This document shows, piece after piece, positions 1 through 61,221 of a DNA stretch of 61,221 nt. Source of the stretch: an uncultured Ectothiorhodospiraceae bacterium (GTDB lineage: Bacteria > Pseudomonadota > Gammaproteobacteria > XJ16 > Halofilaceae); the NCBI GenBank assembly GCA_913055615.1, contig CAJXKK010000016.1, positions 1 to 61,221 of the forward strand, written 5' to 3'. How positions within the stretch are numbered: the first letter of the stretch is position 1; every line of letters begins with the position of its first letter. The notes beneath the pieces are model-generated. The model did not search any database. It was not told where the DNA came from and worked only from the letters and a program-made list of their open reading frames with translations. The translations under genes were made by a program, and so were the position numbers.

Positions 1-144
1 GGGGGGACGGGGCACCAATGGCTGGCCTGGGATCGTGGGTGCGGGCCACGACCGGGGGAGTCAGGCCAGTGCCAGAGGGGGCACGGCGTTGCCGTCGATT
101 CCCGCGTCGGCGTCGTACGCCCGCGTCATCGGCGGAACCCTTGT
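1..144. other. Window edge, no gene identified
   Basis: GC-rich sequence downstream of the EF-hand gene. I see no convincing coding frame, hairpin or repeat here. It may hold the end of the EF-hand transcript, but no terminator with a T tract is visible. Confidence 0.4.
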
Positions 145-435
145 TCAGTTTTCGGCGTTTCGAACTCCGGATGCGCTCAACTCCTCGTGTCGCAGGAATT
201 CACTCCACACCAGTGTACCATCGGAATCGCGATCGAACTTGGCGAAGTGCGCTGCCAGCCCGGGATTCGACTCCGCTTCGCGGCGGCTGATCCGATCATC
301 GTCGTTGCGATCAAGGCGCTCGAATTCGGCCTGCGCCCGTTTCTCCAGATCCCCGGTCGGCGTCGCCGTGGCGGCGAGCAGCGCGCCGGAGATCAGGATC
401 AGCCCGAGTGTAGTCGTGATCCGGGCCGCTTTCAT
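145..435 (-). CDS. Secreted EF-hand domain protein
   Basis: A 96-residue protein. It opens with a signal peptide: a basic start (MKAAR), a hydrophobic stretch and an AATA-type cleavage region near residue 24. The rest holds two EF-hand loops, one beginning DRNDDDR and ending in Glu, the other DRDSDGT ending in Glu. Both have the Asp/Asn ligands at positions 1, 3 and 5 and a Glu at position 12. It should be a periplasmic or exported Ca2+-binding protein, possibly a calcium buffer or sensor; no enzymatic domain is present. A GGGGAAG ribosome site lies just upstream of the ATG. The upstream region carries a sigma54-type promoter and two GlrR-type sites, so the GlrK/GlrR system encoded 1.2 kb away may control it. 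The family is clear; the role is not. Confidence 0.8.
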   Translation of the reverse strand: MKAARITTTLGLILISGALLAATATPTGDLEKRAQAEFERLDRNDDDRISRREAESNPGLAAHFAKFDRDSDGTLVWSEFLRHEELSASGVRNAEN

Positions 436-513
436 GCATTCTTCCCCTGCGTCTGTTCGTTGCCGTGTACCGCTTGATCAGCGCCCGTATCAATCGCTGC
501 TCGACTACCGTGA

Positions 514-530
514 TGCAGACGTCGTGCCAA
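514..530 (-). promoter_or_regulatory. Putative sigma54 promoter of the EF-hand gene
   Basis: Read on the minus strand the site is TTGGCACGACGTCTGCA. It matches the sigma54 consensus TGGCACG-N4-TTGC with one mismatch (CTGC for TTGC). The invariant GG (528-527) and GC (516-515) are exactly 10 nt apart. Transcription would begin near 503, leaving a leader of about 68 nt before the EF-hand start codon. An A/T-rich tract just upstream (about 530-552) could help DNA bending. Confidence 0.65.
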
Positions 531-633
531 TTTATTATGATCTTTTTTTTCAGTGAGTTATGAACGCTCTGGCCGTCCCGGGCCAATACCGCCGCGCGCA
601 ACGGGCAGCCACTGCCACCCGCACCGCCAAAAC

Positions 634-651
634 TGTCGCCCAGCGGCGACA
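634..651. promoter_or_regulatory. GlrR-type binding site 1 (TGTC-N10-GACA)
   Basis: TGTC at 634-637 and GACA at 648-651 are separated by exactly 10 nt. This is the published consensus for E. coli GlrR at sigma54 promoters such as glmY. The centre lies about 139 bp upstream of the predicted start of transcription, a normal distance for a sigma54 enhancer. Confidence 0.65.
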
Positions 652-700
652 CACGTTTCAAGCGAAAGCTGCAAGTCACTGATTCAATGGGCTATCACGC

Positions 701-718
701 TGTCGCCGTTGAGCGACA
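701..718. promoter_or_regulatory. GlrR-type binding site 2 (TGTC-N10-GACA)
   Basis: A second perfect TGTC (701-704) N10 GACA (715-718) half-site pair, centred 67 bp from the first and about 206 bp upstream of the predicted sigma54 start site. Paired upstream sites are typical for this activator class. The rest of 436-787 holds no gene that I can support. Confidence 0.65.
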
Positions 719-787
719 GGACTCATTTTCACGGGCAGAATGTGAGCAACAATACGGCCATCCGATCCGGACGACGAAGACACGATC

Positions 788-1504
788 ATGGCGAGTGAAA
801 CCACGTCGATGCATGCGCCGATGGATTACCCCACCCGTGCCCCGGTCCGGGGCACGGCCGTGACCGTGAGACCACTCGCCCCGGCGGATGACCTGGCCGC
901 ACTCTACGCCGCATCCCATGGCGATCCCGACACGCAGACGCTGTGGACGTGGATGCCGTATGGCCCATTCGCCGACCGCGGCGCAATGGGGGCATGGCTG
1001 GAGACCTGCGCGGCGAGCATGGATCCGGCGTTCCGCGTGGTGGTCGAGCGCGCCAGCGGGCGGCCACTCGGTATGGTGAGCTACCTGAACATCGAACCCT
1101 GGCACCAGCGACTGGAACTCGGCCATATCTGGTACGCCCCGGCCATGCAGCGCACGCGGGCGAACACCGAGGTGATCCGGCTGCTGCTGGGGGAGGCGTT
1201 CGATCGCCTGGGCTGTCGCCGCGTGGAATGGAAGTGCGACGCCCTGAACGCGCGCTCGCGGGCCGCGGCCCTGCGCCTGGGATTCCGGTTTGAGGGCGTA
1301 TTCCGCCAGCACATGATCATCAAGGGCCGCAATCGCGACACCGCCTGGTTCGCGCTGGTGGACCGGGACTGGCCCGCGGCGCGCGAGCATATGGACCGCT
1401 GGCTGGCCGTGGACGGGGACGGCCTCTCACTGACCGCCCTGAACCGGCCTCTGGTCGAGGGGTTTTACGATCCGGCGCCCAGCGACCAGCAGCCAGACCG
1501 CTGA
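788..1504 (+). CDS. GNAT N-acetyltransferase, RimJ/RimL-type
   Basis: A 238-residue protein of the Acetyltransf_3 (RimL-like) branch of GNAT. It would move an acetyl group from acetyl-CoA to a protein N-terminus or small amine. Diagnostic stretches are the early TVRPLAPADD, the core GMVSYLNIEP followed by LELGHIWY, the acetyl-CoA loop around QRTRANTEV, and the late NARSRAAALRLGFRFEG ending in a DTAWFALVDRDW segment. Residues 1-25 and the last 40 lie outside the fold. No strong ribosome site precedes the ATG at 788, so the later Met at residue 8 is also possible. The gene stands alone and diverges from the EF-hand gene; the GlrR-type sites lie between them. Substrate unknown. Confidence 0.8.
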   Translation: MASETTSMHAPMDYPTRAPVRGTAVTVRPLAPADDLAALYAASHGDPDTQTLWTWMPYGPFADRGAMGAWLETCAASMDPAFRVVVERASGRPLGMVSYLNIEPWHQRLELGHIWYAPAMQRTRANTEVIRLLLGEAFDRLGCRRVEWKCDALNARSRAAALRLGFRFEGVFRQHMIIKGRNRDTAWFALVDRDWPAAREHMDRWLAVDGDGLSLTALNRPLVEGFYDPAPSDQQPDR

Positions 1505-1596
1505 TCGACTACTGCGGCACGGCCACTGATATCACGCCAGAACGCGAAACAACGGGCATCGGCAGGACGCAGGCCGGGACGCCCCGCCCTCCAACG

Positions 1597-1624
1597 GAAA
1601 AAGCCCCGCTCCGAAGAGCGGGGC
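1597..1624 (-). terminator. Rho-independent terminator after glrR
   Basis: On the minus strand, GCCCCGCTC and GAGCGGGGC form a 9-bp stem closed by a TTCG tetraloop (1603-1624), followed by five T. It lies 19 bp past the glrR stop codon and ends the yebC-ruvCA-glrK-qseG-glrR operon. Confidence 0.85.
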
Positions 1625-1642
1625 CACACCAGGGGGGGGAGA

Positions 1643-2980
1643 TCACCCCACGTGCTTGAAATCACCCGGGTCGATGTCATGGCGCGAGAGCAGCTTGTAG
1701 AACTCGGAACGGTTGCGCTGGGCCACGCGGGCGGCCTCGCTGACGTTGCCCTCGGTCAGTTTCAGCAGGCGCACGAGGTAATCGCGCGTGAACCGGGCCC
1801 GGGCATCGGCCACCGAGGGCAACGCGGCGGCCTCATCACCCAGGCTCCGCCGGACCTGTTCGGCGGTGATCACCGTGCCCGGCGCAAGCGCGACGTGCTG
1901 CTCGACGACATTGTCGAGCTGACGCACGTTGCCCGGCCAGCGTGCCGCGACCATGCGCTCCATCGCCTCGGGGGCATACACCTTGACCCGCTCGCGGTCG
2001 CGCTCGGCCAGCGCACGCAGGCGCCGATTGATGAGCAGCGGGATATCCTCGTGGCGTTCGCGCAGCGGCGGCAGCTGCAGCTCGATCACATTCAGGCGAT
2101 AGAACAGGTCTTCGCGGAATTCGCCGGCGGCGATCGCCTCATCAAGCTGGCGGTGCGTGGCGGAGAGGATACGCACATCGATCGGGAAGTCCCGCGTACC
2201 ACCGACCGGGCGCACGCGCCGCTCCTGCAGCACGCGCAGAAGCTTGACCTGCAGCGCGAGCGGCATATCACCGATCTCGTCGAGCAGCAGGGTGCCGCCG
2301 TCGGCCGAACGGATCAGACCTGTGGTCGCATGCTGCGCACCGGTGAAAGCCCCGCGCTCGTGCCCCATCAATTCGGATTCGAGCAGGCCCTCGGGCATGG
2401 CGCCGCAGTTGATGGCGACGAACGGCCCGTCGCGCCGGGGGCTGGCTCGGTGCATGGCGCGCGCAAGCAGTTCCTTGCCGGTCCCGCTTTCGCCCCGGAT
2501 CAGTACGCTGGTGCCGGTGGCCGCCACGCGACGCCCCTGCTCCAGCAGTTCCTCCATGCGCGGGCTGCGGGTGATGATCCCGGCCCGCCAGTCATCCGGC
2601 ACGTCGGCATGGGCTGTGAGGTTCAGGGCCCGCTCGAGCTCGTACATCAACTCATCGCGGTCGACCGGCTTGGTAAGGAAGGCCACCGCTCCATGCTGCG
2701 TCGCGCTGACCGCATCCGGGATCGTGCCGTGCGCGGTCAATAGCAGCACCGGCACGCCCGGCTGCCGGCGCTGCAGTTCGCGCAGCAGGCCGAGACCATC
2801 CATGCCATCCATGCGCAGATCAGTGATGACGGCATCGGGGACCGACTGCTCCACGCGTGCCAGTGCGGCGCTGGCCGAATCCGCGGTCTGGACCGTATAA
2901 CCCGCGGACTGCAGCCGGATATCGAGCAGTCGCAGCAGCGAGGGGTCGTCATCGACGACCAGGATGTGGCCCGCCTTCAT
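1643..2980 (-). CDS. glrR: Sigma54-dependent response regulator GlrR (QseF)
   Basis: A 445-residue NtrC-family activator. The receiver domain (1-120) has the phospho-acceptor Asp54 in VITDLRMDG and a conserved Lys in LTKPVD. The AAA+ domain (about 135-370) has Walker A GESGTGKE at 163-170, the sigma54-contact loop GAFTGA at 210-215 and Walker B LLLDEIGD. A Fis-type helix-turn-helix sits in the last 50 residues (NVSEAARVAQRNRSEF). It should activate sigma54 promoters when phosphorylated by the kinase encoded upstream. The start overlaps the qseG-like stop by 4 bp. GlrR of enterobacteria binds TGTC-N10-GACA, and two such sites stand before the EF-hand gene in this window. The assignment rests on domain order plus the glrK-qseG-glrR arrangement. 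Confidence 0.92.
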   Translation of the reverse strand: MKAGHILVVDDDPSLLRLLDIRLQSAGYTVQTADSASAALARVEQSVPDAVITDLRMDGMDGLGLLRELQRRQPGVPVLLLTAHGTIPDAVSATQHGAVAFLTKPVDRDELMYELERALNLTAHADVPDDWRAGIITRSPRMEELLEQGRRVAATGTSVLIRGESGTGKELLARAMHRASPRRDGPFVAINCGAMPEGLLESELMGHERGAFTGAQHATTGLIRSADGGTLLLDEIGDMPLALQVKLLRVLQERRVRPVGGTRDFPIDVRILSATHRQLDEAIAAGEFREDLFYRLNVIELQLPPLRERHEDIPLLINRRLRALAERDRERVKVYAPEAMERMVAARWPGNVRQLDNVVEQHVALAPGTVITAEQVRRSLGDEAAALPSVADARARFTRDYLVRLLKLTEGNVSEAARVAQRNRSEFYKLLSRHDIDPGDFKHVG

Positions 2981-3486
2981 TCGGTAACGCCTCCGCTGCC
3001 ATCGACATCGGCGCCATTACCCCGCATCTGACGCTCCAGCGCCGTCAATTCCTGGATTTGCTGCTGCAGCCGGCGATTGCGTTCGGCCAGACCACTCGTT
3101 TTGCGCCGCAGTTCCAGCTGCCTGCGCAGATGCCGCAGTTCCAGGCGCACCAGTGCGCGCGTCGGTGCATCGAGCTCGGTCGAGCGGGTCGCCAGCGATT
3201 CCAGCGCATCGCGGGCGGCAACCGGATCGTGCCCCTCGTGCGCGGGCGTCGCCAGCCACAGGGCGTGGCGCAGCAGTGCGCTGGCCTCTTCAATCGGGGC
3301 CGGTCGCCGTGCCGGCATGGTGGCCAGTTCGTCAGCCGATGCGACCGCCAGTCGATCCGAGAAGAAGAGCATTTCCGCGACGGGCGGCTCCGGGCGCGAG
3401 CCGTCGCGGGTGGATTGCTCCGCGCTAAAGCGTACGCAACCCGTGAGCGCGACCACCGCGATGACGAGCATGGGCCCTGCCTTCAT
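2977..3486 (-). CDS. qseG: QseG-like lipoprotein of the Glr system
   Basis: A 169-residue protein starting with a lipoprotein signal: a hydrophobic stretch then lipobox LTGC, with the acylated Cys at residue 17. The middle is Ala/Leu/Arg-rich helix, and residues about 115-160 (RHLRRQLELRRK, NRRLQQQIQEL) predict a coiled coil. In E. coli the outer-membrane lipoprotein QseG lies between the kinase and regulator genes and modulates the kinase. Here it occupies the same position and overlaps glrK and glrR by 4 bp each. Sequence similarity to enterobacterial QseG looks weak by eye, so the name rests mainly on position, lipobox and coiled coil. Confidence 0.65.
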   Translation of the reverse strand: MKAGPMLVIAVVALTGCVRFSAEQSTRDGSRPEPPVAEMLFFSDRLAVASADELATMPARRPAPIEEASALLRHALWLATPAHEGHDPVAARDALESLATRSTELDAPTRALVRLELRHLRRQLELRRKTSGLAERNRRLQQQIQELTALERQMRGNGADVDGSGGVTE

Positions 3487-4955
3487 TCGCTTCCCCCGAT
3501 ACGTGGCCGTTGCTGGGCGTACAGCGTCATACGGATATGGGCTCCCGGATACTCGCCGTCAACAATCTCGACGCGCCCATCATGGGCCCGCGCACAGTCA
3601 CGCACCACGGACAGGCCGACACCGGTACCACGGACATGGCCCTGCGGTGAGCCGTCGCCCTGGAAAAACGGCTCGAACACGTGCGGGCGCTCACCGGGCG
3701 GGATCCCCGGGCCCTCGTCGGCCACCTCGATGATCAAGCGCTGGCCGCGGCGCCTGGCGCGCACGTGGAGCGCCCCACCCTCGGGCGAGAAACGGATCGC
3801 GTTGCCGATCAGATTCGATACCGCGCTCTGCAGCAGTGACCGGAAGCCCTCGAAACCGCGTGCATCCGCCTGCCGCTCGACCTCGAGACGCGCGCGGCTG
3901 ATCGCGAGCCGATGACGCGCGATGGCCTCGTCGATGAGGGCGGCGGGATCGATGTGCTCCGGTTTCCGGGACAGGTCGCGGGCACTCAGAACCAGCAGAT
4001 TCTCGATCAGCTCCTGCAATTCGACGCTGGAACCGCGCAGGATATCCACGATCTCCCGATGGGCGGGGGAGTCCGCGCCGACCGCCCCATCAGCGATCAA
4101 CTCCGTGCCCTCGCGGATCGCGGACAGGGGCGTCTTCAGTTCGTGCGACATATGCCGCAGGAAACGGTTCTTCTCCGCCTCCGAGCGATCCAGGCGCACC
4201 CGCAGGCGCTCCAGCTCCTCGCCCAGATCGAGGATCTCCGGTGGCCCGCCTACGGCGATGGGCGCGGAAGGCTCGACCGCACCGAGACTGCGGATCGCAC
4301 GGCCCAGCCGGCCAATCGGGCGCAGGATCAACCAGGCGAACAGGACCGTCAGGGCGATCGTGATGGGCACGAGGGTCACCGTCAGCCAGAACAGGAATTC
4401 GCGCACGCGGGACGACTCGACCTCGAGTGAATCGAGTTCGGTGCGGATGGCCGAATCCGCCGCGCCGGCGATCTCGGTGGCGAGTTCGCGCATGCGGGCG
4501 AAACGCTCCAGCGCCGCGGTCAGGGATTCGCTCGACGGGTCCGCTGCCTCGACGGCCCCGGTTACCGACTCCGCGATGGCCCGAAGGTCCTGACGCGCGT
4601 CCGCGGCCCCGGGATCGAGGCTCACGGAGACCAGTGAGTCCAGCGTCCCGATCAACTGCGTGTGGCGCTCCTGATAGAGGCCGATCAGCTCCCCGCGCCC
4701 CAGGATCCGGTACTGGCGGGCGTTGCGCTCCATCTGCAGCAGCTGGGTCTCCAGCGCCTGCCCCTGGCGCACGAGGATGACGCTATCGCGCACGAGCTGT
4801 TCGCTTCGCCGCGTGAGGCGATCCAGATAGACCGAGCCGCCGATCACCGCGACCAGCAGCGGCAGGGCGACCAGCGCGAAGCCGGCCACCACCAGCGTGA
4901 CCATGGAATAGAGCCGGCGCCGCCCCCGCACCGCACCCCGCCGCCGCTCCATCAA
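3483..4955 (-). CDS. glrK: Sensor histidine kinase GlrK (QseE)
   Basis: A 490-residue membrane kinase. Transmembrane segments are at about 17-42 and 188-212, enclosing a largely helical periplasmic domain of about 145 residues. A HAMP-like linker follows (213-265). The phospho-acceptor His271 sits in RHMSHELKTP. The ATPase domain has the N box SNLIGNAIRFSPEGG, the G1 box VADEGPGIP, an F box FEPFFQ and the G2 box GTGVGLSVV. It should phosphorylate the regulator encoded two genes downstream. The start overlaps the ruvA stop by 4 bp, so translation is probably coupled to recombination genes, which is unusual. The signal is unknown; enterobacterial GlrK responds to envelope state. Confidence 0.9.
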   Translation of the reverse strand: MMERRRGAVRGRRRLYSMVTLVVAGFALVALPLLVAVIGGSVYLDRLTRRSEQLVRDSVILVRQGQALETQLLQMERNARQYRILGRGELIGLYQERHTQLIGTLDSLVSVSLDPGAADARQDLRAIAESVTGAVEAADPSSESLTAALERFARMRELATEIAGAADSAIRTELDSLEVESSRVREFLFWLTVTLVPITIALTVLFAWLILRPIGRLGRAIRSLGAVEPSAPIAVGGPPEILDLGEELERLRVRLDRSEAEKNRFLRHMSHELKTPLSAIREGTELIADGAVGADSPAHREIVDILRGSSVELQELIENLLVLSARDLSRKPEHIDPAALIDEAIARHRLAISRARLEVERQADARGFEGFRSLLQSAVSNLIGNAIRFSPEGGALHVRARRRGQRLIIEVADEGPGIPPGERPHVFEPFFQGDGSPQGHVRGTGVGLSVVRDCARAHDGRVEIVDGEYPGAHIRMTLYAQQRPRIGGSE

Positions 4956-5566
4956 CGCGCAGCGGCCTGAAGGGCGCGGCGGATAATATCCTCCGTCGAG
5001 AGACCGTTCGTATCGATCGCACGGATCATCTTCGCCGCTTCCGCCTGGCGATAGCCCAGCGCCACCAGTGCGCTGGTCGCGTCGGTCACCGGATCGGCCG
5101 GCGTCCCATCATCGGCCGCCGGCGCCTGCCCCGCGCTGGCCGGCAACGCGTCGCGCAGATCGGTATCGCTGAGGCGATCGCGCATCTCGACGATCAGGCG
5201 CTCGGCCGTCTTCTTGCCGATGCCCGGCAATTTCGTCAGGGCGGTGACGTCATCGGTCTCGATGCAGCGCGCGAAATCGTCGGCGCTCATGCCGGAGAGG
5301 ACCGCCAACGCCATCTTGGCGCCGACGCCGGACACCTTGAGCAGGGCGCGGAACAGCCGCCGCTCGGACTCGCGGGCGAACGCGAACAGCAGATGGGCAT
5401 CCTCGCGCACCACGTGGTGGGTGAACAGCGTCACCGTCTCACCCACCGCCGGCAGGTCGTAGAACGTGGACAAAGGGGCCTCGAGCTCGTAGCCGACGCC
5501 GCCGACGTCGATCATGAGGCCCGGCGGCTGTTTGGACACGAGCGTGCCGCGGAGTCTGCCGATCAT
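4952..5566 (-). CDS. ruvA: Holliday junction DNA helicase subunit RuvA
   Basis: 204 residues, the usual length. RuvA binds four-way junctions and loads the RuvB motor. The N-terminal OB fold starts [10 protein letters not shown] and contains DVGGVGYEL. Two helix-hairpin-helix motifs are visible ([13 protein letters not shown] and [13 protein letters not shown]). The C-terminal UBA-like domain that touches RuvB ([16 protein letters not shown]) follows an acidic Ala/Asp linker. The gene overlaps ruvC by 4 bp upstream and glrK by 4 bp downstream. In most gammaproteobacteria ruvB comes next; here it is replaced by the glrK-qseG-glrR genes, so ruvB must be elsewhere in the genome. The RuvB-contact domain looks intact. 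Confidence 0.95.
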
Positions 5567-6093
5567 TTCCAGCGTACCGATTTGCGCCGGCGCGCGGCGG
5601 AGAGCACCGGTGCCGGGCGCGTGCGTGCGTGGGCATGGCAGAGCGCGATGCCGAGGGCATCGGCCGCGTCCGCCTGCAGCGTCCCGCTCAGGCCCAGCAG
5701 CACCTTGACCATGTGCTGGACCTGTTCCTTGCCGGCACCGCCGACACCGACCAGCGTCTGCTTAACGAGCCGCGCCGGATACTCGCCCACCGGGAGTTCC
5801 GCGGCCACCCCGGCACAGATGGCGGCGCCGCGCGCCTGGCCGAGCTTGAGCGCCGACATGGCGTTGCGCGCCACGAACACCTCCTCGATACCCATCTCGG
5901 CGGGCCCGTGCTCGAGGATCACACCGGCGACCTCGCGCTGGATCACGCCCAGGCGCTCGGGCAGCGACCCGCTCCCGGTGGCGATGGCGCCGTGGGCGAC
6001 GTGGTGGCTGCTGCGGCCATCACTGTCGATCACGCCCCAGCCGGTCGTGACCGAACCGGGATCGATACCGATGATGCGGACGGATTCGGCCAC
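5563..6093 (-). CDS. ruvC: Crossover junction endodeoxyribonuclease RuvC
   Basis: 176 residues. RuvC resolves Holliday junctions by paired nicks. The acidic catalytic residues are recognisable: Asp in IIGIDPG, Glu in MGIEEVF, and two Asp in the late [15 protein letters not shown] segment. The basic [15 protein letters not shown] stretch is the junction-binding part. It follows yebC by 15 bp and overlaps ruvA by 4 bp, the conserved yebC-ruvC-ruvA order. The C-terminus is Arg/Lys-rich, which is common. Confidence 0.95.
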
Positions 6094-6108
6094 GCGCGGT
6101 TCGCCCGT

Positions 6109-6855
6109 TCAGCCGGTCGCGGCGACGGATTCGGCCGCGAACGAGGCGTTCGTGTAGACGTTCTGGACGTCGTCGAGGTCATCGAGCATCTCGAGCAACT
6201 TGAGCGTGCGCTCCGCGTCGTCGCCGCTGAGTTCGGTCGCGTTCTGCGGGCGCATGGTCACCTCGGCCTCCTCCGGCTCAAGGCCGGCCGCGATCAGGGC
6301 ATCACGCACCGTCGAAAACGATTCCGGATCAACGAGCACATCCATCGAGCCGTCGTCATTCGTCTCCAGTTCATCGGCGCCGGCCTCCAGCGCGGCCTCC
6401 ATCAGGGCATCCTCGTCGGTGGCCGGCGGGTAGCTGATCACGCCGGTATAGGTGAACAGGAAAGCGACCGAGCCGTCCGTGCCGAGATTGCCGCCGTGTT
6501 TCGAGAACGCGTGGCGCACCTCGGCCACGGTGCGATTGCGGTTATCGGTCATGCAATCGACCATGATCGCCGCCCCGCCCGGACCATAGCCCTCAAAGCG
6601 TGCCTCTTCGTAGGCCTCGCCCTCGAGTTCGCCGGCGCCCTTCTGGCGCGCGCGCTCGACGTTGTCCTTGGGCATGTTGGCGGCATAGGCCTTGTCGATC
6701 GCCAGCCGCAGGCGCGGATTCCAGTCGGGATCGGGGCTGCCGGTGCGCGCGGCGACCATGATCTCGCGACTCATGCGCGAGAAGATCTTGCCGCGTTTTT
6801 TGTCCTCCGCGGCCTTCTTGTGCTTGATGTTCGCCCACTTGCTGTGTCCGGCCAT
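6109..6855 (-). CDS. yebC: YebC/PmpR-family protein (TACO1-like)
   Basis: 248 residues from the ATG at 6855, chosen because the conserved family start [18 protein letters not shown] lies there with a GGGGAGG ribosome site just upstream; the longer frame back to 6969 is not supported. Further family marks are [24 protein letters not shown] and the [15 protein letters not shown] segment. YebC proteins occur widely; some act as DNA-binding regulators and others help ribosomes through proline-rich stretches, so the exact role here is open. It is the first gene of the leftward operon with ruvC, ruvA and the glr genes. Confidence 0.93.
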
Positions 6856-6970
6856 GCCGCGCAAACCTCCCCGAAATCTGACCATGCAGTGTAGCAGGCC
6901 GGGCATCGCGCGAGCAGCCGGGCGGCGGGGGCGACGCGCGTCATGAAGTGCGCGATCGTATCCATTCAAC

Positions 6971-7103
6971 GTAGGCCGGCTTTGCGCGGTCCACGGCAGT
7001 ACAGGCCGGCCCGGAGCATTTCACCGCGCAATGCCGGCATTCCCCGGCGGCGTGCGAGGGTGCATGGCCGAAAGGCAACGTGCGCCGGGGAAAACCGGCC
7101 TAC
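6971..7103. repeat. 133-bp palindromic-ended repeat, copy 1
   Basis: Begins GTAGGCCGG and ends CCGGCCTAC, so the two ends are inverted copies. The interior shares long stretches with a second copy 60 bp away, including the GCGCAATGCCGGCATTCC region. No coding capacity. It resembles a small non-autonomous, MITE-like element lying between yebC and the nudB fusion. Confidence 0.75.
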
Positions 7104-7163
7104 GTTTTCCCGCCTCACGCCTCCCTCGATATCAAACGACGCCCCGGCGCGAGCGGCAGCACC

Positions 7164-7296
7164 GTAGGCCCGTTTTGCGCGGCCCGTGACGATGGATACC
7201 GGCCCGGAACGTATCGCCGCGCAATGCCGGCATTCCCCGGCGGCGTGCGGCGGCGCATGGCCGAAAGGCAACGGGCGCCGGGGAAAACCGGCCTAC
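7164..7296. repeat. 133-bp palindromic-ended repeat, copy 2
   Basis: Same length and orientation as copy 1. It starts GTAGGCCCG and ends CCGGCCTAC. The final bases overlap the end of the NudB/hydrolase gene: the CTA at 7293-7295 read on the minus strand is its TAG stop codon. Confidence 0.75.
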
Positions 7297-8354
7297 GGCG
7301 TCGACTGGCGGTGGGACGGGAGGATGCCGTCGCGCAGGTAGATGGCGGTCATGCGGGCGACGCGCCGCGAGAGCAGCAGCCCCACATGCGTGGTCCGCGC
7401 CAGGCGCACCGGCCCGCCCGGACCACGGATCTCATCGAGAGCGACGGTGCCGTCGTTCGGCCCGGGCAGGCGCCCGAGGAGACGACCCGGCCCGCAGGCG
7501 CGCACGCCGGCGATTCGCGCGACCGGGATATCCCGTGGCCACTTGTCCGCGCCCTCGGTCAGCGGTTCCTCCGCGGCCCCGAGCGTCCGCCCGAGGCCGC
7601 GGTCCCCGAGGTGGTCGGCGGCGGTAGCGCCCTGCAATGGGCTCCCCAGCAGCACCGCCCGCCCCGCCCGGGCCGGGCGGTGCGCGCCCAGCAGCCGTGT
7701 GAGCACGAACCCGCCGAGGCTGTGGCCGACGAAGTGGATAACGTGCCCCTCCAGCGCGTCGACCTGACGCGCCAGCCGCCCCGCCGCCGCGCCCGGCGAT
7801 TCCTTCGTCGTGTGCCAGCCGAAGATCGCCACGCCGAAACCGGCCACGCGCAGCCGCCGCGCCAGCAGGCGCATGGAGTGCGGACCGATCCAGAGGCCGT
7901 GGACGAGCACGACGGTCGTCCGCGCGGGGTCGCTGTCCAGCGACCTGATGGCGACGCGGTTGGTCCAGGAGTTCGCCCGTTCCGCCGCGTCGGGGATATC
8001 GAGCCAGACATGATCGTCGTGCTCGGCACGATCGAGCCGGGGCTGGCAGCGGACACCGACGCCCAGGCGGAATTCATGTTCGAGGTTATGGGTGACGTCG
8101 GGGGCGTAGCGGTGGCGCCATTCAGGGGCAATAGGAAAATGGCGCCGCCGGTGACAGTCGACGATGCCGCTGGCGTCCAGCCCCGTCTCTTCCGCGAGTT
8201 CGCGCCGGGCTGCCTCGATCGGCGTCTCACCGGGCTCCAGGCTGCCGGTGACCGACTGCCAGAAATCCTCGCGATCGGCACGGCGCAGGAGCAGCACCTC
8301 ACCATCGGCGGTATGCACCACGATGAGGACGGATTCGGGGCGTTTGAAGTTCAC
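7293..8354 (-). CDS. NudB Nudix hydrolase fused to an alpha/beta hydrolase
   Basis: 353 residues in one open frame. Residues 1-140 match NudB (dihydroneopterin triphosphate pyrophosphatase, folate pathway): KRPESVLIVV, FWQSVTGSLE, a perfect Nudix box GX5EX7REUXEEXGU at 37-59, WRHRYAPDVTHN and the end SWTNRVAI. Residues 145-353 form a small alpha/beta hydrolase: VLVHGLW, nucleophile elbow GHSLGG with Ser212, a probable acid Asp301 in GPNDGTVA and a probable His323 in TTHVG. NudB is normally about 150 residues and stands alone. The TAG stop comes from the end of a 133-bp repeat. The gene lies between yebC and aspS, where nudB is common, so the hydrolase is the newcomer. Its substrate is unknown; no signal peptide. 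Confidence 0.85.
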   Translation of the reverse strand: MNFKRPESVLIVVHTADGEVLLLRRADREDFWQSVTGSLEPGETPIEAARRELAEETGLDASGIVDCHRRRHFPIAPEWRHRYAPDVTHNLEHEFRLGVGVRCQPRLDRAEHDDHVWLDIPDAAERANSWTNRVAIRSLDSDPARTTVVLVHGLWIGPHSMRLLARRLRVAGFGVAIFGWHTTKESPGAAAGRLARQVDALEGHVIHFVGHSLGGFVLTRLLGAHRPARAGRAVLLGSPLQGATAADHLGDRGLGRTLGAAEEPLTEGADKWPRDIPVARIAGVRACGPGRLLGRLPGPNDGTVALDEIRGPGGPVRLARTTHVGLLLSRRVARMTAIYLRDGILPSHRQSTP

Positions 8355-8420
8355 CGGGTTACGGTTCCCTGGCGCGTCGGTTCAGCAGCCATCGCATTGT
8401 GCCGGATACGGGAGGTTATT

Positions 8421-8693
8421 GGTTCCCGCCAAGGCGCGAAGGACGCCAGGGGACACAAAGGAAACCGGGAGCCTGTAGGAGCGAGCTTGCTCGCGAACCG
8501 ATCTCCACGCCCGAGGGACTCCGGTCAATCGATTCGCTAACAGACCCGGGGTCAATGGCGCGCGTACCATACGACCCTGGGCAAGAACTGGACCGGCGCT
8601 GACATCGGAAAGCGGTTCGCGAGCAAGCTCGCTCCTACAATGTTGTGCCGTTCTTCGCGTCCCTTGGCGCCCTTCGCGCCTTGGCGGGAACCA
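8421..8693. repeat. Nested palindromic element A (REP pair within outer arms)
   Basis: Outer inverted arms run from GGTTCCCGCCAAGGCGCGAA (from 8421) to its counterpart ending near 8693. Inside are two facing REP-like units: GTAGGAGCGAGCTTGCTCGC (from 8475) and its inverted copy (8613-8639). A non-coding core of about 110 bp separates them. Related elements lie near 35.3, 43.4 and 49.6 kb, with REP-only versions near 16.6 and 27.9 kb. Confidence 0.8.
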
Positions 8694-8721
8694 TTAACCG
8701 AACATCCGGAAGACGAAGACC

Positions 8722-10515
8722 TCAGCCCTGTCCCCCAGCCCGTTCAGCGGCCTTGCCGCGCAGGCGGATGCCGAGTTCGCGCAGCTGCGCCTCGTTGACC
8801 GTCGACGGTGCCGAGGTCAGCGGGCAGCTCGCCGTCTGCGTCTTCGGGAACGCCATGACATCGCGGATTGACGCCGCTCCGGTCATCAGCATGACCAGGC
8901 GATCCAGGCCGAAGGCGATGCCGCCATGCGGCGGCGCGCCGTACTCGAGCGCATCCAGCAGGAAGCCGAACTGTTCGCGTGCGCTGGCGGGATCGATCCC
9001 CAGCACCTCCAGCGCCGCTTCCTGCAGCCCGCGATCATGGATACGGATCGAACCACCGCCGAGCTCGGTGCCATTGAGCACCATGTCATAAGCCCGCGAC
9101 AGGGCCTGCTTCGGATGCGCGCGCAGCTCGTCCGGGTTGTTCACGGCGGGTGCGGTGAACGGGTGATGCAGCGGCGTCCAGGCGTTGGCGTTGTCGTCCC
9201 ACTCGAACATCGGGAAATCGACGACCCAGAGCGGACACCACGCACGCTGGACGAAGCCACGGTCGTGACCGATCTTCACGCGCAGTGCACCCAGCGCATC
9301 GTTGACGACGCGCGCCTTGTCGGCGCCGAAGAAAATCAGGTCGCCACCGGTGGCCGCGGTATGCTCCAGCAGCGTCTCGATCACGTCGTCCGGCAGGAAC
9401 TTGAGGATCGGCGACTGCAGGCCCTCCCTGCCCTGCCCGCGCTCGTTGACCTTGATGTACGCGAGGCCCTTCGCCCCGTAGCGGCCGACGAACTCCGTGT
9501 ACTCATCGATCTCCTTGCGGGTCATGGAGCCACCGCCAGGCACACACAGGGCGGTCACGCGGCCATCCGGATCGTTCGCCGGGCCGGAGAAGACCTTGAA
9601 GTCCACGTCCGTCATCAGGCCAGCGACCTCGATCAGTTCGAGCGGGATGCGCAGGTCCGGCTTGTCGGACCCGAAGCGGTGCATCGCCTCCGTATAGGTC
9701 ATGCGCGGGAACGGATCGGGCAACGGCTCCTCGAGCACGTGCGTGAACAGGTCGCGCATCATGCGCTCGGCCATGTTCATGACGTCGTCTTCCTCGACGA
9801 ACGCCATCTCCATGTCGAGCTGCGTGAATTCGGGCTGGCGGTCGGCGCGCAGGTCCTCGTCGCGGAAGCAGCGCGTGATCTGGTAGTAGCGGTCCATGCC
9901 GCTGACCATCAGCAGCTGCTTGAACAACTGCGGCGACTGCGGCAGCGCGAAGAACGAACCGGCGTGGGTCCGGCTCGGCACAAGGTAGTCGCGCGCCCCT
10001 TCGGGCGTCGCCCGGGTGAGCATCGGCGTCTCGATGTCGATGAAGCCGTCGTCCTCTACGAAACGCCGCACGCGCGAGGTGATCGCCGCGCGCAGGCGCA
10101 GCCGCTGCTGCATCTCCGGGCGGCGCAGATCGACATAGCGGTACTTCAGCCGGTGTTCCTCGCCGACGTCCCATTCATCCAGTTGGAACGGGGGTGTCTT
10201 CGCCCGATTGACGACCTCGAGTTCGGTCCCGAGCACCTCGATCGCACCGGTGGTCAGATCCGGATTCTCGGTCCCGGCGGGCCGTGCGCGCACCTGGCCC
10301 TTCAAGTGAATGACGTACTCGCTGCGGATCTGCTCGGCGATACGGAACATATCCGCCCGATCGGGATCGAACACGACCTGGATCAAGCCGGTGTGATCGC
10401 GCAGATCGACGAAGATGACGCCGCCATGGTCGCGGCGGCGGTGAATCCAGCCGGCGAGTTCGACGGTGGAATCGATGGCGGCGCTGTCGAGCGTGCCGCA
10501 GAGATGGCTGCGCAT
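8722..10515 (-). CDS. aspS: Aspartyl-tRNA synthetase, probably non-discriminating
   Basis: 597 residues, bacterial-type class II AspRS. It charges tRNA-Asp. The N-terminal OB fold binds the anticodon ([15 protein letters not shown]), motif 2 reads [18 protein letters not shown], the GAD insert lies between about 290 and 420, and motif 3 is [14 protein letters not shown]. His30 and Gly81 align with H31 and G82 of the Pseudomonas aeruginosa enzyme, the residues tied to non-discriminating charging of both tRNA-Asp and tRNA-Asn. The E. coli discriminating enzyme has Leu and Lys there. That predicts a GatCAB-dependent route to Asn-tRNA. Its neighbourhood with yebC and nudB is typical. Confidence 0.95.
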
Positions 10516-10637
10516 GGTACTGGGCCCTGTTCACGGGGTCGGACGGAGGGTGCGGAAGGGTACCGGCTTGCCGCCGCGACCGCAATTCCGGCGGCGTCAG
10601 GGGGAATCCGGGGTTTGCGCTTATCCAACGTGGGTTT

Positions 10638-10661
10638 GGGTTCTCGCCAAGGCGCGAACCC
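10638..10661. repeat. Short palindrome, remnant of an outer repeat arm
   Basis: GGGTTCTCGCC AAG GCGCGAACCC forms a hairpin and matches the outer arm of the nested elements near 35.3 and 43.4 kb. It stands alone between aspS and the SDR, so it is probably a half-element left behind. Confidence 0.5.
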
Positions 10662-10727
10662 AACCGACGGTTCGCGTTTGCACCGCACCGGCGCTACCCT
10701 TTCGCGGTCCAGAATGGAGTCCAGCCC

Positions 10728-11564
10728 ATGACGGCACGCCGCACGCTGCTGATTACCGGTTGTTCGAGCGGGATCGGGTATCACTGCGCGCACGCGATGG
10801 CGGCGCGTGGGTGGCGGGTTTTCGCCACGGCGCGGGACTCCGAAGATGTCGAGCGGCTCGCCCGTGAGGGGCTGGAGGCGCTGGCGCTGGACCTCAACGA
10901 CTCCTGGAGTATCCATGCGGCCGTTGACGAGATCCTGGCGAGGACCGGTGGCTCGCTCGATGCGCTGTTCAACAATGGCGCCTACGGCCAGCCGGGCGCG
11001 GTCGAGGATCTCACGCGCAGCACCCTCAGGGCCCAGTTCGAGACCAACGTGTTTGGCTGGCTGGAACTGACCAATCGCATTTTGCCGGCCATGCGGTCGC
11101 AGGGCCACGGGCGGATCGTGCAGAACTCTTCCGTGCTCGGTCTGGTGGCGCTGAAGTGGCGCGGCGCCTACAACGCCAGCAAGTACGCGGTTGAGGGCCT
11201 GACCGACACGCTGCGCCTGGAGTTGGCCGGCAGCGGCGTCCACGTCAGCCTGATCGAGCCCGGTCCGATCACCAGCCGCTTCCGCGAAAACGCCCTCGAG
11301 GCGTTCGACCGCCGCATCGACAGCGACCGCAGCCCCCACAGCGCGTACTACGAGCGATTGGAGCAGCGTCGGCTCAAACCACAGAAGCCCACGCCGTTCA
11401 CACTCGGCCCCGAGGCCGTCCATAAACGGCTCGTGCACGCCCTTGAGAGCCGCCGCCCGCGACGGCGCTACCCGGTCACTTTCCCCACCTACGTGTTCGC
11501 CACCCTGCGCCGCGTCCTCCCGGCCAGCGTCCTCGACCGCATCCTGGCGCGTGCGAGCGACTGA
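10728..11564 (+). CDS. Short-chain dehydrogenase/reductase
   Basis: 278 residues, classical SDR. The Rossmann motif TGCSSGIG at about 11-18, the NNGAYG segment, the catalytic Ser in SSVLGLV and the YNASK pair give a complete active site. The sequence resembles the group of SDRs annotated as oxidoreductases of unknown substrate (YDAD-like, with LIEPGPITSRFRENA after the active site). The C-terminus is basic. It diverges from aspS with about 210 bp between, and is followed by a nested palindrome, so it is probably monocistronic. Substrate unknown. Confidence 0.85.
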   Translation: MTARRTLLITGCSSGIGYHCAHAMAARGWRVFATARDSEDVERLAREGLEALALDLNDSWSIHAAVDEILARTGGSLDALFNNGAYGQPGAVEDLTRSTLRAQFETNVFGWLELTNRILPAMRSQGHGRIVQNSSVLGLVALKWRGAYNASKYAVEGLTDTLRLELAGSGVHVSLIEPGPITSRFRENALEAFDRRIDSDRSPHSAYYERLEQRRLKPQKPTPFTLGPEAVHKRLVHALESRRPRRRYPVTFPTYVFATLRRVLPASVLDRILARASD

Positions 11565-11579
11565 CATCGGAGGAAAAAA

Positions 11580-11879
11580 GAACCACGAATGGACACGAAT
11601 GAATGGCGCGCAGTGATGAGAGGTTGTTGGCGCTTCGCTGATAACGCGCCGATTCCAACATGGGTTTGAGAACCACGGATGAACACAGATAGACACAGAT
11701 GAAACTCAAAGTCGGCTGAGGGCGACCATGTCCTGATAAGCCCGGTCTTTGACCTTATCTGTGTTTATCTGTGTGCATCCGTGGTTCTTCTCCAGTGATT
11801 CTGCCGCGACTACCTGTCAGCGAAGTTCCAGCACGATCGAATCGGTCGCGCGGCAGCATTTGTGTTCATTCGTGGTTCC
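11580..11879. repeat. Nested palindromic element, accacgaatg family, copy 1
   Basis: Outer arms ACCACGAATGGACACGAATG (left) and an inverted CATTCGTGGT copy ending near 11878 enclose inner arms ACCACGGATGAACACAGATA (from 11671) and its inverted copy (11755-11786). The spacers also hold facing cttcgctga/tcagcgaag segments. No gene is seen in 11565-12012. Confidence 0.8.
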
Positions 11880-12012
11880 CGCCTTTTATTCTGCGGCGAC
11901 GAATCCCGTTTCAGCGATAAGCCGCCGGGCGTGCGGGTCGGTCTGTTCGGAGGCGGGTTCGGGGAGCTGGCCGTTGACGCGGGTGGCTGTGCGCGCCCGG
12001 GCGACCGTCGCG

Positions 12013-12741
12013 TCAGTCCGTTCCCCAGTTGACCGCTGTACCGACCGCCAGGTCGAGCGTGGTGGCCGCGCTGCCGCGGTTGACGCCGATCTCGACCAGG
12101 CCCATCGAATTGATTAGCCACAGCGCCTCGCCCGGTGCCGCATCCGCGAACGTACGCCGGCGAGAGAGACAGCGCCCGGCCACGTTGAGCACCGGCACGA
12201 TCCGGCTTTTCGGTGGCCGCAGCCCCGTGACCGCATTGCCGAAGGCGTCGATGTAAATGATCGCGTCGCACTCCGCCCCGGTATCGTCCGGGTATTCGGT
12301 CAGCGGCAGGGACCGTCCCGGGACCTCATCGCCCCGGGCGATCAGGGCCGCCACGGGCGCGAACAGGTCGCGGCCGTGGAAGGTCGTCGAGCGCCCCTCG
12401 GGCGCGCGCGTGATGCGCCACCAGCGCGTATCCCGCGCCCGTGCGGAGACGACATCGAACAGCCCGTTGCGGGGACCGACGAACCACTGCCCATCGGCCT
12501 CGACCACCACCGGATCGCGCGCCGTCCCGACGCCCGGGTCGATCACGCCTACGAAGATCGTCCCGGTGGGCATCGAGGGCGCAAGCGCGGCCAGCAGGTG
12601 GCCGGACGCCAGCGGGTCGAACGACGGGGCATCATGCATGAGATCGATGACCGGATCGGTGACGCCGTCACGCGCAAGCACGGCGTGCATCTGGCCGACG
12701 TAGGGACCGGACCAGCCGAAGTCCGTGAACAGGGCGATCAT
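12013..12741 (-). CDS. SAM hydroxide adenosyltransferase (DUF62 family)
   Basis: 242 residues of the family that splits S-adenosylmethionine with hydroxide into adenosine and methionine, a relative of the fluorinase and chlorinase. Family marks are the start MIALFTDFGWSGPYVGQM, the Asp-rich HDAPSFDP, the strand GVIDPGVGTARDPV, WFVGPRNGLFDV and the C-terminal domain with YIDAFGNAVTG. It is the last gene of an apparent operon with the isocitrate lyase/PEP mutase-family gene and bmt (33 bp gap). Methionine formed by the methyltransferase and SAM breakdown here would meet in the same cycle, but that link is inference. The halide-specific loop of fluorinases is not evident. Confidence 0.85.
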   Translation of the reverse strand: MIALFTDFGWSGPYVGQMHAVLARDGVTDPVIDLMHDAPSFDPLASGHLLAALAPSMPTGTIFVGVIDPGVGTARDPVVVEADGQWFVGPRNGLFDVVSARARDTRWWRITRAPEGRSTTFHGRDLFAPVAALIARGDEVPGRSLPLTEYPDDTGAECDAIIYIDAFGNAVTGLRPPKSRIVPVLNVAGRCLSRRRTFADAAPGEALWLINSMGLVEIGVNRGSAATTLDLAVGTAVNWGTD

Positions 12742-12774
12742 GCGGTGACTCCCGCCCGGACAGGCTCCGGGGGA

Positions 12775-13638
12775 TCAGTCACCGTAGCGATCCGCGAGTT
12801 CGTGATAGCGGTCGAACCCGACGGCCTCGGTCAAATCCGCAAAATCGAGTACGCCGCTCGGCGTCTCGCCCGCTCCGAGCTCCGCCAGGCTGATCCGCAT
12901 CGCGCGGATCGCGGCCGACAGCTGGGTCAGCGGGTACACGGCGATCCGGTAGCCGAGCGCCTGCAGTTTCTCCGGCGGGAGAATCGGCGTACGACCATGC
13001 TCGATCATGTTGGCCATCTTCGGGCCGGGCACGGCCTCGCACCAGGCCGCCATCTCCGATTCGTCGTGCGGCGCCTCGAGGAACGTGATGTCCGCGCCCA
13101 TCTCGGCGAACCGCTGCGCCCGGGCGATCGCCTCCTCGAGGCCGAGCGGGCCGCGGGCATCGGTGCGCGCCATGATCAGGATATCGGCGCCCTCGTCGCG
13201 CGCGTCCAGCGCCGCCTGCAGCCGCGTCTCGGCCTCGGCCCGCGGCACCACCTGCTTACCCTGGGTGTGACCGCAGCGCTTGGGGCTCACCTGGTCCTCC
13301 AGCATGATGCAGGCGAAACCGGCGTGGGCGTACGCCTGCACGGTACGGCGCACGCTCACGGCGTTGCCGAAACCGGTATCGCCGTCGCCGATCACGGGCA
13401 GATTCGTGGCCGCGCAGATCTCGCGGCCGCGATCGAGCATCTCGCCGAGCGACATCAGCCCGGTGTCGGGACCAGCCAGGTGCGAGGCCGAGACGGCGAA
13501 GCCGCTCATGAACGCCAGCGGGAAACCGGCTTCCTCGATCAGGCGCGCCGACATCGCATCGAACGCGCCGGGCATCTGCAGCAGGCGACCTTCCCGGAGG
13601 CGGGCGCGCAGGCGCTCGGCGGGGGATTCGTTCGCCAT
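12775..13638 (-). CDS. Isocitrate lyase/PEP mutase-family enzyme
   Basis: 287 residues from the ATG at 13638, placed 1 bp after the bmt stop codon; the longer frame upstream reads into bmt out of frame and is not used. TIM-barrel marks are LLQMPGAFDAMSA, the substrate/Mg segment IGDGDTGFGN, the loop EDQVSPKRCGHTQGK with the catalytic Cys of the lyase signature K-R-C-G-H, and ILIMARTDAR. It should form or break a C-C bond in a small dicarboxylate. Relatives include 2-methylisocitrate lyase, dimethylmalate lyase and oxaloacetate decarboxylase, and the sequence alone does not separate these. The retained Cys argues for a lyase. Co-transcription with bmt and the SAM adenosyltransferase is likely. 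Confidence 0.82.
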   Translation of the reverse strand: MANESPAERLRARLREGRLLQMPGAFDAMSARLIEEAGFPLAFMSGFAVSASHLAGPDTGLMSLGEMLDRGREICAATNLPVIGDGDTGFGNAVSVRRTVQAYAHAGFACIMLEDQVSPKRCGHTQGKQVVPRAEAETRLQAALDARDEGADILIMARTDARGPLGLEEAIARAQRFAEMGADITFLEAPHDESEMAAWCEAVPGPKMANMIEHGRTPILPPEKLQALGYRIAVYPLTQLSAAIRAMRISLAELGAGETPSGVLDFADLTEAVGFDRYHELADRYGD

Positions 13639-13639
13639 G

Positions 13640-14701
13640 TCAGGACTCCGCCCGGCCGCGACGGCGGCGCTTGCCGCGGCCACCGGAGGCGCCGTGGCCA
13701 CTCGCACCGGCCTCCGGGTCGAGGTCGCCGCCGTACTGCGCCCTGGCCCCTGCGGACACCTCGCCGAGGCGCGCGGTGATCGTCTCGATATCCGGCGCCG
13801 GGCCGCGCTCGCGGGTGTCGAGCGCCGTGCGCATCGCGCGGATGTGCTCCGGCGTCGTGCCGCAGCAGCCGCCCACGATCGAGACACCGGCATCGCGCGC
13901 GAGGACTGCGTATTCGGCCATCAGTTCCGGCGTGCCGTTGTACACGATCCGGTCGCCGTGCCACTCGGGGATGCCGCAGTTCGCCTTCGCGATCAGCACC
14001 GAGTCCGGATCCGCCGCGTCGCGCATGTTCACGATCGCGATCAACAGTTCCGAGGCGCCGACGCCGCAGTTGGAGCCGAAGGCGGTCGGTGCGTGATCGC
14101 CATGGGCACAATGGTCTGCAAAGGCGTGCGGGGTGATCCCCATCATCGTGCGCCCGTTGGTATCGAAACTGACGGTGCACACGACCGGCAGCCCGGTCGA
14201 GCGCGCCGCCTCGATCGCGGCATCGACCTCCTCGCGCGCCGACAGCGTCTCGATCCAGAGCACGTCGACGCCGCCGCGCGCGAGCGCCCGGGCCTGTTCG
14301 CGGAAGGCCTCGACGGCCCGCTCGTGCGTCAGCGCGCCGAGCGGCTCGAACAGCTCGCCGGTCGGGCCCATGCTGCCCGCCACCAGGACTGTCCGATCGG
14401 CCTCGTCGGCTACCTCGCGGGCAAGGCGCGCAGCCGCCTCGTTGATCTCGCCGACCCGATCCTCGTCGCCATGCAGCTTGAGACGATATCCCGTGCCGCC
14501 GAAGGAGTTGGTCAGAAATACGTCGGATCCGGCGTCGACGAAACTGCGGTAGTGCGCTTTGACCTGTTCCGGGCGATCGATGTTCCATAGTTCCGGCGGG
14601 TCACCGGTCTGCAGCCCGAGGGCGAACAGATTGGTACCGGTAGCGCCATCGGCGAGCAGTACGCCGCGCTCCTGGAGCAGGTCGTGCAGTGGGTCCGACA
14701 T
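13640..14701 (-). CDS. bmt: Betaine-homocysteine S-methyltransferase
   Basis: 353 residues from the ATG at 14701, chosen for the AGAGGAG ribosome site just upstream; an in-frame ATG six codons earlier is less likely. It is a zinc-dependent homocysteine methyltransferase: LLADGATGTNLFALG, TNSFGGTGYRL, SFDTNGRTMMG, and the three zinc Cys in GSNCGVG (Cys212) and GGCCGTT (Cys279, Cys280). The pattern fits bacterial betaine-specific Bmt, which makes methionine and dimethylglycine from glycine betaine. A basic Gly/Arg tail (about 330-353) is additional. It begins an operon with the lyase-family and SAM-cleaving genes. The dimethylglycine dehydrogenase-like protein at 25-27.6 kb could use its product. 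Confidence 0.88.
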   Translation of the reverse strand: MSDPLHDLLQERGVLLADGATGTNLFALGLQTGDPPELWNIDRPEQVKAHYRSFVDAGSDVFLTNSFGGTGYRLKLHGDEDRVGEINEAAARLAREVADEADRTVLVAGSMGPTGELFEPLGALTHERAVEAFREQARALARGGVDVLWIETLSAREEVDAAIEAARSTGLPVVCTVSFDTNGRTMMGITPHAFADHCAHGDHAPTAFGSNCGVGASELLIAIVNMRDAADPDSVLIAKANCGIPEWHGDRIVYNGTPELMAEYAVLARDAGVSIVGGCCGTTPEHIRAMRTALDTRERGPAPDIETITARLGEVSAGARAQYGGDLDPEAGASGHGASGGRGKRRRRGRAES

Positions 14702-14935
14702 CCGGTTCTCCTCTTTCATCTGGGCGTCGATTGTAGCGGATCACGGGGGCTGACCAAGGGTTTCGCAACGCCACTTCGCAGGCAGGTAAATGCCGGGTTC
14801 AGCGGCGCCATCCCCAGCGGTGTTCCCTTGTGACACCACCGGCGCCAGGGCAAAATCCAGCCTTCGTGCGGCGGTCTTCCGTCCGCACTCCGCATACGCT
14901 GTTTCCGGCCCATTCCCGGCCGAGGAGGACTCACG

Positions 14936-16594
14936 ATGGAAGTCGAACGCGAAGCGATGGAATACGATGTCGTCATCGTCGGCGCCGGCCCGTCGGGTCT
15001 TTCGGCGGCGATACGCCTGTGCCAGCTGGCCGAAGAGACGGGCGCGGAGATCAGCGTCGCGGTCCTCGAGAAAGGCTCGGAAGTCGGTGCCCATATCCTG
15101 TCCGGCGCCGTACTCGAACCGACCGCCCTGAATGAGCTCATACCGGACTGGAAGGAAAAAGGCGCCCCGCTGCACTCGCCGGTCACGGACGAGAAGTTCA
15201 TGGTGCTGGGCAAGCAGTCGGCCATCAACGTGCCCCTCTCCCTGCTGCCGCGGCAGATGCACAACGACGGCAACTACGTCGTCTCGATGGGCAACGTCTG
15301 CCGTTGGCTGGGTGAGCAGGCCGAGGCGCTCGGTGCCGAGATCTACCCCGGATTCGCCGCGCAGGAGGCCCTGTTTCACGACGACGGCAGTATCAAGGGC
15401 GTACGCACCGGCGACATGGGGATCGGCCGCGACTGGCAGCCAAAGGACGCCTTCGAGCCAGGCATCGAACTGCACGCGAAGTACACGCTGTTCGCCGAGG
15501 GCTGCCGCGGCCATGTCAGCAAGCAGCTGATCGAGCAGTTCGGCCTGCGCGAAGACGCCGATCCGCAGACCTACGGCATCGGCATCAAGGAACTGTGGGA
15601 GATCGATCCAGAGAAGCACAGACAGGGCACGGTGATCCATACCGCTGGCTGGCCCATGGACACGAAGACCTGGGGTGGATCGTTCCTTTATCACCTGGAA
15701 GACAACCAGGTGTACGTCGGTTACGTGATCGGTCTCGACTACCAGAATCCGCACCTGCATCCGTTCAAGGAGTTCCAGCGCTTCAAGACCCACCCCGCCA
15801 TCCGCGAGACGCTCGAGGGTGGGCGCCGCGTGAGCTACGGCGCACGCGCGCTGAACGAGGGCGGGCTGCAGTCGGTACCGAAACTGGTCTTCCCCGGCGG
15901 CGCCCTGATCGGCTGCTCGGCCGGCTTCCTCAATGTGCCCAAGATCAAGGGCAACCACACCGCGATGAAGACCGGCATGATGGCCGCCGAGAGCATCGCC
16001 GAGGCGCTGGCCCAGGGTGAGGACGCACCGGCCACGCTGACGGGCTACGAAGAGCGTTACCGCAATTCCTGGGTCTGGCGCGAACTGCACGAGGCGCGCA
16101 ACTTCCGCCCGGCGGCCTCCAACTTCGGCATGGTTCTGGGATCGATCTACAGCGGCCTGGACCTCAAGATCTTCCGCGGCAAGCTCCCCTGGACGCTGCA
16201 CCACAAACACGCGGACCACGAGACCCTGAAACCGGCGGAGCGGATGCCGAAGATCGAGTATCCGAAGCCGGACGGTATCGTCAGCTTCGATCTCAACTCG
16301 AGTGTGTATCTCACCAACACGTTCCACGAGGAGGGCCAGCCAGTCCACCTGACCCTCAAGGACGATTCGATCCCGGTGAACTACAACCTCGCGTATTACG
16401 ACGCCCCGGAACAGCGCTACTGCCCGGCCGGCGTATACGAGATCGTGCGCGACGACGACGGCTCGAATCCGCGGCTGCAGATCAACGCCCAGAACTGCAT
16501 CCACTGCAAGACGTGCGACATCAAGGATCCCTCGCAAAACATCCACTGGATTGCGCCGGAGGGCGGCGGCGGGCCGAATTACCCGAATATGTAA
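14936..16594 (+). CDS. Electron transfer flavoprotein-ubiquinone oxidoreductase
   Basis: 552 residues, the normal length. ETF-QO takes electrons from ETF and passes them to ubiquinone in the inner membrane. The FAD site is [14 protein letters not shown] at 11-24; the ubiquinone/membrane patch lies in the middle ([20 protein letters not shown] region). The C-terminal ferredoxin-like domain carries the 4Fe-4S Cys residues in YCPAGVYE and [20 protein letters not shown] ribosome site precedes the ATG. It diverges from bmt and shares a functional line with etfBA 3 kb away and with the dimethylglycine dehydrogenase-like protein, a typical ETF electron donor. Confidence 0.95.
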
Positions 16595-16619
16595 CCAGGC
16601 CGTTCGCCGTCGCCAGGCG

Positions 16620-16700
16620 AATCGCGAGCAAGTTCGCTCCTGCATGAATCCTGCAACCGCGTCGTGAATTACACCTGTAGGAGCGAGCTTGCTCGCGATC
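16620..16700. repeat. Inverted pair of REP-like units (element B)
   Basis: AATCGCGAGCAAGTTCGCTCC at the left faces TGTAGGAGCGAGCTTGCTCG at the right with about 33 bp between. It can form a long stem-loop just past the ETF-QO stop codon. It is the REP core without the outer arms seen in element A. Confidence 0.8.
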
Positions 16701-16738
16701 AACGCTCGACGTTCGGTCGATCGTAATACCCGCCGGTC

Positions 16739-18172
16739 TCAGTCGTCCTGGACATTCCGGATGAACACGACATGCGTCTCTTCGCCGTCATGGTCGATGT
16801 GCTGGACATCGAGCAGGGCCGGGAACGCCCAGCCGTCGCGCCGGACCAGCCGCGTTTCGACGGTGACCGAGCGCTGCAGACGGACGAACGCCCAGTTGCG
16901 CGCCCAGGCGTCCCGATCGACCAGGCCACCGGCGTCCAGGGCGCCGGTGGACAGTTGCAGCATCTCTTCGCGCGAGTATCCCAGCAGATCGGCCGCCGCC
17001 TGACTGACCCAGGCGAGCGAGCCGTCCGGCCGCGACTGGAGTACGGGCCCCGGATAGCGCTCCAGACCCAGATCGCCATCCGCCGAAGGATCGACTAGTT
17101 GATGTCGGTCGATCGCCTCGAACAGCGTGACCAGCCACGCGGAGTGACGGCCCCAGCGAGTCGGTTTGACCGTCATTTCCACCAGTAATCCGGCCTGCCC
17201 GCCCGGATCGGGCCCTGGCAGCCGCACCGGGCCATCCACCAGCGGCAGCAGGCCCATCTCGCGACCGATCAGGTCGTTGGCCCGGCAGCCGAACATCCGC
17301 CCCGTCTCCGGATTCGCGAAACACGCGCGGCCCGTGTGACCGTCAATCACGAGCTTGCCGACGGGCGACATCTCGAGCTCGAACACGAACAGGGCCGAAT
17401 CCCGATCCGCAACCGGCGATGCGGCTTTGGGTCGGCGTGGGAGACCGTATGTGACGGCCACGTTGTGCGTAACCCGCTCACCGACATCGACTACGGGCGT
17501 CATCTCGAGCCGGTTCTCGAACAGACCGCCATCGCGCCGATAATTGCGCAGCTGCACCGTACACGGCTCGCCCCGCGCGAGCGCTCCACCCAGACGCCAA
17601 CGTCCCGCCTGATCACGATCGCCGCCCTGCAGAAAGCGCGCGTTGCGGCCGATGATCTCTGCGGGGCGGTACCCACTGATCCGACAGAAGCCGCGATTGA
17701 CATACTGGATGGGCGCATCGGGTGAACATGCGTCGGCGATCATCAGCCCGCGGCGCGGCGCGTCCGCGGCAGCCGCGGCGATCGGCATCGGTGCCAACTG
17801 CGCGAGATGACGCCGCAGTGCCGCCGTGACCGAGCGCAGGAGTGTCGGCACGCCGTCATAACGGATGGCGCTCGTGCGCGCGCCGGCGAACAGCACATAC
17901 CGGTAACCCGGCTCGCGACCCACGGGCTGCATCGCGACGAAACGGAATCCGCCCGGGGCATTCACACCGTCGGCGAGCATAACGATCGCCGGATGGCCCT
18001 CGTCGGGCGCGCGCCGCAGTACCCGCGTACGCGCGGCCGAGTTCACGCAGTCATAGTCCCCGAACCAGCACACGGGGCTTGCGGTCTCCGCACACACGAG
18101 ACCCGCACAACCCGTGCGTTCGCCGAGCGCGCGGACCATATCCGCCACCAACGGGGCCGTCGGTCCATCCAT
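16739..18172 (-). CDS. Multi-PAS sensor protein with a Cys-less LOV-like domain
   Basis: 477 residues from the ATG at 18172, chosen for an AGGAG site 11 nt upstream; starts at 18244 or 18328 are also open. Order: a GAF-like N-terminus (1-130), a LOV-like PAS (about 142-245), a PAS (about 265-360) and a PAS (about 375-477). The LOV-like part has IGRNARFLQGGDRD and LRNYRRDGGLFENRLEMTP, which keep the FMN-contacting Asn, Arg and Gln residues, but Ala178 replaces the photoactive Cys. The last PAS has GYSREEML and ETRLVRRDG. No kinase, GGDEF, EAL or DNA-binding output is present, so it must signal through a partner. It diverges from mntR. Flavin-based redox or light sensing is possible. Confidence 0.75.
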   Translation of the reverse strand: MDGPTAPLVADMVRALGERTGCAGLVCAETASPVCWFGDYDCVNSAARTRVLRRAPDEGHPAIVMLADGVNAPGGFRFVAMQPVGREPGYRYVLFAGARTSAIRYDGVPTLLRSVTAALRRHLAQLAPMPIAAAAADAPRRGLMIADACSPDAPIQYVNRGFCRISGYRPAEIIGRNARFLQGGDRDQAGRWRLGGALARGEPCTVQLRNYRRDGGLFENRLEMTPVVDVGERVTHNVAVTYGLPRRPKAASPVADRDSALFVFELEMSPVGKLVIDGHTGRACFANPETGRMFGCRANDLIGREMGLLPLVDGPVRLPGPDPGGQAGLLVEMTVKPTRWGRHSAWLVTLFEAIDRHQLVDPSADGDLGLERYPGPVLQSRPDGSLAWVSQAAADLLGYSREEMLQLSTGALDAGGLVDRDAWARNWAFVRLQRSVTVETRLVRRDGWAFPALLDVQHIDHDGEETHVVFIRNVQDD

Positions 18173-18266
18173 GCCGAAAGAAACTCCTGCCAGGCGATGC
18201 ACCGCTATCAACTGCAAAATCCAGGCCAGAAGGCACCCGACCATGGCGTCGCCCCCGTAATCGGGA

Positions 18267-18276
18267 ATGATATACT
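18267..18276 (+). promoter_or_regulatory. Extended -10 promoter of mntR
   Basis: TGATATACT gives an extended -10 element (TG-n-TATACT, -10 at about 18271-18276) roughly 50 bp upstream of the mntR ATG. No good -35 hexamer is seen 17 bp upstream, which extended -10 promoters tolerate. Confidence 0.45.
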
Positions 18277-18326
18277 CCGCGCCCGCCCGCCGCCCGGCAA
18301 TCGTCTCGACACGAAACGGACCCGCC

Positions 18327-18845
18327 ATGACCGAGCGCAGCCCCCTGTCGCATGTCAGTTCTTCCGAGAGGCCCGGCGAGATGCTGCCGGCGGAGGCCCA
18401 TGCACGGCAGCATGCGCGAGTGCGCAAGGCGCATGAGACGGAGCTCGTCGAGGATTATGTCGAACTGATCGCAGACCTGATCGATGCGAAAGGTGAAGCA
18501 CGGGCGGTCGAAATCGCGCGGCGGATGGATGTGCGTCAGGCGACGGTAGCGAAGATGATCGGAAGGCTACGCGATCACGGCCTCGTTACGAGCGAACCCT
18601 ATCGCGCCGTTTTCCTCACCGACGCCGGCCGCGCAATGGCGGAGACCTCACGCACGCGCCACAGCGTCGTGCTCGCGTTCCTGCGTTGGCTGGGCGTGTC
18701 CGAGGAGACCGCGCTGCAGGACGCCGAGGGCATCGAGCACCACGTCAGCGATGAAACGCTCGCGGCCATGCGAGCCCGGCTCGGACCGGAAGACGGCCCA
18801 GAGGGCGGGACACACCAGGGATCGAGCGAGAACGCCAATCGCTGA
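18327..18845 (+). CDS. mntR: Manganese-responsive regulator MntR (DtxR family)
   Basis: 172 residues from the ATG at 18327. The N-terminal winged helix (VEDYVELIADLIDAKGEAR, MDVRQATVAKMIGRLRDHGL) and the dimer/metal domain (RTRHSVVLAFLRWLGVSEE, DAEGIEHHVSDETL) closely follow E. coli MntR, including the His and Glu residues expected to bind Mn2+. It should repress Mn uptake and control Mn export when Mn2+ is high. No mntH or mntP gene lies in this window, so its targets are elsewhere. It converges with fnr, with only 14 bp between stop codons, and diverges from the PAS-protein gene. Confidence 0.92.
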   Translation: MTERSPLSHVSSSERPGEMLPAEAHARQHARVRKAHETELVEDYVELIADLIDAKGEARAVEIARRMDVRQATVAKMIGRLRDHGLVTSEPYRAVFLTDAGRAMAETSRTRHSVVLAFLRWLGVSEETALQDAEGIEHHVSDETLAAMRARLGPEDGPEGGTHQGSSENANR

Positions 18846-18863
18846 CCGCGAGGAAGCGGTCAG
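18842..18863. terminator. Shared hairpin across the mntR and fnr stop codons
   Basis: CTGACCGC (18842-18849), GAGGAA loop, GCGGTCAG (18856-18863) form a perfect 8-bp stem. The TGA codons of both convergent genes lie in its arms. There is no T tract, so it may be a pause or mRNA-end structure rather than a full terminator. Confidence 0.45.
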
Positions 18864-19639
18864 TTCGCCTGCCGGCCTACCCCATCGGGAGCGCGCTGCC
18901 CCGTCACGGGTTCCCCCGCGATCGACGCCAGCGACGCCGCATCCAGCACCCGCACCCAGCGCCGTTCGACCGCGATCACACCCTCCTCCGACAGACGCCC
19001 CAGCAGGCGCGACACCGTTTCCAGCGCAAGTCCCAGATAACCGGCGATGTCGTCGCGCGACATGGGCAGACGGAAGTCCTCGCCGGAGTATCCCGCGGCA
19101 TACAGCCGCTGACTCAGGCTATGCAGGAACAGCGCCAGCCGGGCCCGCGCGGTGCGGCGGCCGAGAGCGACCAGGTGTTGGTGGTCCTGCACCAGTTCGC
19201 GGCTGATGATCCGCAGGAGCTGATGCTGCAGGCCCGGAACATGACACGCCACGTCCTCGAGTTGATCGAACGGCACGGCGCAGACGTTGGTCCGCTCCAG
19301 CGCGATCGCATCGCAATGGTGGTGGCCATCGCTGATCGCATCGAGGCCAAGCAGTTCGCCCGGCAGATGGAAACCGATCACCTGCTCCTCCCCGTCGGTC
19401 GCCGGCTGGGTCGTCCGGACGCAGCCGGCCCGCACGACGAACAGATTCTCCAGGGTATCGCCCGACCGAAAGAGGCCGTCACCGGTTTCCAGGGGCAGGC
19501 GTGAACGCACAAGCGCGTCCAGCCGCGCCAGATCATCACCCAGAACTCCGGCCGGCAGGCACAGGGAACGCAGGGAACAGCCGGCGCACGAGCGGCGCAG
19601 CCGCCCCAGATCGACCACCCCTTCCTTGTCGTCCGTCAT
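18860..19639 (-). CDS. fnr: Oxygen-sensing regulator FNR/Anr
   Basis: 259 residues from the ATG at 19639, which has a GGGAG ribosome site. The 4Fe-4S ligands are in place: Cys18, Cys21 and Cys27 (SCAGCSLRSLC) and Cys120 in LERTNVCAVPF. The cyclic-nucleotide-type sensor fold (about 35-160) and the FNR helix-turn-helix (MSRDDIAGYLGLALETVSRL) with the recognition residues E-SR follow. The cluster should lose activity in O2, so the protein would act on anaerobic or microaerobic genes through TTGAT-N4-ATCAA sites. I did not find a clear FNR box in the flanking regions. Its presence suggests the organism meets low oxygen. Confidence 0.93.
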   Translation of the reverse strand: MTDDKEGVVDLGRLRRSCAGCSLRSLCLPAGVLGDDLARLDALVRSRLPLETGDGLFRSGDTLENLFVVRAGCVRTTQPATDGEEQVIGFHLPGELLGLDAISDGHHHCDAIALERTNVCAVPFDQLEDVACHVPGLQHQLLRIISRELVQDHQHLVALGRRTARARLALFLHSLSQRLYAAGYSGEDFRLPMSRDDIAGYLGLALETVSRLLGRLSEEGVIAVERRWVRVLDAASLASIAGEPVTGQRAPDGVGRQAN

Positions 19640-19774
19640 GGGATCTCCCGGGTGGCCGCACATCAGCGGCCCGACTCTAGCGACTGCGCCCCATCAGGCG
19701 CAAATGACAGTTTGGCCACTATACATCAGCGCCTGCACGCGGCAATCGCCCGCGACCGCCCCTCCCGAAAAAGG

Positions 19775-19799
19775 AAAAGCCGCCCGGAAGGCGGCTTTT
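19775..19799 (-). terminator. Terminator after etfA
   Basis: AAAA, GCCGCC, loop, GGCGGC, TTTT (19775-19799) is symmetrical and works on either strand. It lies about 50 bp past the etfA stop and ends the etfBA transcript before the leftward fnr gene. Confidence 0.8.
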
Positions 19800-19850
19800 C
19801 CCGATCGGCCACCGCACGCACCCCGGTAACCGCAAGCGCCCGCATCGAGG

Positions 19851-20789
19851 TTACCCGTCGAGGGCTTTGTCCAGCTCGGGCAGGGCCTCGAAGAGGTCGG
19901 CAACCAGTCCGTAGTCGGCCGCCTCGAAGATCGGGGCCTCGGAGTCCTTGTTGATCGCGACGATCACGCGCGACTCCTTCATCCCGGCCATGTGCTGGAT
20001 CGCACCGGAGATGCCGACCGCGACGTAGAGATCGGGCGCAACCACCTTGCCGGTCTGACCGACCTGGTAGTCGTTCGGCACGTAGCCGGCATCGACCGCC
20101 GCGCGGCTCGCACCGACCGCGGCGTCCAATTTGCCCGCAAGGCTCTCGATCAGCTGGAAATTCTCGGCCGAGCCCACGCCACGGCCGCCGGAGACGACGA
20201 TCGGTGCCGTGGTCAGTTCGGGGCCTTCCGACTCGGACAGGTCCGCGCCGACGAACCTGGCGAGACCCGCATCGGAACCGGATTCGATCGACTCGACACT
20301 GGCCGAACCGCCGCCCGCCTCGACCGCCTCGAACGAGGTGGCCCGGACCGTGATCAACTTGATCGCGTCCGTAGACTGCACGGTCGCCATGGCGTTGCCG
20401 GCATAGATCGGGCGTACGAAGGTGTCCTCGGAAATCACCTTCGATATATCCGAGACCTGCTGGACATCCAGCTTCGCCGCCACCCGCGGCATGATGTTCT
20501 TGCCACCGGTAGTGGCCGCCGCCAACACATAGTCATAATCGCCGGCGAGCCGCTCGATGATCGGGGCGACGTTCTCGGCTACGTGATTCTCCAGATGCTC
20601 ACCCTCGGCCAGCAGCACCTTGCGCACGCCCTCGATCGAGGCTGCATGCTGTGCCGCATCGCCACAGTTGTTGCCGGTGATCAGGATATCGATATCGCCG
20701 CCGATCTCGCGCGCGCAGGCGATCGCCGAGAGCGTACCCGATTTCAGCTCGGTATGGTCGTGTTCCGCATAAACGAGAATGGCACTCAT
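19851..20789 (-). CDS. etfA: Electron transfer flavoprotein alpha subunit
   Basis: 312 residues. EtfA binds FAD and, with EtfB, carries electrons from acyl-CoA, dimethylglycine or sarcosine-type dehydrogenases to ETF-QO. The N-terminus [13 protein letters not shown] and the conserved C-terminal FAD domain are visible: [36 protein letters not shown], and [10 protein letters not shown], ending with DLFEALPEL. It overlaps etfB by 4 bp. With ETF-QO at 14.9 kb and the FAD/GcvT protein at 25-27.6 kb, a full donor-to-quinone chain is encoded in 13 kb. Confidence 0.95.
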
Positions 20790-21538
20790 TGGATCACCTT
20801 CGCTTCGTTCCGGAGCTTGTCGATGAGTTCATCGACGCTCGATACCTTGACGCCGCCCGCGCGTGCCGGCGGCTCCTCGACCTTGACCTGCTTGAGGCGC
20901 GGCGTGATATCGACACCGAGATCGGCCGTCGTGCTCTGCTCGATCGGCTTCTTCTTCGCCTTCATGATGTTCGGCAGCTTCGGGTAACGGGGCTCGTTGA
21001 GCCGCAGATCCACCGTGGCGATCGCCGGCATCGGCAGCTCAAGGCTCTCAAGGCCGCCATCGACCTCGCGCGTTACCGTCACCGTACCGTCACCGGGCTC
21101 GAGCTTCGAGATCGAGGTGCCCTGGGGCCAGCCACGCAGCGCCGCCAGCATCTGCCCGGTCTGGTTCGAATCGTCGTCGATGGCCTGCTTGCCCAGCAAC
21201 ACCAGGTCAGGCGATTCCTGATCGCAGACGGCGCTCAGGATCTTGGCCACGGCGAGCGGCTCGACACCCGCATCGGCTTCGATATGCATGGCGCGATCGA
21301 CGCCCATCGCGAGCGCGGTGCGCAGCTGTTCCTGCGCCTGTTGCGGGCCGATGGTCACGGCCACGACCTCGGTCGCGGTGCCGGCCTCCCTGAGGCGGAC
21401 GGCCTGCTCGACGGCGATCTCGTCGAACGGGTTCATGGACATCTTGATGTTGTTGGTCTCGACGCCGGAGCCGTCGCTTTTGACGCGCACCTTGACGTAG
21501 GCGTCGACCACTCGCTTGACCGGTACAAGTACTTTCAT
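20786..21538 (-). CDS. etfB: Electron transfer flavoprotein beta subunit
   Basis: 250 residues, normal length. EtfB packs on EtfA and binds AMP. Family marks are [18 protein letters not shown] at the start, [18 protein letters not shown], the nucleotide loop [17 protein letters not shown], the recognition-loop region with [17 protein letters not shown]-like sequence, and [10 protein letters not shown]. It is the first gene of the etfBA operon and diverges from folD. The 457-bp divergent region upstream (21539-21995) shows no promoter I would defend. Confidence 0.95.
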
Positions 21539-21995
21539 GTCACACCTGCAGGTTGGAGGAACCGGATGCTGTCGCCCCGACCGTTGTGCGGGCGTACCTC
21601 ACGCCCGTTCAGCGCCCGGGGTCCACTGAGAATTCGAATAGGCCGCGCAGGGGGATTTCGCCCCCACAGCGCACGCCCGCGATCACCGCTCGGCTCGAGC
21701 GAGGTTGCGGCTTCGTCCGCGCTCGCGGACAGCACCGGGATTCAATCACAGCCGACGTCGCGCCACAAATCGCGGCGCCGTGCAATAGCGTCCGGCGAAC
21801 CGCGCGCATGGGTATGCAGTCTAGACAACCGGCGCAGGGCGACATCGACCGATAACGACGGCCATTTTCAAAAATGCGTCACGGCGCGGTCCACTTGCGC
21901 CACAATCGGCGCCAATCCGGCGACGCGCCGGTTCCCTGTCGCTATACTCGCGCCCCGATCGAATCGAATCCCGGCAGCAAGGGGGCGTTTCCGTT
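21539..21995. other. Divergent intergenic region, etfB/folD
   Basis: 457 bp without a supported gene. The frames that cross it are short and lack family features. The folD start at 21996 has no strong ribosome site. No repeat of the REP or nested-palindrome kinds is present. Promoters for both flanking genes must lie here, but I cannot point to clear hexamers. Confidence 0.5.
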
Positions 21996-22892
21996 TTGAT
22001 GGATCACAAGGATATCGACGGCCGCGCGCTGGCCGATGAGATCCTGACCGACGTCGGCGAGCGCGTCGCCGCCCTCAAGGCGGCGGGCTGGTTCCCGCGT
22101 CTGGTCTCGATCAGTGTCGGCGACAATCCGGCGGCCGAATTCTACGTCCGCAACCAGCGGCGCAAATGCGAGCGTGCCGGCATCGAGTTCGAGGAGCGCC
22201 AGTATCGTGAGGACATCACGCCGCAGGAACTCTATGCGGCGATCTGGGCGCTTAACGCCGACCCGCGGGTGACCGGCATCATCATCCAGCGCCCGGTACC
22301 GGCCAGCCTCTCGGTCAAGCAACTGCAGGCAGCCATCGACCCGCTCAAGGACGTCGAGGGCATGCACCCGACCTCCATCGGCAACATCGTCTACCGCGAA
22401 CTCGATCTCGCACCCTGCACCGCGATGGCATCGGTCGAACTCCTGCGCCGCACCGGCGTCCAGCTGGCAGGGCTGGAAGCGACGATCATCGGCCACTCCG
22501 AGATCGTCGGCAAACCCATCGCCTTCCTGCTGATGGCGGAGGGCGCCACCGTGACCGTCTGCCACCACATGACCCGCGACGTCGGCATCCACTCGCGCCG
22601 CGCCGATGCCGTGTTCGTCGCCGTCGGCAAACCCGACCTGCTCAACGGCGACATGATCAAACCGGGTGCGAGCGTAATCGACATCGGTATCAACCAGGTC
22701 GTCGACGCCGATGGCAACGAGCGCGTCGTCGGCGACTGCAATTACGCCTCCTGCGTGGAGACGGCCGGCTGGATCACACCGGTCCCCGGGGGCGTCGGCC
22801 CGGTCACGGTCTCCATCCTCATGCGCAATGCCGCGGTGGCCACACAGCGCCTCAAAGACCACTACGAGGCGCAGTTGCACCGCCGCCTCTGA
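21996..22892 (+). CDS. folD: FolD-like methylenetetrahydrofolate dehydrogenase, altered active site
   Basis: 298 residues with the FolD fold: ISVGDNPAAEFYV, PLKDVEGMHP, the NADP domain GHSEIVGKPIAFLL, VDIGINQV-like DIGINQVV and the end GWITPVPGGVGPVT. FolD normally converts methylene-THF to formyl-THF in two steps. Here the YxxxK motif reads Y49-VRN-Q53, so the lysine essential for cyclohydrolase is Gln; the folate-binding Asp of KDVDG is Glu120; QLPLP reads QRPVP; and PCTPxG reads PCTAMA. The oxidation step could remain while ring opening is lost. It sits 182 bp before the MttB-family gene, same strand, so it may serve that C1 pathway rather than housekeeping folate. Biochemical role is inference. 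Confidence 0.82.
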   Translation: MMDHKDIDGRALADEILTDVGERVAALKAAGWFPRLVSISVGDNPAAEFYVRNQRRKCERAGIEFEERQYREDITPQELYAAIWALNADPRVTGIIIQRPVPASLSVKQLQAAIDPLKDVEGMHPTSIGNIVYRELDLAPCTAMASVELLRRTGVQLAGLEATIIGHSEIVGKPIAFLLMAEGATVTVCHHMTRDVGIHSRRADAVFVAVGKPDLLNGDMIKPGASVIDIGINQVVDADGNERVVGDCNYASCVETAGWITPVPGGVGPVTVSILMRNAAVATQRLKDHYEAQLHRRL

Positions 22893-23074
22893 CGCCACGG
22901 GCAATCTGCGCGTCGCCAGCACGCCAGACCCGGGCCGCTTGCCGGCCGCATACTCCGGGCTTGATCCGGTGCCGGCATTGGCGCCGGCCGGGAACCGCGC
23001 CTACCATCGGTGGTCACAGGGCGCAGTGGCATGTCGCCCGACCACCACAGCCGCCGTAACGGGAGATCGAGGAA

Positions 23075-24616
23075 ATGAGCGAGAAACGACGCAGGGGCGG
23101 CGGTGGCCGTGCCGCCAGGCAGGCGGCACGCTCCGGGGCCGCATCGGCCAGTGAGCTGGCGTACGTCACGCGCAACGTGCCGTACTACGAGCCGCTTTCC
23201 GAAGAGGCCCTGAGTACGATCGAACACAACGCGGATACCGTCCTCGAAGAGATCGGCATCGACTTCCGCGACGATCCGGAGGCGCTGCAGCTGTGGCGTG
23301 ACGCCGGCGCCGAGGTCGATGGCGAGCGCGTGCGCATGCCGCGCGGCATGGCGCGCAAGCTGATCCAGGACAGCGCGCCCTCGGAATTCACCCAGCACGC
23401 CCGCAACAGCGAGCGCAGTGTGCAGATCGGCGGCAAGAACACCGTCTTCGTGCCCGGATACGGCAGCCCATTCGTGCGCGACCTCGACAACGGCCGCCGC
23501 TACGGCAAGCTCGAGGACTTCCAGAACCTGGTGAAGCTCGCCTACATGAGCCGCTCCCTGCATCACTCCGGCGGCACCATCTGCGAGCCGGTCGACCTGC
23601 CGGTGAACAAGCGCCACCTGGACATGGTCTACAGCCACCTGAAGTACAGCGACAAGTGCTTCATGGGCTCGGTGACCCACCCAGACCGCGCGCAGGACAC
23701 GGTCGAGATGGCGAAGATCGTCTTCGGCGAGGAGTTCGTCGCCAACAACTGCGTGATCGCCAGCCTGATCAACGCCAACTCGCCGATGGTCTTCGACGAC
23801 ACCATGCTCGGCGCGGCCCGGGTCTACGCGCGTAACAACCAGGCCTGCATCATCTCGCCGTTCATCCTCGCGGGGGCCATGTCGCCGGTGACGATCATGG
23901 CGACGCTGACGCAGATCCTGGCCGAGGCGATGGCCGGCATGGCATTCACGCAGCTGGTGAAGCCCGGCGCCCCGGTGGTCTTCGGCACCTTCGCCAGTTC
24001 CATGTCGATGCAGTCGGGCGCCCCGACCTTCGGCACGCCGGAGCCGGCGCTGGTGCTGTACGGTGCCGCCAACCTGGCCCGCCGCCTCGGCGTCCCGTTC
24101 CGCTCGGGCGGCTCGCTGACGGCCTCGAAGATCCCGGACGCGCAGGCGGCCACCGAGTCGACCAACACGATTGTCGCCACCGGCCTCGCCGGCGTGAACT
24201 TCGCGCTGCACTCGGCCGGCTGGGTCGAGGGCGGCCTCGCCATGAGCTACGAGAAGTTCATGCTGGACGTCGACCAGCTCGGCATGGTCCAGACCTTCCT
24301 CAACGGCGTCGACACCTCCGAGAACGGCCAGGGCATGGACGCACTGCGCGAGACCGGCCCGGGCAAGCACTTCCTCGGCAGCTCGCACACGCAGGCGAAC
24401 TTCGAGCACGCCTTCTACCGCTCGACGGTGGCGGACAACAACAGCTTCGAGCAGTGGGAATCCGAAGGCAGCCTCGATGCCGCCCAGCGCGCCAACAAGA
24501 TGTGGAAGAAGAACCTGGCCGAGTACGAAGCGCCCCCGATCGACCCGGGCGTCGACGAGGCCCTGCAGGACTACGTCAACCGCAAAAAGGCCGAGTTCCC
24601 GGACGCCAACTACTGA
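23075..24616 (+). CDS. MttB-family (trimethylamine methyltransferase-like) protein
   Basis: 513 residues of the MttB superfamily (COG5598), non-pyrrolysine type: no in-frame TAG is present. A basic Gly/Arg start (1-22) is followed by YYEPLSEEAL, VLEEIGIDFRDDPE, the barrel segments GGTICEPVDLP, PFILAGAMSPVTIM, GAPVVFGTFASSMSMQSG and a His/Glu-rich end. Characterised relatives move a methyl group from betaine or related quaternary amines to a corrinoid protein. No corrinoid protein, MtgA or RamA gene is seen here, so the acceptor is open. A GAGGAA site precedes the ATG. Neighbours (FolD-like, FAD/GcvT protein, ETF) suggest use of a methylated amine. Confidence 0.85.
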   Translation: MSEKRRRGGGGRAARQAARSGAASASELAYVTRNVPYYEPLSEEALSTIEHNADTVLEEIGIDFRDDPEALQLWRDAGAEVDGERVRMPRGMARKLIQDSAPSEFTQHARNSERSVQIGGKNTVFVPGYGSPFVRDLDNGRRYGKLEDFQNLVKLAYMSRSLHHSGGTICEPVDLPVNKRHLDMVYSHLKYSDKCFMGSVTHPDRAQDTVEMAKIVFGEEFVANNCVIASLINANSPMVFDDTMLGAARVYARNNQACIISPFILAGAMSPVTIMATLTQILAEAMAGMAFTQLVKPGAPVVFGTFASSMSMQSGAPTFGTPEPALVLYGAANLARRLGVPFRSGGSLTASKIPDAQAATESTNTIVATGLAGVNFALHSAGWVEGGLAMSYEKFMLDVDQLGMVQTFLNGVDTSENGQGMDALRETGPGKHFLGSSHTQANFEHAFYRSTVADNNSFEQWESEGSLDAAQRANKMWKKNLAEYEAPPIDPGVDEALQDYVNRKKAEFPDANY

Positions 24617-24636
24617 GGCGACCGGCCAACCGACGT

Positions 24637-24669
24637 GAAAAGGGGCGCCCATCGTGGCGCCCCTTTTTT
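24637..24669 (+). terminator. Terminator after the MttB-family gene
   Basis: GGGGCGCC (24642-24649) and GGCGCCCC (24656-24663) form an 8-bp stem, preceded by AAAA and followed by six T. It lies about 25 bp past the stop codon. Confidence 0.88.
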
Positions 24670-24690
24670 ATGTCCTGGAACGAAATTCTG

Positions 24691-25018
24691 GAACCACGAA
24701 TGAACACGAATGGACACGAATAGGGCTCCGGGACTTCATGGCTCCCGGGAGCTTCGCTGAAGCGTTTGCGGGGAGTGAAATCTTGTGTGAACCACAGATA
24801 AACACAGATGGACACAGATAAAAGTCAATGTCGATTGATGGCAGGCCACGGACGCGTGATTTCATAGCATCGCTGTTTTTGATCTTATCTGTGTTGATCT
24901 GTGTCTATCTGTGGTTCTTATACAATGTTCCCGTTACGGCCACCTTTCAGCGCAGCTCCCGGCACCCCTGCGTATCCCGGAGCCCTATTCGTGTCCATTC
25001 GTGTTCATTCGTGGTTCC
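24691..25018. repeat. Nested palindromic element, accacgaatg family, copy 2
   Basis: Outer arms ACCACGAATGAACACGAATG (from 24693) and an inverted copy ending near 25018 enclose inner arms ACCACAGATAAACACAGATG (24790-24823) and its inverted copy (24884-24919). The spacers carry facing gctccgggac/cccggagc segments. Same architecture as copy 1 at 11.6 kb. It lies between two convergent terminators. Confidence 0.82.
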
Positions 25019-25020
25019 AT

Positions 25021-25061
25021 AAAAAAAACCGCCGACCCCGTTACCAGGATCGGCGGTTTTT
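25021..25061 (-). terminator. Terminator after the dimethylglycine dehydrogenase-like gene
   Basis: On the minus strand CCGCCGA and TCGGCGG form a stem with a 14-nt loop, followed by eight T (25028-25021). A run of A on the other side suggests it works in both directions. Confidence 0.85.
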
Positions 25062-25081
25062 GGTGAACGTCCGTGTCGTGG

Positions 25082-27646
25082 TTACGACTTGGGGCGTTCG
25101 TTCTTCGGGTCGTAGAGGGGCTTGTAGCCGACCGATTCGACCTTGACCGGGTAGATTTCGTCGAAGTACTGGATGTTGAGGGTGCGGCCCTCTTCGCAGT
25201 ACGCGTACGGCAGGTAGCCGAGGCAGATGTTTTTGCCGACGGACGGGCCGTACGCAACGCTGGTGACGTAGGAACGCCGGCCGGCTTCGTCGACCAGGGT
25301 CTTGCCGGTTTCCGGATCCATGATCGGCAGATGCCCCACCGGATAACGCGCGACGCCGTTGGCATCGGTGTTCCCGGTCATGGTCATCGTGCACAGATAC
25401 GCCGGCTGGTGCGCACGCTCGCGCTGGGCGACGTACGCCTCCTTGCCGTAGAAGTCGGCCGCCTTGACCTTCGGCCGGGCCAGATCCGCTTCCATGAGGT
25501 TGTAGTCGACTTTCAGGTCCGCGTTCTGCAGACGCAGGCACTTCTCGAGGCGACGGCTGTTGGCGTAGGTCTCGATGCCGACCGGGGTGACGCCCTGGCC
25601 GTACAGCGTGTCCCACAGCGCGAGGCCGTCGTCGTACTTGAAGTGCAGCTCCCAGCCCTGCTCGCCGACGTAGGAGATGCGGAACGCGGTGACCGGCGTG
25701 CCGTTGACCGTGATGTCCCTGATGGCGGCGAAGGGGAAGTTCTCCACCGTGAGTTCATCCGGGTTGTCGGCGACGGCCTGCAGCGTGGTGCGGGCGTTCG
25801 GGCCCCACAGGCCAATGCAGCCGAAGTCGGTCGTGCGCTCCTGGATGTCGACGCTCAAGCCCTTGTCCTCGGCCATGCGCTTCATCCAGATGTAATCGCG
25901 GTTGCCGGCATCGCCGCCGTCGATGACGCGGTAGTGGTTGTCACCCAGGCGCAGGACCGTCAGGTCGGCGCGCACACCACCCTCGTGGTCGAGGAAGTGG
26001 GTGTAGACGCCCTTGCCGACCGGCGTATCGCCGCCGACCTTCGCCACGCAGGTGTACTCCATCAGGGCCTCGGCATCGGCGCCGGTGATGTCGTAGATGG
26101 CGAAGTGCGACAGGTTGATCATGCCGACGTTCTCGGACATCTCGAGGTGCTCGGCGTTGGAGACCCGCCAGAAATGGCGGTTGTCCCACTCGGCCTTGCG
26201 CTCGGGCACCTTGTCACCCCACTTCTCGAGCAGGTGCTCGTTGCTGGCGTAGCCGTGGGCGCGCTCCCAGCCGGCCGCCTCCATGAAGTAGCCGCCAAGC
26301 TCGACCTCGCGCTCGTAGAAGGGACTCTGGCGCAGGTTGCGCGCCGCCGTGTACGGCTCGCGGTTATGCACCGGCGGATTGTAGACCTTGAACGCGGTCT
26401 CGTAAGAGCGGGCCTCGATGTAGTCCGCTTCCTTCTGGAACGGGTAGTAGCGCGCGAAGTCGATGCCGTGCGGATCGACCTCGACGCGGCCGTCCGTCAT
26501 CCAGTCAGCGACGACCTTACCGGTGCCCGGGCCGTCCTTCACCCAGACGGACTCGACATACCACAGGCCGCGCACCTCGGCCGACTCGCCGATCGACGGG
26601 CCGCCGTCGGCCGTAACCTGCAGCAGACCGTTGAAGGAGCGCTTATCATCGTAACCGAGTTCACCGAGGATGGGCGTGAGTTCCATGGCCCGCTCGAGCG
26701 GCTCCATGATCTGCTCCATCTCGAGGTCGCGCTGCGACGGCGACAGGCGCGCCTGTTCCTTCTCGAGGATATCGCGCGGATGGACCATGCGCGGCGCCTT
26801 CTCCTCGTAGTAGCCCCACTCGATCTGGCCGCCCTCGGTGGTCTTCGGATCGCCGGTATCGCGAAGGTAGGCGGAGTTGCCCTGGTCGCGCAGCAGCGGG
26901 TAGCCGATGTCCTTGCCGGTGCCGGCGAATTCCTCGTACGGCCCGAACCACAGCAGCGGGTGATCGACCGGCATGACCGGCAGGTCCTCGCCGGCCATCT
27001 CGGCGATGAGGCGCCCCCACAGGCCGGCGCAGCAGACGACGTACGGGGCCTCGATGTAACCGCGGCGGGTATGCACGCCCTTGATGCGGCCGTTGTCGAT
27101 CTCCAGGCCGGTGGCCGGGGTGTTGGCGAAGGCCTGCAGCTTGCCGGTCTCCTCGGCCTTCTTGACGAGTTCTCCACTGAAGATCTGCGAGCGCGGGATC
27201 ACGAGACCGGCATCCGGGTCGTACATCGCGCCCTGGATCTGGTCCTCCTCGATCAGCGGCATCAGTTCCTTGGCTTCCTTCGCGCTGATCATGCGCACGT
27301 TGGTGCCGAAGGCACGGCCGGAGTCGACCTTGCGCTTGAGCTCTTCCATGCGCTCGTCGTCATCGACGCGCGCCACCTCCAGACCCCCGACACGGTCGTA
27401 GTGCCCCATGCGGTCGAAGAACTCGATGCTGTAACCGGTCGTGTAGCACGTCATCTCGTCGTGCGCGGTCGCGAAGCAGAAATCGGAGGCGTGCGAGGTC
27501 GAGCCGATATCCGTCGGGATCGCCGATTTATCGATGCCGACGATATTGTCCCACCCGCGCTCGATCAGGTGGTGAGCGACCGATGCCCCGACGATACCGC
27601 CTTGGCCGATAATGACGACGTTCGCGCTTTTGGGAAATTCCGCCAT
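25082..27646 (-). CDS. Dimethylglycine dehydrogenase-like FAD/GcvT protein
   Basis: 854 residues from the ATG at 27646, with an AGGAG site. The N-terminal half (1-400) is a DAO-type FAD domain: VVIIGQGGIVGASVAHHL and GSTSHASDF, where the His aligns with the covalent-flavin His of dimethylglycine dehydrogenase. The C-terminal half (about 430-850) is a GcvT-like folate domain with NVGMINLSHFA, YVGEQGWELHF and the end KRE-type PVKVESVGYKPLYDP. Relatives demethylate dimethylglycine, sarcosine or similar amines, pass electrons to ETF and the C1 unit to tetrahydrofolate. It converges with the MttB-family gene and follows hyuA on the same strand. The exact substrate is not fixed by sequence. Confidence 0.85.
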   Translation of the reverse strand: MAEFPKSANVVIIGQGGIVGASVAHHLIERGWDNIVGIDKSAIPTDIGSTSHASDFCFATAHDEMTCYTTGYSIEFFDRMGHYDRVGGLEVARVDDDERMEELKRKVDSGRAFGTNVRMISAKEAKELMPLIEEDQIQGAMYDPDAGLVIPRSQIFSGELVKKAEETGKLQAFANTPATGLEIDNGRIKGVHTRRGYIEAPYVVCCAGLWGRLIAEMAGEDLPVMPVDHPLLWFGPYEEFAGTGKDIGYPLLRDQGNSAYLRDTGDPKTTEGGQIEWGYYEEKAPRMVHPRDILEKEQARLSPSQRDLEMEQIMEPLERAMELTPILGELGYDDKRSFNGLLQVTADGGPSIGESAEVRGLWYVESVWVKDGPGTGKVVADWMTDGRVEVDPHGIDFARYYPFQKEADYIEARSYETAFKVYNPPVHNREPYTAARNLRQSPFYEREVELGGYFMEAAGWERAHGYASNEHLLEKWGDKVPERKAEWDNRHFWRVSNAEHLEMSENVGMINLSHFAIYDITGADAEALMEYTCVAKVGGDTPVGKGVYTHFLDHEGGVRADLTVLRLGDNHYRVIDGGDAGNRDYIWMKRMAEDKGLSVDIQERTTDFGCIGLWGPNARTTLQAVADNPDELTVENFPFAAIRDITVNGTPVTAFRISYVGEQGWELHFKYDDGLALWDTLYGQGVTPVGIETYANSRRLEKCLRLQNADLKVDYNLMEADLARPKVKAADFYGKEAYVAQRERAHQPAYLCTMTMTGNTDANGVARYPVGHLPIMDPETGKTLVDEAGRRSYVTSVAYGPSVGKNICLGYLPYAYCEEGRTLNIQYFDEIYPVKVESVGYKPLYDPKNERPKS

Positions 27647-27923
27647 GGGTTGTGACTCCTGATGAACAGCGGTTGCGCGTGAATCAACAGCGCCGATTTG
27701 CCCCGGACTTCGGGTGCGATCACCGCCCGGATGTGAGTATGGCTGGGCCAGTTGACAGCCGTGAAGTTTCCTGTCGCTCCCCGAAGTGGTCAAGCGCGCT
27801 GACGGGCACAGGACAGTATGCGGCGCAGGTGACACTTTCGACCGCCTGGCGGTCCATGCGGTTCCCCAAGACACGTACTCGCCCCGTCCTTGCGAACATC
27901 ACCGGGATAAGGCGAACAACGAC

Positions 27924-28098
27924 CGTAGGAGCGGGCTTGCCCGCGAACCGCTGTCCGATGGCAATCACCGCTCTGGCGTGTCACGGCATTGATGCGTGTC
28001 TCCATGGCGCGCGACCGCAGCCGGACCGTGTCCGGCTGTCGACTACCCGGCCTCCTGCGGCAGCGGGAAAACGGTTCGCGGGCAAGCCCGCTCCTGCA
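27924..28098. repeat. Inverted REP-like pair (element C)
   Basis: CGTAGGAGCGGGCTTGCCCG at the left faces CGGTTCGCGGGCAAGCCCGC at the right (28072-28098), about 120 bp apart. This is the gggcttgccc variant of the REP core. The interval 27647-28168 between the FAD/GcvT gene and hyuA holds no other feature that I can support. Confidence 0.78.
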
Positions 28099-28168
28099 GT
28101 CCCTGCGTTGCCCGCGTCCTGGCGGTCGTCTGGGGCTCGCGATGACGCCCCCGGAACAAACGCCCGGA

Positions 28169-30160
28169 TCAGGCGTTCAGCACTGGGCCGCGGGCGGTCG
28201 CGGTGACCACACCCTCGAAGAAGATCTCGCTGCCGTCATCGGCATGGCCGATGGTCGCGCTGCGCTCGCTCGCCACTGCGATCTCCGCCGCGCCGGACAG
28301 CTCGGCCTGGCGGGTCGCCAGGCGTTCGGCCTCCGCCTCAGCCCAGGCCCAAGCCTGCTCCAGCGTCTCCAGGGTGGAGATGCCATGGGCGGTGTGCACG
28401 CGGAAGCGCTCGCCGGCCAGCGGCGTTATGGTCGCCGTCAAGCGCTGGACGACGCCGGCGATCACGGCGCCGACAGCGTTCGCGACCTCGGCATAAGGCG
28501 GCAGCACGCAGCGCGTCCCGAGCCGTCGCGCGATTACCTCACCGTAGGCGCCCGCCGGTGCACCGATGGCCACCAGCGGCCAGCGCAGCGCGATGCCCAC
28601 ATCCACGGCGGCCAGCGGCGGCCGCGCGCCGATCGCTCGATCGACCAGGGCCCGGGCCCCCGGGGCGGGCACGCCGTCCGGGGCGACCTCGCTGTCCGCC
28701 AGCGCCGTCATGAACGCGTGCCGGGCCCCGTCTTCACCGACCGTATCGATGATCCGCGCCGACAACGCCTGCGGCGTGCCCAGATCGCGACCCCATTTGT
28801 AGCGCGCCGCGCGGATGAGCATCGACGCCCCCAGCGTCGCCGCTTCCGCGGACCACAGCGTGTGCCAGCCCAGCACGTGGGCCGCGTCCGTGGGCGTAAA
28901 GCCGGCGAGGCCGACGATTCCCTGCTCGACCAGGCGATCGAGCGCGCGCTGGCGGGTCTGTTCCGCGAACAGGGTCACCAGGTCGAGCGGGCCGTCGGCG
29001 AGCCGGTCCCAGAGCAGGCGCTGACTGCGCGAGAGGGCATCCGCACCGCCGATGGGCGCGCGCCGACGCACGGCAAAGCGCCCAGCGTGCTCGCGCAGGA
29101 CGACGTTCTCGGCCTGCGCGCGCAGCGTCTCCAGCACGCCCGGCACCCGGGCGGCGAGCTGCGCCAGCGGGATGAGGCGATGCGGACCGATATGGAAGGG
29201 CGGCGCGAACGCCAGCGTGATCTCGCTGTCACCGCCGAGGCCGCAGGTGTGCACCTCGACCGCGTCGACCCGGGTCCGCCAGCCGCCGATCACCGCCCCC
29301 TCGCGGTGGCGCCGCGGCTCCCCGTTGTCGAGGACGCCGATGTCGCTGGTGGTCCCGCCCATATCGAACACCACCGCGTTCGGCTCGCCAGCCAGGTGGC
29401 GCGCGCCGACCAGGCTGGCGGCGGGTCCGGAGAGGATCGTCTCGACCGGCGCCTGCAGGGCGAGCTCGGCGGTCACCAGCGACCCGTCACCGCGCACGAC
29501 CATCAGCGGCACCTCGATCCCGTGGGTCTGCAGCAGTCCGCGCACGGATCCGATCAGATCGGTCAACAGCGGGATCAGGCGGGCGTTCAGAAGCGCGGTC
29601 AGGGCGCGGCGCGGGGCGTCGAGCGCCCCCGAGAGCTGGTGGCCGCAGGAAACCGGGAGCCCGGTGCGCTCGGCGATCAACTGGCGCGCCCGGCGTTCAT
29701 GGGCGGGATTGCGGACGGCGAATCGGGCGGCGACGGCGAAGGCCGACACGGCATCGGCGTGGCGCTCGATCGCGGCCTCCAGGGCCGCGCTGTCGAACGG
29801 CGCACGCTCGCTACCGCTGCCGTCGTGGCCACCGGCGACGAATTCCACCCGATCGCGCCCGACGGCGCCGCCCAGGTCGCCGCGTTCGAGCACCTCACGC
29901 CCTTCGCCGATCAGGATCAGCGCGACCCGCTGACCCTCACCCTCGACCACCGCGTTGGTCGCCAGCGTTGTCGAGATCGACACCAGTCCGATCGGCTCGG
30001 CGGCGCCCGCCAGGACACCGTCGAACGCCTCGCCGATACCGCGGCTGAGGTCATCGTGACTGGTCAGCGCCTTGGCGCTGGAGTGTACATGCCCGGTTTT
30101 ATCGACCAGTACCGCGTCGGTGTACGTCCCACCGGTATCGATCCCCAGCGTAAGGCCCAT
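28169..30160 (-). CDS. Hydantoinase/oxoprolinase A-family protein
   Basis: 663 residues of the HyuA family. The N-terminal ASKHA-type nucleotide site is clear (LGIDTGGTYTDAVLVD, STTLATNAVVEG), as is the second phosphate segment VVFDMGGTTSDIGVL and the LSGPAASLVGARHLAG region. HyuA proteins act with a HyuB partner in ATP-dependent opening of hydantoins or 5-oxoproline. No hyuB is seen next to it. It precedes the dimethylglycine dehydrogenase-like gene on the same strand. N-methylhydantoinase gives a precursor of sarcosine, which would fit, but the missing HyuB makes that uncertain. Some ASKHA proteins also reactivate corrinoids; whether this one could serve the MttB-family protein is speculation. 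Confidence 0.75.
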   Translation of the reverse strand: MGLTLGIDTGGTYTDAVLVDKTGHVHSSAKALTSHDDLSRGIGEAFDGVLAGAAEPIGLVSISTTLATNAVVEGEGQRVALILIGEGREVLERGDLGGAVGRDRVEFVAGGHDGSGSERAPFDSAALEAAIERHADAVSAFAVAARFAVRNPAHERRARQLIAERTGLPVSCGHQLSGALDAPRRALTALLNARLIPLLTDLIGSVRGLLQTHGIEVPLMVVRGDGSLVTAELALQAPVETILSGPAASLVGARHLAGEPNAVVFDMGGTTSDIGVLDNGEPRRHREGAVIGGWRTRVDAVEVHTCGLGGDSEITLAFAPPFHIGPHRLIPLAQLAARVPGVLETLRAQAENVVLREHAGRFAVRRRAPIGGADALSRSQRLLWDRLADGPLDLVTLFAEQTRQRALDRLVEQGIVGLAGFTPTDAAHVLGWHTLWSAEAATLGASMLIRAARYKWGRDLGTPQALSARIIDTVGEDGARHAFMTALADSEVAPDGVPAPGARALVDRAIGARPPLAAVDVGIALRWPLVAIGAPAGAYGEVIARRLGTRCVLPPYAEVANAVGAVIAGVVQRLTATITPLAGERFRVHTAHGISTLETLEQAWAWAEAEAERLATRQAELSGAAEIAVASERSATIGHADDGSEIFFEGVVTATARGPVLNA

Positions 30161-30258
30161 CTCCCGCCCCCGGCTCCAAAGGCGGGTACGCTAATCGAAC
30201 GGGCCGCTTCGCAAAAGGGTTTTCGCGCGCCGGGCGCAAACCGCCCGGGACGGCCCAC

Positions 30259-31164
30259 TCAGTCGGACGCGGGGGGCTGCGGATCAACGCCCTCCGGCGG
30301 GAAATCGATACGCACGCGGTAGTTCTCGTCGCTGCCCGGATCCGGTATGTTCGACAGGCCTTCATAGCGCAGCAGTGCACCGGTCTCGGCGTGATACGCG
30401 ACATCGATCGGATCGGCCAGCCAGCGGATGAACATATTGTCGGGCTCCATGCGGATCACCAGCGCCGGTTCGCCCAGGACCCTGCGCTCGTCGACGACCC
30501 GGAGCCGGAACGGGACGGTCTGCTGCTGGCTGGCCGCGGCGAACGGGAAGCGCAGGGTCTCGCCGTCACGGAGCCGGTCCAGATTGCGGTAGATCATCAA
30601 ATCGAATCCGGCATCGGCGACCATACCCTGCGGCGGGTCGATCACGGTCCGCTCCGTCGCCCTGTCCTCGCGCTTGCGGTAGGTCAGTTCGATACGGCCA
30701 TCGTCTTTGCGCTCCAGCGCCTCGATGTATCCGGTGCGCGTGTCCTCGAGCCGGAATGACGGCGCCAGCGGCGCCTGTTCGAACGACACCCGCTTGCGGG
30801 CGAAGGTCTCGCCCTGTGGATCGACGTACTCCACCCGGTCGGACACCAGTTCGCCATCGACGACCTCCGGTTCATGGACTTCCCGATAGACCGGTTCGCC
30901 CGAATCCAGCTCGAACGCATGGCCTTCACGGGGCTCAAGCGCGGCCTCCGGCGCGCTCGCCGCGCGCACTGTCGCCGTCAGCAGCAGACCGGCAAAAAGG
31001 ATCACCGTGCACGCCACGGATACCCCGGCGGAGCGCGAGGACCGGCGGGTGGCCTCGAATCCGGCCCGATCGGCCCCGCGAAAAAGCCCTTGATAACGGT
31101 CCGGTTCGCCAGGTGACTGGCATCGACCCGACGAGCGGACAGGAGTCAAACGATGGCTTTGCAT
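30259..31164 (-). CDS. Hypothetical exported protein
   Basis: About 300 residues if the ATG at 31164 is used; the true start is uncertain, because the signal peptide lies well inside the frame (RRSSRSAG then VSVACTVILFAGLLLTATVRA-S, split here at AxA-S). A GTG just before VACTV is a possible alternative. After cleavage the protein is rich in beta-type segments (VEYVDPQGETFARKRVSF, RIELTYRKR, LRFPFAAASQQQTVPFRLRVVD), suggesting a periplasmic all-beta fold. I do not recognise the family. It ends 98 bp before hyuA on the same strand and is divergent from the B12-domain regulator. Confidence 0.6.
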   Translation of the reverse strand: MQSHRLTPVRSSGRCQSPGEPDRYQGLFRGADRAGFEATRRSSRSAGVSVACTVILFAGLLLTATVRAASAPEAALEPREGHAFELDSGEPVYREVHEPEVVDGELVSDRVEYVDPQGETFARKRVSFEQAPLAPSFRLEDTRTGYIEALERKDDGRIELTYRKREDRATERTVIDPPQGMVADAGFDLMIYRNLDRLRDGETLRFPFAAASQQQTVPFRLRVVDERRVLGEPALVIRMEPDNMFIRWLADPIDVAYHAETGALLRYEGLSNIPDPGSDENYRVRIDFPPEGVDPQPPASD

Positions 31165-31329
31165 GCCGATATCCCCGCAGGGCCCCACCGATCCGGTCGG
31201 CCCCGCAACCAAAAACGATCAAATCGATCACCTGTAATCCTGGGCCGGATGCGAAGAATGGTCAATGCGCGCCCCAGTCGCCCCATTTATTCGCATAATA
31301 TCGGAATTCCCGGTCATGTCATTGATCCA

Positions 31330-31364
31330 TTGACCGAGACCGACGGCTGGCCTAATATCGGCCA
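31330..31364 (+). promoter_or_regulatory. Promoter and palindrome of the B12-domain regulator gene
   Basis: TTGACC (31330-31335), a 17-bp spacer and TAATAT (31353-31358) form a good sigma70 promoter 25-30 bp before the ATG. A palindrome TGGCC-N7-GGCCA (31348-31364) covers the -10, an arrangement suited to repression, possibly by the regulator itself. TAATATCGG occurs twice, here and at 31296. Confidence 0.55.
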
Positions 31365-31389
31365 AACCGTTCACGCTGATATCTCCGAC

Positions 31390-32298
31390 ATGAAATCCGT
31401 TCTGTCTCCGAAGGAACTCGGTGCCGCGATCGGGGTCAGCGAGTCGTCACTGAAGCGCTGGGCCGACAGCGGTCGCCTGCAGGTCGCCCGCACGGCCGGC
31501 GGCCACCGCCGCATCGACCGCAGCGAGGCGATCCGCTTCGTCCGGTCGCAGGGGTTCGCGCTGGAACGTCCCGCCATCCTGGGCCTGGAGGACATCGACG
31601 CGGTCTCCTCCCGGTGCGATATGGACGACCCGGCGAGCGCGCTGCACGCAGCCCTCAGCAATGGCGAGGCTGAGCGGGCGCGCGGGCTGGCGCTGGCGCG
31701 CTACGTCGAAGGCATGCCGCTCGCCCTGATCATAGATCGCATGATCGCGCCCGCCATGCGCGCCATCGGCGACCGTTGGAGCCATGGTGAGGACGGAATC
31801 CTGATCGAGCACCGCGCCGCCGACATCTGCAGCCAGATTCTCGACCGGGTGCGGAGCGTGGGCGTGATCGGCCCCGACCGCTGTGGCGCCGTCGGCGGCA
31901 GCCCCGCCGAAGACCCCTACGTCCTGCCGTCGCTGATGGCCGCATCCGTGCTCGCCAGCGAGGGCTGGGACGAGGTCAATCTGTCCGCGAACACCCCGGC
32001 TTCCGTACTCGCGCAGGCCGCCGTCGAGTCGAGCGCCAACCTCGTGTGGATCGCGTTCTCGACCGAAGACGGTGCCGACCAGGTCCAGAAGGTGACCGGC
32101 GATCTGCGCCACGCACTCGACGACGCGGGCATGGAGTCGGGCATCGTCATCGGCGGGCCGGCGCTCAATGCGGTCACGTCGGTCAACATCCCCGGCGTGT
32201 ACCACGCCCGATCGATGACGGAACTCGCCGCCTTTGCCCAGGGGCTGCGGTCCAGCCGCCCCGCGCGGACCGCGAACGCGGCAGGCGCGACGGCGTGA
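31390..32298 (+). CDS. MerR-type regulator with B12-binding domain (LitR/CarH-like)
   Basis: 302 residues from the ATG at 31390. The MerR-type winged helix (SPKELGAAIGVSESSLKRW, TAGGHRRI) is followed by a four-helix segment with the W-x9-EH motif (Trp130, Glu140-His141) that holds adenosylcobalamin in CarH, then a Rossmann-like B12 domain (LMAASVLASEGWDEVNL). CarH/LitR proteins repress light-stress genes in the dark and release DNA in light. Here the ExH segment that supplies the lower cobalt ligand reads EDPYVLP, with no His, so B12 binding may be weak or lost. It leads a cluster of membrane-lipid genes, a usual LitR setting. The desaturase gene follows directly. Confidence 0.82.
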   Translation: MKSVLSPKELGAAIGVSESSLKRWADSGRLQVARTAGGHRRIDRSEAIRFVRSQGFALERPAILGLEDIDAVSSRCDMDDPASALHAALSNGEAERARGLALARYVEGMPLALIIDRMIAPAMRAIGDRWSHGEDGILIEHRAADICSQILDRVRSVGVIGPDRCGAVGGSPAEDPYVLPSLMAASVLASEGWDEVNLSANTPASVLAQAAVESSANLVWIAFSTEDGADQVQKVTGDLRHALDDAGMESGIVIGGPALNAVTSVNIPGVYHARSMTELAAFAQGLRSSRPARTANAAGATA

Positions 32299-32348
32299 CC
32301 TTACGGACTCACCACCGCGGCCCCGGAGCCGCCATCTGGCACTGGTTG

Positions 32349-33251
32349 ATGAGCGACGGTGCGCCAGGCCCCCTCGACGGCCCGCGTGACGAGCGCATCG
32401 ACTGGCCGCGCGCCCTGCCCTTCATCGCCCTGCATGCCGCCTGCCTCGGCGTCTTTGTGGTCGGGTTCTCATGGATCGCCATGGGCGCGTGCATCGCGTT
32501 CTATGTGCTGCGCATGTTCTTCGTCACCGGCTTCTATCACCGCTACTTCTCGCATCGCAGCTTCCGCACGTCACGGGCGTTCCAGTTCGTGATGGCCGCA
32601 CTGGGCTGCACGGCAGGCCAGCGCGGCCCGCTGTGGTGGGCGGGGCACCACCGCCACCACCACGGCCACGCCGACGAGCACGACGACGCGCACTCCCCCG
32701 ACCAGCACGGCCTGCTGTGGGCCCATATCGGCTGGTTCCTGACCCGGGGCAACTACCCGACGCCCTGGCGGTACGTACGTGACTGGGCGCGCTATCCCGA
32801 ACTGCGCTGGCTGAATCGCCTCGACTGGTTGCCGCTGGCGCTGTTCGCGCTCGCCACCTGGGGACTCGGCGTCTGGCTCGCCGAGGCTGCGCCCGGCCTC
32901 GGCACGGACGGCCCGCAGATGCTGGTCTGGGGCTTTTTCGTATCCACCGTGCTGCTCTATCACGGCACCTATACGATCAATTCGCTGGCGCACCGTTTCG
33001 GCCGCCGCCGGTTCGAGACCCGCGACTCCAGCCGCAACAACTTCTGGCTGTCGGTGGTTACGCTTGGCGAGGGCTGGCACAACAACCATCATCACTACCC
33101 GGCCACCGCGCGCCAGGGGTTTTACTGGTGGGAACTCGACCCGACCTGGTACGCCCTGATCGTGCTCTCCTGGACGGGCCTGATCCGCGAACTCCGTCCC
33201 GTCCCGAAGGCCGTCCTCGAGCACCGCCGTATCGCCGCAGGCGCGGACTGA
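32349..33251 (+). CDS. Acyl-CoA/acyl-lipid delta-9-type fatty acid desaturase
   Basis: 300 residues from the ATG at 32349; a GTG at 32295 that overlaps the regulator's stop codon is an alternative and would add 18 residues. A membrane di-iron desaturase: the three histidine boxes are HRYFSHR, HHRHHH and HNNHHH, with hydrophobic segments near residues 20-55 and 145-195. It should introduce a double bond into a saturated acyl chain with O2 and electrons from a ferredoxin or cytochrome. It forms one transcription unit with the FAD oxidase and DUF1365 genes (7 bp gap), a group common beside LitR-type regulators. Confidence 0.87.
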   Translation: MSDGAPGPLDGPRDERIDWPRALPFIALHAACLGVFVVGFSWIAMGACIAFYVLRMFFVTGFYHRYFSHRSFRTSRAFQFVMAALGCTAGQRGPLWWAGHHRHHHGHADEHDDAHSPDQHGLLWAHIGWFLTRGNYPTPWRYVRDWARYPELRWLNRLDWLPLALFALATWGLGVWLAEAAPGLGTDGPQMLVWGFFVSTVLLYHGTYTINSLAHRFGRRRFETRDSSRNNFWLSVVTLGEGWHNNHHHYPATARQGFYWWELDPTWYALIVLSWTGLIRELRPVPKAVLEHRRIAAGAD

Positions 33252-33258
33252 TACCCGG

Positions 33259-34524
33259 GTGAACGACGATCCCCCATTGCGCGTCGCGGTAGTCGGCGCC
33301 GGCGTCTCGGGGCTCGTGGCCGCCTGGCTGCTGAGCCGCCGGCATGAGGTCACGCTGTTCGAGGCCGAGGGACGGATCGGCGGGCACACGCACACCCATC
33401 GGGTGGACGACCCGGCCGGCCCGATCGAGGTCGATACCGGCTTTATCGTTTTCAACCACGACAACTACCCGCTGTTCTCGCGCCTGCTGGATCGCCTCGG
33501 CGTCGATTCGCAGCCTACTTCCATGAGTTTCTCCGTGAGCGACGCCCACAGCGGGCTAGAGTGGGCCGGCTCACCGTCGCTGAACAGCGTCTTCGGCCAG
33601 CGCCGCAACCTGGCAAGGCCCGCGTTCTGGGGCATGCTGCGGGATATCCTGCGCTTCGGGCGCGAGGCGCCGGCCGTGCTTGATGACCCCGACGACGACC
33701 GCAGCGTGGCCGACTTCGCGCATGAGCGGTGCTACGGACAGGCCTTCGTCGAACACTACCTGTTGCCGCTGGGCGCCTCGCTGTGGTCGTGTCCCGACCG
33801 CCGCTTCGCCGGCTTCCCGATCCGCTTCGTGGTCGAATTCCTGCACCACCACCGCATGCTCGGGCTCGGCGGCCGGCCGCAGTGGCGCTCCATCCCAGGC
33901 GGCTCGCGGCGCTACGTCGATGCATTGCTGGCCGACTTCCCGGGCCGCGTCCGCGCCGCCACGCCGGTGCAGGGCATCGCCCGCTCGCCGGACAAGGTGA
34001 CCATCACCAGCGCTGGCGGCGAGGAGGGGTTCGACGAGATCGTGCTCGCCTGCCACGCCGACCAGGCACTCGCCCTGATCGGCGACGATGCCACGGCCCT
34101 GGAGCGGGAACTGCTGGCCGCATTCCCGTACCAGACCAATACCGCCATCCTGCACACGGACACCGGCGTGCTGCCGCGCGAGCCCCGCTGCCGGGCGGCC
34201 TGGAACCACCGCGTGGGTGCCGACAGCGGTCACGTATCGATCAGCTATGACATGAACATCCTGCAGCGGCTGCCCGCCCGCGAGACCTGGTGCGTGACGC
34301 TCAACGACGATGGCGGCATCGACCCGGCGCGAATCCATGCGCGGATGCGCTACGCTCACCCCCTGTACACACCGCAACGCGGCGCCGCCCAGGCACGCCA
34401 CGGCGAGGTAACCCGGACGAACCGGACTTCGTTCTGCGGCGCCTGGTGGGGCTACGGCTTCCACGAGGACGGCGTGCGCAGCGCCGCCGCGGTGGCGGCG
34501 GCCTTCGGCGTGGATGGTTTATGA
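33259..34524 (+). CDS. FAD-dependent amine oxidase-like protein
   Basis: 421 residues with a GTG start at 33259. The dinucleotide site VAVVGAGVSGLVAAWLL, the GG motif GRIGGHTHTH and the flavin-embracing DTGFIVFNHDNYP mark the NAD/FAD-dependent oxidoreductase group of COG2907. The C-terminus WWGYGFHEDGVRSA closes the FAD site. Members of this group are co-located with DUF1365 and CFA-synthase genes; in Rhodobacter sphaeroides genes of these kinds are involved in methylated furan fatty acid formation and the singlet oxygen response. A role as a lipid-chain desaturase is plausible but not shown. The stop overlaps the DUF1365 start (ATGA). Confidence 0.82.
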   Translation: MNDDPPLRVAVVGAGVSGLVAAWLLSRRHEVTLFEAEGRIGGHTHTHRVDDPAGPIEVDTGFIVFNHDNYPLFSRLLDRLGVDSQPTSMSFSVSDAHSGLEWAGSPSLNSVFGQRRNLARPAFWGMLRDILRFGREAPAVLDDPDDDRSVADFAHERCYGQAFVEHYLLPLGASLWSCPDRRFAGFPIRFVVEFLHHHRMLGLGGRPQWRSIPGGSRRYVDALLADFPGRVRAATPVQGIARSPDKVTITSAGGEEGFDEIVLACHADQALALIGDDATALERELLAAFPYQTNTAILHTDTGVLPREPRCRAAWNHRVGADSGHVSISYDMNILQRLPARETWCVTLNDDGGIDPARIHARMRYAHPLYTPQRGAAQARHGEVTRTNRTSFCGAWWGYGFHEDGVRSAAAVAAAFGVDGL

Positions 34525-35267
34525 GCGCGAGCGCGATCTACAGCGGCACCGTCCGCCATCGGCGGTTCACGCCCCGGCCGCACGCCTTCTCCTACCGGGT
34601 CTTCATGCTCTATATCGACCTCGGTGAACTCGATCGGGTCTTCCGCGGCCGCTGGCTGTGGTCGGTCGAACGCCCGAACATCGTGCGCTTCGACCGGCGC
34701 GACCATCTGGGCCCCCACGACCGCCCGCTGGAGCAGAACGTCCGCGACCTCGTCGCGGAGCGCACCGGCCGGCGGCCGAGCGGCCCGATTCGCCTGTTAA
34801 CCCACCCGCGCTACTTCGGTTTCTGCTTCAACCCGGTGAGCTTCTATTACTGTTTCGACGCGAACGACCGCGCACTCGAGACCATCGTCGCCGAAATCCA
34901 CAACACCCCCTGGGGCGAGCGCCACTGCTACGTGCTGCCGGTGGATGCCCATGGCACGCACCACCGCTTCCGCTTCCGCAAGGCGTTCCACGTCTCGCCG
35001 TTTCTGGACATGGACTACCACTACGACTGGCGCTTCACGACCCCGGGCGATCGCCTGACCGTCCACATGCGCAACGAACACGACGGCGAACGCGACTTCG
35101 ACGCTTCCCTGAGCCTGCAGCGACGAGCGCTCGACGGCCCGACCCTGGCCCGCGCCCTCGCCCGCCACCCCTTCATGACCGGCAAGGTCGTCGCCGCCAT
35201 CTACTGGCAGGCCCTGCGGTTGTGGCTGCGGGGAACACCGTTCTATCCCCATCCCCGGAAGGGCTGA
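34521..35267 (+). CDS. DUF1365 family protein
   Basis: 248 residues from the ATG at 34521, which overlaps the preceding stop codon. Family marks are YSGTVRHRRFTPRPHAFSYR at the start, LLTHPRYFGFCFNPVSFYYC, EIHNTPWGERHCYVL, KAFHVSPFLDMDYHYDW and a late ALARHPFMT-IYWQAL segment. DUF1365 proteins are found almost always with FAD oxidases and CFA-type methyltransferases, so a role in acyl-chain modification is likely, but no catalytic activity is established. It is followed by nested element D and then the peptidase/ATP-grasp cassette. Confidence 0.85.
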   Translation: MSASAIYSGTVRHRRFTPRPHAFSYRVFMLYIDLGELDRVFRGRWLWSVERPNIVRFDRRDHLGPHDRPLEQNVRDLVAERTGRRPSGPIRLLTHPRYFGFCFNPVSFYYCFDANDRALETIVAEIHNTPWGERHCYVLPVDAHGTHHRFRFRKAFHVSPFLDMDYHYDWRFTTPGDRLTVHMRNEHDGERDFDASLSLQRRALDGPTLARALARHPFMTGKVVAAIYWQALRLWLRGTPFYPHPRKG

Positions 35268-35307
35268 CGGAACGCTGCCGCAACAAGCAGGAACCGGTTG
35301 TAAAAAA

Positions 35308-35574
35308 GTTCTCGCCAAGGCGCGAAGGGCGCCAAGGGACGCAAAGAATGATTGCAGGAGCGGCCTTGGCCGCGAACCGCTTCCCATTGGCACTGGCCTG
35401 TCCAGTACTCGGTGGTTCGGCAAAAACACAGCCATCAAGGCTGCGTTTGTAACCCAATCGATTGACCGGAATCCGGCGTGCACGGATGTCGGTTCGCGAG
35501 CAAGCTCGCTCCTACAATCCCAATCCCGTGTTTCCCTTTGCGTCCCTGGGAGCCCTTCGCGCCGTGGCGATAAC
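35308..35574. repeat. Nested palindromic element D
   Basis: Outer arms GTTCTCGCCAAGGCGCGAAG (left) and an inverted copy ending near 35574 enclose two REP-like units of different type: GCAGGAGCGGCCTTGGCCGC at the left and CGGTTCGCGAGCAAGCTCGC at the right. The mixed pair suggests recombination between elements. It lies at the 5' edge of the peptidase/ATP-grasp cassette. No gene is present in 35268-35742. Confidence 0.8.
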
Positions 35575-35742
35575 CCCTTTTTCGGAAACGACAGCAACCG
35601 GCACCGGCGTCAAACTCATCGACCGCGCTGACAGGGCCCCGCGACCCCCGTATCCTTGCACGTCCGCTGCGACGTCCCGGCGACGGGGTGTGCCAGAATA
35701 GGGCGATGGTGCCGCTCGTGAAGCCCGGCACGGAGATTCCCC

Positions 35743-36834
35743 ATGAAGACGTTTGCCTGCACCTGCGGCAATCGGCTGTTTTTCGATAACACGAGCTGCC
35801 TCGCCTGCAAGCGCCAGGTCGGCTGGTGCCCGGAGTGCGCGGCGATCCGCGCGCTGGAGCCGACCGGGGATGGCCGGTTGCGCTGCACCGGCGAGGATTG
35901 CGGCGCGATCCTGGTCGCGTGCCGGAATTATGCGGTCGAGGGCGTCTGCAACCGCATGGTCGTGGCCGGCCCGGACGTTGCGGAATCACCGCTGTGCGGC
36001 GGCTGCCGCTTCAACCGCACGGTCCCCGATACCTCAGTGCCGGGCAACCGGATGAAATGGGCCCAGCTCGAATCGGCCAAGCGGCGCCTGCTGTATACCC
36101 TCGATGACCTGGGCCTCCCCTACGGCACGGCCGAGGAGGGCTTCGAACCGCCCCTGTGCTTCGACTTCAAGGCCGACCTGGTCCGCGACAAGGGTGCCTG
36201 GCATCGCCTCGGGGCGGTCGAACATGTCTACACCGGCCACGCGAGCGGGCGCATCACGATCAACCTCGACGAGGCCGACGACGCCGAGCGCGAGCGCCGG
36301 CGCATCAACATGAACGAGGCGCACCGGACGCTGATCGGCCATTTCCGGCACGAGATCGCGCACTACTACTGGGAACTGCTGGTCCGCGGCCGCTGCGAGG
36401 ACGCCTGCCGCGCGTGCTTCGGTGATCACGACGATCCGCCCTACGGCGAAGCGCTGAAGGCCCACTACAACGCGGGACCACCGCACGACTGGCCTTCGCA
36501 CTACGTATCCGCCTACGCCACGATGCACCCATGGGAGGACTTCGCCGAAACGTTCGCGGTCTATCTCGATATGGCGGCCGTGCTGGATACGGTCGGTCAC
36601 TGGGGCCTGGAGAAGACGGTCCGTCCGCTGGACGATTTCGACCAGGCACTGGCCACCTATCGGCATATCGGCATCAGCCTCAACGAGGTCAATCGCGAGA
36701 TGGGACTGCTCGACGTGGTCCCCGAGGTGTTCGTCGCGCCGGTCGTCGACAAGCTCCGTTTCATCCACGAACTGATCCGCACCGCGTCACGCAACGCGGG
36801 CGGTGCGGCCGACTCCAGGGAGGCGCGCGCATGA
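35743..36834 (+). CDS. Putative zinc-binding metallopeptidase (PF15887-type)
   Basis: 363 residues. The N-terminus is a zinc-ribbon region with many Cys pairs (CTCGNRLFF, CLACKR, CPECAAI, CTGEDCGA, CGGCRFNR). The C-terminal domain has the zincin motif HEIAH in GHFRHEIAHYYWE, followed by SAYATMHPWEDFAE, which probably supplies the third ligand or catalytic Glu. It should cleave peptide or amide bonds in the cytoplasm; no signal peptide is seen. A GGAG site precedes the ATG. The stop overlaps the ATP-grasp start by 4 bp, so the two are probably made together. A peptidase may trim or reverse the product of the ligase. Confidence 0.85.
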   Translation: MKTFACTCGNRLFFDNTSCLACKRQVGWCPECAAIRALEPTGDGRLRCTGEDCGAILVACRNYAVEGVCNRMVVAGPDVAESPLCGGCRFNRTVPDTSVPGNRMKWAQLESAKRRLLYTLDDLGLPYGTAEEGFEPPLCFDFKADLVRDKGAWHRLGAVEHVYTGHASGRITINLDEADDAERERRRINMNEAHRTLIGHFRHEIAHYYWELLVRGRCEDACRACFGDHDDPPYGEALKAHYNAGPPHDWPSHYVSAYATMHPWEDFAETFAVYLDMAAVLDTVGHWGLEKTVRPLDDFDQALATYRHIGISLNEVNREMGLLDVVPEVFVAPVVDKLRFIHELIRTASRNAGGAADSREARA

Positions 36835-38291
36835 ACGAGGTCGCCGAACGCACCGGCCTGCTGGCCGACTACGACTCCGGCGGACGCTACTGCGAAATGT
36901 TCGGCCCGCCGTCGATGCAGGCGCCGATACCGCACACGCAGGCGCTGCGCGAACGGCTGACGCGCATGTCGCTGGAGGATCTGCGCGAGCGCGCCCACGA
37001 CGCTGAACTCGAACTCTACAACTTCGGCATCACCTTCACGGTCTACACGCAGAAGGACGCGATCGACCGGATCCTGCCGTTCGACGCCATCCCGCGGCCG
37101 ATCCCGCCGGATGAGTGGCAGACGCTCGAGAGCGGCGTCCGCCAGCGCGTCACGGCCATCAACCGTTTCCTGCGCGACGTCTACCATGAACGCCGCGTGT
37201 TCAACGATCGCATCGTGCCGCCCGACGTGGTGTTCTCGAACCCGAACTACCGCCCGGAGATGGAGGGCCTGGAGGTCCCGTTCGATACCTACGCCCATAT
37301 CGACGGCTCCGACCTGATCCGCGACGACGACGGCACCTTCTACGTGCTCGAGGACAACGCGCGCTGCCCCTCAGGCGTGTCCTACATGGTAGAGAACCGC
37401 CACCTCATGCTGCGCACCTTCCCCGACCTGATCGAGGACCAGCCGGTGCGCTCGGTGTCGAACTACGGCCAGCGCCTGCGCGCGGCGCTCGGGGAGATCG
37501 CCCCCGAGGGCGTCGATGACCCGACTGTGGTGCTGCTGTCACCGGGCACCTACAACTCCGCCTACTTCGAGCATATCTTCCTCGCCCGCGAGATGGGCGT
37601 CGCGCTGGTCGAGGGCCGCGATCTGGTCACCGAGTACGACCGCGTGTACGTCAGGACGATCCGCGGCCTGCAGCCGGTCCACGTGATCTACCGGCGCATC
37701 AACGACGACGCGCTGGATCCACGCGCGTTCGACCCCAACAGTCTGCTCGGCGTGCCCGGCCTGTTCCAGGCCTACCGCAAGGGCAACGTGGCGCTGGCGA
37801 ACGCCATCGGCACGGGCGTGGCCGACGACAAGGCGCTGTACGCCTATATGCCGCGCCTGATCCGGTATTACCTGGACGAGGACCCGATCCTGCCGAACGT
37901 GCAGACCAATCTTTGCCGCGAGAAGGAAGGCCTGCAGTACACGCTGGACCACCTCGACGAACTGGTGGTGAAGCCGGTCGGCGAGGCGGGCGGCTATGGC
38001 ATTACCGTGGGGCCCCATGCCACGAAGGACGAACTCGAACACTGCCGCCGGCAGATCCTCGACCGGCCGCACAACTGGATCAGCCAGCCGATGATCAGCC
38101 TCTCGGTCGCCCCCACCCTGGTCGATGGCGGGATCGAACCGCGCCACGTCGACCTGCGCACGTTCGCCGTGACCGGGCGCGATACCTGGGTCGCCCCGGG
38201 TGGTCTCTCACGGGTCGCCCTGCGCAAGGGGTCGCTGATCGTGAACTCCTCCCAGGGCGGCGGTTCGAAAGACACCTGGGTGCTGGAATAA
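36831..38291 (+). CDS. Circularly permuted ATP-grasp protein
   Basis: 486 residues from the ATG at 36831. It belongs to the CP_ATPgrasp family (COG2308). Segments typical of the family include YDSGGRYCEMFGPP, NRFLRDVYHERRVFND, HIDGSDLIRDDDGTFYVLED-type text split over residues 160-180, NGPS-like ARCPSGVSYMVENR, and KPVGEAGGYGITVGP, the ATP loop. It ends SSQGGGSKDTWVL. Such proteins are predicted amide or peptide ligases and nearly always pair with an alpha-E protein, which follows 26 bp downstream. The acceptor and product are unknown. No transglutaminase or Anbu gene, frequent partners elsewhere, is seen here. Confidence 0.87.
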   Translation: MNEVAERTGLLADYDSGGRYCEMFGPPSMQAPIPHTQALRERLTRMSLEDLRERAHDAELELYNFGITFTVYTQKDAIDRILPFDAIPRPIPPDEWQTLESGVRQRVTAINRFLRDVYHERRVFNDRIVPPDVVFSNPNYRPEMEGLEVPFDTYAHIDGSDLIRDDDGTFYVLEDNARCPSGVSYMVENRHLMLRTFPDLIEDQPVRSVSNYGQRLRAALGEIAPEGVDDPTVVLLSPGTYNSAYFEHIFLAREMGVALVEGRDLVTEYDRVYVRTIRGLQPVHVIYRRINDDALDPRAFDPNSLLGVPGLFQAYRKGNVALANAIGTGVADDKALYAYMPRLIRYYLDEDPILPNVQTNLCREKEGLQYTLDHLDELVVKPVGEAGGYGITVGPHATKDELEHCRRQILDRPHNWISQPMISLSVAPTLVDGGIEPRHVDLRTFAVTGRDTWVAPGGLSRVALRKGSLIVNSSQGGGSKDTWVLE

Positions 38292-38317
38292 GCGGCACGG
38301 GACGCAAGGAGTACCGC

Positions 38318-39286
38318 ATGAGCAATCTGCTGTCGCGCTACGCCGACGCCATCTTCTGGATGGCGCGCTATGTCGAACGCGCCGAGGATCTCGCGCGCGT
38401 ACTGGACGTCACCGAGACGTTCTCCCGCGATTCGCGCGGTGGCCAGAACTGGCGATCGATCCTGGAACTGTACAGCGACGCACCGACGTTCTCGCGCGAG
38501 CACGGCGAGGCCACGGCAGCGGCCGTGATCCGTTTCTACACGCTCGACGACCGCAATCCCTCGTCCATCCTGTCGAACCTGGGCATGGCCCGTTCGAACG
38601 CCCGCACACTGCGGCCGCTGATCTCGACCGAGATGTGGACCCAGCTCAACATCTTCTACAACCGGCTCCGCGCGCTGGGCCCGCAGGAGATCGCGGAACC
38701 CCGGCTGGCCCGGTTCTGTTCCATGATCAAGGAGGGCTGCCAGACCCACACGGGGATCACCGAGGGTACGTTCTACCGCGACGAGGGCTGGTGCTTCTAC
38801 CAGCTCGGTAAACAGCTCGAGCGCGCCGACCAGACCACGCGCCTGCTCGACAGCAAGTACCACAACGTCCTGCCCTCGCCCGAGGATGTCGGCTCGCAGA
38901 TCGACGTCAGCCGCTGGAACGCCCTGCTGCGCTCGGCCGCGGGCTACCACGCTTTCCGCAAGATCCACCCACGCGGCATGACGCCAGGCGATGTCGCCGG
39001 ATTCATGCTCTTCCACGAGGGTTTCCCGCGCTCGGTCGCGGCCTGTGTCGACGAGGTGGGCGGGCGACTGACCCAGCTGCGCTCGGTCTACAACATCCCC
39101 GGCGCCACCGCGGCCATGGGCCGCCTCGACGACCTGCGCACACTGCTCGACACCGACATCGACGGCGTCATCGAGTTTGGGCTGCACGAGTACCTCGACC
39201 GCGTCCAGCAGTACCTCAACGCCCTGTCGGTCGAGATCGGCCGCGACCTGCTCGGCCACGCGCCGGCCGCCACCAGTGCGAAGTAG
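38318..39286 (+). CDS. Alpha-E domain protein (DUF403)
   Basis: 322 residues from the ATG at 38318, preceded by an AAGGAG ribosome site. Marks of COG2307 are LLSRYADAIFWMARYVERAEDLAR at the start (cut here into SRYADAIFWMARYVERAE), the FYNRL segment and LPSPEDVGSQID, with a mostly helical composition and the Glu/Arg pairs that give the family its name. It is the regular partner of the permuted ATP-grasp protein and is thought to act in the same predicted peptide-modifying reaction. Function unproven. It ends the three-gene cassette; 139 bp later the lipid gene series resumes. Confidence 0.87.
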   Translation: MSNLLSRYADAIFWMARYVERAEDLARVLDVTETFSRDSRGGQNWRSILELYSDAPTFSREHGEATAAAVIRFYTLDDRNPSSILSNLGMARSNARTLRPLISTEMWTQLNIFYNRLRALGPQEIAEPRLARFCSMIKEGCQTHTGITEGTFYRDEGWCFYQLGKQLERADQTTRLLDSKYHNVLPSPEDVGSQIDVSRWNALLRSAAGYHAFRKIHPRGMTPGDVAGFMLFHEGFPRSVAACVDEVGGRLTQLRSVYNIPGATAAMGRLDDLRTLLDTDIDGVIEFGLHEYLDRVQQYLNALSVEIGRDLLGHAPAATSAK

Positions 39287-39424
39287 ACCGGCCTCCTTCG
39301 CGCTCTCGGCGGCTCCGCGTGAAACCGGTTTTTCAGCCCTTCACAATGGGAATGAACCGAATCCAGGCGGACTTTACCGGCGAATCCAGACGTCTATCAT
39401 CCCGCCTGACGGAGTAACGCCGCC

Positions 39425-40690
39425 TTGAGCACAACCGCCGTGTCCGCGTTCAACGCCACCAGCCCGCTCGATCGGCTCGCGCGCCGGCTGCTGCATCGCC
39501 GTCTCGACGGGCTGGCGGAGGGTCGGCTGCACATCGCCGACGCCGACGGCGAGGCCTCTTTCGGTCACGATGCACTGCCGAGCGCGCGTATGCGGGTCCA
39601 TGCGCCGCGCTTCTACCGACGCATGGTCTTCGGCGGTGCGCTTGGTGCGGCCGCGAGCTGGATCGACGGCGACTGGGACTGCGATCGGCTGGCGGATCTG
39701 TTCCGCATCCTCATCCGCAGCCGCGCGGCCACCGGCCGCTTCGACCGGGGCGGTGTCGCCGGCCTGGCCAGCGCGGTGGCGCGCATCGCCCAGCGCGCGC
39801 GGGCCAACACGCCCGGCGGCAGCCGCCGCAACATCCGCGATCACTACGACCTCGGCAACGACTTGTTCCGGCTGTTCCTCGACGAGTCGATGACCTACTC
39901 GGCCGGTGTCTTCGACACGGCCGGAGCCAGCCTGGAGCAGGCGCAGACAGCGAAACTCGACCGCATCTGCCGCAAGCTCGGCCTGCGCCCGGAACACCAT
40001 GTGCTCGAGATCGGCACCGGCTGGGGCAGTTTCGCGCTGCACGCCGCGAAGCATTACGGCTGCCGGGTGACGACGACCACGATTTCGGCCGAGCAGCACG
40101 CGCTGGCTGAAGCGCGCATCCGCGCGGCCGGCCTCGAGGACCGCGTCACGCTGCTGCAGTCGGATTACCGTGACCTTGAGGGGCAGTACGACCGGCTCGT
40201 CTCGATCGAGATGATCGAGGCCGTAGGCCGCGAATACCTGCAGACCTTCTTCCAGGTCTGCAGCGACCGCCTGCGCCCGGACGGGGCCATGCTGCTGCAG
40301 GTAATCACCACCAGCGACCGGGAATACGAGAGCTACCGGCGCTCGGTCGACTTCATCCAGCGCTACGTCTTCCCCGGCAGTCACTGCCCGGCCCCGAAGG
40401 CCCTGTTCGGCGCCATCGGGGCGGTCGGCGACCTGCGCCCGGTGCATCTGGAGGACCTGTCCGCGGACTACGCGGAGACGCTGCGCCACTGGCGCGAGCG
40501 TTTCCAAGGGGCGGCCGATCAGGTGCGCGCACTCGGCTACCCCGAGCGTTTCCTGCGCCTGTGGGACTTCTATCTGCAGTACTGCGAGGCCGGCTTCGAT
40601 GAACGCCATATCGGCGACCTGCAGCTGCTGCTGGCCAAGCCGCGCAACACGGTGGCCGCTATCCGCCCCGCCATACAGGCTTCCGCATGA
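39425..40690 (+). CDS. cfa: Cyclopropane-fatty-acid synthase-family methyltransferase
   Basis: 421 residues with a TTG start at 39425 (GGAG 10 nt upstream). The N-terminal lipid-binding part (1-140) is followed by the SAM methyltransferase core: RDHYDLGNDLFRLFLD-type text, MTYSAGVFD, SAM motif I EIGTGWGSFALHAA, the VSIEMIEAVG motif with its Glu, and the late FPGSHCPA segment. It would methylate the double bond of membrane unsaturated fatty acids, giving cyclopropane or methyl-branched chains. It resembles the UfaM/CfaA-type enzymes that share clusters with DUF1365 and FAD oxidases. The stop overlaps the DUF2878 start by 4 bp. Confidence 0.88.
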   Translation: MSTTAVSAFNATSPLDRLARRLLHRRLDGLAEGRLHIADADGEASFGHDALPSARMRVHAPRFYRRMVFGGALGAAASWIDGDWDCDRLADLFRILIRSRAATGRFDRGGVAGLASAVARIAQRARANTPGGSRRNIRDHYDLGNDLFRLFLDESMTYSAGVFDTAGASLEQAQTAKLDRICRKLGLRPEHHVLEIGTGWGSFALHAAKHYGCRVTTTTISAEQHALAEARIRAAGLEDRVTLLQSDYRDLEGQYDRLVSIEMIEAVGREYLQTFFQVCSDRLRPDGAMLLQVITTSDREYESYRRSVDFIQRYVFPGSHCPAPKALFGAIGAVGDLRPVHLEDLSADYAETLRHWRERFQGAADQVRALGYPERFLRLWDFYLQYCEAGFDERHIGDLQLLLAKPRNTVAAIRPAIQASA

Positions 40691-41265
40691 CGCCCGGCAA
40701 GCCGACCCTGGCGCATATATTGTGGAATATCGCCTCGATCAACATCGGCTGGTTCGCCTGCGTACTCGGCGCGGCCAACGGCTATACCTGGCTCGGGCCC
40801 GTGTTCGTGGCGGCGCTCGTCGCGATCCACCTGAACCTCATCCCGGCCCGACGCCGTGAACTCGCCACGCTGGCGGCCGCCGCGCTGTTCGGCTATGCGA
40901 TCGATTCCGTGATGGTATTGGCCGGGGTGTTCGACTTTCCCGTCCAGGCCCGTGTCGGCGCGCCCTCTACGGTGTGGATGGTCGCGCTGTGGGTGAACTT
41001 CGCGATGGCCCTGAACGTGGCCCTGCACTGGCTGCAGCACAGATACCTGCTCGCCGCCCTGCTCGGCGGCATCGGCGGCCCCGTGGCCTACTTCAGCGGG
41101 ACCCGGTTCGGCGGCCTGCTGGCACCGGCGGGGATCACCGTGCTGCTCGGCGCCGTCGCGGTCCAATGGGCGATCGCGACGCCGCTGGTGGTCGCCGGCG
41201 CCGCCCGCATCGGGCGCTGGACCGGTCAACCCGTACCGGCGGAAGCCGCGGAGGTGGAACGATGA
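40687..41265 (+). CDS. DUF2878 membrane protein
   Basis: 192 residues with about five to six hydrophobic segments (near 12-35, 38-52, 62-80, 95-115, 120-135, 145-170). The motif [16 protein letters not shown] at the start and [14 protein letters not shown] are typical of DUF2878. The family has no assigned activity but is usually found in the same clusters as CFA-type methyltransferases, DUF1365 and photolyase genes. It overlaps both neighbours by 4 bp, so it is translated in step with the two methyltransferases. Confidence 0.82.
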
Positions 41266-42320
41266 ATGCGAACCCGCTGCTCACGACAGCGATCGACTGG
41301 ATGGAACGCGAGCGGATCCCGGACAGCGCGATCCGGGCCGGTATCCGGCGTCTATGCGAGGCCCGCCGACGGCGGGAAAAGGCCGGCGACTGCGAGCAGC
41401 GTCTGGCGCGGCAGCAGGCGTTCATCCGCGGCATGGACGCCGGCCCGATCGCGCCGGTGCCGGAGAAGGCGAACGAGCAGCACTATGAACTTCCGGCCGA
41501 GTTCTTTGTGAATGTGCTCGGTCATCGCCTGAAGTACAGCGGCTGCCGTTTCGACGCGCCGGACGCGGGACTGGATCGCGCCGAGGACGCATCACTGGCG
41601 GCGACCTGCGCGCACGCCAACCTCGCCGACGGCCAGCGGGTACTGGAACTCGGCTGCGGCTGGGGCTCGCTGACGCTGTGGATGGCCGAGCGGTATCCGG
41701 CGAGCCGCATCACCGCGGTATCCAACTCGTCACCACAGCGCGCCTTCATCGAGGCGCGCGCCGCGGAGCGCGGCCTCGACAACGTGCGCGTCGTGACCGC
41801 GGACATGAATGACTTCGAGCCGGACGACGGCCCGTTCGACCGCGTCGTGTCGATCGAGATGTTCGAGCACATGCGCAACTGGCGCCTGCTGCTCGAGCGC
41901 ATCAGCGCCTGGCTGCGCCCCGGCGGGCAGCTGCTCGTGCACGTGTTCTGTCATCGCGACTGCACGTATGAGTTCCAGCCGGAGGGCGCCGCCAACTGGA
42001 TGGGCCGGCACTTCTTTACCGGCGGGATCATGCCCGCCGATGGCCTGATGACGGCTTTCCAGGACGACCTGCGCCACCGCGGCCAGTGGCGCTGGAACGG
42101 GCGCCACTACGCCGCCACCGCCAACGCGTGGCTGGCGAACCTGGATGCCCGCAGGGCCGACGTCATGCCGGTACTGGAAGCGGCCTACGGCGCCGACGCG
42201 CAGCGCTGGTGCCAGCGCTGGCGGGTCTTTTTCATGGCGTGCGCCGAACTGTTCGGCCTGCGCGATGGCGAGGAGTGGTGGGTCGTGCACCACTTGATGG
42301 AAAAACCCGGCCATGAGTGA
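41262..42320 (+). CDS. Second CFA-synthase-like SAM methyltransferase
   Basis: 352 residues from the ATG at 41262 (overlapping the DUF2878 stop, with GGAGGTGG upstream). SAM motif I is [29 protein letters not shown] and LKYSGCRFD replace the corresponding CFA-synthase segments, and [11 protein letters not shown] gives the post-motif acidic site. The N-terminal domain is shorter than in the first enzyme, and the pattern fits the group related to (S)-coclaurine N-methyltransferase-like CFA homologues. It probably acts on a lipid or an amine-like small molecule. Two different methyltransferases in one cluster suggest two methylation steps. It overlaps the DUF1475 gene by 8 bp. Confidence 0.82.
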
Positions 42321-42684
42321 TCCGCGCATGCCGGGCCGGTCGATCGTTTTCGTTGCGCTCGCGGCCGGTATAGCGCTGACGATGTATCTGGTGGCGGCAT
42401 CCCTGCACGGCGATCTGGGCACGGAGGGCCGGCGGCTGCTGGATCTGGCGTGGGGACGGGTCCTGCTTGTGGACGTCTACGCCGGGATGGTGCTGTTCGC
42501 GGGCTGGATCGCATGGCGGGAGGTGCCGGGATTCGCCGCCATCTGGATCGTTGCGCTACTTCTGCTCGGCAACGTCGTCGCATGTATCTACCTGCTCCGG
42601 GCCTGGTGGTCGGCCCGAGGCGATGGCGACGCATTCTGGCATGGACGGCGGCGGGGTCTGGCCAGGCGACACCTCTCGGAGTAA
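42313..42684 (+). CDS. Small membrane protein, DUF1475-like
   Basis: 123 residues with three hydrophobic segments: [37 protein letters not shown] and [20 protein letters not shown]. The pattern and the setting after a CFA-like gene match the DUF1475 family. A conserved Asp/Tyr-Gly-Met group in the second helix is notable. The start lies inside the end of the preceding gene (8-bp overlap). It ends the lipid-modification operon. No function is known. Confidence 0.7.
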
Positions 42685-42856
42685 TGTCGGACTCACTCGA
42701 GCCGGCGGTGGCCTTCGAGTCGACGGAGCCCGGCCGGGAGTCGTTCTGACAGGGCTTTTTAAACAATCCGTTTATTCTTTTCCCGGATAGCGGGACAGCG
42801 GTTTTGCCCTGTTTTCAACCGCCAAAAAGAAAGATCCTGTTTTTCCGGTTTTGCCC

Positions 42857-42885
42857 TTGATTTCCCGCTCCCCAGCCCCTAAAAC
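42857..42885 (+). promoter_or_regulatory. Putative sigma70 promoter of the candidate sRNA
   Basis: TTGATT (42857-42862), a spacer of exactly 17 bp and TAAAAC (42880-42885). Each hexamer matches four of six consensus bases. The surrounding 42750-42890 tract is clearly more A/T-rich than its neighbours. Confidence 0.45.
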
Positions 42886-42891
42886 ACCGTT

Positions 42892-43030
42892 GCCAGATAG
42901 CCGCAGGAGCCCTTCCATGGGCAACCTTATTCGCGTAACGCATAAATGGCGCAGGACCGGGCCCGTACAGTGATGCTGTCCGCATAGACGGCAATGTCAC
43001 CCGCATGGGCCGCTTCGAGCGGCCTTTTTT
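42892..43030 (+). ncRNA. Candidate small RNA of about 139 nt
   Basis: The segment begins downstream of a sigma70-like promoter and ends in a strong intrinsic terminator (GGCCGCT, TCG, AGCGGCC, six T; 43008-43030). No supported reading frame lies inside it. It can fold: GTTGCC (near 42889) with GGGCAAC, ACAG-TGATG-CTGT near 42967-42979, and the terminator stem. It is separate from the DUF1475 gene (end 42684). It is not SRP RNA, tmRNA, 6S or RNase P RNA by any motif I know. A leader of the small downstream protein is less likely, because the terminator stands between them. Confidence 0.45.
43008..43030 (+). terminator. Intrinsic terminator of the candidate sRNA
   Basis: GGCCGCT (43008-43014), TCG loop, AGCGGCC (43018-43024), then TTTTTT (43025-43030). 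Strong 7-bp GC stem. Confidence 0.88.
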
Positions 43031-43123
43031 ATGCGCATGGGAGAGGCGACGGCGCAGGACCCGGCACACGGCACGGAGGCCGCCAGGTTAGTCAAGTGCA
43101 GTAACGATCGAGGAGGTCGAGTG

Positions 43124-43216
43124 ATGAGTGGTGACGTGAATCTTCGGGTAGCGATGGCCTATATCGGTTCTTTCCTGATTACCGCCGCATTGATGGTGGT
43201 AATGACGACGCTGTGA
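43124..43216 (+). CDS. 30-residue single-pass membrane protein
   Basis: A short frame with a perfect AGGAGG site 7 nt before the ATG at 43124. The product starts MSGDVNLRV and continues as one hydrophobic helix (AMAYIGSFLITAALMVVM) ending in TTL. A strong terminator follows 33 bp past the stop codon. The unit of strong ribosome site, uniform helix and own terminator supports a real small protein. Homologues are unknown to me. It may modulate a membrane complex, but no partner is indicated. Confidence 0.65.
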   Translation: MSGDVNLRVAMAYIGSFLITAALMVVMTTL

Positions 43217-43248
43217 ACCGATGACAGCCGGCAATGAGGACGTGCCAG

Positions 43249-43288
43249 ACGGCCCGGTCCCGCAACACGCGGCCCGGGCCGTTTTTTT
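43249..43288 (+). terminator. Terminator after the small membrane protein
   Basis: ACGGCCCGG (43249-43257) pairs with CCGGGCCGT (43274-43282) across a 16-nt loop, followed by seven T (43282-43288). Confidence 0.85.
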
Positions 43289-43365
43289 GTCCGGCGCTGG
43301 TCGGCCGCGATCCCGATATGTGGTCGGCTGGATTCCGCCGTTCGGGTCTTGTTGGCGCTGATTCT

Positions 43366-43600
43366 GGTTCTCGCCAAGGCACGCAAAGAACGACAAGGGC
43401 AAGGTGGATCCGGTAGGAGCGAGCTTGCTCGCGAACCGATGTCCACTGCCATTGTCGTCCGAATCCATTCAGATCGGTGTCGCGCGACGACTTGGAGTTC
43501 TGAGGCCGCCATACCGTTGGTAAACGGTTCGCGGCCATGGCCGCTCCTGCAACAGGTGTCTTTGCGTCCCCTGGCGCCCTCCGCGCCCAGGCGAGAACCC
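43366..43600. repeat. Nested palindromic element E
   Basis: Outer arms GGTTCTCGCCAAGGCACGCA (left) and an inverted copy ending CGAGAACC near 43600 enclose GGTAGGAGCGAGCTTGCTCG (from 43412) and CGGTTCGCGGCCATGGCCGC (from 43525). As in element D, the two REP units are of different variants. The region lies past the DadA-like gene. Confidence 0.8.
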
Positions 43601-43641
43601 AATACCCGTCAAATCCAGCCCGCACGGCGCCGGCGTGCGGT

Positions 43642-44904
43642 TCAGCCGGAGAAAATACGGAACCGGTTCGCCCGAAACGGCCGCAGGTCGACAGCAGGAT
43701 CCCGTCCGGCCAGGTCGTCGGCGACCAGCCGGCCCGTCACCCCGGCGAGCGTCAGCCCCAGATGCTGGTGACCGCAGGCGTAGGTCACCGCGGGCGTGGC
43801 GGCCGAACGGCCGATGATCGGCAGCGAGTCCGGCGTCGTCGAGCGACACCCCATCCAGCTGGTGTAGCTCCCGGTCCGCAGGCCGGGGAACAGGTTGCCG
43901 GCCCGCTGCAGCAGGATCCGCACCCGGCGCGGATCGGGCGGGCGCTCCGCGCGCGCGAACTCGGCCGTGCCCGCCAGGCGCACACCGTCGGCCATCGGCG
44001 TGGTCACGAATTTGTGCTCACCGGACATGATCGGCATGGGCGGCCCCCCCTCGCCGGAGTCCAGCATGGCGTGGTAGCCGCGCTCCGCGGTCAGGCCGAG
44101 GCGATCGCCGAGACCGGCCGCCAGTTGTTCGCTGTGGACACCGGCCGCGACGACGGCGTGATCGGCGTGAATCGCGCCTCCCGGGGTCTGCACCTCGACA
44201 CCGCCGTTGTTCGGCCGCAGCCCGGTCACCCGTGCCTGTTGCACCGCGCCGCCGGCGGCGGCGACGTCCGCCGCCAGCCGCTCCACGAACCGGGCCGGGT
44301 TCAGGCACATCCAGATATCGGGCAGCTCCACCGCGGCGGCGGCGTCCTGCCGCAGCCCCGGGATGCGCGCATGCAGTTCGGCGCCATCGAGCCACCGTAC
44401 CCGCCACCCGTGGCGGGCGCGTTCCTCCATCTCACGGCGGGCGCCCTCGGCCGTGGCCGCCCGCTCGAACACATGCGCCCAGCCGGTATGCCGCATCAGC
44501 TCGGCCGCGGGACTGTCGGCGGTGATCGCGCGGTAGCCCTCCATCGCGCCGGCACAGAGCCCGGCGAGGCACGCCGTCGCGGCGCGTACGCGGGCCGGCC
44601 GCGCCTGCAGCGCGAAGCGCGTGAACCAGGGCGCCAGGCGGGGGAGATCGCGCCAGACCAGGCGCAGCGGGCTGGTCGATGACAGCAGCATAGCGGGCGC
44701 GTCACGCAGGGCATGCGGGGTCGCCTCGGGGATGATGCTGTCCACCGCGAAGACGCCCGCATTACCGAACGAGCAGCCCTGCCCCGGCGCCTGAGGGTCC
44801 AGGACCCGGACATGGTGGCCATCGCGCTGCAACCAGCGCGCGCAACTGATGCCGACGACGCCACCGCCGATGACGACGATATCCCGCGCGCTCATGGCAT
44901 ACAC
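43642..44904 (-). CDS. D-amino acid dehydrogenase-like FAD oxidoreductase
   Basis: 420 residues of the DAO/DadA family. The FAD site is DIVVIGGGVVGISCARWL, followed by GCSFGNAGVFAVDSIIP typical of DadA, a VAAGVHSEQLA segment, and the end CGHQHLGLTLAGVTGRL. It should deaminate D-amino acids or related amines, passing electrons to the respiratory chain. The ATG at 44904 has GGAAG 8 nt upstream; the Met three codons later is an alternative. It is 142 bp downstream of the XRE-cupin regulator gene on the same strand and so probably belongs to the same amine-catabolism locus as the aminotransferase and dehydrogenase genes. Confidence 0.82.
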   Translation of the reverse strand: MYAMSARDIVVIGGGVVGISCARWLQRDGHHVRVLDPQAPGQGCSFGNAGVFAVDSIIPEATPHALRDAPAMLLSSTSPLRLVWRDLPRLAPWFTRFALQARPARVRAATACLAGLCAGAMEGYRAITADSPAAELMRHTGWAHVFERAATAEGARREMEERARHGWRVRWLDGAELHARIPGLRQDAAAAVELPDIWMCLNPARFVERLAADVAAAGGAVQQARVTGLRPNNGGVEVQTPGGAIHADHAVVAAGVHSEQLAAGLGDRLGLTAERGYHAMLDSGEGGPPMPIMSGEHKFVTTPMADGVRLAGTAEFARAERPPDPRRVRILLQRAGNLFPGLRTGSYTSWMGCRSTTPDSLPIIGRSAATPAVTYACGHQHLGLTLAGVTGRLVADDLAGRDPAVDLRPFRANRFRIFSG

Positions 44905-45046
44905 CCGTCTTCCGGCCGCAGGGCGCGCCGTTTATGGCGGATCGGGGTCTGACGGCGCATGGACCTGGACTCCTGACAGCGGGTTTGTTCCGATCTTCGT
45001 ACGGCGGGGCAAAAGCGGTTGCATACCGGCGGCCGCCGCGGGTCGC

Positions 45047-45643
45047 TCAAAGCGACGGCGGCGAATTGGCGCTGATGATCTCGCATGGGCTGTCGCCGGG
45101 ATTACGGAAGCGGTGCGGCAGGCGGCTCTCGAAATAATACGCCTCGCCGGGGCCCAGCGTGCGCTGCTGGCCGGCGACCGTCAGCTCGATCTCGCCCCGG
45201 ATCACGACCCCGCCCTCCTCGCCGTCATGCGAAAGCATCGCCTCACCGGTATCGGCCCCGGGCGCGTAGCACTCGTGCAGTACCGTCATGGCGCGTTTCT
45301 GGCGGTCGGCCCCGACCAGGCGGAACACGATGTCGCCGCTGCCCATATTCGGGAGTTCGTCCGCGCTGTAGAAGATGCGGCGGCTCTCGCGCGTATCGAA
45401 CGTGAAGAAGTCCGATAGCGACAGCGGGATGCCGTCCAGCACTTTCTTCAGCGAGGCGACCGATGGGCTGACCCGTTCCGACTCGATCAGGGAGATCGTG
45501 CCGTGGGTGAGCCCGGCGCGGCGGGCGAGTTCGCGCTGGGAAAGCCCATACAGATTACGCACCACCCGCAGGCGCTGCCCCACCCCGGTCGGGGTGTCGG
45601 CATCCGTGGCTGTTTCCGCAGCCGGCTCCTCGGCCCTGGCCAT
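45047..45643 (-). CDS. XRE-family regulator with C-terminal cupin
   Basis: 198 residues from the ATG at 45643, which has a GAGGA site 4-5 nt upstream; an ATG at 45706 would add 21 residues. The helix-turn-helix (VRNLYGLSQRELARRAGLTH, shown here at the 20-residue limit) and SPSVASLKKVL are followed by a linker and a cupin barrel (HDGEEGGVVIRGEIELTV, YFESRLPHRFRNPGD). This is the architecture of PuuR and relatives, which repress amine or polyamine catabolic genes and sense the substrate through the cupin. It diverges from the aminotransferase gene, which is its likely target. Confidence 0.87.
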   Translation of the reverse strand: MARAEEPAAETATDADTPTGVGQRLRVVRNLYGLSQRELARRAGLTHGTISLIESERVSPSVASLKKVLDGIPLSLSDFFTFDTRESRRIFYSADELPNMGSGDIVFRLVGADRQKRAMTVLHECYAPGADTGEAMLSHDGEEGGVVIRGEIELTVAGQQRTLGPGEAYYFESRLPHRFRNPGDSPCEIISANSPPSL

Positions 45644-45699
45644 AATATCCTCAACGTTTTTCGATATAACAGGCCTCATTCGGCCCCGAAGTCGTTCGT

Positions 45700-45727
45700 T
45701 TGTCAATTATTTTAACCATGATATGCT
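45700..45727 (+). promoter_or_regulatory. Promoter of the aminotransferase-dehydrogenase operon
   Basis: TTGTCA (45700-45705), 16-bp spacer, TATGCT (45722-45727). The spacer is A/T-rich. It lies in the short gap between the divergent regulator and aminotransferase genes, where the regulator could bind. Confidence 0.6.
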
Positions 45728-45772
45728 CGATCCTCATGGACCGCCCGAGGCGGTCGAACCCCGGAGACTCCC

Positions 45773-47119
45773 ATGGTCGCAAGCATGGCACCGGCGAACG
45801 AATCGCCCTCACTCGATCAGTTCTGGATGCCGTTCACCGCCAACCAGCATTTCCGCAAGGATCCGCGCATGCTGGTCGGCGCCGAAGGCATGTATTACAC
45901 CGCGGACGACGGCCACACGGTCCTCGACGGCACGGCCGGCCTGTGGTGCGTGAACGCCGGCCACGGCCGCCGCGAGATCGCCGACGCCGTGGGCGAGCAG
46001 CTGCGGACCATGGACTTCGGCCCCACGTTCCAGATGGGCCATCCGCTGCCGTTCCGGCTCGCCGAGCGCCTGAGCGAATTCCTGCCCAGGGGGCTGGACC
46101 GCGTATTCTTCACCAACTCGGGCTCGGAATCGGTCGATACGGCGCTCAAGATCGCCCGCGCATACCAGCACGCCCGCGGCGAACCCGGCCGCTGGCGCCT
46201 GATCGGCCGCGAACGCGCCTATCACGGGGTCAACTTCGGCGGCATCTCGGTCGGCGGCATCGTCAACAACCGGCGCCGCTTCGGCCCGCTGGTCGGCGGG
46301 GTCGACCATCTGCCGCATACGCACGACCTCGAGCGTAATGCATTCAGTGTGGGCCTGCCCGAGCATGGCGCCGAGCGCGCCGATGAACTCGAACGGCTGG
46401 TCGCGCTGCACGGCGCGGAGACCATCGCGGCCGTGATCGTCGAACCGATTGCCGGCTCCACCGGCGTGCTGCTGCCGCCCAAAGGCTATCTCGAGCGACT
46501 GCGGGCGATCTGCGACAAGCACGATATCCTGCTCATCTTTGATGAGGTGATCACCGGATTCGGCCGCACCGGCGACAGCTTCGCCGCCGACCGCTTCGGC
46601 GTGATGCCCGACATGATCACCATGGCCAAGGGTATGACCAACGGGGCGATCCCGATGGGCGGCGTGGCCGTACGCCGCGAGATCCACGACGCCTTCATGC
46701 ACGGTGACGCGCGCGGCCCGGGGATCGAGCTGTTCCACGGCTACACCTATTCGGGCCATCCCGCCGCCTGCGCGGCCGGCCTCGCGGCGATGGACATCAT
46801 GGAGCGTGAGGGCCTGTTCACTCGCGGCGGCGAACTCGAGGCACACTGGGGTCAGCGGGCACATGAGCTGGCCAACGCGCCAAATGTGATCGATGTCCGC
46901 AACCAGGGACTGATCGCGGCCATCGAACTCGCACCGCGCCCGGGTGGCCCCGGCGAGCGGGCGTTCGAGGTGTTCCGCCACTGCTTCGACCAGGGACTGC
47001 TGATCCGGGTCACTGCCGATATCATCGCCCTGTCACCACCGCTGATCGTTTCCAGCGAGGAAATCGATCGCCTGTTTTCCATCCTCGGCGAGGCGCTGTA
47101 CGCCTGCGGCGAGGAATAA
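45773..47119 (+). CDS. bauA: Omega-amino acid:pyruvate aminotransferase
   Basis: 448 residues, class III PLP aminotransferase. Marks include LDQFWMPFTANQHFRKDPR at the start, GLWCVNAGHGR, FFTNSGSESVDTALK, AYHGVNFGG, IFDEVITGFGRTG and the PLP lysine in MAKGMTNGAIPMGG. The start and length match beta-alanine:pyruvate aminotransferases, which turn beta-alanine (a polyamine or pyrimidine breakdown product) into malonate semialdehyde. Twelve bp later lies the semialdehyde dehydrogenase gene, a standard pairing. The upstream divergent XRE-cupin gene probably regulates it. Related amines such as taurine or putrescine derivatives cannot be excluded as substrates. Confidence 0.88.
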   Translation: MVASMAPANESPSLDQFWMPFTANQHFRKDPRMLVGAEGMYYTADDGHTVLDGTAGLWCVNAGHGRREIADAVGEQLRTMDFGPTFQMGHPLPFRLAERLSEFLPRGLDRVFFTNSGSESVDTALKIARAYQHARGEPGRWRLIGRERAYHGVNFGGISVGGIVNNRRRFGPLVGGVDHLPHTHDLERNAFSVGLPEHGAERADELERLVALHGAETIAAVIVEPIAGSTGVLLPPKGYLERLRAICDKHDILLIFDEVITGFGRTGDSFAADRFGVMPDMITMAKGMTNGAIPMGGVAVRREIHDAFMHGDARGPGIELFHGYTYSGHPAACAAGLAAMDIMEREGLFTRGGELEAHWGQRAHELANAPNVIDVRNQGLIAAIELAPRPGGPGERAFEVFRHCFDQGLLIRVTADIIALSPPLIVSSEEIDRLFSILGEALYACGEE

Positions 47120-47131
47120 CCGGAGTTTCCC

Positions 47132-48631
47132 ATGAGCAAGAAGATCGGCCACTGGATCAACGGCGAGCACCGCAGCGGCGCGGGCGAGCGCAGCGGCGAG
47201 GTGTACAATCCCGCCACCAGCAAGGCGACGGCCACGCTGGCCTACGCCTCCGCCGACGACACGCGCGAGGCCATCCTAGCCGCCCGTGCCGCGCTGCCCG
47301 AGTGGGCCGCCCGTACGCCCCTGGCGCGCGCCCGCGTGCTGTTCCGCTTCAAGGCGCTGATGGAAGAGCATTTCGAGGAGCTCGCCGGCCTCGTGTCGTC
47401 GGAGCACGGCAAGGTCATGTCCGACGCGCGCGGCGAGGTCACGCGCGGCATGGAGGTCGTCGAGTTTGCCTGCGGCATCCCGCACCTGCTCAAGGGCGAG
47501 CATTCGGAGAACGTCGGCACCCGCGTCGACAGCTGGTCCGTCCAGCAGCCCGTCGGTGTCTGCGCCGGCATCACACCGTTCAACTTCCCCGCGATGGTGC
47601 CGATGTGGATGTTCCCCATCGCCATCGCATGCGGCAACACGTTCGTCCTGAAGCCGTCCGAGAAGGACCCGTCGTGCCCGATGCGCGTCGCCGAGCTCCT
47701 GCATGAGGCCGGGCTGCCGGAAGGCGTGTTCAACGTGGTCAACGGCGACCGCGAGGCGGTCGAGACGCTGCTCACCGATGAGCACGTCGACGCCATCAGC
47801 TTCGTCGGCTCCACGCCGATCGCGGAGACCATCTACCGGGTCGGCAGCGAGCACGGCAAACGCGTGCAGGCCCTGGGCGGCGCCAAGAACCACATGCTGG
47901 TCATGCCCGACGCGGATACCGACCAGGCCGCAAACGCGCTCATGGGCGCGGGCTACGGCTCCGCCGGCGAGCGCTGCATGGCGATCTCCGTGGCCGTGGC
48001 CGTGGGTGACGAGACCGCTGATCGGCTGGTCGAGGCGCTCGCGCCGAAGGTGCGCGCGCTGGAGGTCGGTCCGGGCACGCGCGAGGGCGTGGAGATGGGG
48101 CCGCTCGTCACGAAGGAACACCGCGAAAAGGTCAGCGGCTACGTCGACCTCGGCGTCGAGGAAGGCGCGGAACTGGTCGTCGACGGCCGCGACCTGACCG
48201 TCGAGGGCCACGAGGAGGGCTACTTCTTCGGCGGCTGCCTGTTCGACCGCGTAACTTCGGACATGCGGATCTATCAGGAGGAGATCTTCGGCCCGGTACT
48301 GATCGTCGTCCGCGCGCCGGACTTCCGGTCGGCCGTCCAGCTGGTCGACGACCACGAGTTCGGCAACGGAACGGCCATCTTCACCCGCGACGGCGGCCTG
48401 GCGCGCGAGTTCGCGCATCACGTCGAGTGCGGCATGGTGGGCATCAACGTGCCGATCCCGGTCCCGATGGCCTTCCACAGCTTCGGCGGCTGGAAGCGCT
48501 CCCTGTTCGGCCCGCTGCACGTGCACGGCCCCGACGGCGTACGCTTCTACACCCGCATGAAGACGGTCACGGCCCGCTGGCCGACGGACGAGGAAGCACC
48601 CGCACAGTTCGCCATGCCGACCATGAAGTAA
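47132..48631 (+). CDS. mmsA: CoA-acylating (methyl)malonate-semialdehyde dehydrogenase
   Basis: 499 residues, ALDH family. KIGHWINGEHRSGAG at the start, GITPFNFPAMVPMWMFPIA, the nucleotide segment FVGSTPIAETIY, ALGGAKNHM (in place of the ELGGK-type Glu region) and the catalytic Cys in GSAGERCMAIS are all typical of MmsA. It oxidises malonate semialdehyde or methylmalonate semialdehyde to acetyl-CoA or propionyl-CoA with NAD+ and CoA. It follows the aminotransferase by 12 bp, completing a two-step route from beta-alanine to acetyl-CoA. The start has a weak GGAG site 7 nt upstream. Confidence 0.92.
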   Translation: MSKKIGHWINGEHRSGAGERSGEVYNPATSKATATLAYASADDTREAILAARAALPEWAARTPLARARVLFRFKALMEEHFEELAGLVSSEHGKVMSDARGEVTRGMEVVEFACGIPHLLKGEHSENVGTRVDSWSVQQPVGVCAGITPFNFPAMVPMWMFPIAIACGNTFVLKPSEKDPSCPMRVAELLHEAGLPEGVFNVVNGDREAVETLLTDEHVDAISFVGSTPIAETIYRVGSEHGKRVQALGGAKNHMLVMPDADTDQAANALMGAGYGSAGERCMAISVAVAVGDETADRLVEALAPKVRALEVGPGTREGVEMGPLVTKEHREKVSGYVDLGVEEGAELVVDGRDLTVEGHEEGYFFGGCLFDRVTSDMRIYQEEIFGPVLIVVRAPDFRSAVQLVDDHEFGNGTAIFTRDGGLAREFAHHVECGMVGINVPIPVPMAFHSFGGWKRSLFGPLHVHGPDGVRFYTRMKTVTARWPTDEEAPAQFAMPTMK

Positions 48632-48637
48632 GCCGGC

Positions 48638-49522
48638 TTGCCCGCCCGGCCGACACCGGAGACCGCGGCGGGCCTCGGCTTCGTCGCCCTCTGGGGCACC
48701 GGCTTCGTCGGTGCGAAGTACGGGCTCCCGTGGGCGGGACCGTTCGACTTCCTCGCGATCCGCTTCGTGATCGTCGCGGGACTGATCGGGCTGGTCGCGA
48801 TTCTGTGGCGGGCCCCCTGGCCGCGGGACCCGTGGACCTGGCTGCACATCGCGACGGCCGGAGTGCTGCTGCATGGCGTGTATCTCGGCGGCGTTTTCGC
48901 CGGGATCGATGCCGGCGTGCCGGCCGGGGTGACCGCCCTGATCGTCGGTACTCAGCCAGTGCTCACCGCCTTCGCCGTCGGGCCCTTGCTGGGTGAACGG
49001 CTCTCACGCCGGCAATGGCTCGGATTCGTGCTTGGTTTTCTCGGGCTCTTGCTGGTACTCGGTGAGCGCATCCGTCTGCCGGACAGCGAGGGCATGGCCG
49101 CGCTCGTCTGCCCCCTGATCGCCCTGCTCGCGATCACGGTCGGCACCCTGTACCAGAAGCGTTTCTGCCCTGACCTCGATCTGCGCAGCGGCACGACTAT
49201 CCAGTACGTTGCGGCCGCGATCGTGCTGGTCCCGGTCGCCCTGCTCTTCGATGACCAGCCCCTGCAATGGACCACCGAATTCATCTTCGCCCTGACCTGG
49301 CTCAGCGTGGTGCTCTCACTGGGTGCGATCTCGCTGCTGTTTTTCCTCCTCCGCCGCGGCCAGGCCTCGCGCGTCACCAGCCTGTTCTACCTCGTCCCAC
49401 CGACGGCCGCCGGCTACGCCTGGCTTCTGTTCGGCGAGACCCTGGGCCCGATGGCGCTCGTCGGTATGGCCGTGATCATGGTCGGGCTGGCGCTGGTGAA
49501 TCGGCCTGGCGGAGCAGCCTGA
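48638..49522 (+). CDS. EamA/DMT-family transporter
   Basis: 294 residues with a TTG start at 48638, 6 bp after the mmsA stop. Ten hydrophobic segments and the two EamA repeats are visible, with the marks GLGFVALWGTGFVGAKYGL, GVTALIVGTQPVLTAFAV, LGLLLVLGERIR and a closing YLVPPTAAGYAWLLFGE. It probably exports a small metabolite such as an amino acid or amine. Its place at the end of the aminotransferase operon suggests a product or side product of that pathway, but the substrate is not readable from sequence. Confidence 0.85.
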   Translation: MPARPTPETAAGLGFVALWGTGFVGAKYGLPWAGPFDFLAIRFVIVAGLIGLVAILWRAPWPRDPWTWLHIATAGVLLHGVYLGGVFAGIDAGVPAGVTALIVGTQPVLTAFAVGPLLGERLSRRQWLGFVLGFLGLLLVLGERIRLPDSEGMAALVCPLIALLAITVGTLYQKRFCPDLDLRSGTTIQYVAAAIVLVPVALLFDDQPLQWTTEFIFALTWLSVVLSLGAISLLFFLLRRGQASRVTSLFYLVPPTAAGYAWLLFGETLGPMALVGMAVIMVGLALVNRPGGAA

Positions 49523-49572
49523 TGGGTCATGGGCGGGATCGGACGGCGTCGATGCAATTGATGCGGGTAGTT

Positions 49573-49940
49573 ACTCACGCAGAGCCGCGGACCGCGCGGA
49601 GAAAGGCGAATAGATGAAGGGGCGCTGACACGGGTGCTCCGTGACTGTAGGAGCGAGCTTGCTCGCGAACCGCCCGGACAACCGAAAAGCCAGGCGCAAC
49701 GAGCCCGCGGATTGGCTATATCGACAGGCGTTTTAGTCGGTCAGCGTCCTCGTGTTCCCTCTCGCGGAGGCGCGGAGGACGCAGGGAGGGCGGTCACTGG
49801 TCGGTTTGTGTATCAAGCAGGGTCGCGGCCTTGCCGGCAATGTCGACCGGTTCGCGAGCAAGCTCGCTCCTACAGCCAGGTAGTGGCACGTATCTCGATC
49901 TACCCTCTTCTTGGCGCGCTCCGCGGCTCTGCGTGAGAGG
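49573..49940. repeat. Nested palindromic element F
   Basis: Left arm ctcacgcagagccgcggacc (from 49577) faces a right arm ccgcggctctgcgtgag near 49921-49937. Inside lie REP units TGTAGGAGCGAGCTTGCTCG (from 49646) and CGGTTCGCGAGCAAGCTCGC (from 49848), and an internal copy of the arm-type sequence near 49745-49790. More complex than elements A, D and E. No gene is seen in 49523-50022. Confidence 0.75.
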
Positions 49941-50022
49941 AAACAACGCAGGAAAAATGCACGCGCAAATCCACTGCGGCGTCCGGTCAACGAGCCACAC
50001 GTCACGGGCACATCAGAAAGAA

Positions 50023-50817
50023 TCAGTCGTCGTCGGGGACCGGGACGGTGTAGTTGAGGGCGAGGCGGCCGCCGTCGGCGTAGAGGGTCTGGCCGGTTAC
50101 GTACGAGGCCTCGTCCGAGGCGAGGAACGCGGTGACGGCGGCGATCTCCTCGACGCGGCCGAGGCGGCCGGCGGGGGTGCGGGAGAGGACTTTCTTCCGC
50201 GCCGCCGGATCGCTCGAGATGACCGACTCGAGCATCTCGGTCCCGATCGATCCGGGGCCGACCGCATTCGCGCGGATCCCGTGCTCGGCCAGCGACAGGG
50301 CCATCACTTTGGTCAGCTGCTGGATGCCGCCCTTGGCGACGCAGTACGGGACCTGGTTGGGCAGGGCGACGTCGGCATTGATCGAGGACATATTGACGAT
50401 GCTGCCGCCATTGCCGCATCGCACCATCGCGCGCGCGGCCGCCTGACCGGTCAGGAAGACGCCCTTGAGATTGATATCGAGTACACGGTCGAAATCTTCT
50501 TCCTCGATATCGAGGAAATCCGCGCCGTGGACGACCGCGGCATTCGCGACGCAGACATCCAGCCGCCCCCAGCTGGACACGGCCAGATCGACCGCCTGCT
50601 GAACCGACGCGCGGTCGGACACATCGCAGTGGACAAACCGCAACGCATCGGGAGTCACCGCGACCGACGCGAGCGCATCGGCCGTCTCGCGGCCGGCATC
50701 GGCGTCGATATCCGTCAGCAGGACGCTGGCGCCTTCGCGCAGGAAATACTCGGCGCAGCCGCGGCCGATGCCGCGCGCCGCACCGGTAACCAGTACCACT
50801 CGATGCTCGAACCGCAT
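50023..50817 (-). CDS. Short-chain dehydrogenase/reductase (SDR)
   Basis: 264 residues from the ATG at 50817, which has a GGAGG site. Classical SDR: VVLVTGAARGIGRGCAEYF, the NAG-type ANAAVVHG, the Ser in VNMSSINADV, and the YCVAKGG catalytic pair with the usual spacing. The tail ends FLASDEASYVTGQTLYADGG, typical of FabG-like enzymes that act on small alcohols or ketones. It is the last gene of the transporter region on the minus strand, 84 bp after uspA. Substrate unknown. Confidence 0.88.
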   Translation of the reverse strand: MRFEHRVVLVTGAARGIGRGCAEYFLREGASVLLTDIDADAGRETADALASVAVTPDALRFVHCDVSDRASVQQAVDLAVSSWGRLDVCVANAAVVHGADFLDIEEEDFDRVLDINLKGVFLTGQAAARAMVRCGNGGSIVNMSSINADVALPNQVPYCVAKGGIQQLTKVMALSLAEHGIRANAVGPGSIGTEMLESVISSDPAARKKVLSRTPAGRLGRVEEIAAVTAFLASDEASYVTGQTLYADGGRLALNYTVPVPDDD

Positions 50818-50901
50818 TAGCTGCCTCCGGATCGGGGCCCGGAGCACGCCACCGACGCCCTGCCGATGGGGGCGTTACCGTCGGCTACCGGGGCACCGGG
50901 A

Positions 50902-51351
50902 TCAGCGGACGATCAGGACATCCTGGTCCGCGAGATTCGATACCTTCCGCGAGACGCTGCCCAGCAGTGCCCCGGCGACCCCGCCCAGACCGCGCGTGCC
51001 GATCACGATCAGATCCGCCTTGTCAGCATCGGCCTGCTCGACGATCCGGGTGGCGGGATCCCCCTCCGCCGTACGCGTGTGGATGGTTTTCGCCTTCTGT
51101 TTACGGGCTCCTTTCTCCGCGTCGCCGAGGATCTTGTCGGCGACGTAATGCAGCAGATCCGACCGGCTACCGACCAGCCGCTCCACTTCCGCCATCCGCT
51201 TCAGCGACTCCGGGAACTGCATGTCCCGGATCACGTTCAGGATGTACAGCGGCGTCTCCTCGTGGGCCGCCAGCCGCGCGGCGCGCTCGACGGCCCGCTT
51301 GGATGGATCCGAGCCATCGGCCGCGACCAGAATTCCATTGTATACCGACAT
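50902..51351 (-). CDS. Universal stress protein (UspA family)
   Basis: 149 residues from the ATG at 51351 with GGAG upstream. Usp fold: GILVAADGSDPSKRAVERA, YILNVIRDMQF, and the ATP-binding loop GTRGLGGVAGALLGSVS with the G-2x-G-9x-G-S pattern. It is therefore an ATP-binding UspA-type protein. Usp genes often follow transporters; here it lies 60 bp after the permease gene and may modulate transport or report nutrient stress. The link is positional only. Confidence 0.9.
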   Translation of the reverse strand: MSVYNGILVAADGSDPSKRAVERAARLAAHEETPLYILNVIRDMQFPESLKRMAEVERLVGSRSDLLHYVADKILGDAEKGARKQKAKTIHTRTAEGDPATRIVEQADADKADLIVIGTRGLGGVAGALLGSVSRKVSNLADQDVLIVR

Positions 51352-51411
51352 GACAGTCTCCAGGACCGATCGGTGCGGCATGCACACCGATCGGTCCGCG
51401 GTGTCTTTGTA

Positions 51412-52263
51412 TTATTGGGGCACGATACCGCGCAGCCGCTCGTTCCGGCGCCGGATCAGTTCCAGCGTCGTCAGGAGGATAATCGAGAGCCCGACGAGGA
51501 TCGATGCCACGGCCAGGATGGTCGGGCTGATCTCTTCACGGATGCCGGAGAACATCTTCAGCGGCACGGTGGTCTGATCCGGCCCCGCGATGAAGTACAC
51601 GATCACGATCTCGTCGACCGAGGTGATGAACGCGAACAGCGCACCCGAGATCACGCCCGGCGCGATCAGCGGCATGATCACCTTGAAGAACGTGGTCGTG
51701 GGGTCCGCGCCGAGATTCGCCGAGGCCCGGACCAGCGTCTGATCGAAGCCCACGAGCGTCGCCGTCACCGTGATGATCACGAATGGCGTTCCCAGCGCCG
51801 TATGCGCGAGGATGATCCCCGGGTACGTCGATGACAGCCCGATAGACGAATAGAAGAAGTACATGCCGGCCGCCGAGATGATCAGCGGCACCACCATCGG
51901 CGAGATGAGCAGGGCCATGATCGCATTCTTGTAGGGCATATACGGCTTCGACAGTCCGAGGGCGGCGATGGTCCCCAGCGAGGTCGCGAGGAAGGTCGAG
52001 GCGATCGCGATAATGAACGTATTCTTGATCCCCTCCATCCACTGCTCGCTGTTCAGGAACTCCTGGTACCAGCGGAGCGAAAAGCCCGCGGGATCCAGCG
52101 TCAACATCTCGCGGGTGAACGTGAAGTACGGCTCCGCGTTGAACGAAAGCGGCACGATCACCACGATCGGCGTAATCAGGAAGAAGAAGATCAGGCCGCA
52201 GATCACACGGTACGTGTAATACCAGGTGCGCTCGAGCCGGCCAGCGTAGATTGGAATCCCCAT
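51412..52263 (-). CDS. potC: ABC transporter permease, PotC-like
   Basis: 283 residues with six transmembrane segments and the inner-membrane permease motif (EAA loop) in ASANLGADPTTTFFKVIMP, here read as the partner of the ATPase. The start MGIPIYAGRLERTWYYTYR and the SFNAEPYFTFT segment follow the spermidine/putrescine importers. It pairs with the PotB-like permease 15 bp upstream. Substrate class: polyamines or related compounds, by family only. Confidence 0.88.
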   Translation of the reverse strand: MGIPIYAGRLERTWYYTYRVICGLIFFFLITPIVVIVPLSFNAEPYFTFTREMLTLDPAGFSLRWYQEFLNSEQWMEGIKNTFIIAIASTFLATSLGTIAALGLSKPYMPYKNAIMALLISPMVVPLIISAAGMYFFYSSIGLSSTYPGIILAHTALGTPFVIITVTATLVGFDQTLVRASANLGADPTTTFFKVIMPLIAPGVISGALFAFITSVDEIVIVYFIAGPDQTTVPLKMFSGIREEISPTILAVASILVGLSIILLTTLELIRRRNERLRGIVPQ

Positions 52264-52277
52264 GATTATCGTCCCCG

Positions 52278-53552
52278 TTAGCCGAGCTTCAGCGCGTCGG
52301 CACCGACGAGCTTGTTATAGATGTAATACAGACCCAGCACGACGAACAACAGGATCGACCCCAGTGCCGCCGCCAGATGCCAGTTCAGCGACTGCTGCAT
52401 GTGGTAGGCGATGAAGTTGCTGATGAGCTGGCCGCTGGAACCACCGATCAATGCCGGCGTGATGTAGTAGCCGATCGACAGGATAAATACGAGGATACTG
52501 CCCGCGCCGATCCCCGGTATCGTCTGGGGTACGTACACGCGCACGAAGGCCACTACCGGATTCGCCCCCAGCGACCGGGCCGCCCGCAGATAACTTGGTG
52601 GTATCCCCTTCATGACGCTGTAGAGCGGCAGGATCATGAACGGCAGGAGGATGTGCGTCATGCCGACGATCGTGCCGATCTTGTTGTAGATCATCTGCGG
52701 TCGATTATCGTTGGAGAAGATGCCAAACGTCACCAAAACGTCGTTCAGCACCCCCTCGGACTGCAGGATCACGATCCACGATGAGGTCCGCACCAACAGC
52801 GATGTCCAGAACGGCAGCAGCACCAGGATCATGAGCAGGTTGCTCGTCCGTACCGGCAGATTGGCGAGCAGGTAGGAAACCGGGAAGCCCAGCAGGATCG
52901 TCATTACGGTAATGAGCACACTCATCCAGAGCGTGCGCCAGAACAGCTTCTGATAGATCTGCATGTAACTGGCCACGGCCTCGATCTCGCCCGCCGCGTT
53001 GTAGCGCAGATCCACGGCCGACAGATAGTACGCCATCGTAATCGGATAGGCCTCGCGCTTGAGGATCGACCAGACCTCGGGGTCGCCCCAGTCTTCGTCG
53101 ATCTCGATCATGGCGGGCTTGTACGGCCCACTATCGACATTGCCCAGTTTTCGCGCCGTTCCGGAGAACAGGCTGCGCGCACCGGGCATGACGTAGTTCA
53201 CGCGCTGCGAGACCACGCCGACATTGCGGTTTTCATCAGCCTGGGCCAGCTCCTTCGCGAACGTGGCATAGATCTGTTCGGGCGGGAGCCCGTCCCCGTC
53301 CCAGTCGCCGAGCAGCTCGGCGGTCTCGGGGAGAACGTTCTGAATTTCGGGGCTGTAGAAGCTGCGCTTGACCATGTCGGCGATCGGCAGCGCGAAGGAA
53401 AACAGGATAAAGAGTCCGAGCGGGGCCACCAGCAGCAGGGCTTTCGTCTTCGCCCGTCGCATCGAGCGACGAAGACTGTCCTTGAGCGGTTTCCCGTCGG
53501 CCGCCCGCATCACATCATCGGCGGCGGGCGTTGCGGATTCATGTTGCGCCAT
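52278..53552 (-). CDS. potB: ABC transporter permease, PotB-like with extra domain
   Basis: 424 residues, longer than usual PotB (about 280). The C-terminal 220 residues hold five transmembrane segments and the EAA motif (LRAARSLGANPVVAFVRVYV). The first helix is at about 38-58. Between it and the second helix (about 207-225) lies a hydrophilic insertion of about 145 residues (from SPEIQNVLPETAELL to QIYQKLFWR), which should be periplasmic. The N-terminal 35 residues are basic. The insertion may touch the binding proteins. Gene order matches PotABCD-type operons. Confidence 0.88.
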   Translation of the reverse strand: MAQHESATPAADDVMRAADGKPLKDSLRRSMRRAKTKALLLVAPLGLFILFSFALPIADMVKRSFYSPEIQNVLPETAELLGDWDGDGLPPEQIYATFAKELAQADENRNVGVVSQRVNYVMPGARSLFSGTARKLGNVDSGPYKPAMIEIDEDWGDPEVWSILKREAYPITMAYYLSAVDLRYNAAGEIEAVASYMQIYQKLFWRTLWMSVLITVMTILLGFPVSYLLANLPVRTSNLLMILVLLPFWTSLLVRTSSWIVILQSEGVLNDVLVTFGIFSNDNRPQMIYNKIGTIVGMTHILLPFMILPLYSVMKGIPPSYLRAARSLGANPVVAFVRVYVPQTIPGIGAGSILVFILSIGYYITPALIGGSSGQLISNFIAYHMQQSLNWHLAAALGSILLFVVLGLYYIYNKLVGADALKLG

Positions 53553-53640
53553 TGTAAGGCCCTCTGCGCACCAGGGTTGTTATCGTTGTCGGACCTGCCC
53601 CGCGGGGCGGTCAACCGCACCTGAAAAGCGGTAGGGAAGC

Positions 53641-53693
53641 GGGGCGGCTGATGCCGCCCCGCCTACCGGCCGGCCCCGCGAACGGGGCCGGCC
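53641..53693 (-). repeat. Two strong stem-loops between binding-protein and permease genes
   Basis: GGGGCGGC-TGAT-GCCGCCCC (53641-53660) and GGCCGGCCCCG-CGAA-CGGGGCCGGCC (53668-53693) are perfect hairpins with tetraloops. They sit 12 bp after the stop of the binding-protein gene and before the potB-like gene. Such structures often protect the upstream mRNA and lower permease output. No T tract is seen, so they are not full terminators. Confidence 0.7.
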
Positions 53694-53704
53694 GCCTTGC
53701 CTGC

Positions 53705-54802
53705 TTACATCGCAAGCCAGGCGTTGAAACGCTCGGAGAGCGAGTCGCCTTTATCCGCCCAGAACACCGCATCCTTCGGGATGGCGGTCTTCAGGTTTTC
53801 CGGATTGGTCGGCATATGCGGGCTCATTTCGACGCCCGTTTCTTTATGCTTTCCGACCATCGGGGCCGAGGAATGACGCGCCGGGCCATAAGAAATGTAC
53901 TTGGCCTGATCGGCGAGTCGCTTCGTGTCGGTCGAGAAGCGCAGGAACTGCTTGACCTCGTCGGTCAGCTTGCCCTGCGGCACGACCCAGCCGTCGACCT
54001 CGAACAGCTGGCCGTCCCACATGATCTCGATCGGCTGATCCTCGACCACCTGGGCGTTGAAGAAACGGCCGTTGTAGCCGGTGGCGATGGAGACTTCCTC
54101 GTCCGCCAGCAGCTGCGGCGGCTGGGCGCCTTCCGACCACCAGACCACGTCGCCCTTGATCTTGTTCAGGCTATTGAAGGCACGACCAACGCCGTCGGAG
54201 GAATCGAGCACGTCGTAGACCTCTTCGTGATCGACGCCGTCGGCCATCAGGGCCCACTCAAGGTTGCCGGCCGGGATCTTCTGCAGCGAACGCTTGCCCG
54301 GGTAGTCGGCCGTGTTCCACACGTCCTTGACGGTCGACGGGTTGTCACCGTCGAACATCTCGGCGTTGTAGGCGAACAGGGTTGCGTACAGGATTTCCGG
54401 TACGAAGCATTCGCCCAGTTCCGGGATGAAGTCCTCGCTCGGGCTGTCGCCGTTCGGCGCCGGCTTCAGGATCTCGTCGTGATCGATCGGCTCGATGATG
54501 CCCTCATCACAGGCCCGGATCGCCGGACCCTCGAGCATGTCGACCACATCCCAGGTGACGTTGCCCGCCTCGACCTGCGAGCGGACGCCCGCGAGACCGT
54601 TGGCGGACTTCGATACCTGCGTGATCTCGGTACCGGTCATCTCCGTGTAGGGCTCGTAATAGGCCTTACGCTGGCTCTCTTCGTATGCGCCGCCCCACGA
54701 AACAATCGTGAGCGACTCGGCCGCGAATGTGGCGGCAGGCGCGGCCAGAAGGCCCATAGCCGTAACGCCGGCCACGGCCGTCGTCTTGAAAGCGTGGTTC
54801 AT
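53705..54802 (-). CDS. potD: Polyamine-type ABC binding protein 1
   Basis: 365 residues from the ATG at 54802, which has GAGGGG 7 nt upstream. Signal peptide: MNHAFKTTAVAGVTAMGLL, cleavage near AATFAAES. The mature protein has the PotD-type start LTIVSWGGAYEESQRKAYYE, GNVTWDVVDMLEGPAIRAC, LEWALMADGVDHEEVYDV, IATGYNGRFFNAQ and a Trp/Asp-rich ligand site. It is 40-50% alike by eye with the second binding protein encoded at 56.1-57.2 kb. It stands between the ATPase and permease genes. Confidence 0.87.
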   Translation of the reverse strand: MNHAFKTTAVAGVTAMGLLAAPAATFAAESLTIVSWGGAYEESQRKAYYEPYTEMTGTEITQVSKSANGLAGVRSQVEAGNVTWDVVDMLEGPAIRACDEGIIEPIDHDEILKPAPNGDSPSEDFIPELGECFVPEILYATLFAYNAEMFDGDNPSTVKDVWNTADYPGKRSLQKIPAGNLEWALMADGVDHEEVYDVLDSSDGVGRAFNSLNKIKGDVVWWSEGAQPPQLLADEEVSIATGYNGRFFNAQVVEDQPIEIMWDGQLFEVDGWVVPQGKLTDEVKQFLRFSTDTKRLADQAKYISYGPARHSSAPMVGKHKETGVEMSPHMPTNPENLKTAIPKDAVFWADKGDSLSERFNAWLAM

Positions 54803-54928
54803 TGTGCATTCCCCTCGTTGTGACTGTCGGCAGTCCGCCGACGGTTTACTGCCAGTCCGGCGGGGCACGCACAGGCGCGACCCGTCCCGGAAGTCAGTAT
54901 AGGTGATGGACGGAATATCCGGGGACGA

Positions 54929-56023
54929 CTACGCGTCGAGCGCGCGGCAGTCCTCCGCCGCCCAGCCGAAGCACACCTGGTCACCCCTTTTCAGGCTGGC
55001 ATGACCCTGTGCATTCGGAATCTTGACGATGAATTCGTCGTTGTCGCCGACCGACGCTCGTGTACGGATATGGTCGCCGAGATAGATCAGTTCGCGCACC
55101 GTGCCGTCGAGCACATTGTCGCACTCGCCTTCCGCCGGATTGACCTTGACGCGCTCCGGGCGCAGCGAGAGCGTCGTGCGGTCGCCGACGCCACTGACGT
55201 TGACCGGCTTGCACGCGATCTTCGCCTCAGTACCGCCTTCCAGCTCTACCGTGCAGCGCTCGTCATTCATGTCGGTGACCTTGCCGTAGAAGCGGTTGTT
55301 CTCACCGATGAAGTACGCCACGAAGGCGTTGATCGGCTCCTCGTAGAGCGTGGGCGGATCGGCCAGCTGCTGGACGATGCCGTCATCGAACACCGCGATG
55401 CGGTTCGACATGGTGAGCGCCTCGGACTGGTCATGGGTCACGTAGACCATGGTAATGCCGAGGTCTTCATGAAGATGCTTGATCTCGTACTGCATCTCCT
55501 CGCGCAGGTTCTTGTCCAGCGCGCCCAGTGGCTCGTCCATCAGCACGAGCTTGGGCTCGAACACCAGCGCACGGGCCGATGCCACGCGCTGCTGCTGCCC
55601 GCCCGAGAGCTGCGCGGGGCGGCGGTTGGCGAACGCGCCCAGGCGCACCATGTCGAGCGCCTTTTTCACGCGCTCGTCGACCTCGGATTTGGAGTACTTG
55701 CGCACCTGCAGCGGGAAAGCGACGTTCTCGCCCACGGTCATATGGGGGAACAGCGCGTAGTTCTGGAACACCATGCCGATGCCGCGCTTGTGCGGGGCGA
55801 GCTTGTTGATGGCGCTGCCGTCGAGGTAGATCTCGCCGTGCGTGGCGGGCTCGAAACCCGCGAGCATCATGAGGCAGGTGGTTTTGCCGGAACCCGACGG
55901 GCCCAGCATGGTGACGAATTCGCCACGCGCGATATCCAGATTCAGGTTCTTTACGACAAGGGTCTCGCCGTCGTAACTCTTCTGGACTTCACTGAAACTG
56001 ACAAACGCATCATCGGTCGACAT
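54929..56023 (-). CDS. potA: ABC transporter ATPase, PotA-like
   Basis: 364 residues. Walker A GPSGSGKTTCLMML, Q loop, signature LSGGQQQRVASARAL, Walker B LVLMDEPLGALDK and the D loop are intact, followed by a TOBE regulatory domain (about 270-360). It powers uptake through the two permeases. The gene lies between the two binding-protein genes, 107 bp from the second one upstream and 126 bp from the first downstream. Confidence 0.92.
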   Translation of the reverse strand: MSTDDAFVSFSEVQKSYDGETLVVKNLNLDIARGEFVTMLGPSGSGKTTCLMMLAGFEPATHGEIYLDGSAINKLAPHKRGIGMVFQNYALFPHMTVGENVAFPLQVRKYSKSEVDERVKKALDMVRLGAFANRRPAQLSGGQQQRVASARALVFEPKLVLMDEPLGALDKNLREEMQYEIKHLHEDLGITMVYVTHDQSEALTMSNRIAVFDDGIVQQLADPPTLYEEPINAFVAYFIGENNRFYGKVTDMNDERCTVELEGGTEAKIACKPVNVSGVGDRTTLSLRPERVKVNPAEGECDNVLDGTVRELIYLGDHIRTRASVGDNDEFIVKIPNAQGHASLKRGDQVCFGWAAEDCRALDA

Positions 56024-56130
56024 TGGCCGGCGACTCCCTTGTGTAATTGTTATGCAGCACTAAACGCATTTTGATCTAAACACAGCCCACGGGCGAATTC
56101 AACGCACCGCGCGGCGGTTCCCGGTGTTGC

Positions 56131-57234
56131 TCATCCGCCCTCACCGAGCCATGCATCGAAACGTTCATCCATGCGCTCCTTGTTCTCGGACCACCAGATG
56201 AAGTTGTTCTGCAGGGCATTGCGGAAATTGCTCGGTGCGGTCGGCATGTGTGACTGATACTCGCGGCGGACCAGTGGCAGCGACGACTTGCGAGATGGCG
56301 CGTAGGCCACGTATTCCGTTGCCTCCGCGAGCGGTCGGGTGCCAGTAGAGAAGGCGATGAATTCGAGCGCGCTGGCGAGATTGTCCGCGCCACGCGGAAT
56401 GACCCAGAGGTCGATATCCCACATCTGGCCATCCCAGATGTATTCGAAATTCTTGCCCTGCTTGATAATCGAGTTGAAGACACGGCCGTTATACGCGGTC
56501 GAGATCGACACCTCGCCATTCTCCAGCCACTCCTGGGGCTTCTCGCCATCCTCCCACCAGCGGATGTCATCGCGGATCGTTTCCAGTTTGTCGAAGGCGC
56601 GATCAACGCCGTCATCCGTGCGCAATTCCGCATAAACATCCTGCGGCGCAACACCATCGGCCATCAGCGCCCACTCAAGGTTATTGCGCGGAGTCTTGCG
56701 CATACCGCGCACACCCGGGAAGGCATCCACATCGAACACGTCCTCGACACTGTCCGGCGCCTCGCCCTCGAATGCGCCTTTGTTGTACGCCCACAGCGTC
56801 GACCACAGGATCGTGCCAATGGCGCACTCGTGCAGCGTATTCGGCAGGAAGTCGTCCATCGCGGGCGTACCGTCGGGCGACGGGCTCAGGATCGTCGGCG
56901 GGATCGGTTCGAGGTACCCGCCCTCACAGCCGCGGATCGCATCGGACAGCGTGACGTCGACGACATCCCAGGTCACGTTGCCCGACTCGACCTGCTCGAT
57001 GACCTCGTCGAAGTCACCGGGATAGGTATCCTCTTCGATCGCGACGTCCGTCTCTTGCATAAACGGCTTGAAGTACGCCTCGCGCTGGCTCTTTTGATAC
57101 ACGCCGCCCCAACTGACAATGGTCAGCGCATCGCCGTCCGTCTGCGCCCACGCCACTGAAACCGGCACGAAGGCGGCGGCGGCCATGGCACCGAGCAGGC
57201 GATGGATCGGCAAGGCGCGGACGCTCTGGCTCAT
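56131..57234 (-). CDS. Polyamine-type ABC binding protein 2
   Basis: 367 residues from the ATG at 57234. Signal peptide through AAAAFVPVSVAWAQT. The mature part begins DGDALTIVSWGGVYQKSQR, and contains NVTWDVVDVTLSDAIRGC, LEWALMADGVAPQDVYAE and STAYNGRVFNSI, parallel to binding protein 1. The two appear to be duplicates that flank the ATPase gene. They may bind different ligands and share one transporter. The upstream gap to ghrA (57235-57685) must hold its promoter, but I see no clear hexamers. Confidence 0.87.
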   Translation of the reverse strand: MSQSVRALPIHRLLGAMAAAAFVPVSVAWAQTDGDALTIVSWGGVYQKSQREAYFKPFMQETDVAIEEDTYPGDFDEVIEQVESGNVTWDVVDVTLSDAIRGCEGGYLEPIPPTILSPSPDGTPAMDDFLPNTLHECAIGTILWSTLWAYNKGAFEGEAPDSVEDVFDVDAFPGVRGMRKTPRNNLEWALMADGVAPQDVYAELRTDDGVDRAFDKLETIRDDIRWWEDGEKPQEWLENGEVSISTAYNGRVFNSIIKQGKNFEYIWDGQMWDIDLWVIPRGADNLASALEFIAFSTGTRPLAEATEYVAYAPSRKSSLPLVRREYQSHMPTAPSNFRNALQNNFIWWSENKERMDERFDAWLGEGG

Positions 57235-57685
57235 ACTCGGGCTCCGGATGGTTGGACTGCATGGCGGCCGGATACGCCCGGAGCAGAGAACGCATGGGCG
57301 CAAACGGCGACGGTCGCCGGGCGCATTCGAGAGGGAAAGGGGCGGAATGAAAAAGCGGAGCGATGGCGGTACGAATGGGTCGTACGATCGGGGAAACGCG
57401 GGCGGGCATTGCGCGTCGAGGGTGTCCACGGGCGTCGCCATACGACACGCCCGGCACGATGCCGTGATGCCCATCCGGCTCGTTCAACAACCGATTCGTC
57501 GATCATGCTCGTCGGGATAATGGCTGAGTACCACCGGCTCGGATTGACCCGAGTGTAGACCGCAATTTTGTGCCGATTCAAGCACGACTTGCGCCGCGAC
57601 CGCCGTGACGCGAGCATAATCGACCGTACGCGCCGAGTCGGCGCGACCCGGAACACTGATAAAACAATGGATTACGGGAGTTGTC
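57235..57685. other. Divergent gap, binding protein 2/ghrA
   Basis: 451 bp with no supported gene. Frames crossing it are rich in Arg and Ser and lack features. A CATAAT near 57614 is a possible -10 for ghrA but has no good -35 at 17 bp. Confidence 0.4.
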
Positions 57686-58615
57686 ATGCCGACGCTGCTT
57701 TTCCGTAGCCCTTCGGATCCCGCGGGTACCTGGAGCGACGCGTTGCGCCGGCGTGACCCCGGCCTGGACGTGCGGGTGTGGCCGGATACGGGTGCCGTAG
57801 ACGATATCGAATACGCCCTGATCTGGGCCTCGCCGGATGGCTTCCTGCACGAGCTGCCCGCGCTGCGCGTCGTCTTCTCACTCGGGGCGGGCGTCGATCA
57901 CCTGATGGGGGCGGAGGTCCCTGAAGGCGTGGAGCTGGTGCGCATGGTCGATCCGGCCCTGACCGAGGGCATGATCGAATACGTGACCTACCAGGTGCTC
58001 CGACGCCACCGCCATATGGCGGATTACGAACACCAGCAGGCCGCGGCCGAGTGGCGGATCCATCCCCAGGCCCGGCCCGGGGAGCGCCGGATCGGGCTGC
58101 TGGGCCTGGGCGAGCTCGGCGGCGCCTGCGCCCGGACGCTGAGCGGCCTCGGCTTCGATGTGGCCGGCTGGGCGCGCTCGGAGTATGAGATCCCCGGCGT
58201 GGAGAGTGTGAGCGGGGATGACGGCCTCGACTGGCTGCTCGGGCGCAGCGATATCGTGATCTGCCTGCTGCCCCTGACCGGGCAAACACGCGGCATCCTG
58301 AATGGTACGCGGTTCCGGCGCATGTCGCCGGGGGCCACTTTGATCAACGCCGCGCGCGGGCAACACCTGGTCGAGGACGATCTGCTCATCGCGCTGGGTG
58401 AGGGGCGACTGGGTCATGCCGTGCTCGACGCGTTCCGGGACGAGCCCCTGCCCCTCGATCACGCGTTCTGGCGCCACCCGCACATCACCGTCACCCCGCA
58501 CATCGCCAGCCTGACCAACCCGGAGACCGGCGCCGAGGCCGTGGTACGCGGTATCCACGCGGATCAGGCCGATCAGCCGATCCCGCATCGGATCGACCGC
58601 GGGCGCGGCTATTAG
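57686..58615 (+). CDS. ghrA: Glyoxylate/hydroxypyruvate reductase A
   Basis: 309 residues, D-2-hydroxyacid dehydrogenase family, GhrA type. VFSLGAGVDHLMG gives the substrate loop; the NAD(P) site is GLLGLGELGGACARTLSG; NAARGQHLVEDDLL holds the catalytic Arg; DEPLPLDHAFWRHPHI-type text gives the Glu and His. It reduces glyoxylate or hydroxypyruvate to glycolate or glycerate. Ribosome site GGAG is weakly visible (tacgggagttgtc). It diverges from the binding protein 2 gene and is followed by an Lrp-family gene on the same strand. Confidence 0.9.
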   Translation: MPTLLFRSPSDPAGTWSDALRRRDPGLDVRVWPDTGAVDDIEYALIWASPDGFLHELPALRVVFSLGAGVDHLMGAEVPEGVELVRMVDPALTEGMIEYVTYQVLRRHRHMADYEHQQAAAEWRIHPQARPGERRIGLLGLGELGGACARTLSGLGFDVAGWARSEYEIPGVESVSGDDGLDWLLGRSDIVICLLPLTGQTRGILNGTRFRRMSPGATLINAARGQHLVEDDLLIALGEGRLGHAVLDAFRDEPLPLDHAFWRHPHITVTPHIASLTNPETGAEAVVRGIHADQADQPIPHRIDRGRGY

Positions 58616-58764
58616 GCGATACCGATCAGGCGATACGCGGGTCCGCTGCGAGCAGTTGCACGCCAGGGGCGCACGCACTAACCTCCGCGGCTGACCCGGA
58701 CCAATCGCGGCGACAACGCTCCCCGGGCGATCGACCAACCACCGCTTGTGTGCGAGTACATCCG

Positions 58765-59286
58765 ATGTCCGCGAACGGCAACGCCCCAAAGCTCGACGCC
58801 TTCGATGTCCGCATCCTCGCCGCGCTGCAGCGCAACGGCCGCATCACCAAGATCAAGCTGGCCGAGGAGATCGGGCTCTCGCCCAGCCCCTGCTGGGAAC
58901 GGATGCGGCGGCTTGAACAGGACGGGCTGATCCGCGGGTATCACGCGGAGATCGAACTGGACCGGCTGCTGCACACCGCGACCATCCTCGTGGAGGTCAC
59001 GCTGCGCAGCCACAAGGCGAAGGACTTCGAGGCCTTCGAACACGCGGTCGCGGACGTCTCCGAGATCGTCGAGTGCTACGCCACCGGTGGAGGGATCGAT
59101 TACCTGCTCAAGGTGGTGGCGCTCGATATCGATCACTATCAGCGCGTCATCGACCGCCTGCTGCTGTCCGAGGTGGGGATCGACCGCTACTTCACCTACA
59201 TCGTGACCAAGCAGGTCAAGGCATCCAGCGGCGCGCCGCTCATCCCCCTCCTCCAGCACGCCGGCGATCCGCGCGCACCGCGTTGA
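58765..59286 (+). CDS. Lrp/AsnC-family regulator
   Basis: 173 residues from the ATG at 58765; a GTG at 58750 would add five residues. The N-terminal helix-turn-helix (DVRILAALQRNGRITKIKLA, SPSPCWERMRRLEQDGLI) is followed by the RAM ligand-binding domain (ILVEVTLRSHKAKDFEAFE, CYATGGGIDYLLKVVA). It should bind an amino acid or related ligand and control nearby genes; ghrA and the transporter are candidates. The CWERM variant in the recognition helix is found in several Lrp-type regulators of amino acid use. Confidence 0.9.
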   Translation: MSANGNAPKLDAFDVRILAALQRNGRITKIKLAEEIGLSPSPCWERMRRLEQDGLIRGYHAEIELDRLLHTATILVEVTLRSHKAKDFEAFEHAVADVSEIVECYATGGGIDYLLKVVALDIDHYQRVIDRLLLSEVGIDRYFTYIVTKQVKASSGAPLIPLLQHAGDPRAPR

Positions 59287-59302
59287 AGCGAAACGCACGG
59301 TT

Positions 59303-59396
59303 CCCGGATTCCGCCTTCGGCTCCATCCGGGCTACGGCCTGGTCGCATGGATCGTTTCCCCGCGTAGCCCGGATGGAGTGAAACGGAATCCGGGGC
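59303..59396. repeat. Palindromic element, cccggatt family
   Basis: Left arm CCCGGATTCCGCCTTCGGCT (from 59303) faces right arm CGTAGCCCGGATGGAGTGAA (from 59363), each about 33 bp, with about 27 bp between. The arms form a long stem-loop past the Lrp gene. Distinct from the REP and accacgaatg families. Confidence 0.78.
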
Positions 59397-59454
59397 AGCA
59401 CGTGCCGACAGCGATCCGGATGACGCCGCACGGGGATTACCTGGCCTGCAATTC

Positions 59455-59517
59455 TTGGCCCTTGGCCCTTGGCCCTTGGCCCTTGGCCCTTGGCCCTTGG
59501 CCCTTGGCCCTTGGCCC
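59455..59517. repeat. Heptanucleotide tandem repeat (ttggccc) x 9
   Basis: Nine perfect copies of TTGGCCC in a row (63 bp), ending 7 bp before the pgi stop codon. A 7-bp unit changes frame with every copy, so any frame across it would shift when the number changes. The frames through it code for repeats of LGPWPLA and are not considered genes. Confidence 0.95.
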
Positions 59518-59523
59518 TGCCGC

Positions 59524-61125
59524 CTACACGCTACCCCGCCAACGCGCGACCAGACCACGCGTCGAACCATCCCATTCCGCTGCATCCTCCTCGCCGCGCA
59601 GGACCGGCACGAGCGCGCCGGCGCGCTCCTTGCCCAGCTCCACCCCCCACTGATCGAAGGGGTTGATCCGCCAGACCATGGCCTGGCAGAAGACGCGGTG
59701 CTCATGCAGCGCGAGCAGTGCCCCAAGGGTCTCAGGGGTCAGCCCATCCAGCAGCAGCGTGGTCGTAGGCCGGTCGCCGGGCATGGCGCGGTGGGGGCGC
59801 AGCGATTCGGGCACGTCGGCGCGCCGCAGGGTCTCCTGGTCGCGGCCCGCGAGCAGCGCCGCGGCCTGGCCGAACGCGTTCGCCGCCAGCGCGTCGCGGT
59901 CGCCCCCCGGCTCGCGCACGGCGATGATGTCGCAGGGCACGCGCCAGCTGCCCTGGTGCAGCCACTGGAAGAACGCGTGCTGCCCGTTCGTTCCCTGCTG
60001 GCCCCAGATGGCGGGGGCGGTCGCGTAGTCGAGCGTCTGGCCGTGACGATCGACGGATTTGCCGTTCGATTCCATCTCGAGTTGCTGGAGGTAATGCGGC
60101 AGGCTGCGCAGCCGGTGGGCGTAGGGCACGATCACGCGGCAGCCGGCGGCGACGAAATTGGTGTACCAGATATCCACCAACGCCAGGCGCAGCGGCAGAT
60201 TGTCCTCGGCCGGGGCGTCGCGGAAGTGCCGATCCATCGCCGCCGCCCCCGCGCACAGCGCCTCGAAACGGTCCATGCCGACCGCCATTGCGACCGGCAA
60301 CCCGATCGCCGACCAAAGGGAATAGCGCCCGCCTACCCAGTCCGGGAGCGGCAGGATGCGCTCGTCCGCCACGCCCCACTCACGGGCGCGGTCCGCGCGC
60401 CCGGTAATGGCGACAAAGCGTTCCGCCGCCGCGGCCTCGCCGAGCGCGCTGGCCAGCAGACCATGGGCGGCACGCGCGTTCGCCAGCGTCTCCAGCGTAC
60501 TGAAGGTCTTGGACGCGACGATGACCAGGGTGCGGGCCGAATCCAGCCCGGCAAATACCGCATCCCGCTCGGCCGGGTCGATATTGGCGATGAAATGGAC
60601 CCGTGGACCGTCCTCGCCGGGCGAAGACAGCGCCTCGCAGGCGAGCCGAGGCCCCAGATCGGAACCGCCGATGCCGATGTGCACGACATCGGTGATGACG
60701 CCGGCGGACGCCCCCCATGGGTGCCCTGAACGGACCGCGTCGACCAGTTCACGCATGCGCGCCCTGACCGCGTCCACGGCCGTATCGACACGCTGCCCCT
60801 CGACCGTCAGCCGGCCCAGCTCCGGTGTCCGCAGGGCCACATGGAGCGCCGGTCGGTCCTCGGTCGAATTGATCCGTTCGCCGCCCAGCATGCGATCGCG
60901 CCAGCCGAGGACATCCTCCTGGTACGCGAGCTCGAACATCGAGGCCAGCGCGGCCGGCGTGAGGTGGGTCTTGGACTGATCGATCGTGACCCCGGCCGCC
61001 GAGCGTGTAAACCGCTCGGCGCGCTGCGGATCGGCGGCGAACAGCTCTTCGAGCGTGATGCCCGCGGTGGCGTCGTAGTGGCCCGCGGCGTCGCGCCAGG
61101 CCGGTGTTGCCGTAAGCGATGTCAC
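59524..61125 (-). CDS. pgi: Glucose-6-phosphate isomerase
   Basis: 533 residues, typical of the bacterial-eukaryotic PGI type. It interconverts glucose-6-phosphate and fructose-6-phosphate. Visible marks: HIGIGGSDLGPRLACEAL, the strand FIANIDPAERDAVF, VIVASKTFSTLETLANA, VGGRYSLWSAIGLPVAM, EMESNGKSVDRHG with the catalytic Glu, and late GQQGTNGQHAFFQWLHQG. The end DQWGVELGKERA has the active-site Gln/Lys. The gene stands alone on the minus strand; the last 96 bp of the window (61126-61221) show nothing I can name. Confidence 0.97.
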   Translation of the reverse strand: MTSLTATPAWRDAAGHYDATAGITLEELFAADPQRAERFTRSAAGVTIDQSKTHLTPAALASMFELAYQEDVLGWRDRMLGGERINSTEDRPALHVALRTPELGRLTVEGQRVDTAVDAVRARMRELVDAVRSGHPWGASAGVITDVVHIGIGGSDLGPRLACEALSSPGEDGPRVHFIANIDPAERDAVFAGLDSARTLVIVASKTFSTLETLANARAAHGLLASALGEAAAAERFVAITGRADRAREWGVADERILPLPDWVGGRYSLWSAIGLPVAMAVGMDRFEALCAGAAAMDRHFRDAPAEDNLPLRLALVDIWYTNFVAAGCRVIVPYAHRLRSLPHYLQQLEMESNGKSVDRHGQTLDYATAPAIWGQQGTNGQHAFFQWLHQGSWRVPCDIIAVREPGGDRDALAANAFGQAAALLAGRDQETLRRADVPESLRPHRAMPGDRPTTTLLLDGLTPETLGALLALHEHRVFCQAMVWRINPFDQWGVELGKERAGALVPVLRGEEDAAEWDGSTRGLVARWRGSV

Positions 61126-61221
61126 ACGCCCTCCCAGTGTCCTCTAACGCAAGTTCGTCGTCTTTTCGCCGGGCCTCGAGGCGCCTGGCGGCGTTGCGCC
61201 TCCTCGCCATAGGAGGCGCTA

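Follow-up and report, generated by a model that had tools for sequence, protein, structure and literature searches.

An EF-hand gene as a predicted target of GlrR and sigma54 in an uncultured Ectothiorhodospiraceae bacterium and other Gammaproteobacteria

In E. coli and its enteric relatives, the response regulator GlrR (QseF) has been studied mainly in connection with glmY and rpoE. In E. coli, GlrK and the lipoprotein QseG control the phosphorylation of GlrR, which activates sigma54 RNA polymerase together with IHF (PMC6075780, PMC8745638), and the P2 promoter of rpoE places an envelope-stress gene under the control of QseF/GlrR and sigma54 (PMC6075780). EF-hand proteins that take part in calcium or stress responses have also been described in bacteria. 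Examples are EfhP from Pseudomonas aeruginosa and the periplasmic CaBP from Caulobacter (PMC9132961, PMC13171946). A broad survey of sigma54 (PMC3162934) is silent on EF-hand proteins and calcium. Our search of the literature for GlrR or QseF together with EF-hand, BON domain or OsmY, which covered few subscription journals, found no paper linking them.

Here we describe an EF-hand gene of an uncultured Ectothiorhodospiraceae bacterium, located in a stretch of 61,221 nucleotides that was analyzed as a whole (the window). The minus-strand promoter upstream of this gene is very probably a GlrR-dependent sigma54 promoter of the glmY type, and the comparison of genome sequences points to a link between GlrR and EF-hand genes that is conserved within the GlrR regulon.

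The promoter region and the glrK-qseG-glrR genes

The relevant features of the window are the following.

1-147, minus strand: 3' tract after the EF-hand stop codon, 147/147 bases identical to the congener G002
145-435, minus strand: EF-hand gene, 96 amino acids, EF loops DRNDDDRISRRE and DRDSDGTLVWSE (open reading frame, Pfam, AlphaFold, Foldseek)
503, minus strand: predicted transcription start, computed as 12 nt past the -12 GC
514-530, minus strand: predicted sigma54 -24/-12 promoter TTGGCACGACGTCTGCA, 12 of 13 consensus positions, GG-N10-GC intact
548-560, plus strand: second IHF-like site TTTCAGTGAGTTA, one mismatch, at about -57
634-651, no strand assigned: proximal putative GlrR site TGTCGCCCAGCGGCGACA, TGTC-N10-GACA, 0 mismatches, centre at -139.5
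672-684, minus strand: IHF consensus AATCAGTGACTTG between the two GlrR sites, perfect sequence match
701-718, no strand assigned: distal putative GlrR site TGTCGCCGTTGAGCGACA, TGTC-N10-GACA, 0 mismatches, centre at -206.5
788-1504, plus strand: divergent gene for a GNAT acetyltransferase (Pfam)
1643-2980, minus strand: glrR, sigma54 response regulator (GlrR as top NCBIfam model, GlrR-type HTH)
2977-3486, minus strand: gene for a qseG-like lipoprotein with the lipobox LTGC (open reading frame, synteny)
3483-4955, minus strand: glrK, sensor histidine kinase (HisKA, HATPase_c and HAMP domains; synteny)

On the minus strand, positions 725 to 430 contain TGTCGCTCAACGGCGACA (718-701), AATCAGTGACTTG (684-672), TGTCGCCGCTGGGCGACA (651-634), an A/T-rich tract, TTGGCACGACGTCTGCA (530-514) and the ATG at 435, so that the order of elements, including the IHF-like site, is GlrR, IHF, GlrR, IHF-like, sigma54. 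The initial annotation had proposed a minus-strand sigma54 promoter with the invariant GG-N10-GC and two perfect TGTC-N10-GACA sites about 139 and 206 bp upstream of the start, and all of these elements were recovered at the expected places; the perfect IHF consensus and the IHF-like site had been overlooked. Both sites lie within the interval 100-250 bp upstream, and their sequence is the same as the published QseF/GlrR consensus (PMC8745638). The proximal site is located 121 bases from the promoter element, the commonest distance in our survey being about 90. At the sequence level, all features by which we define a glmY-type promoter were found, i.e., a sigma54 consensus, paired sites, an IHF consensus and genes for GlrR and RpoN in the genome. 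The paired sites lie between the EF-hand gene and the divergent GNAT gene, and no sigma54 promoter scoring at least 11 was found on the plus strand near the GNAT gene.

The two sites span 85 bp and form the only pair with such spacing in the genome. A third copy of TGTC-N10-GACA in the window (9084-9101) is located within aspS and was rejected as a chance-level copy in coding DNA. Single copies were also rejected as evidence for lack of power, as their genome-wide number (26) did not differ significantly from that of a control pattern (23).

The presence of GlrK, a QseG-like lipoprotein and GlrR in the same window, also noted in the initial annotation, is borne out by domains, lipobox, HTH and gene order. 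GlrR was by far the top NCBIfam family of the response regulator, its score of 628 bits being below the curated cut-off of 763 for this model of the enteric protein; the gene order glrK-qseG-glrR and the GlrR-type HTH argue for orthology. The QseG-like protein had no match in Pfam or NCBIfam, and its lipobox and the position of its gene between glrK and glrR are in accord with QseG.

The same arrangement was found in the congener G002, whose GlrR and EF-hand proteins are 96% and 86% identical to those of the window genome. The orthologous EF-hand gene is preceded by the same pair and promoter at equal distances (104 and 171 bases from the promoter). Between the elements, the spacer DNA shows only 38-58% identity; the core arms of the sites are kept, 16 of the 17 promoter bases are identical, and an IHF site with one mismatch is present at the equivalent place. 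In a further congener, G001, both a GlrR orthologue and the EF-hand gene are missing, the HTH giving only weak matches. G002 also contains a second EF-hand gene directly behind glrR (L038, 5756-6061, minus strand), which has a GlrR site and a sigma54 element of its own (GCGGCACGGCGCTTGCA) and is missing in the window genome.

The EF-hand protein and the adjoining 3' tract

The product of the EF-hand gene matched Pfam EF-hand_6 with 26.3 bits (cut-off 25), and AlphaFold predicted an EF-hand pair with a core pLDDT of about 95. The best Foldseek matches were EF-hand or calmodulin-like chains with a probability near 1 and E-values no better than 0.01, which is to be expected of a fold of this size. 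Pfam, model and fold search thus agree on the helix-loop-helix with a 12-residue D-x-D/N-x-D loop. Loop 1 carries Asp at position 6, where Gly is usual, and therefore its affinity is uncertain. By eye, the N-terminus resembles a signal peptide ending in ATA, and the protein is presumably exported to the periplasm, where it may bind calcium or a similar cation.

Alternatively, the protein could be periplasmic and have a structural or lanthanide-binding function without a calcium role, which we consider unlikely. The non-canonical loop and a weak sequence similarity to lanmodulin, likewise a small bacterial EF-hand protein, fit such a function, but the NCBIfam LanM model scored only 24.6 bits with a cut-off of 135, and membership in this family was rejected. 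Moreover, Pro at loop position 2 is typical of lanmodulin, whereas the window protein has two loops only, and neither carries Pro at this position.

The DNA on the 3' side of the gene is well conserved. Including the adjoining contig C63, a tract of 162 bases ending in an intrinsic terminator is identical in G002 at all 162 positions (window 1-147, minus strand, and G000:C63; L038 4059-4220, minus strand); between the two species, the flanking EF-hand coding sequence is 83% and the downstream contig about 90% identical. The next gene past the terminator reads as ruvB. A 77-bp match on C63 represents the exact overlap of the contig ends, and a dispersed repeat was rejected as the cause of the invariance since the tract occurs at a single locus. 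The tract contains an open reading frame for 22 amino acids (MTRAYDADAGIDGNAVPPLALA) and could be a small RNA, this short open reading frame or recently exchanged DNA.

It is therefore conceivable, but in our view quite unlikely, that the key product of the promoter is a GlmY-like small RNA formed by the 162-nt tract rather than the EF-hand protein. Besides the perfect identity amid coding DNA of 83-90% identity, this idea is favored by the predicted RNA fold of the tract, which is better than that of shuffled sequences (z -2.4), and by the precedent of E. coli, where GlrR is known to act on a small RNA. However, neither the window nor the tract matched GlmY or GlmZ in Rfam, an identity that we rejected, the tract gave no confident Rfam match, and no relative of the tract was found in other glrR loci. 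A predicted pairing with the glmS leader was dismissed as no better than chance, as 25% of random pieces did equally well. By contrast, the EF-hand protein is itself conserved and is found behind promoters of this type in many families.

Predicted GlrR promoters with paired sites and EF-hand genes in other genomes

The pair pattern was found in 33 of the 369 genomes of the class, and a reversed control matched one. A full-length GlrR match was present in 24 of these 33 genomes; among the other nine, G066 and G207 carry a GlrR gene broken by contig ends, and the others include repeats. When a sigma54 element was required in addition to the pair, 27 promoters were detected in 93 glrR loci and 27 in another collection of 80 named loci, compared to none with the reversed motif in either case. 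The two collections overlap in part, and counting identical promoters once left 54 unique promoters. Their pooled site consensus is TGTCGCC-N4-GGCGACA, and the sites are spaced 65-67 bp apart in 39 of the 54, with 55-95 bp allowed. An IHF-like sequence was located between the paired sites in 27 of the 54 promoters (3.5 expected).

EF-hand open reading frames were found in 26 of the 93 glrR loci and in 20 of the 80 named loci, mostly either directly upstream of glrK or, in the same orientation as glrR, directly downstream of it; about 28 EF-hand matches were adjacent to glrR, compared to 0.47 expected. A fixed rule was then applied to the genes (sigma54 score of at least 10; GlrR site 60-215 bases upstream, no more than one mismatch allowed). 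In GlrR-positive genomes, 20 of the 32 EF-hand genes linked to glrR qualified, as did 14 of the 40 that were unlinked, about one third of the linked genes having no recognizable promoter under this rule. None of the 35 EF-hand genes in genomes scored as GlrR-negative did so, some of these genomes being assigned by the whole-protein E-value threshold alone and part of the set being confirmed by the HTH model. Fisher's test against the GlrR-negative set gave p values of 4e-9 (linked) and 5e-5 (unlinked), which are descriptive; since the genomes are related, the counts lack independence, and both the Fisher values and the Poisson estimate for the glrR-adjacent matches are too small to be read as probabilities.

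Several loci illustrate the variety of arrangements. In G066 (L235, 1-3306), EF-hand gene, glrK, qseG and glrR follow a paired GlrR/sigma54 promoter, with the EF-hand gene in the position of glmY. In Methylovorus/Methylophilaceae and beta-proteobacterial loci (L267, L269, L276, L286, L291, L292, L252), we read the gene behind the same promoter type as an EF-hand fused to a BON-like domain. Cultivated bacteria that share the layout of the window include Salinisphaera sp. Q1T1-3 (L294) and the Methylovorus species of L267 and L269. Conservation in relatives had been named as a point at which the proposal of an EF-hand gene as a GlrR target might fail; pair and promoter were present in front of both the orthologue in G002 and EF-hand genes of many families. 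They were absent in front of the EF-hand genes of genomes scored as GlrR-negative. The link is therefore broader than initially proposed, and the predicted regulation of the EF-hand gene by GlrR and RpoN is well supported by the comparison of genomes.

Other genes behind a pair and a sigma54 element (L076, L077, L039, L159, L171, L310) encode MdoG/OpgG, BON-domain and DUF1328 proteins, assignments that were tested with Pfam for G027 and G028, and by eye also glycine-zipper, CsbD-like and bactofilin-like proteins. This suggests an envelope regulon of GlrR. Three paired-site promoters surround the single glrR locus of L171 (G311), which includes a series of EF-hand genes together with a BON-like one. 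In GlrR-positive genomes, pair and sigma54 element were also seen in front of genes that by eye encode PEP-CTERM-like acyltransferases (L142/L100, L105, L114, L117), and these promoters may be under the control of GlrR or PrsR.

The acyltransferase genes, together with the presence in the window genome of other activators 45-47% identical to GlrR, raise the question whether a different NtrC-family activator, such as PrsR of the PEP-CTERM system, uses the sites and GlrR is a mere neighbor. We considered this highly improbable: the GlrR-type HTH occurs only once in the genome, the site pairs are concentrated beside glrR, the site is that reported for QseF/GlrR, and the GlrR-negative genomes possess other activators, yet their EF-hand genes lack such sites (0/35). 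Another reading, in which the inverted repeats merely form hairpins or represent some other feature of the DNA and the sigma54-like element arose by chance, has next to no probability. Single sites do occur at background frequency, and the distal one has the score of a weak terminator-like hairpin, but the spacing is conserved, the reversed-motif control gave none and the promoters depend on the presence of GlrR.

Proposed mechanism and comparison with known systems

With GlrR as the preferred regulator, the following mechanism can be proposed. By analogy to E. coli (PMC6075780), GlrK together with the lipoprotein QseG would sense envelope or growth-phase signals, leading to phosphorylated GlrR. 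GlrR dimers would occupy the sites centred near -206 and -139, IHF would introduce bends between these sites and below them, and sigma54 polymerase at 530-514 would be remodeled by the AAA+ domains for initiation near 503. The resulting small protein with an EF-hand pair would enter the periplasm by export and there bind calcium or a similar cation; most likely it would stabilize or buffer cation-dependent components of the envelope, and it may have a feedback role. EF-hand genes would form a conserved part of the regulon in Gammaproteobacteria (in the GTDB sense, including beta-proteobacteria), together with BON, MdoG/OpgG and further genes of the envelope.

A more far-reaching scenario, which we regard as quite improbable, places a cation-linked envelope pathway at the root of the GlrK-QseG-GlrR system. 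The widespread non-enteric output would then be a periplasmic EF-hand protein feeding back on the sensor side, the transcript would in this genus additionally yield the invariant 162-nt RNA, so that a single GlrR promoter would supply a protein arm and an RNA arm, and GlmY would be an enteric replacement.

An EF-hand output kept in many other families would give GlrR/QseF a role outside the enteric bacteria and suggests that homeostasis of calcium or divalent cations in the envelope is part of the GlrR system. Non-enteric bacteria may thus offer an opportunity to find the natural signal of GlrK. The strict promoter grammar GlrR-IHF-GlrR-sigma54 with a spacing of 65-67 bp should make GlrR regulons readable from sequence.

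Like EfhP and CaBP, the window protein is a bacterial protein of the EF-hand type; the literature searched gave no connection between those two proteins and GlrR. As for the known GlrR targets, the product of rpoE P2 in E. coli is a sigma factor, whereas the window promoter precedes a gene for a protein of the calcium-binding type. The closest counterpart is glmY. In the promoter of E. coli K-12 glmY, the same script placed GlrR sites at -221.5, -188.5 and -125.5; the IHF sites, both perfect, are at -177 and -58, and the sigma54 element reads TTGGCACAGTTACTGCA. E. coli glmY differs in having a third, distal GlrR site, in being located upstream of glrK, whereas the EF-hand gene lies downstream of glrR, and in yielding the small RNA GlmY instead of a protein-coding transcript. 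Common to both promoters are an IHF consensus amid the GlrR sites, which are 63 bp apart in E. coli (-188.5 and -125.5) and 67 bp in the window (-206.5 and -139.5), an IHF or IHF-like site near -58, the sigma54 element and the association with a glrK-qseG-glrR cluster.
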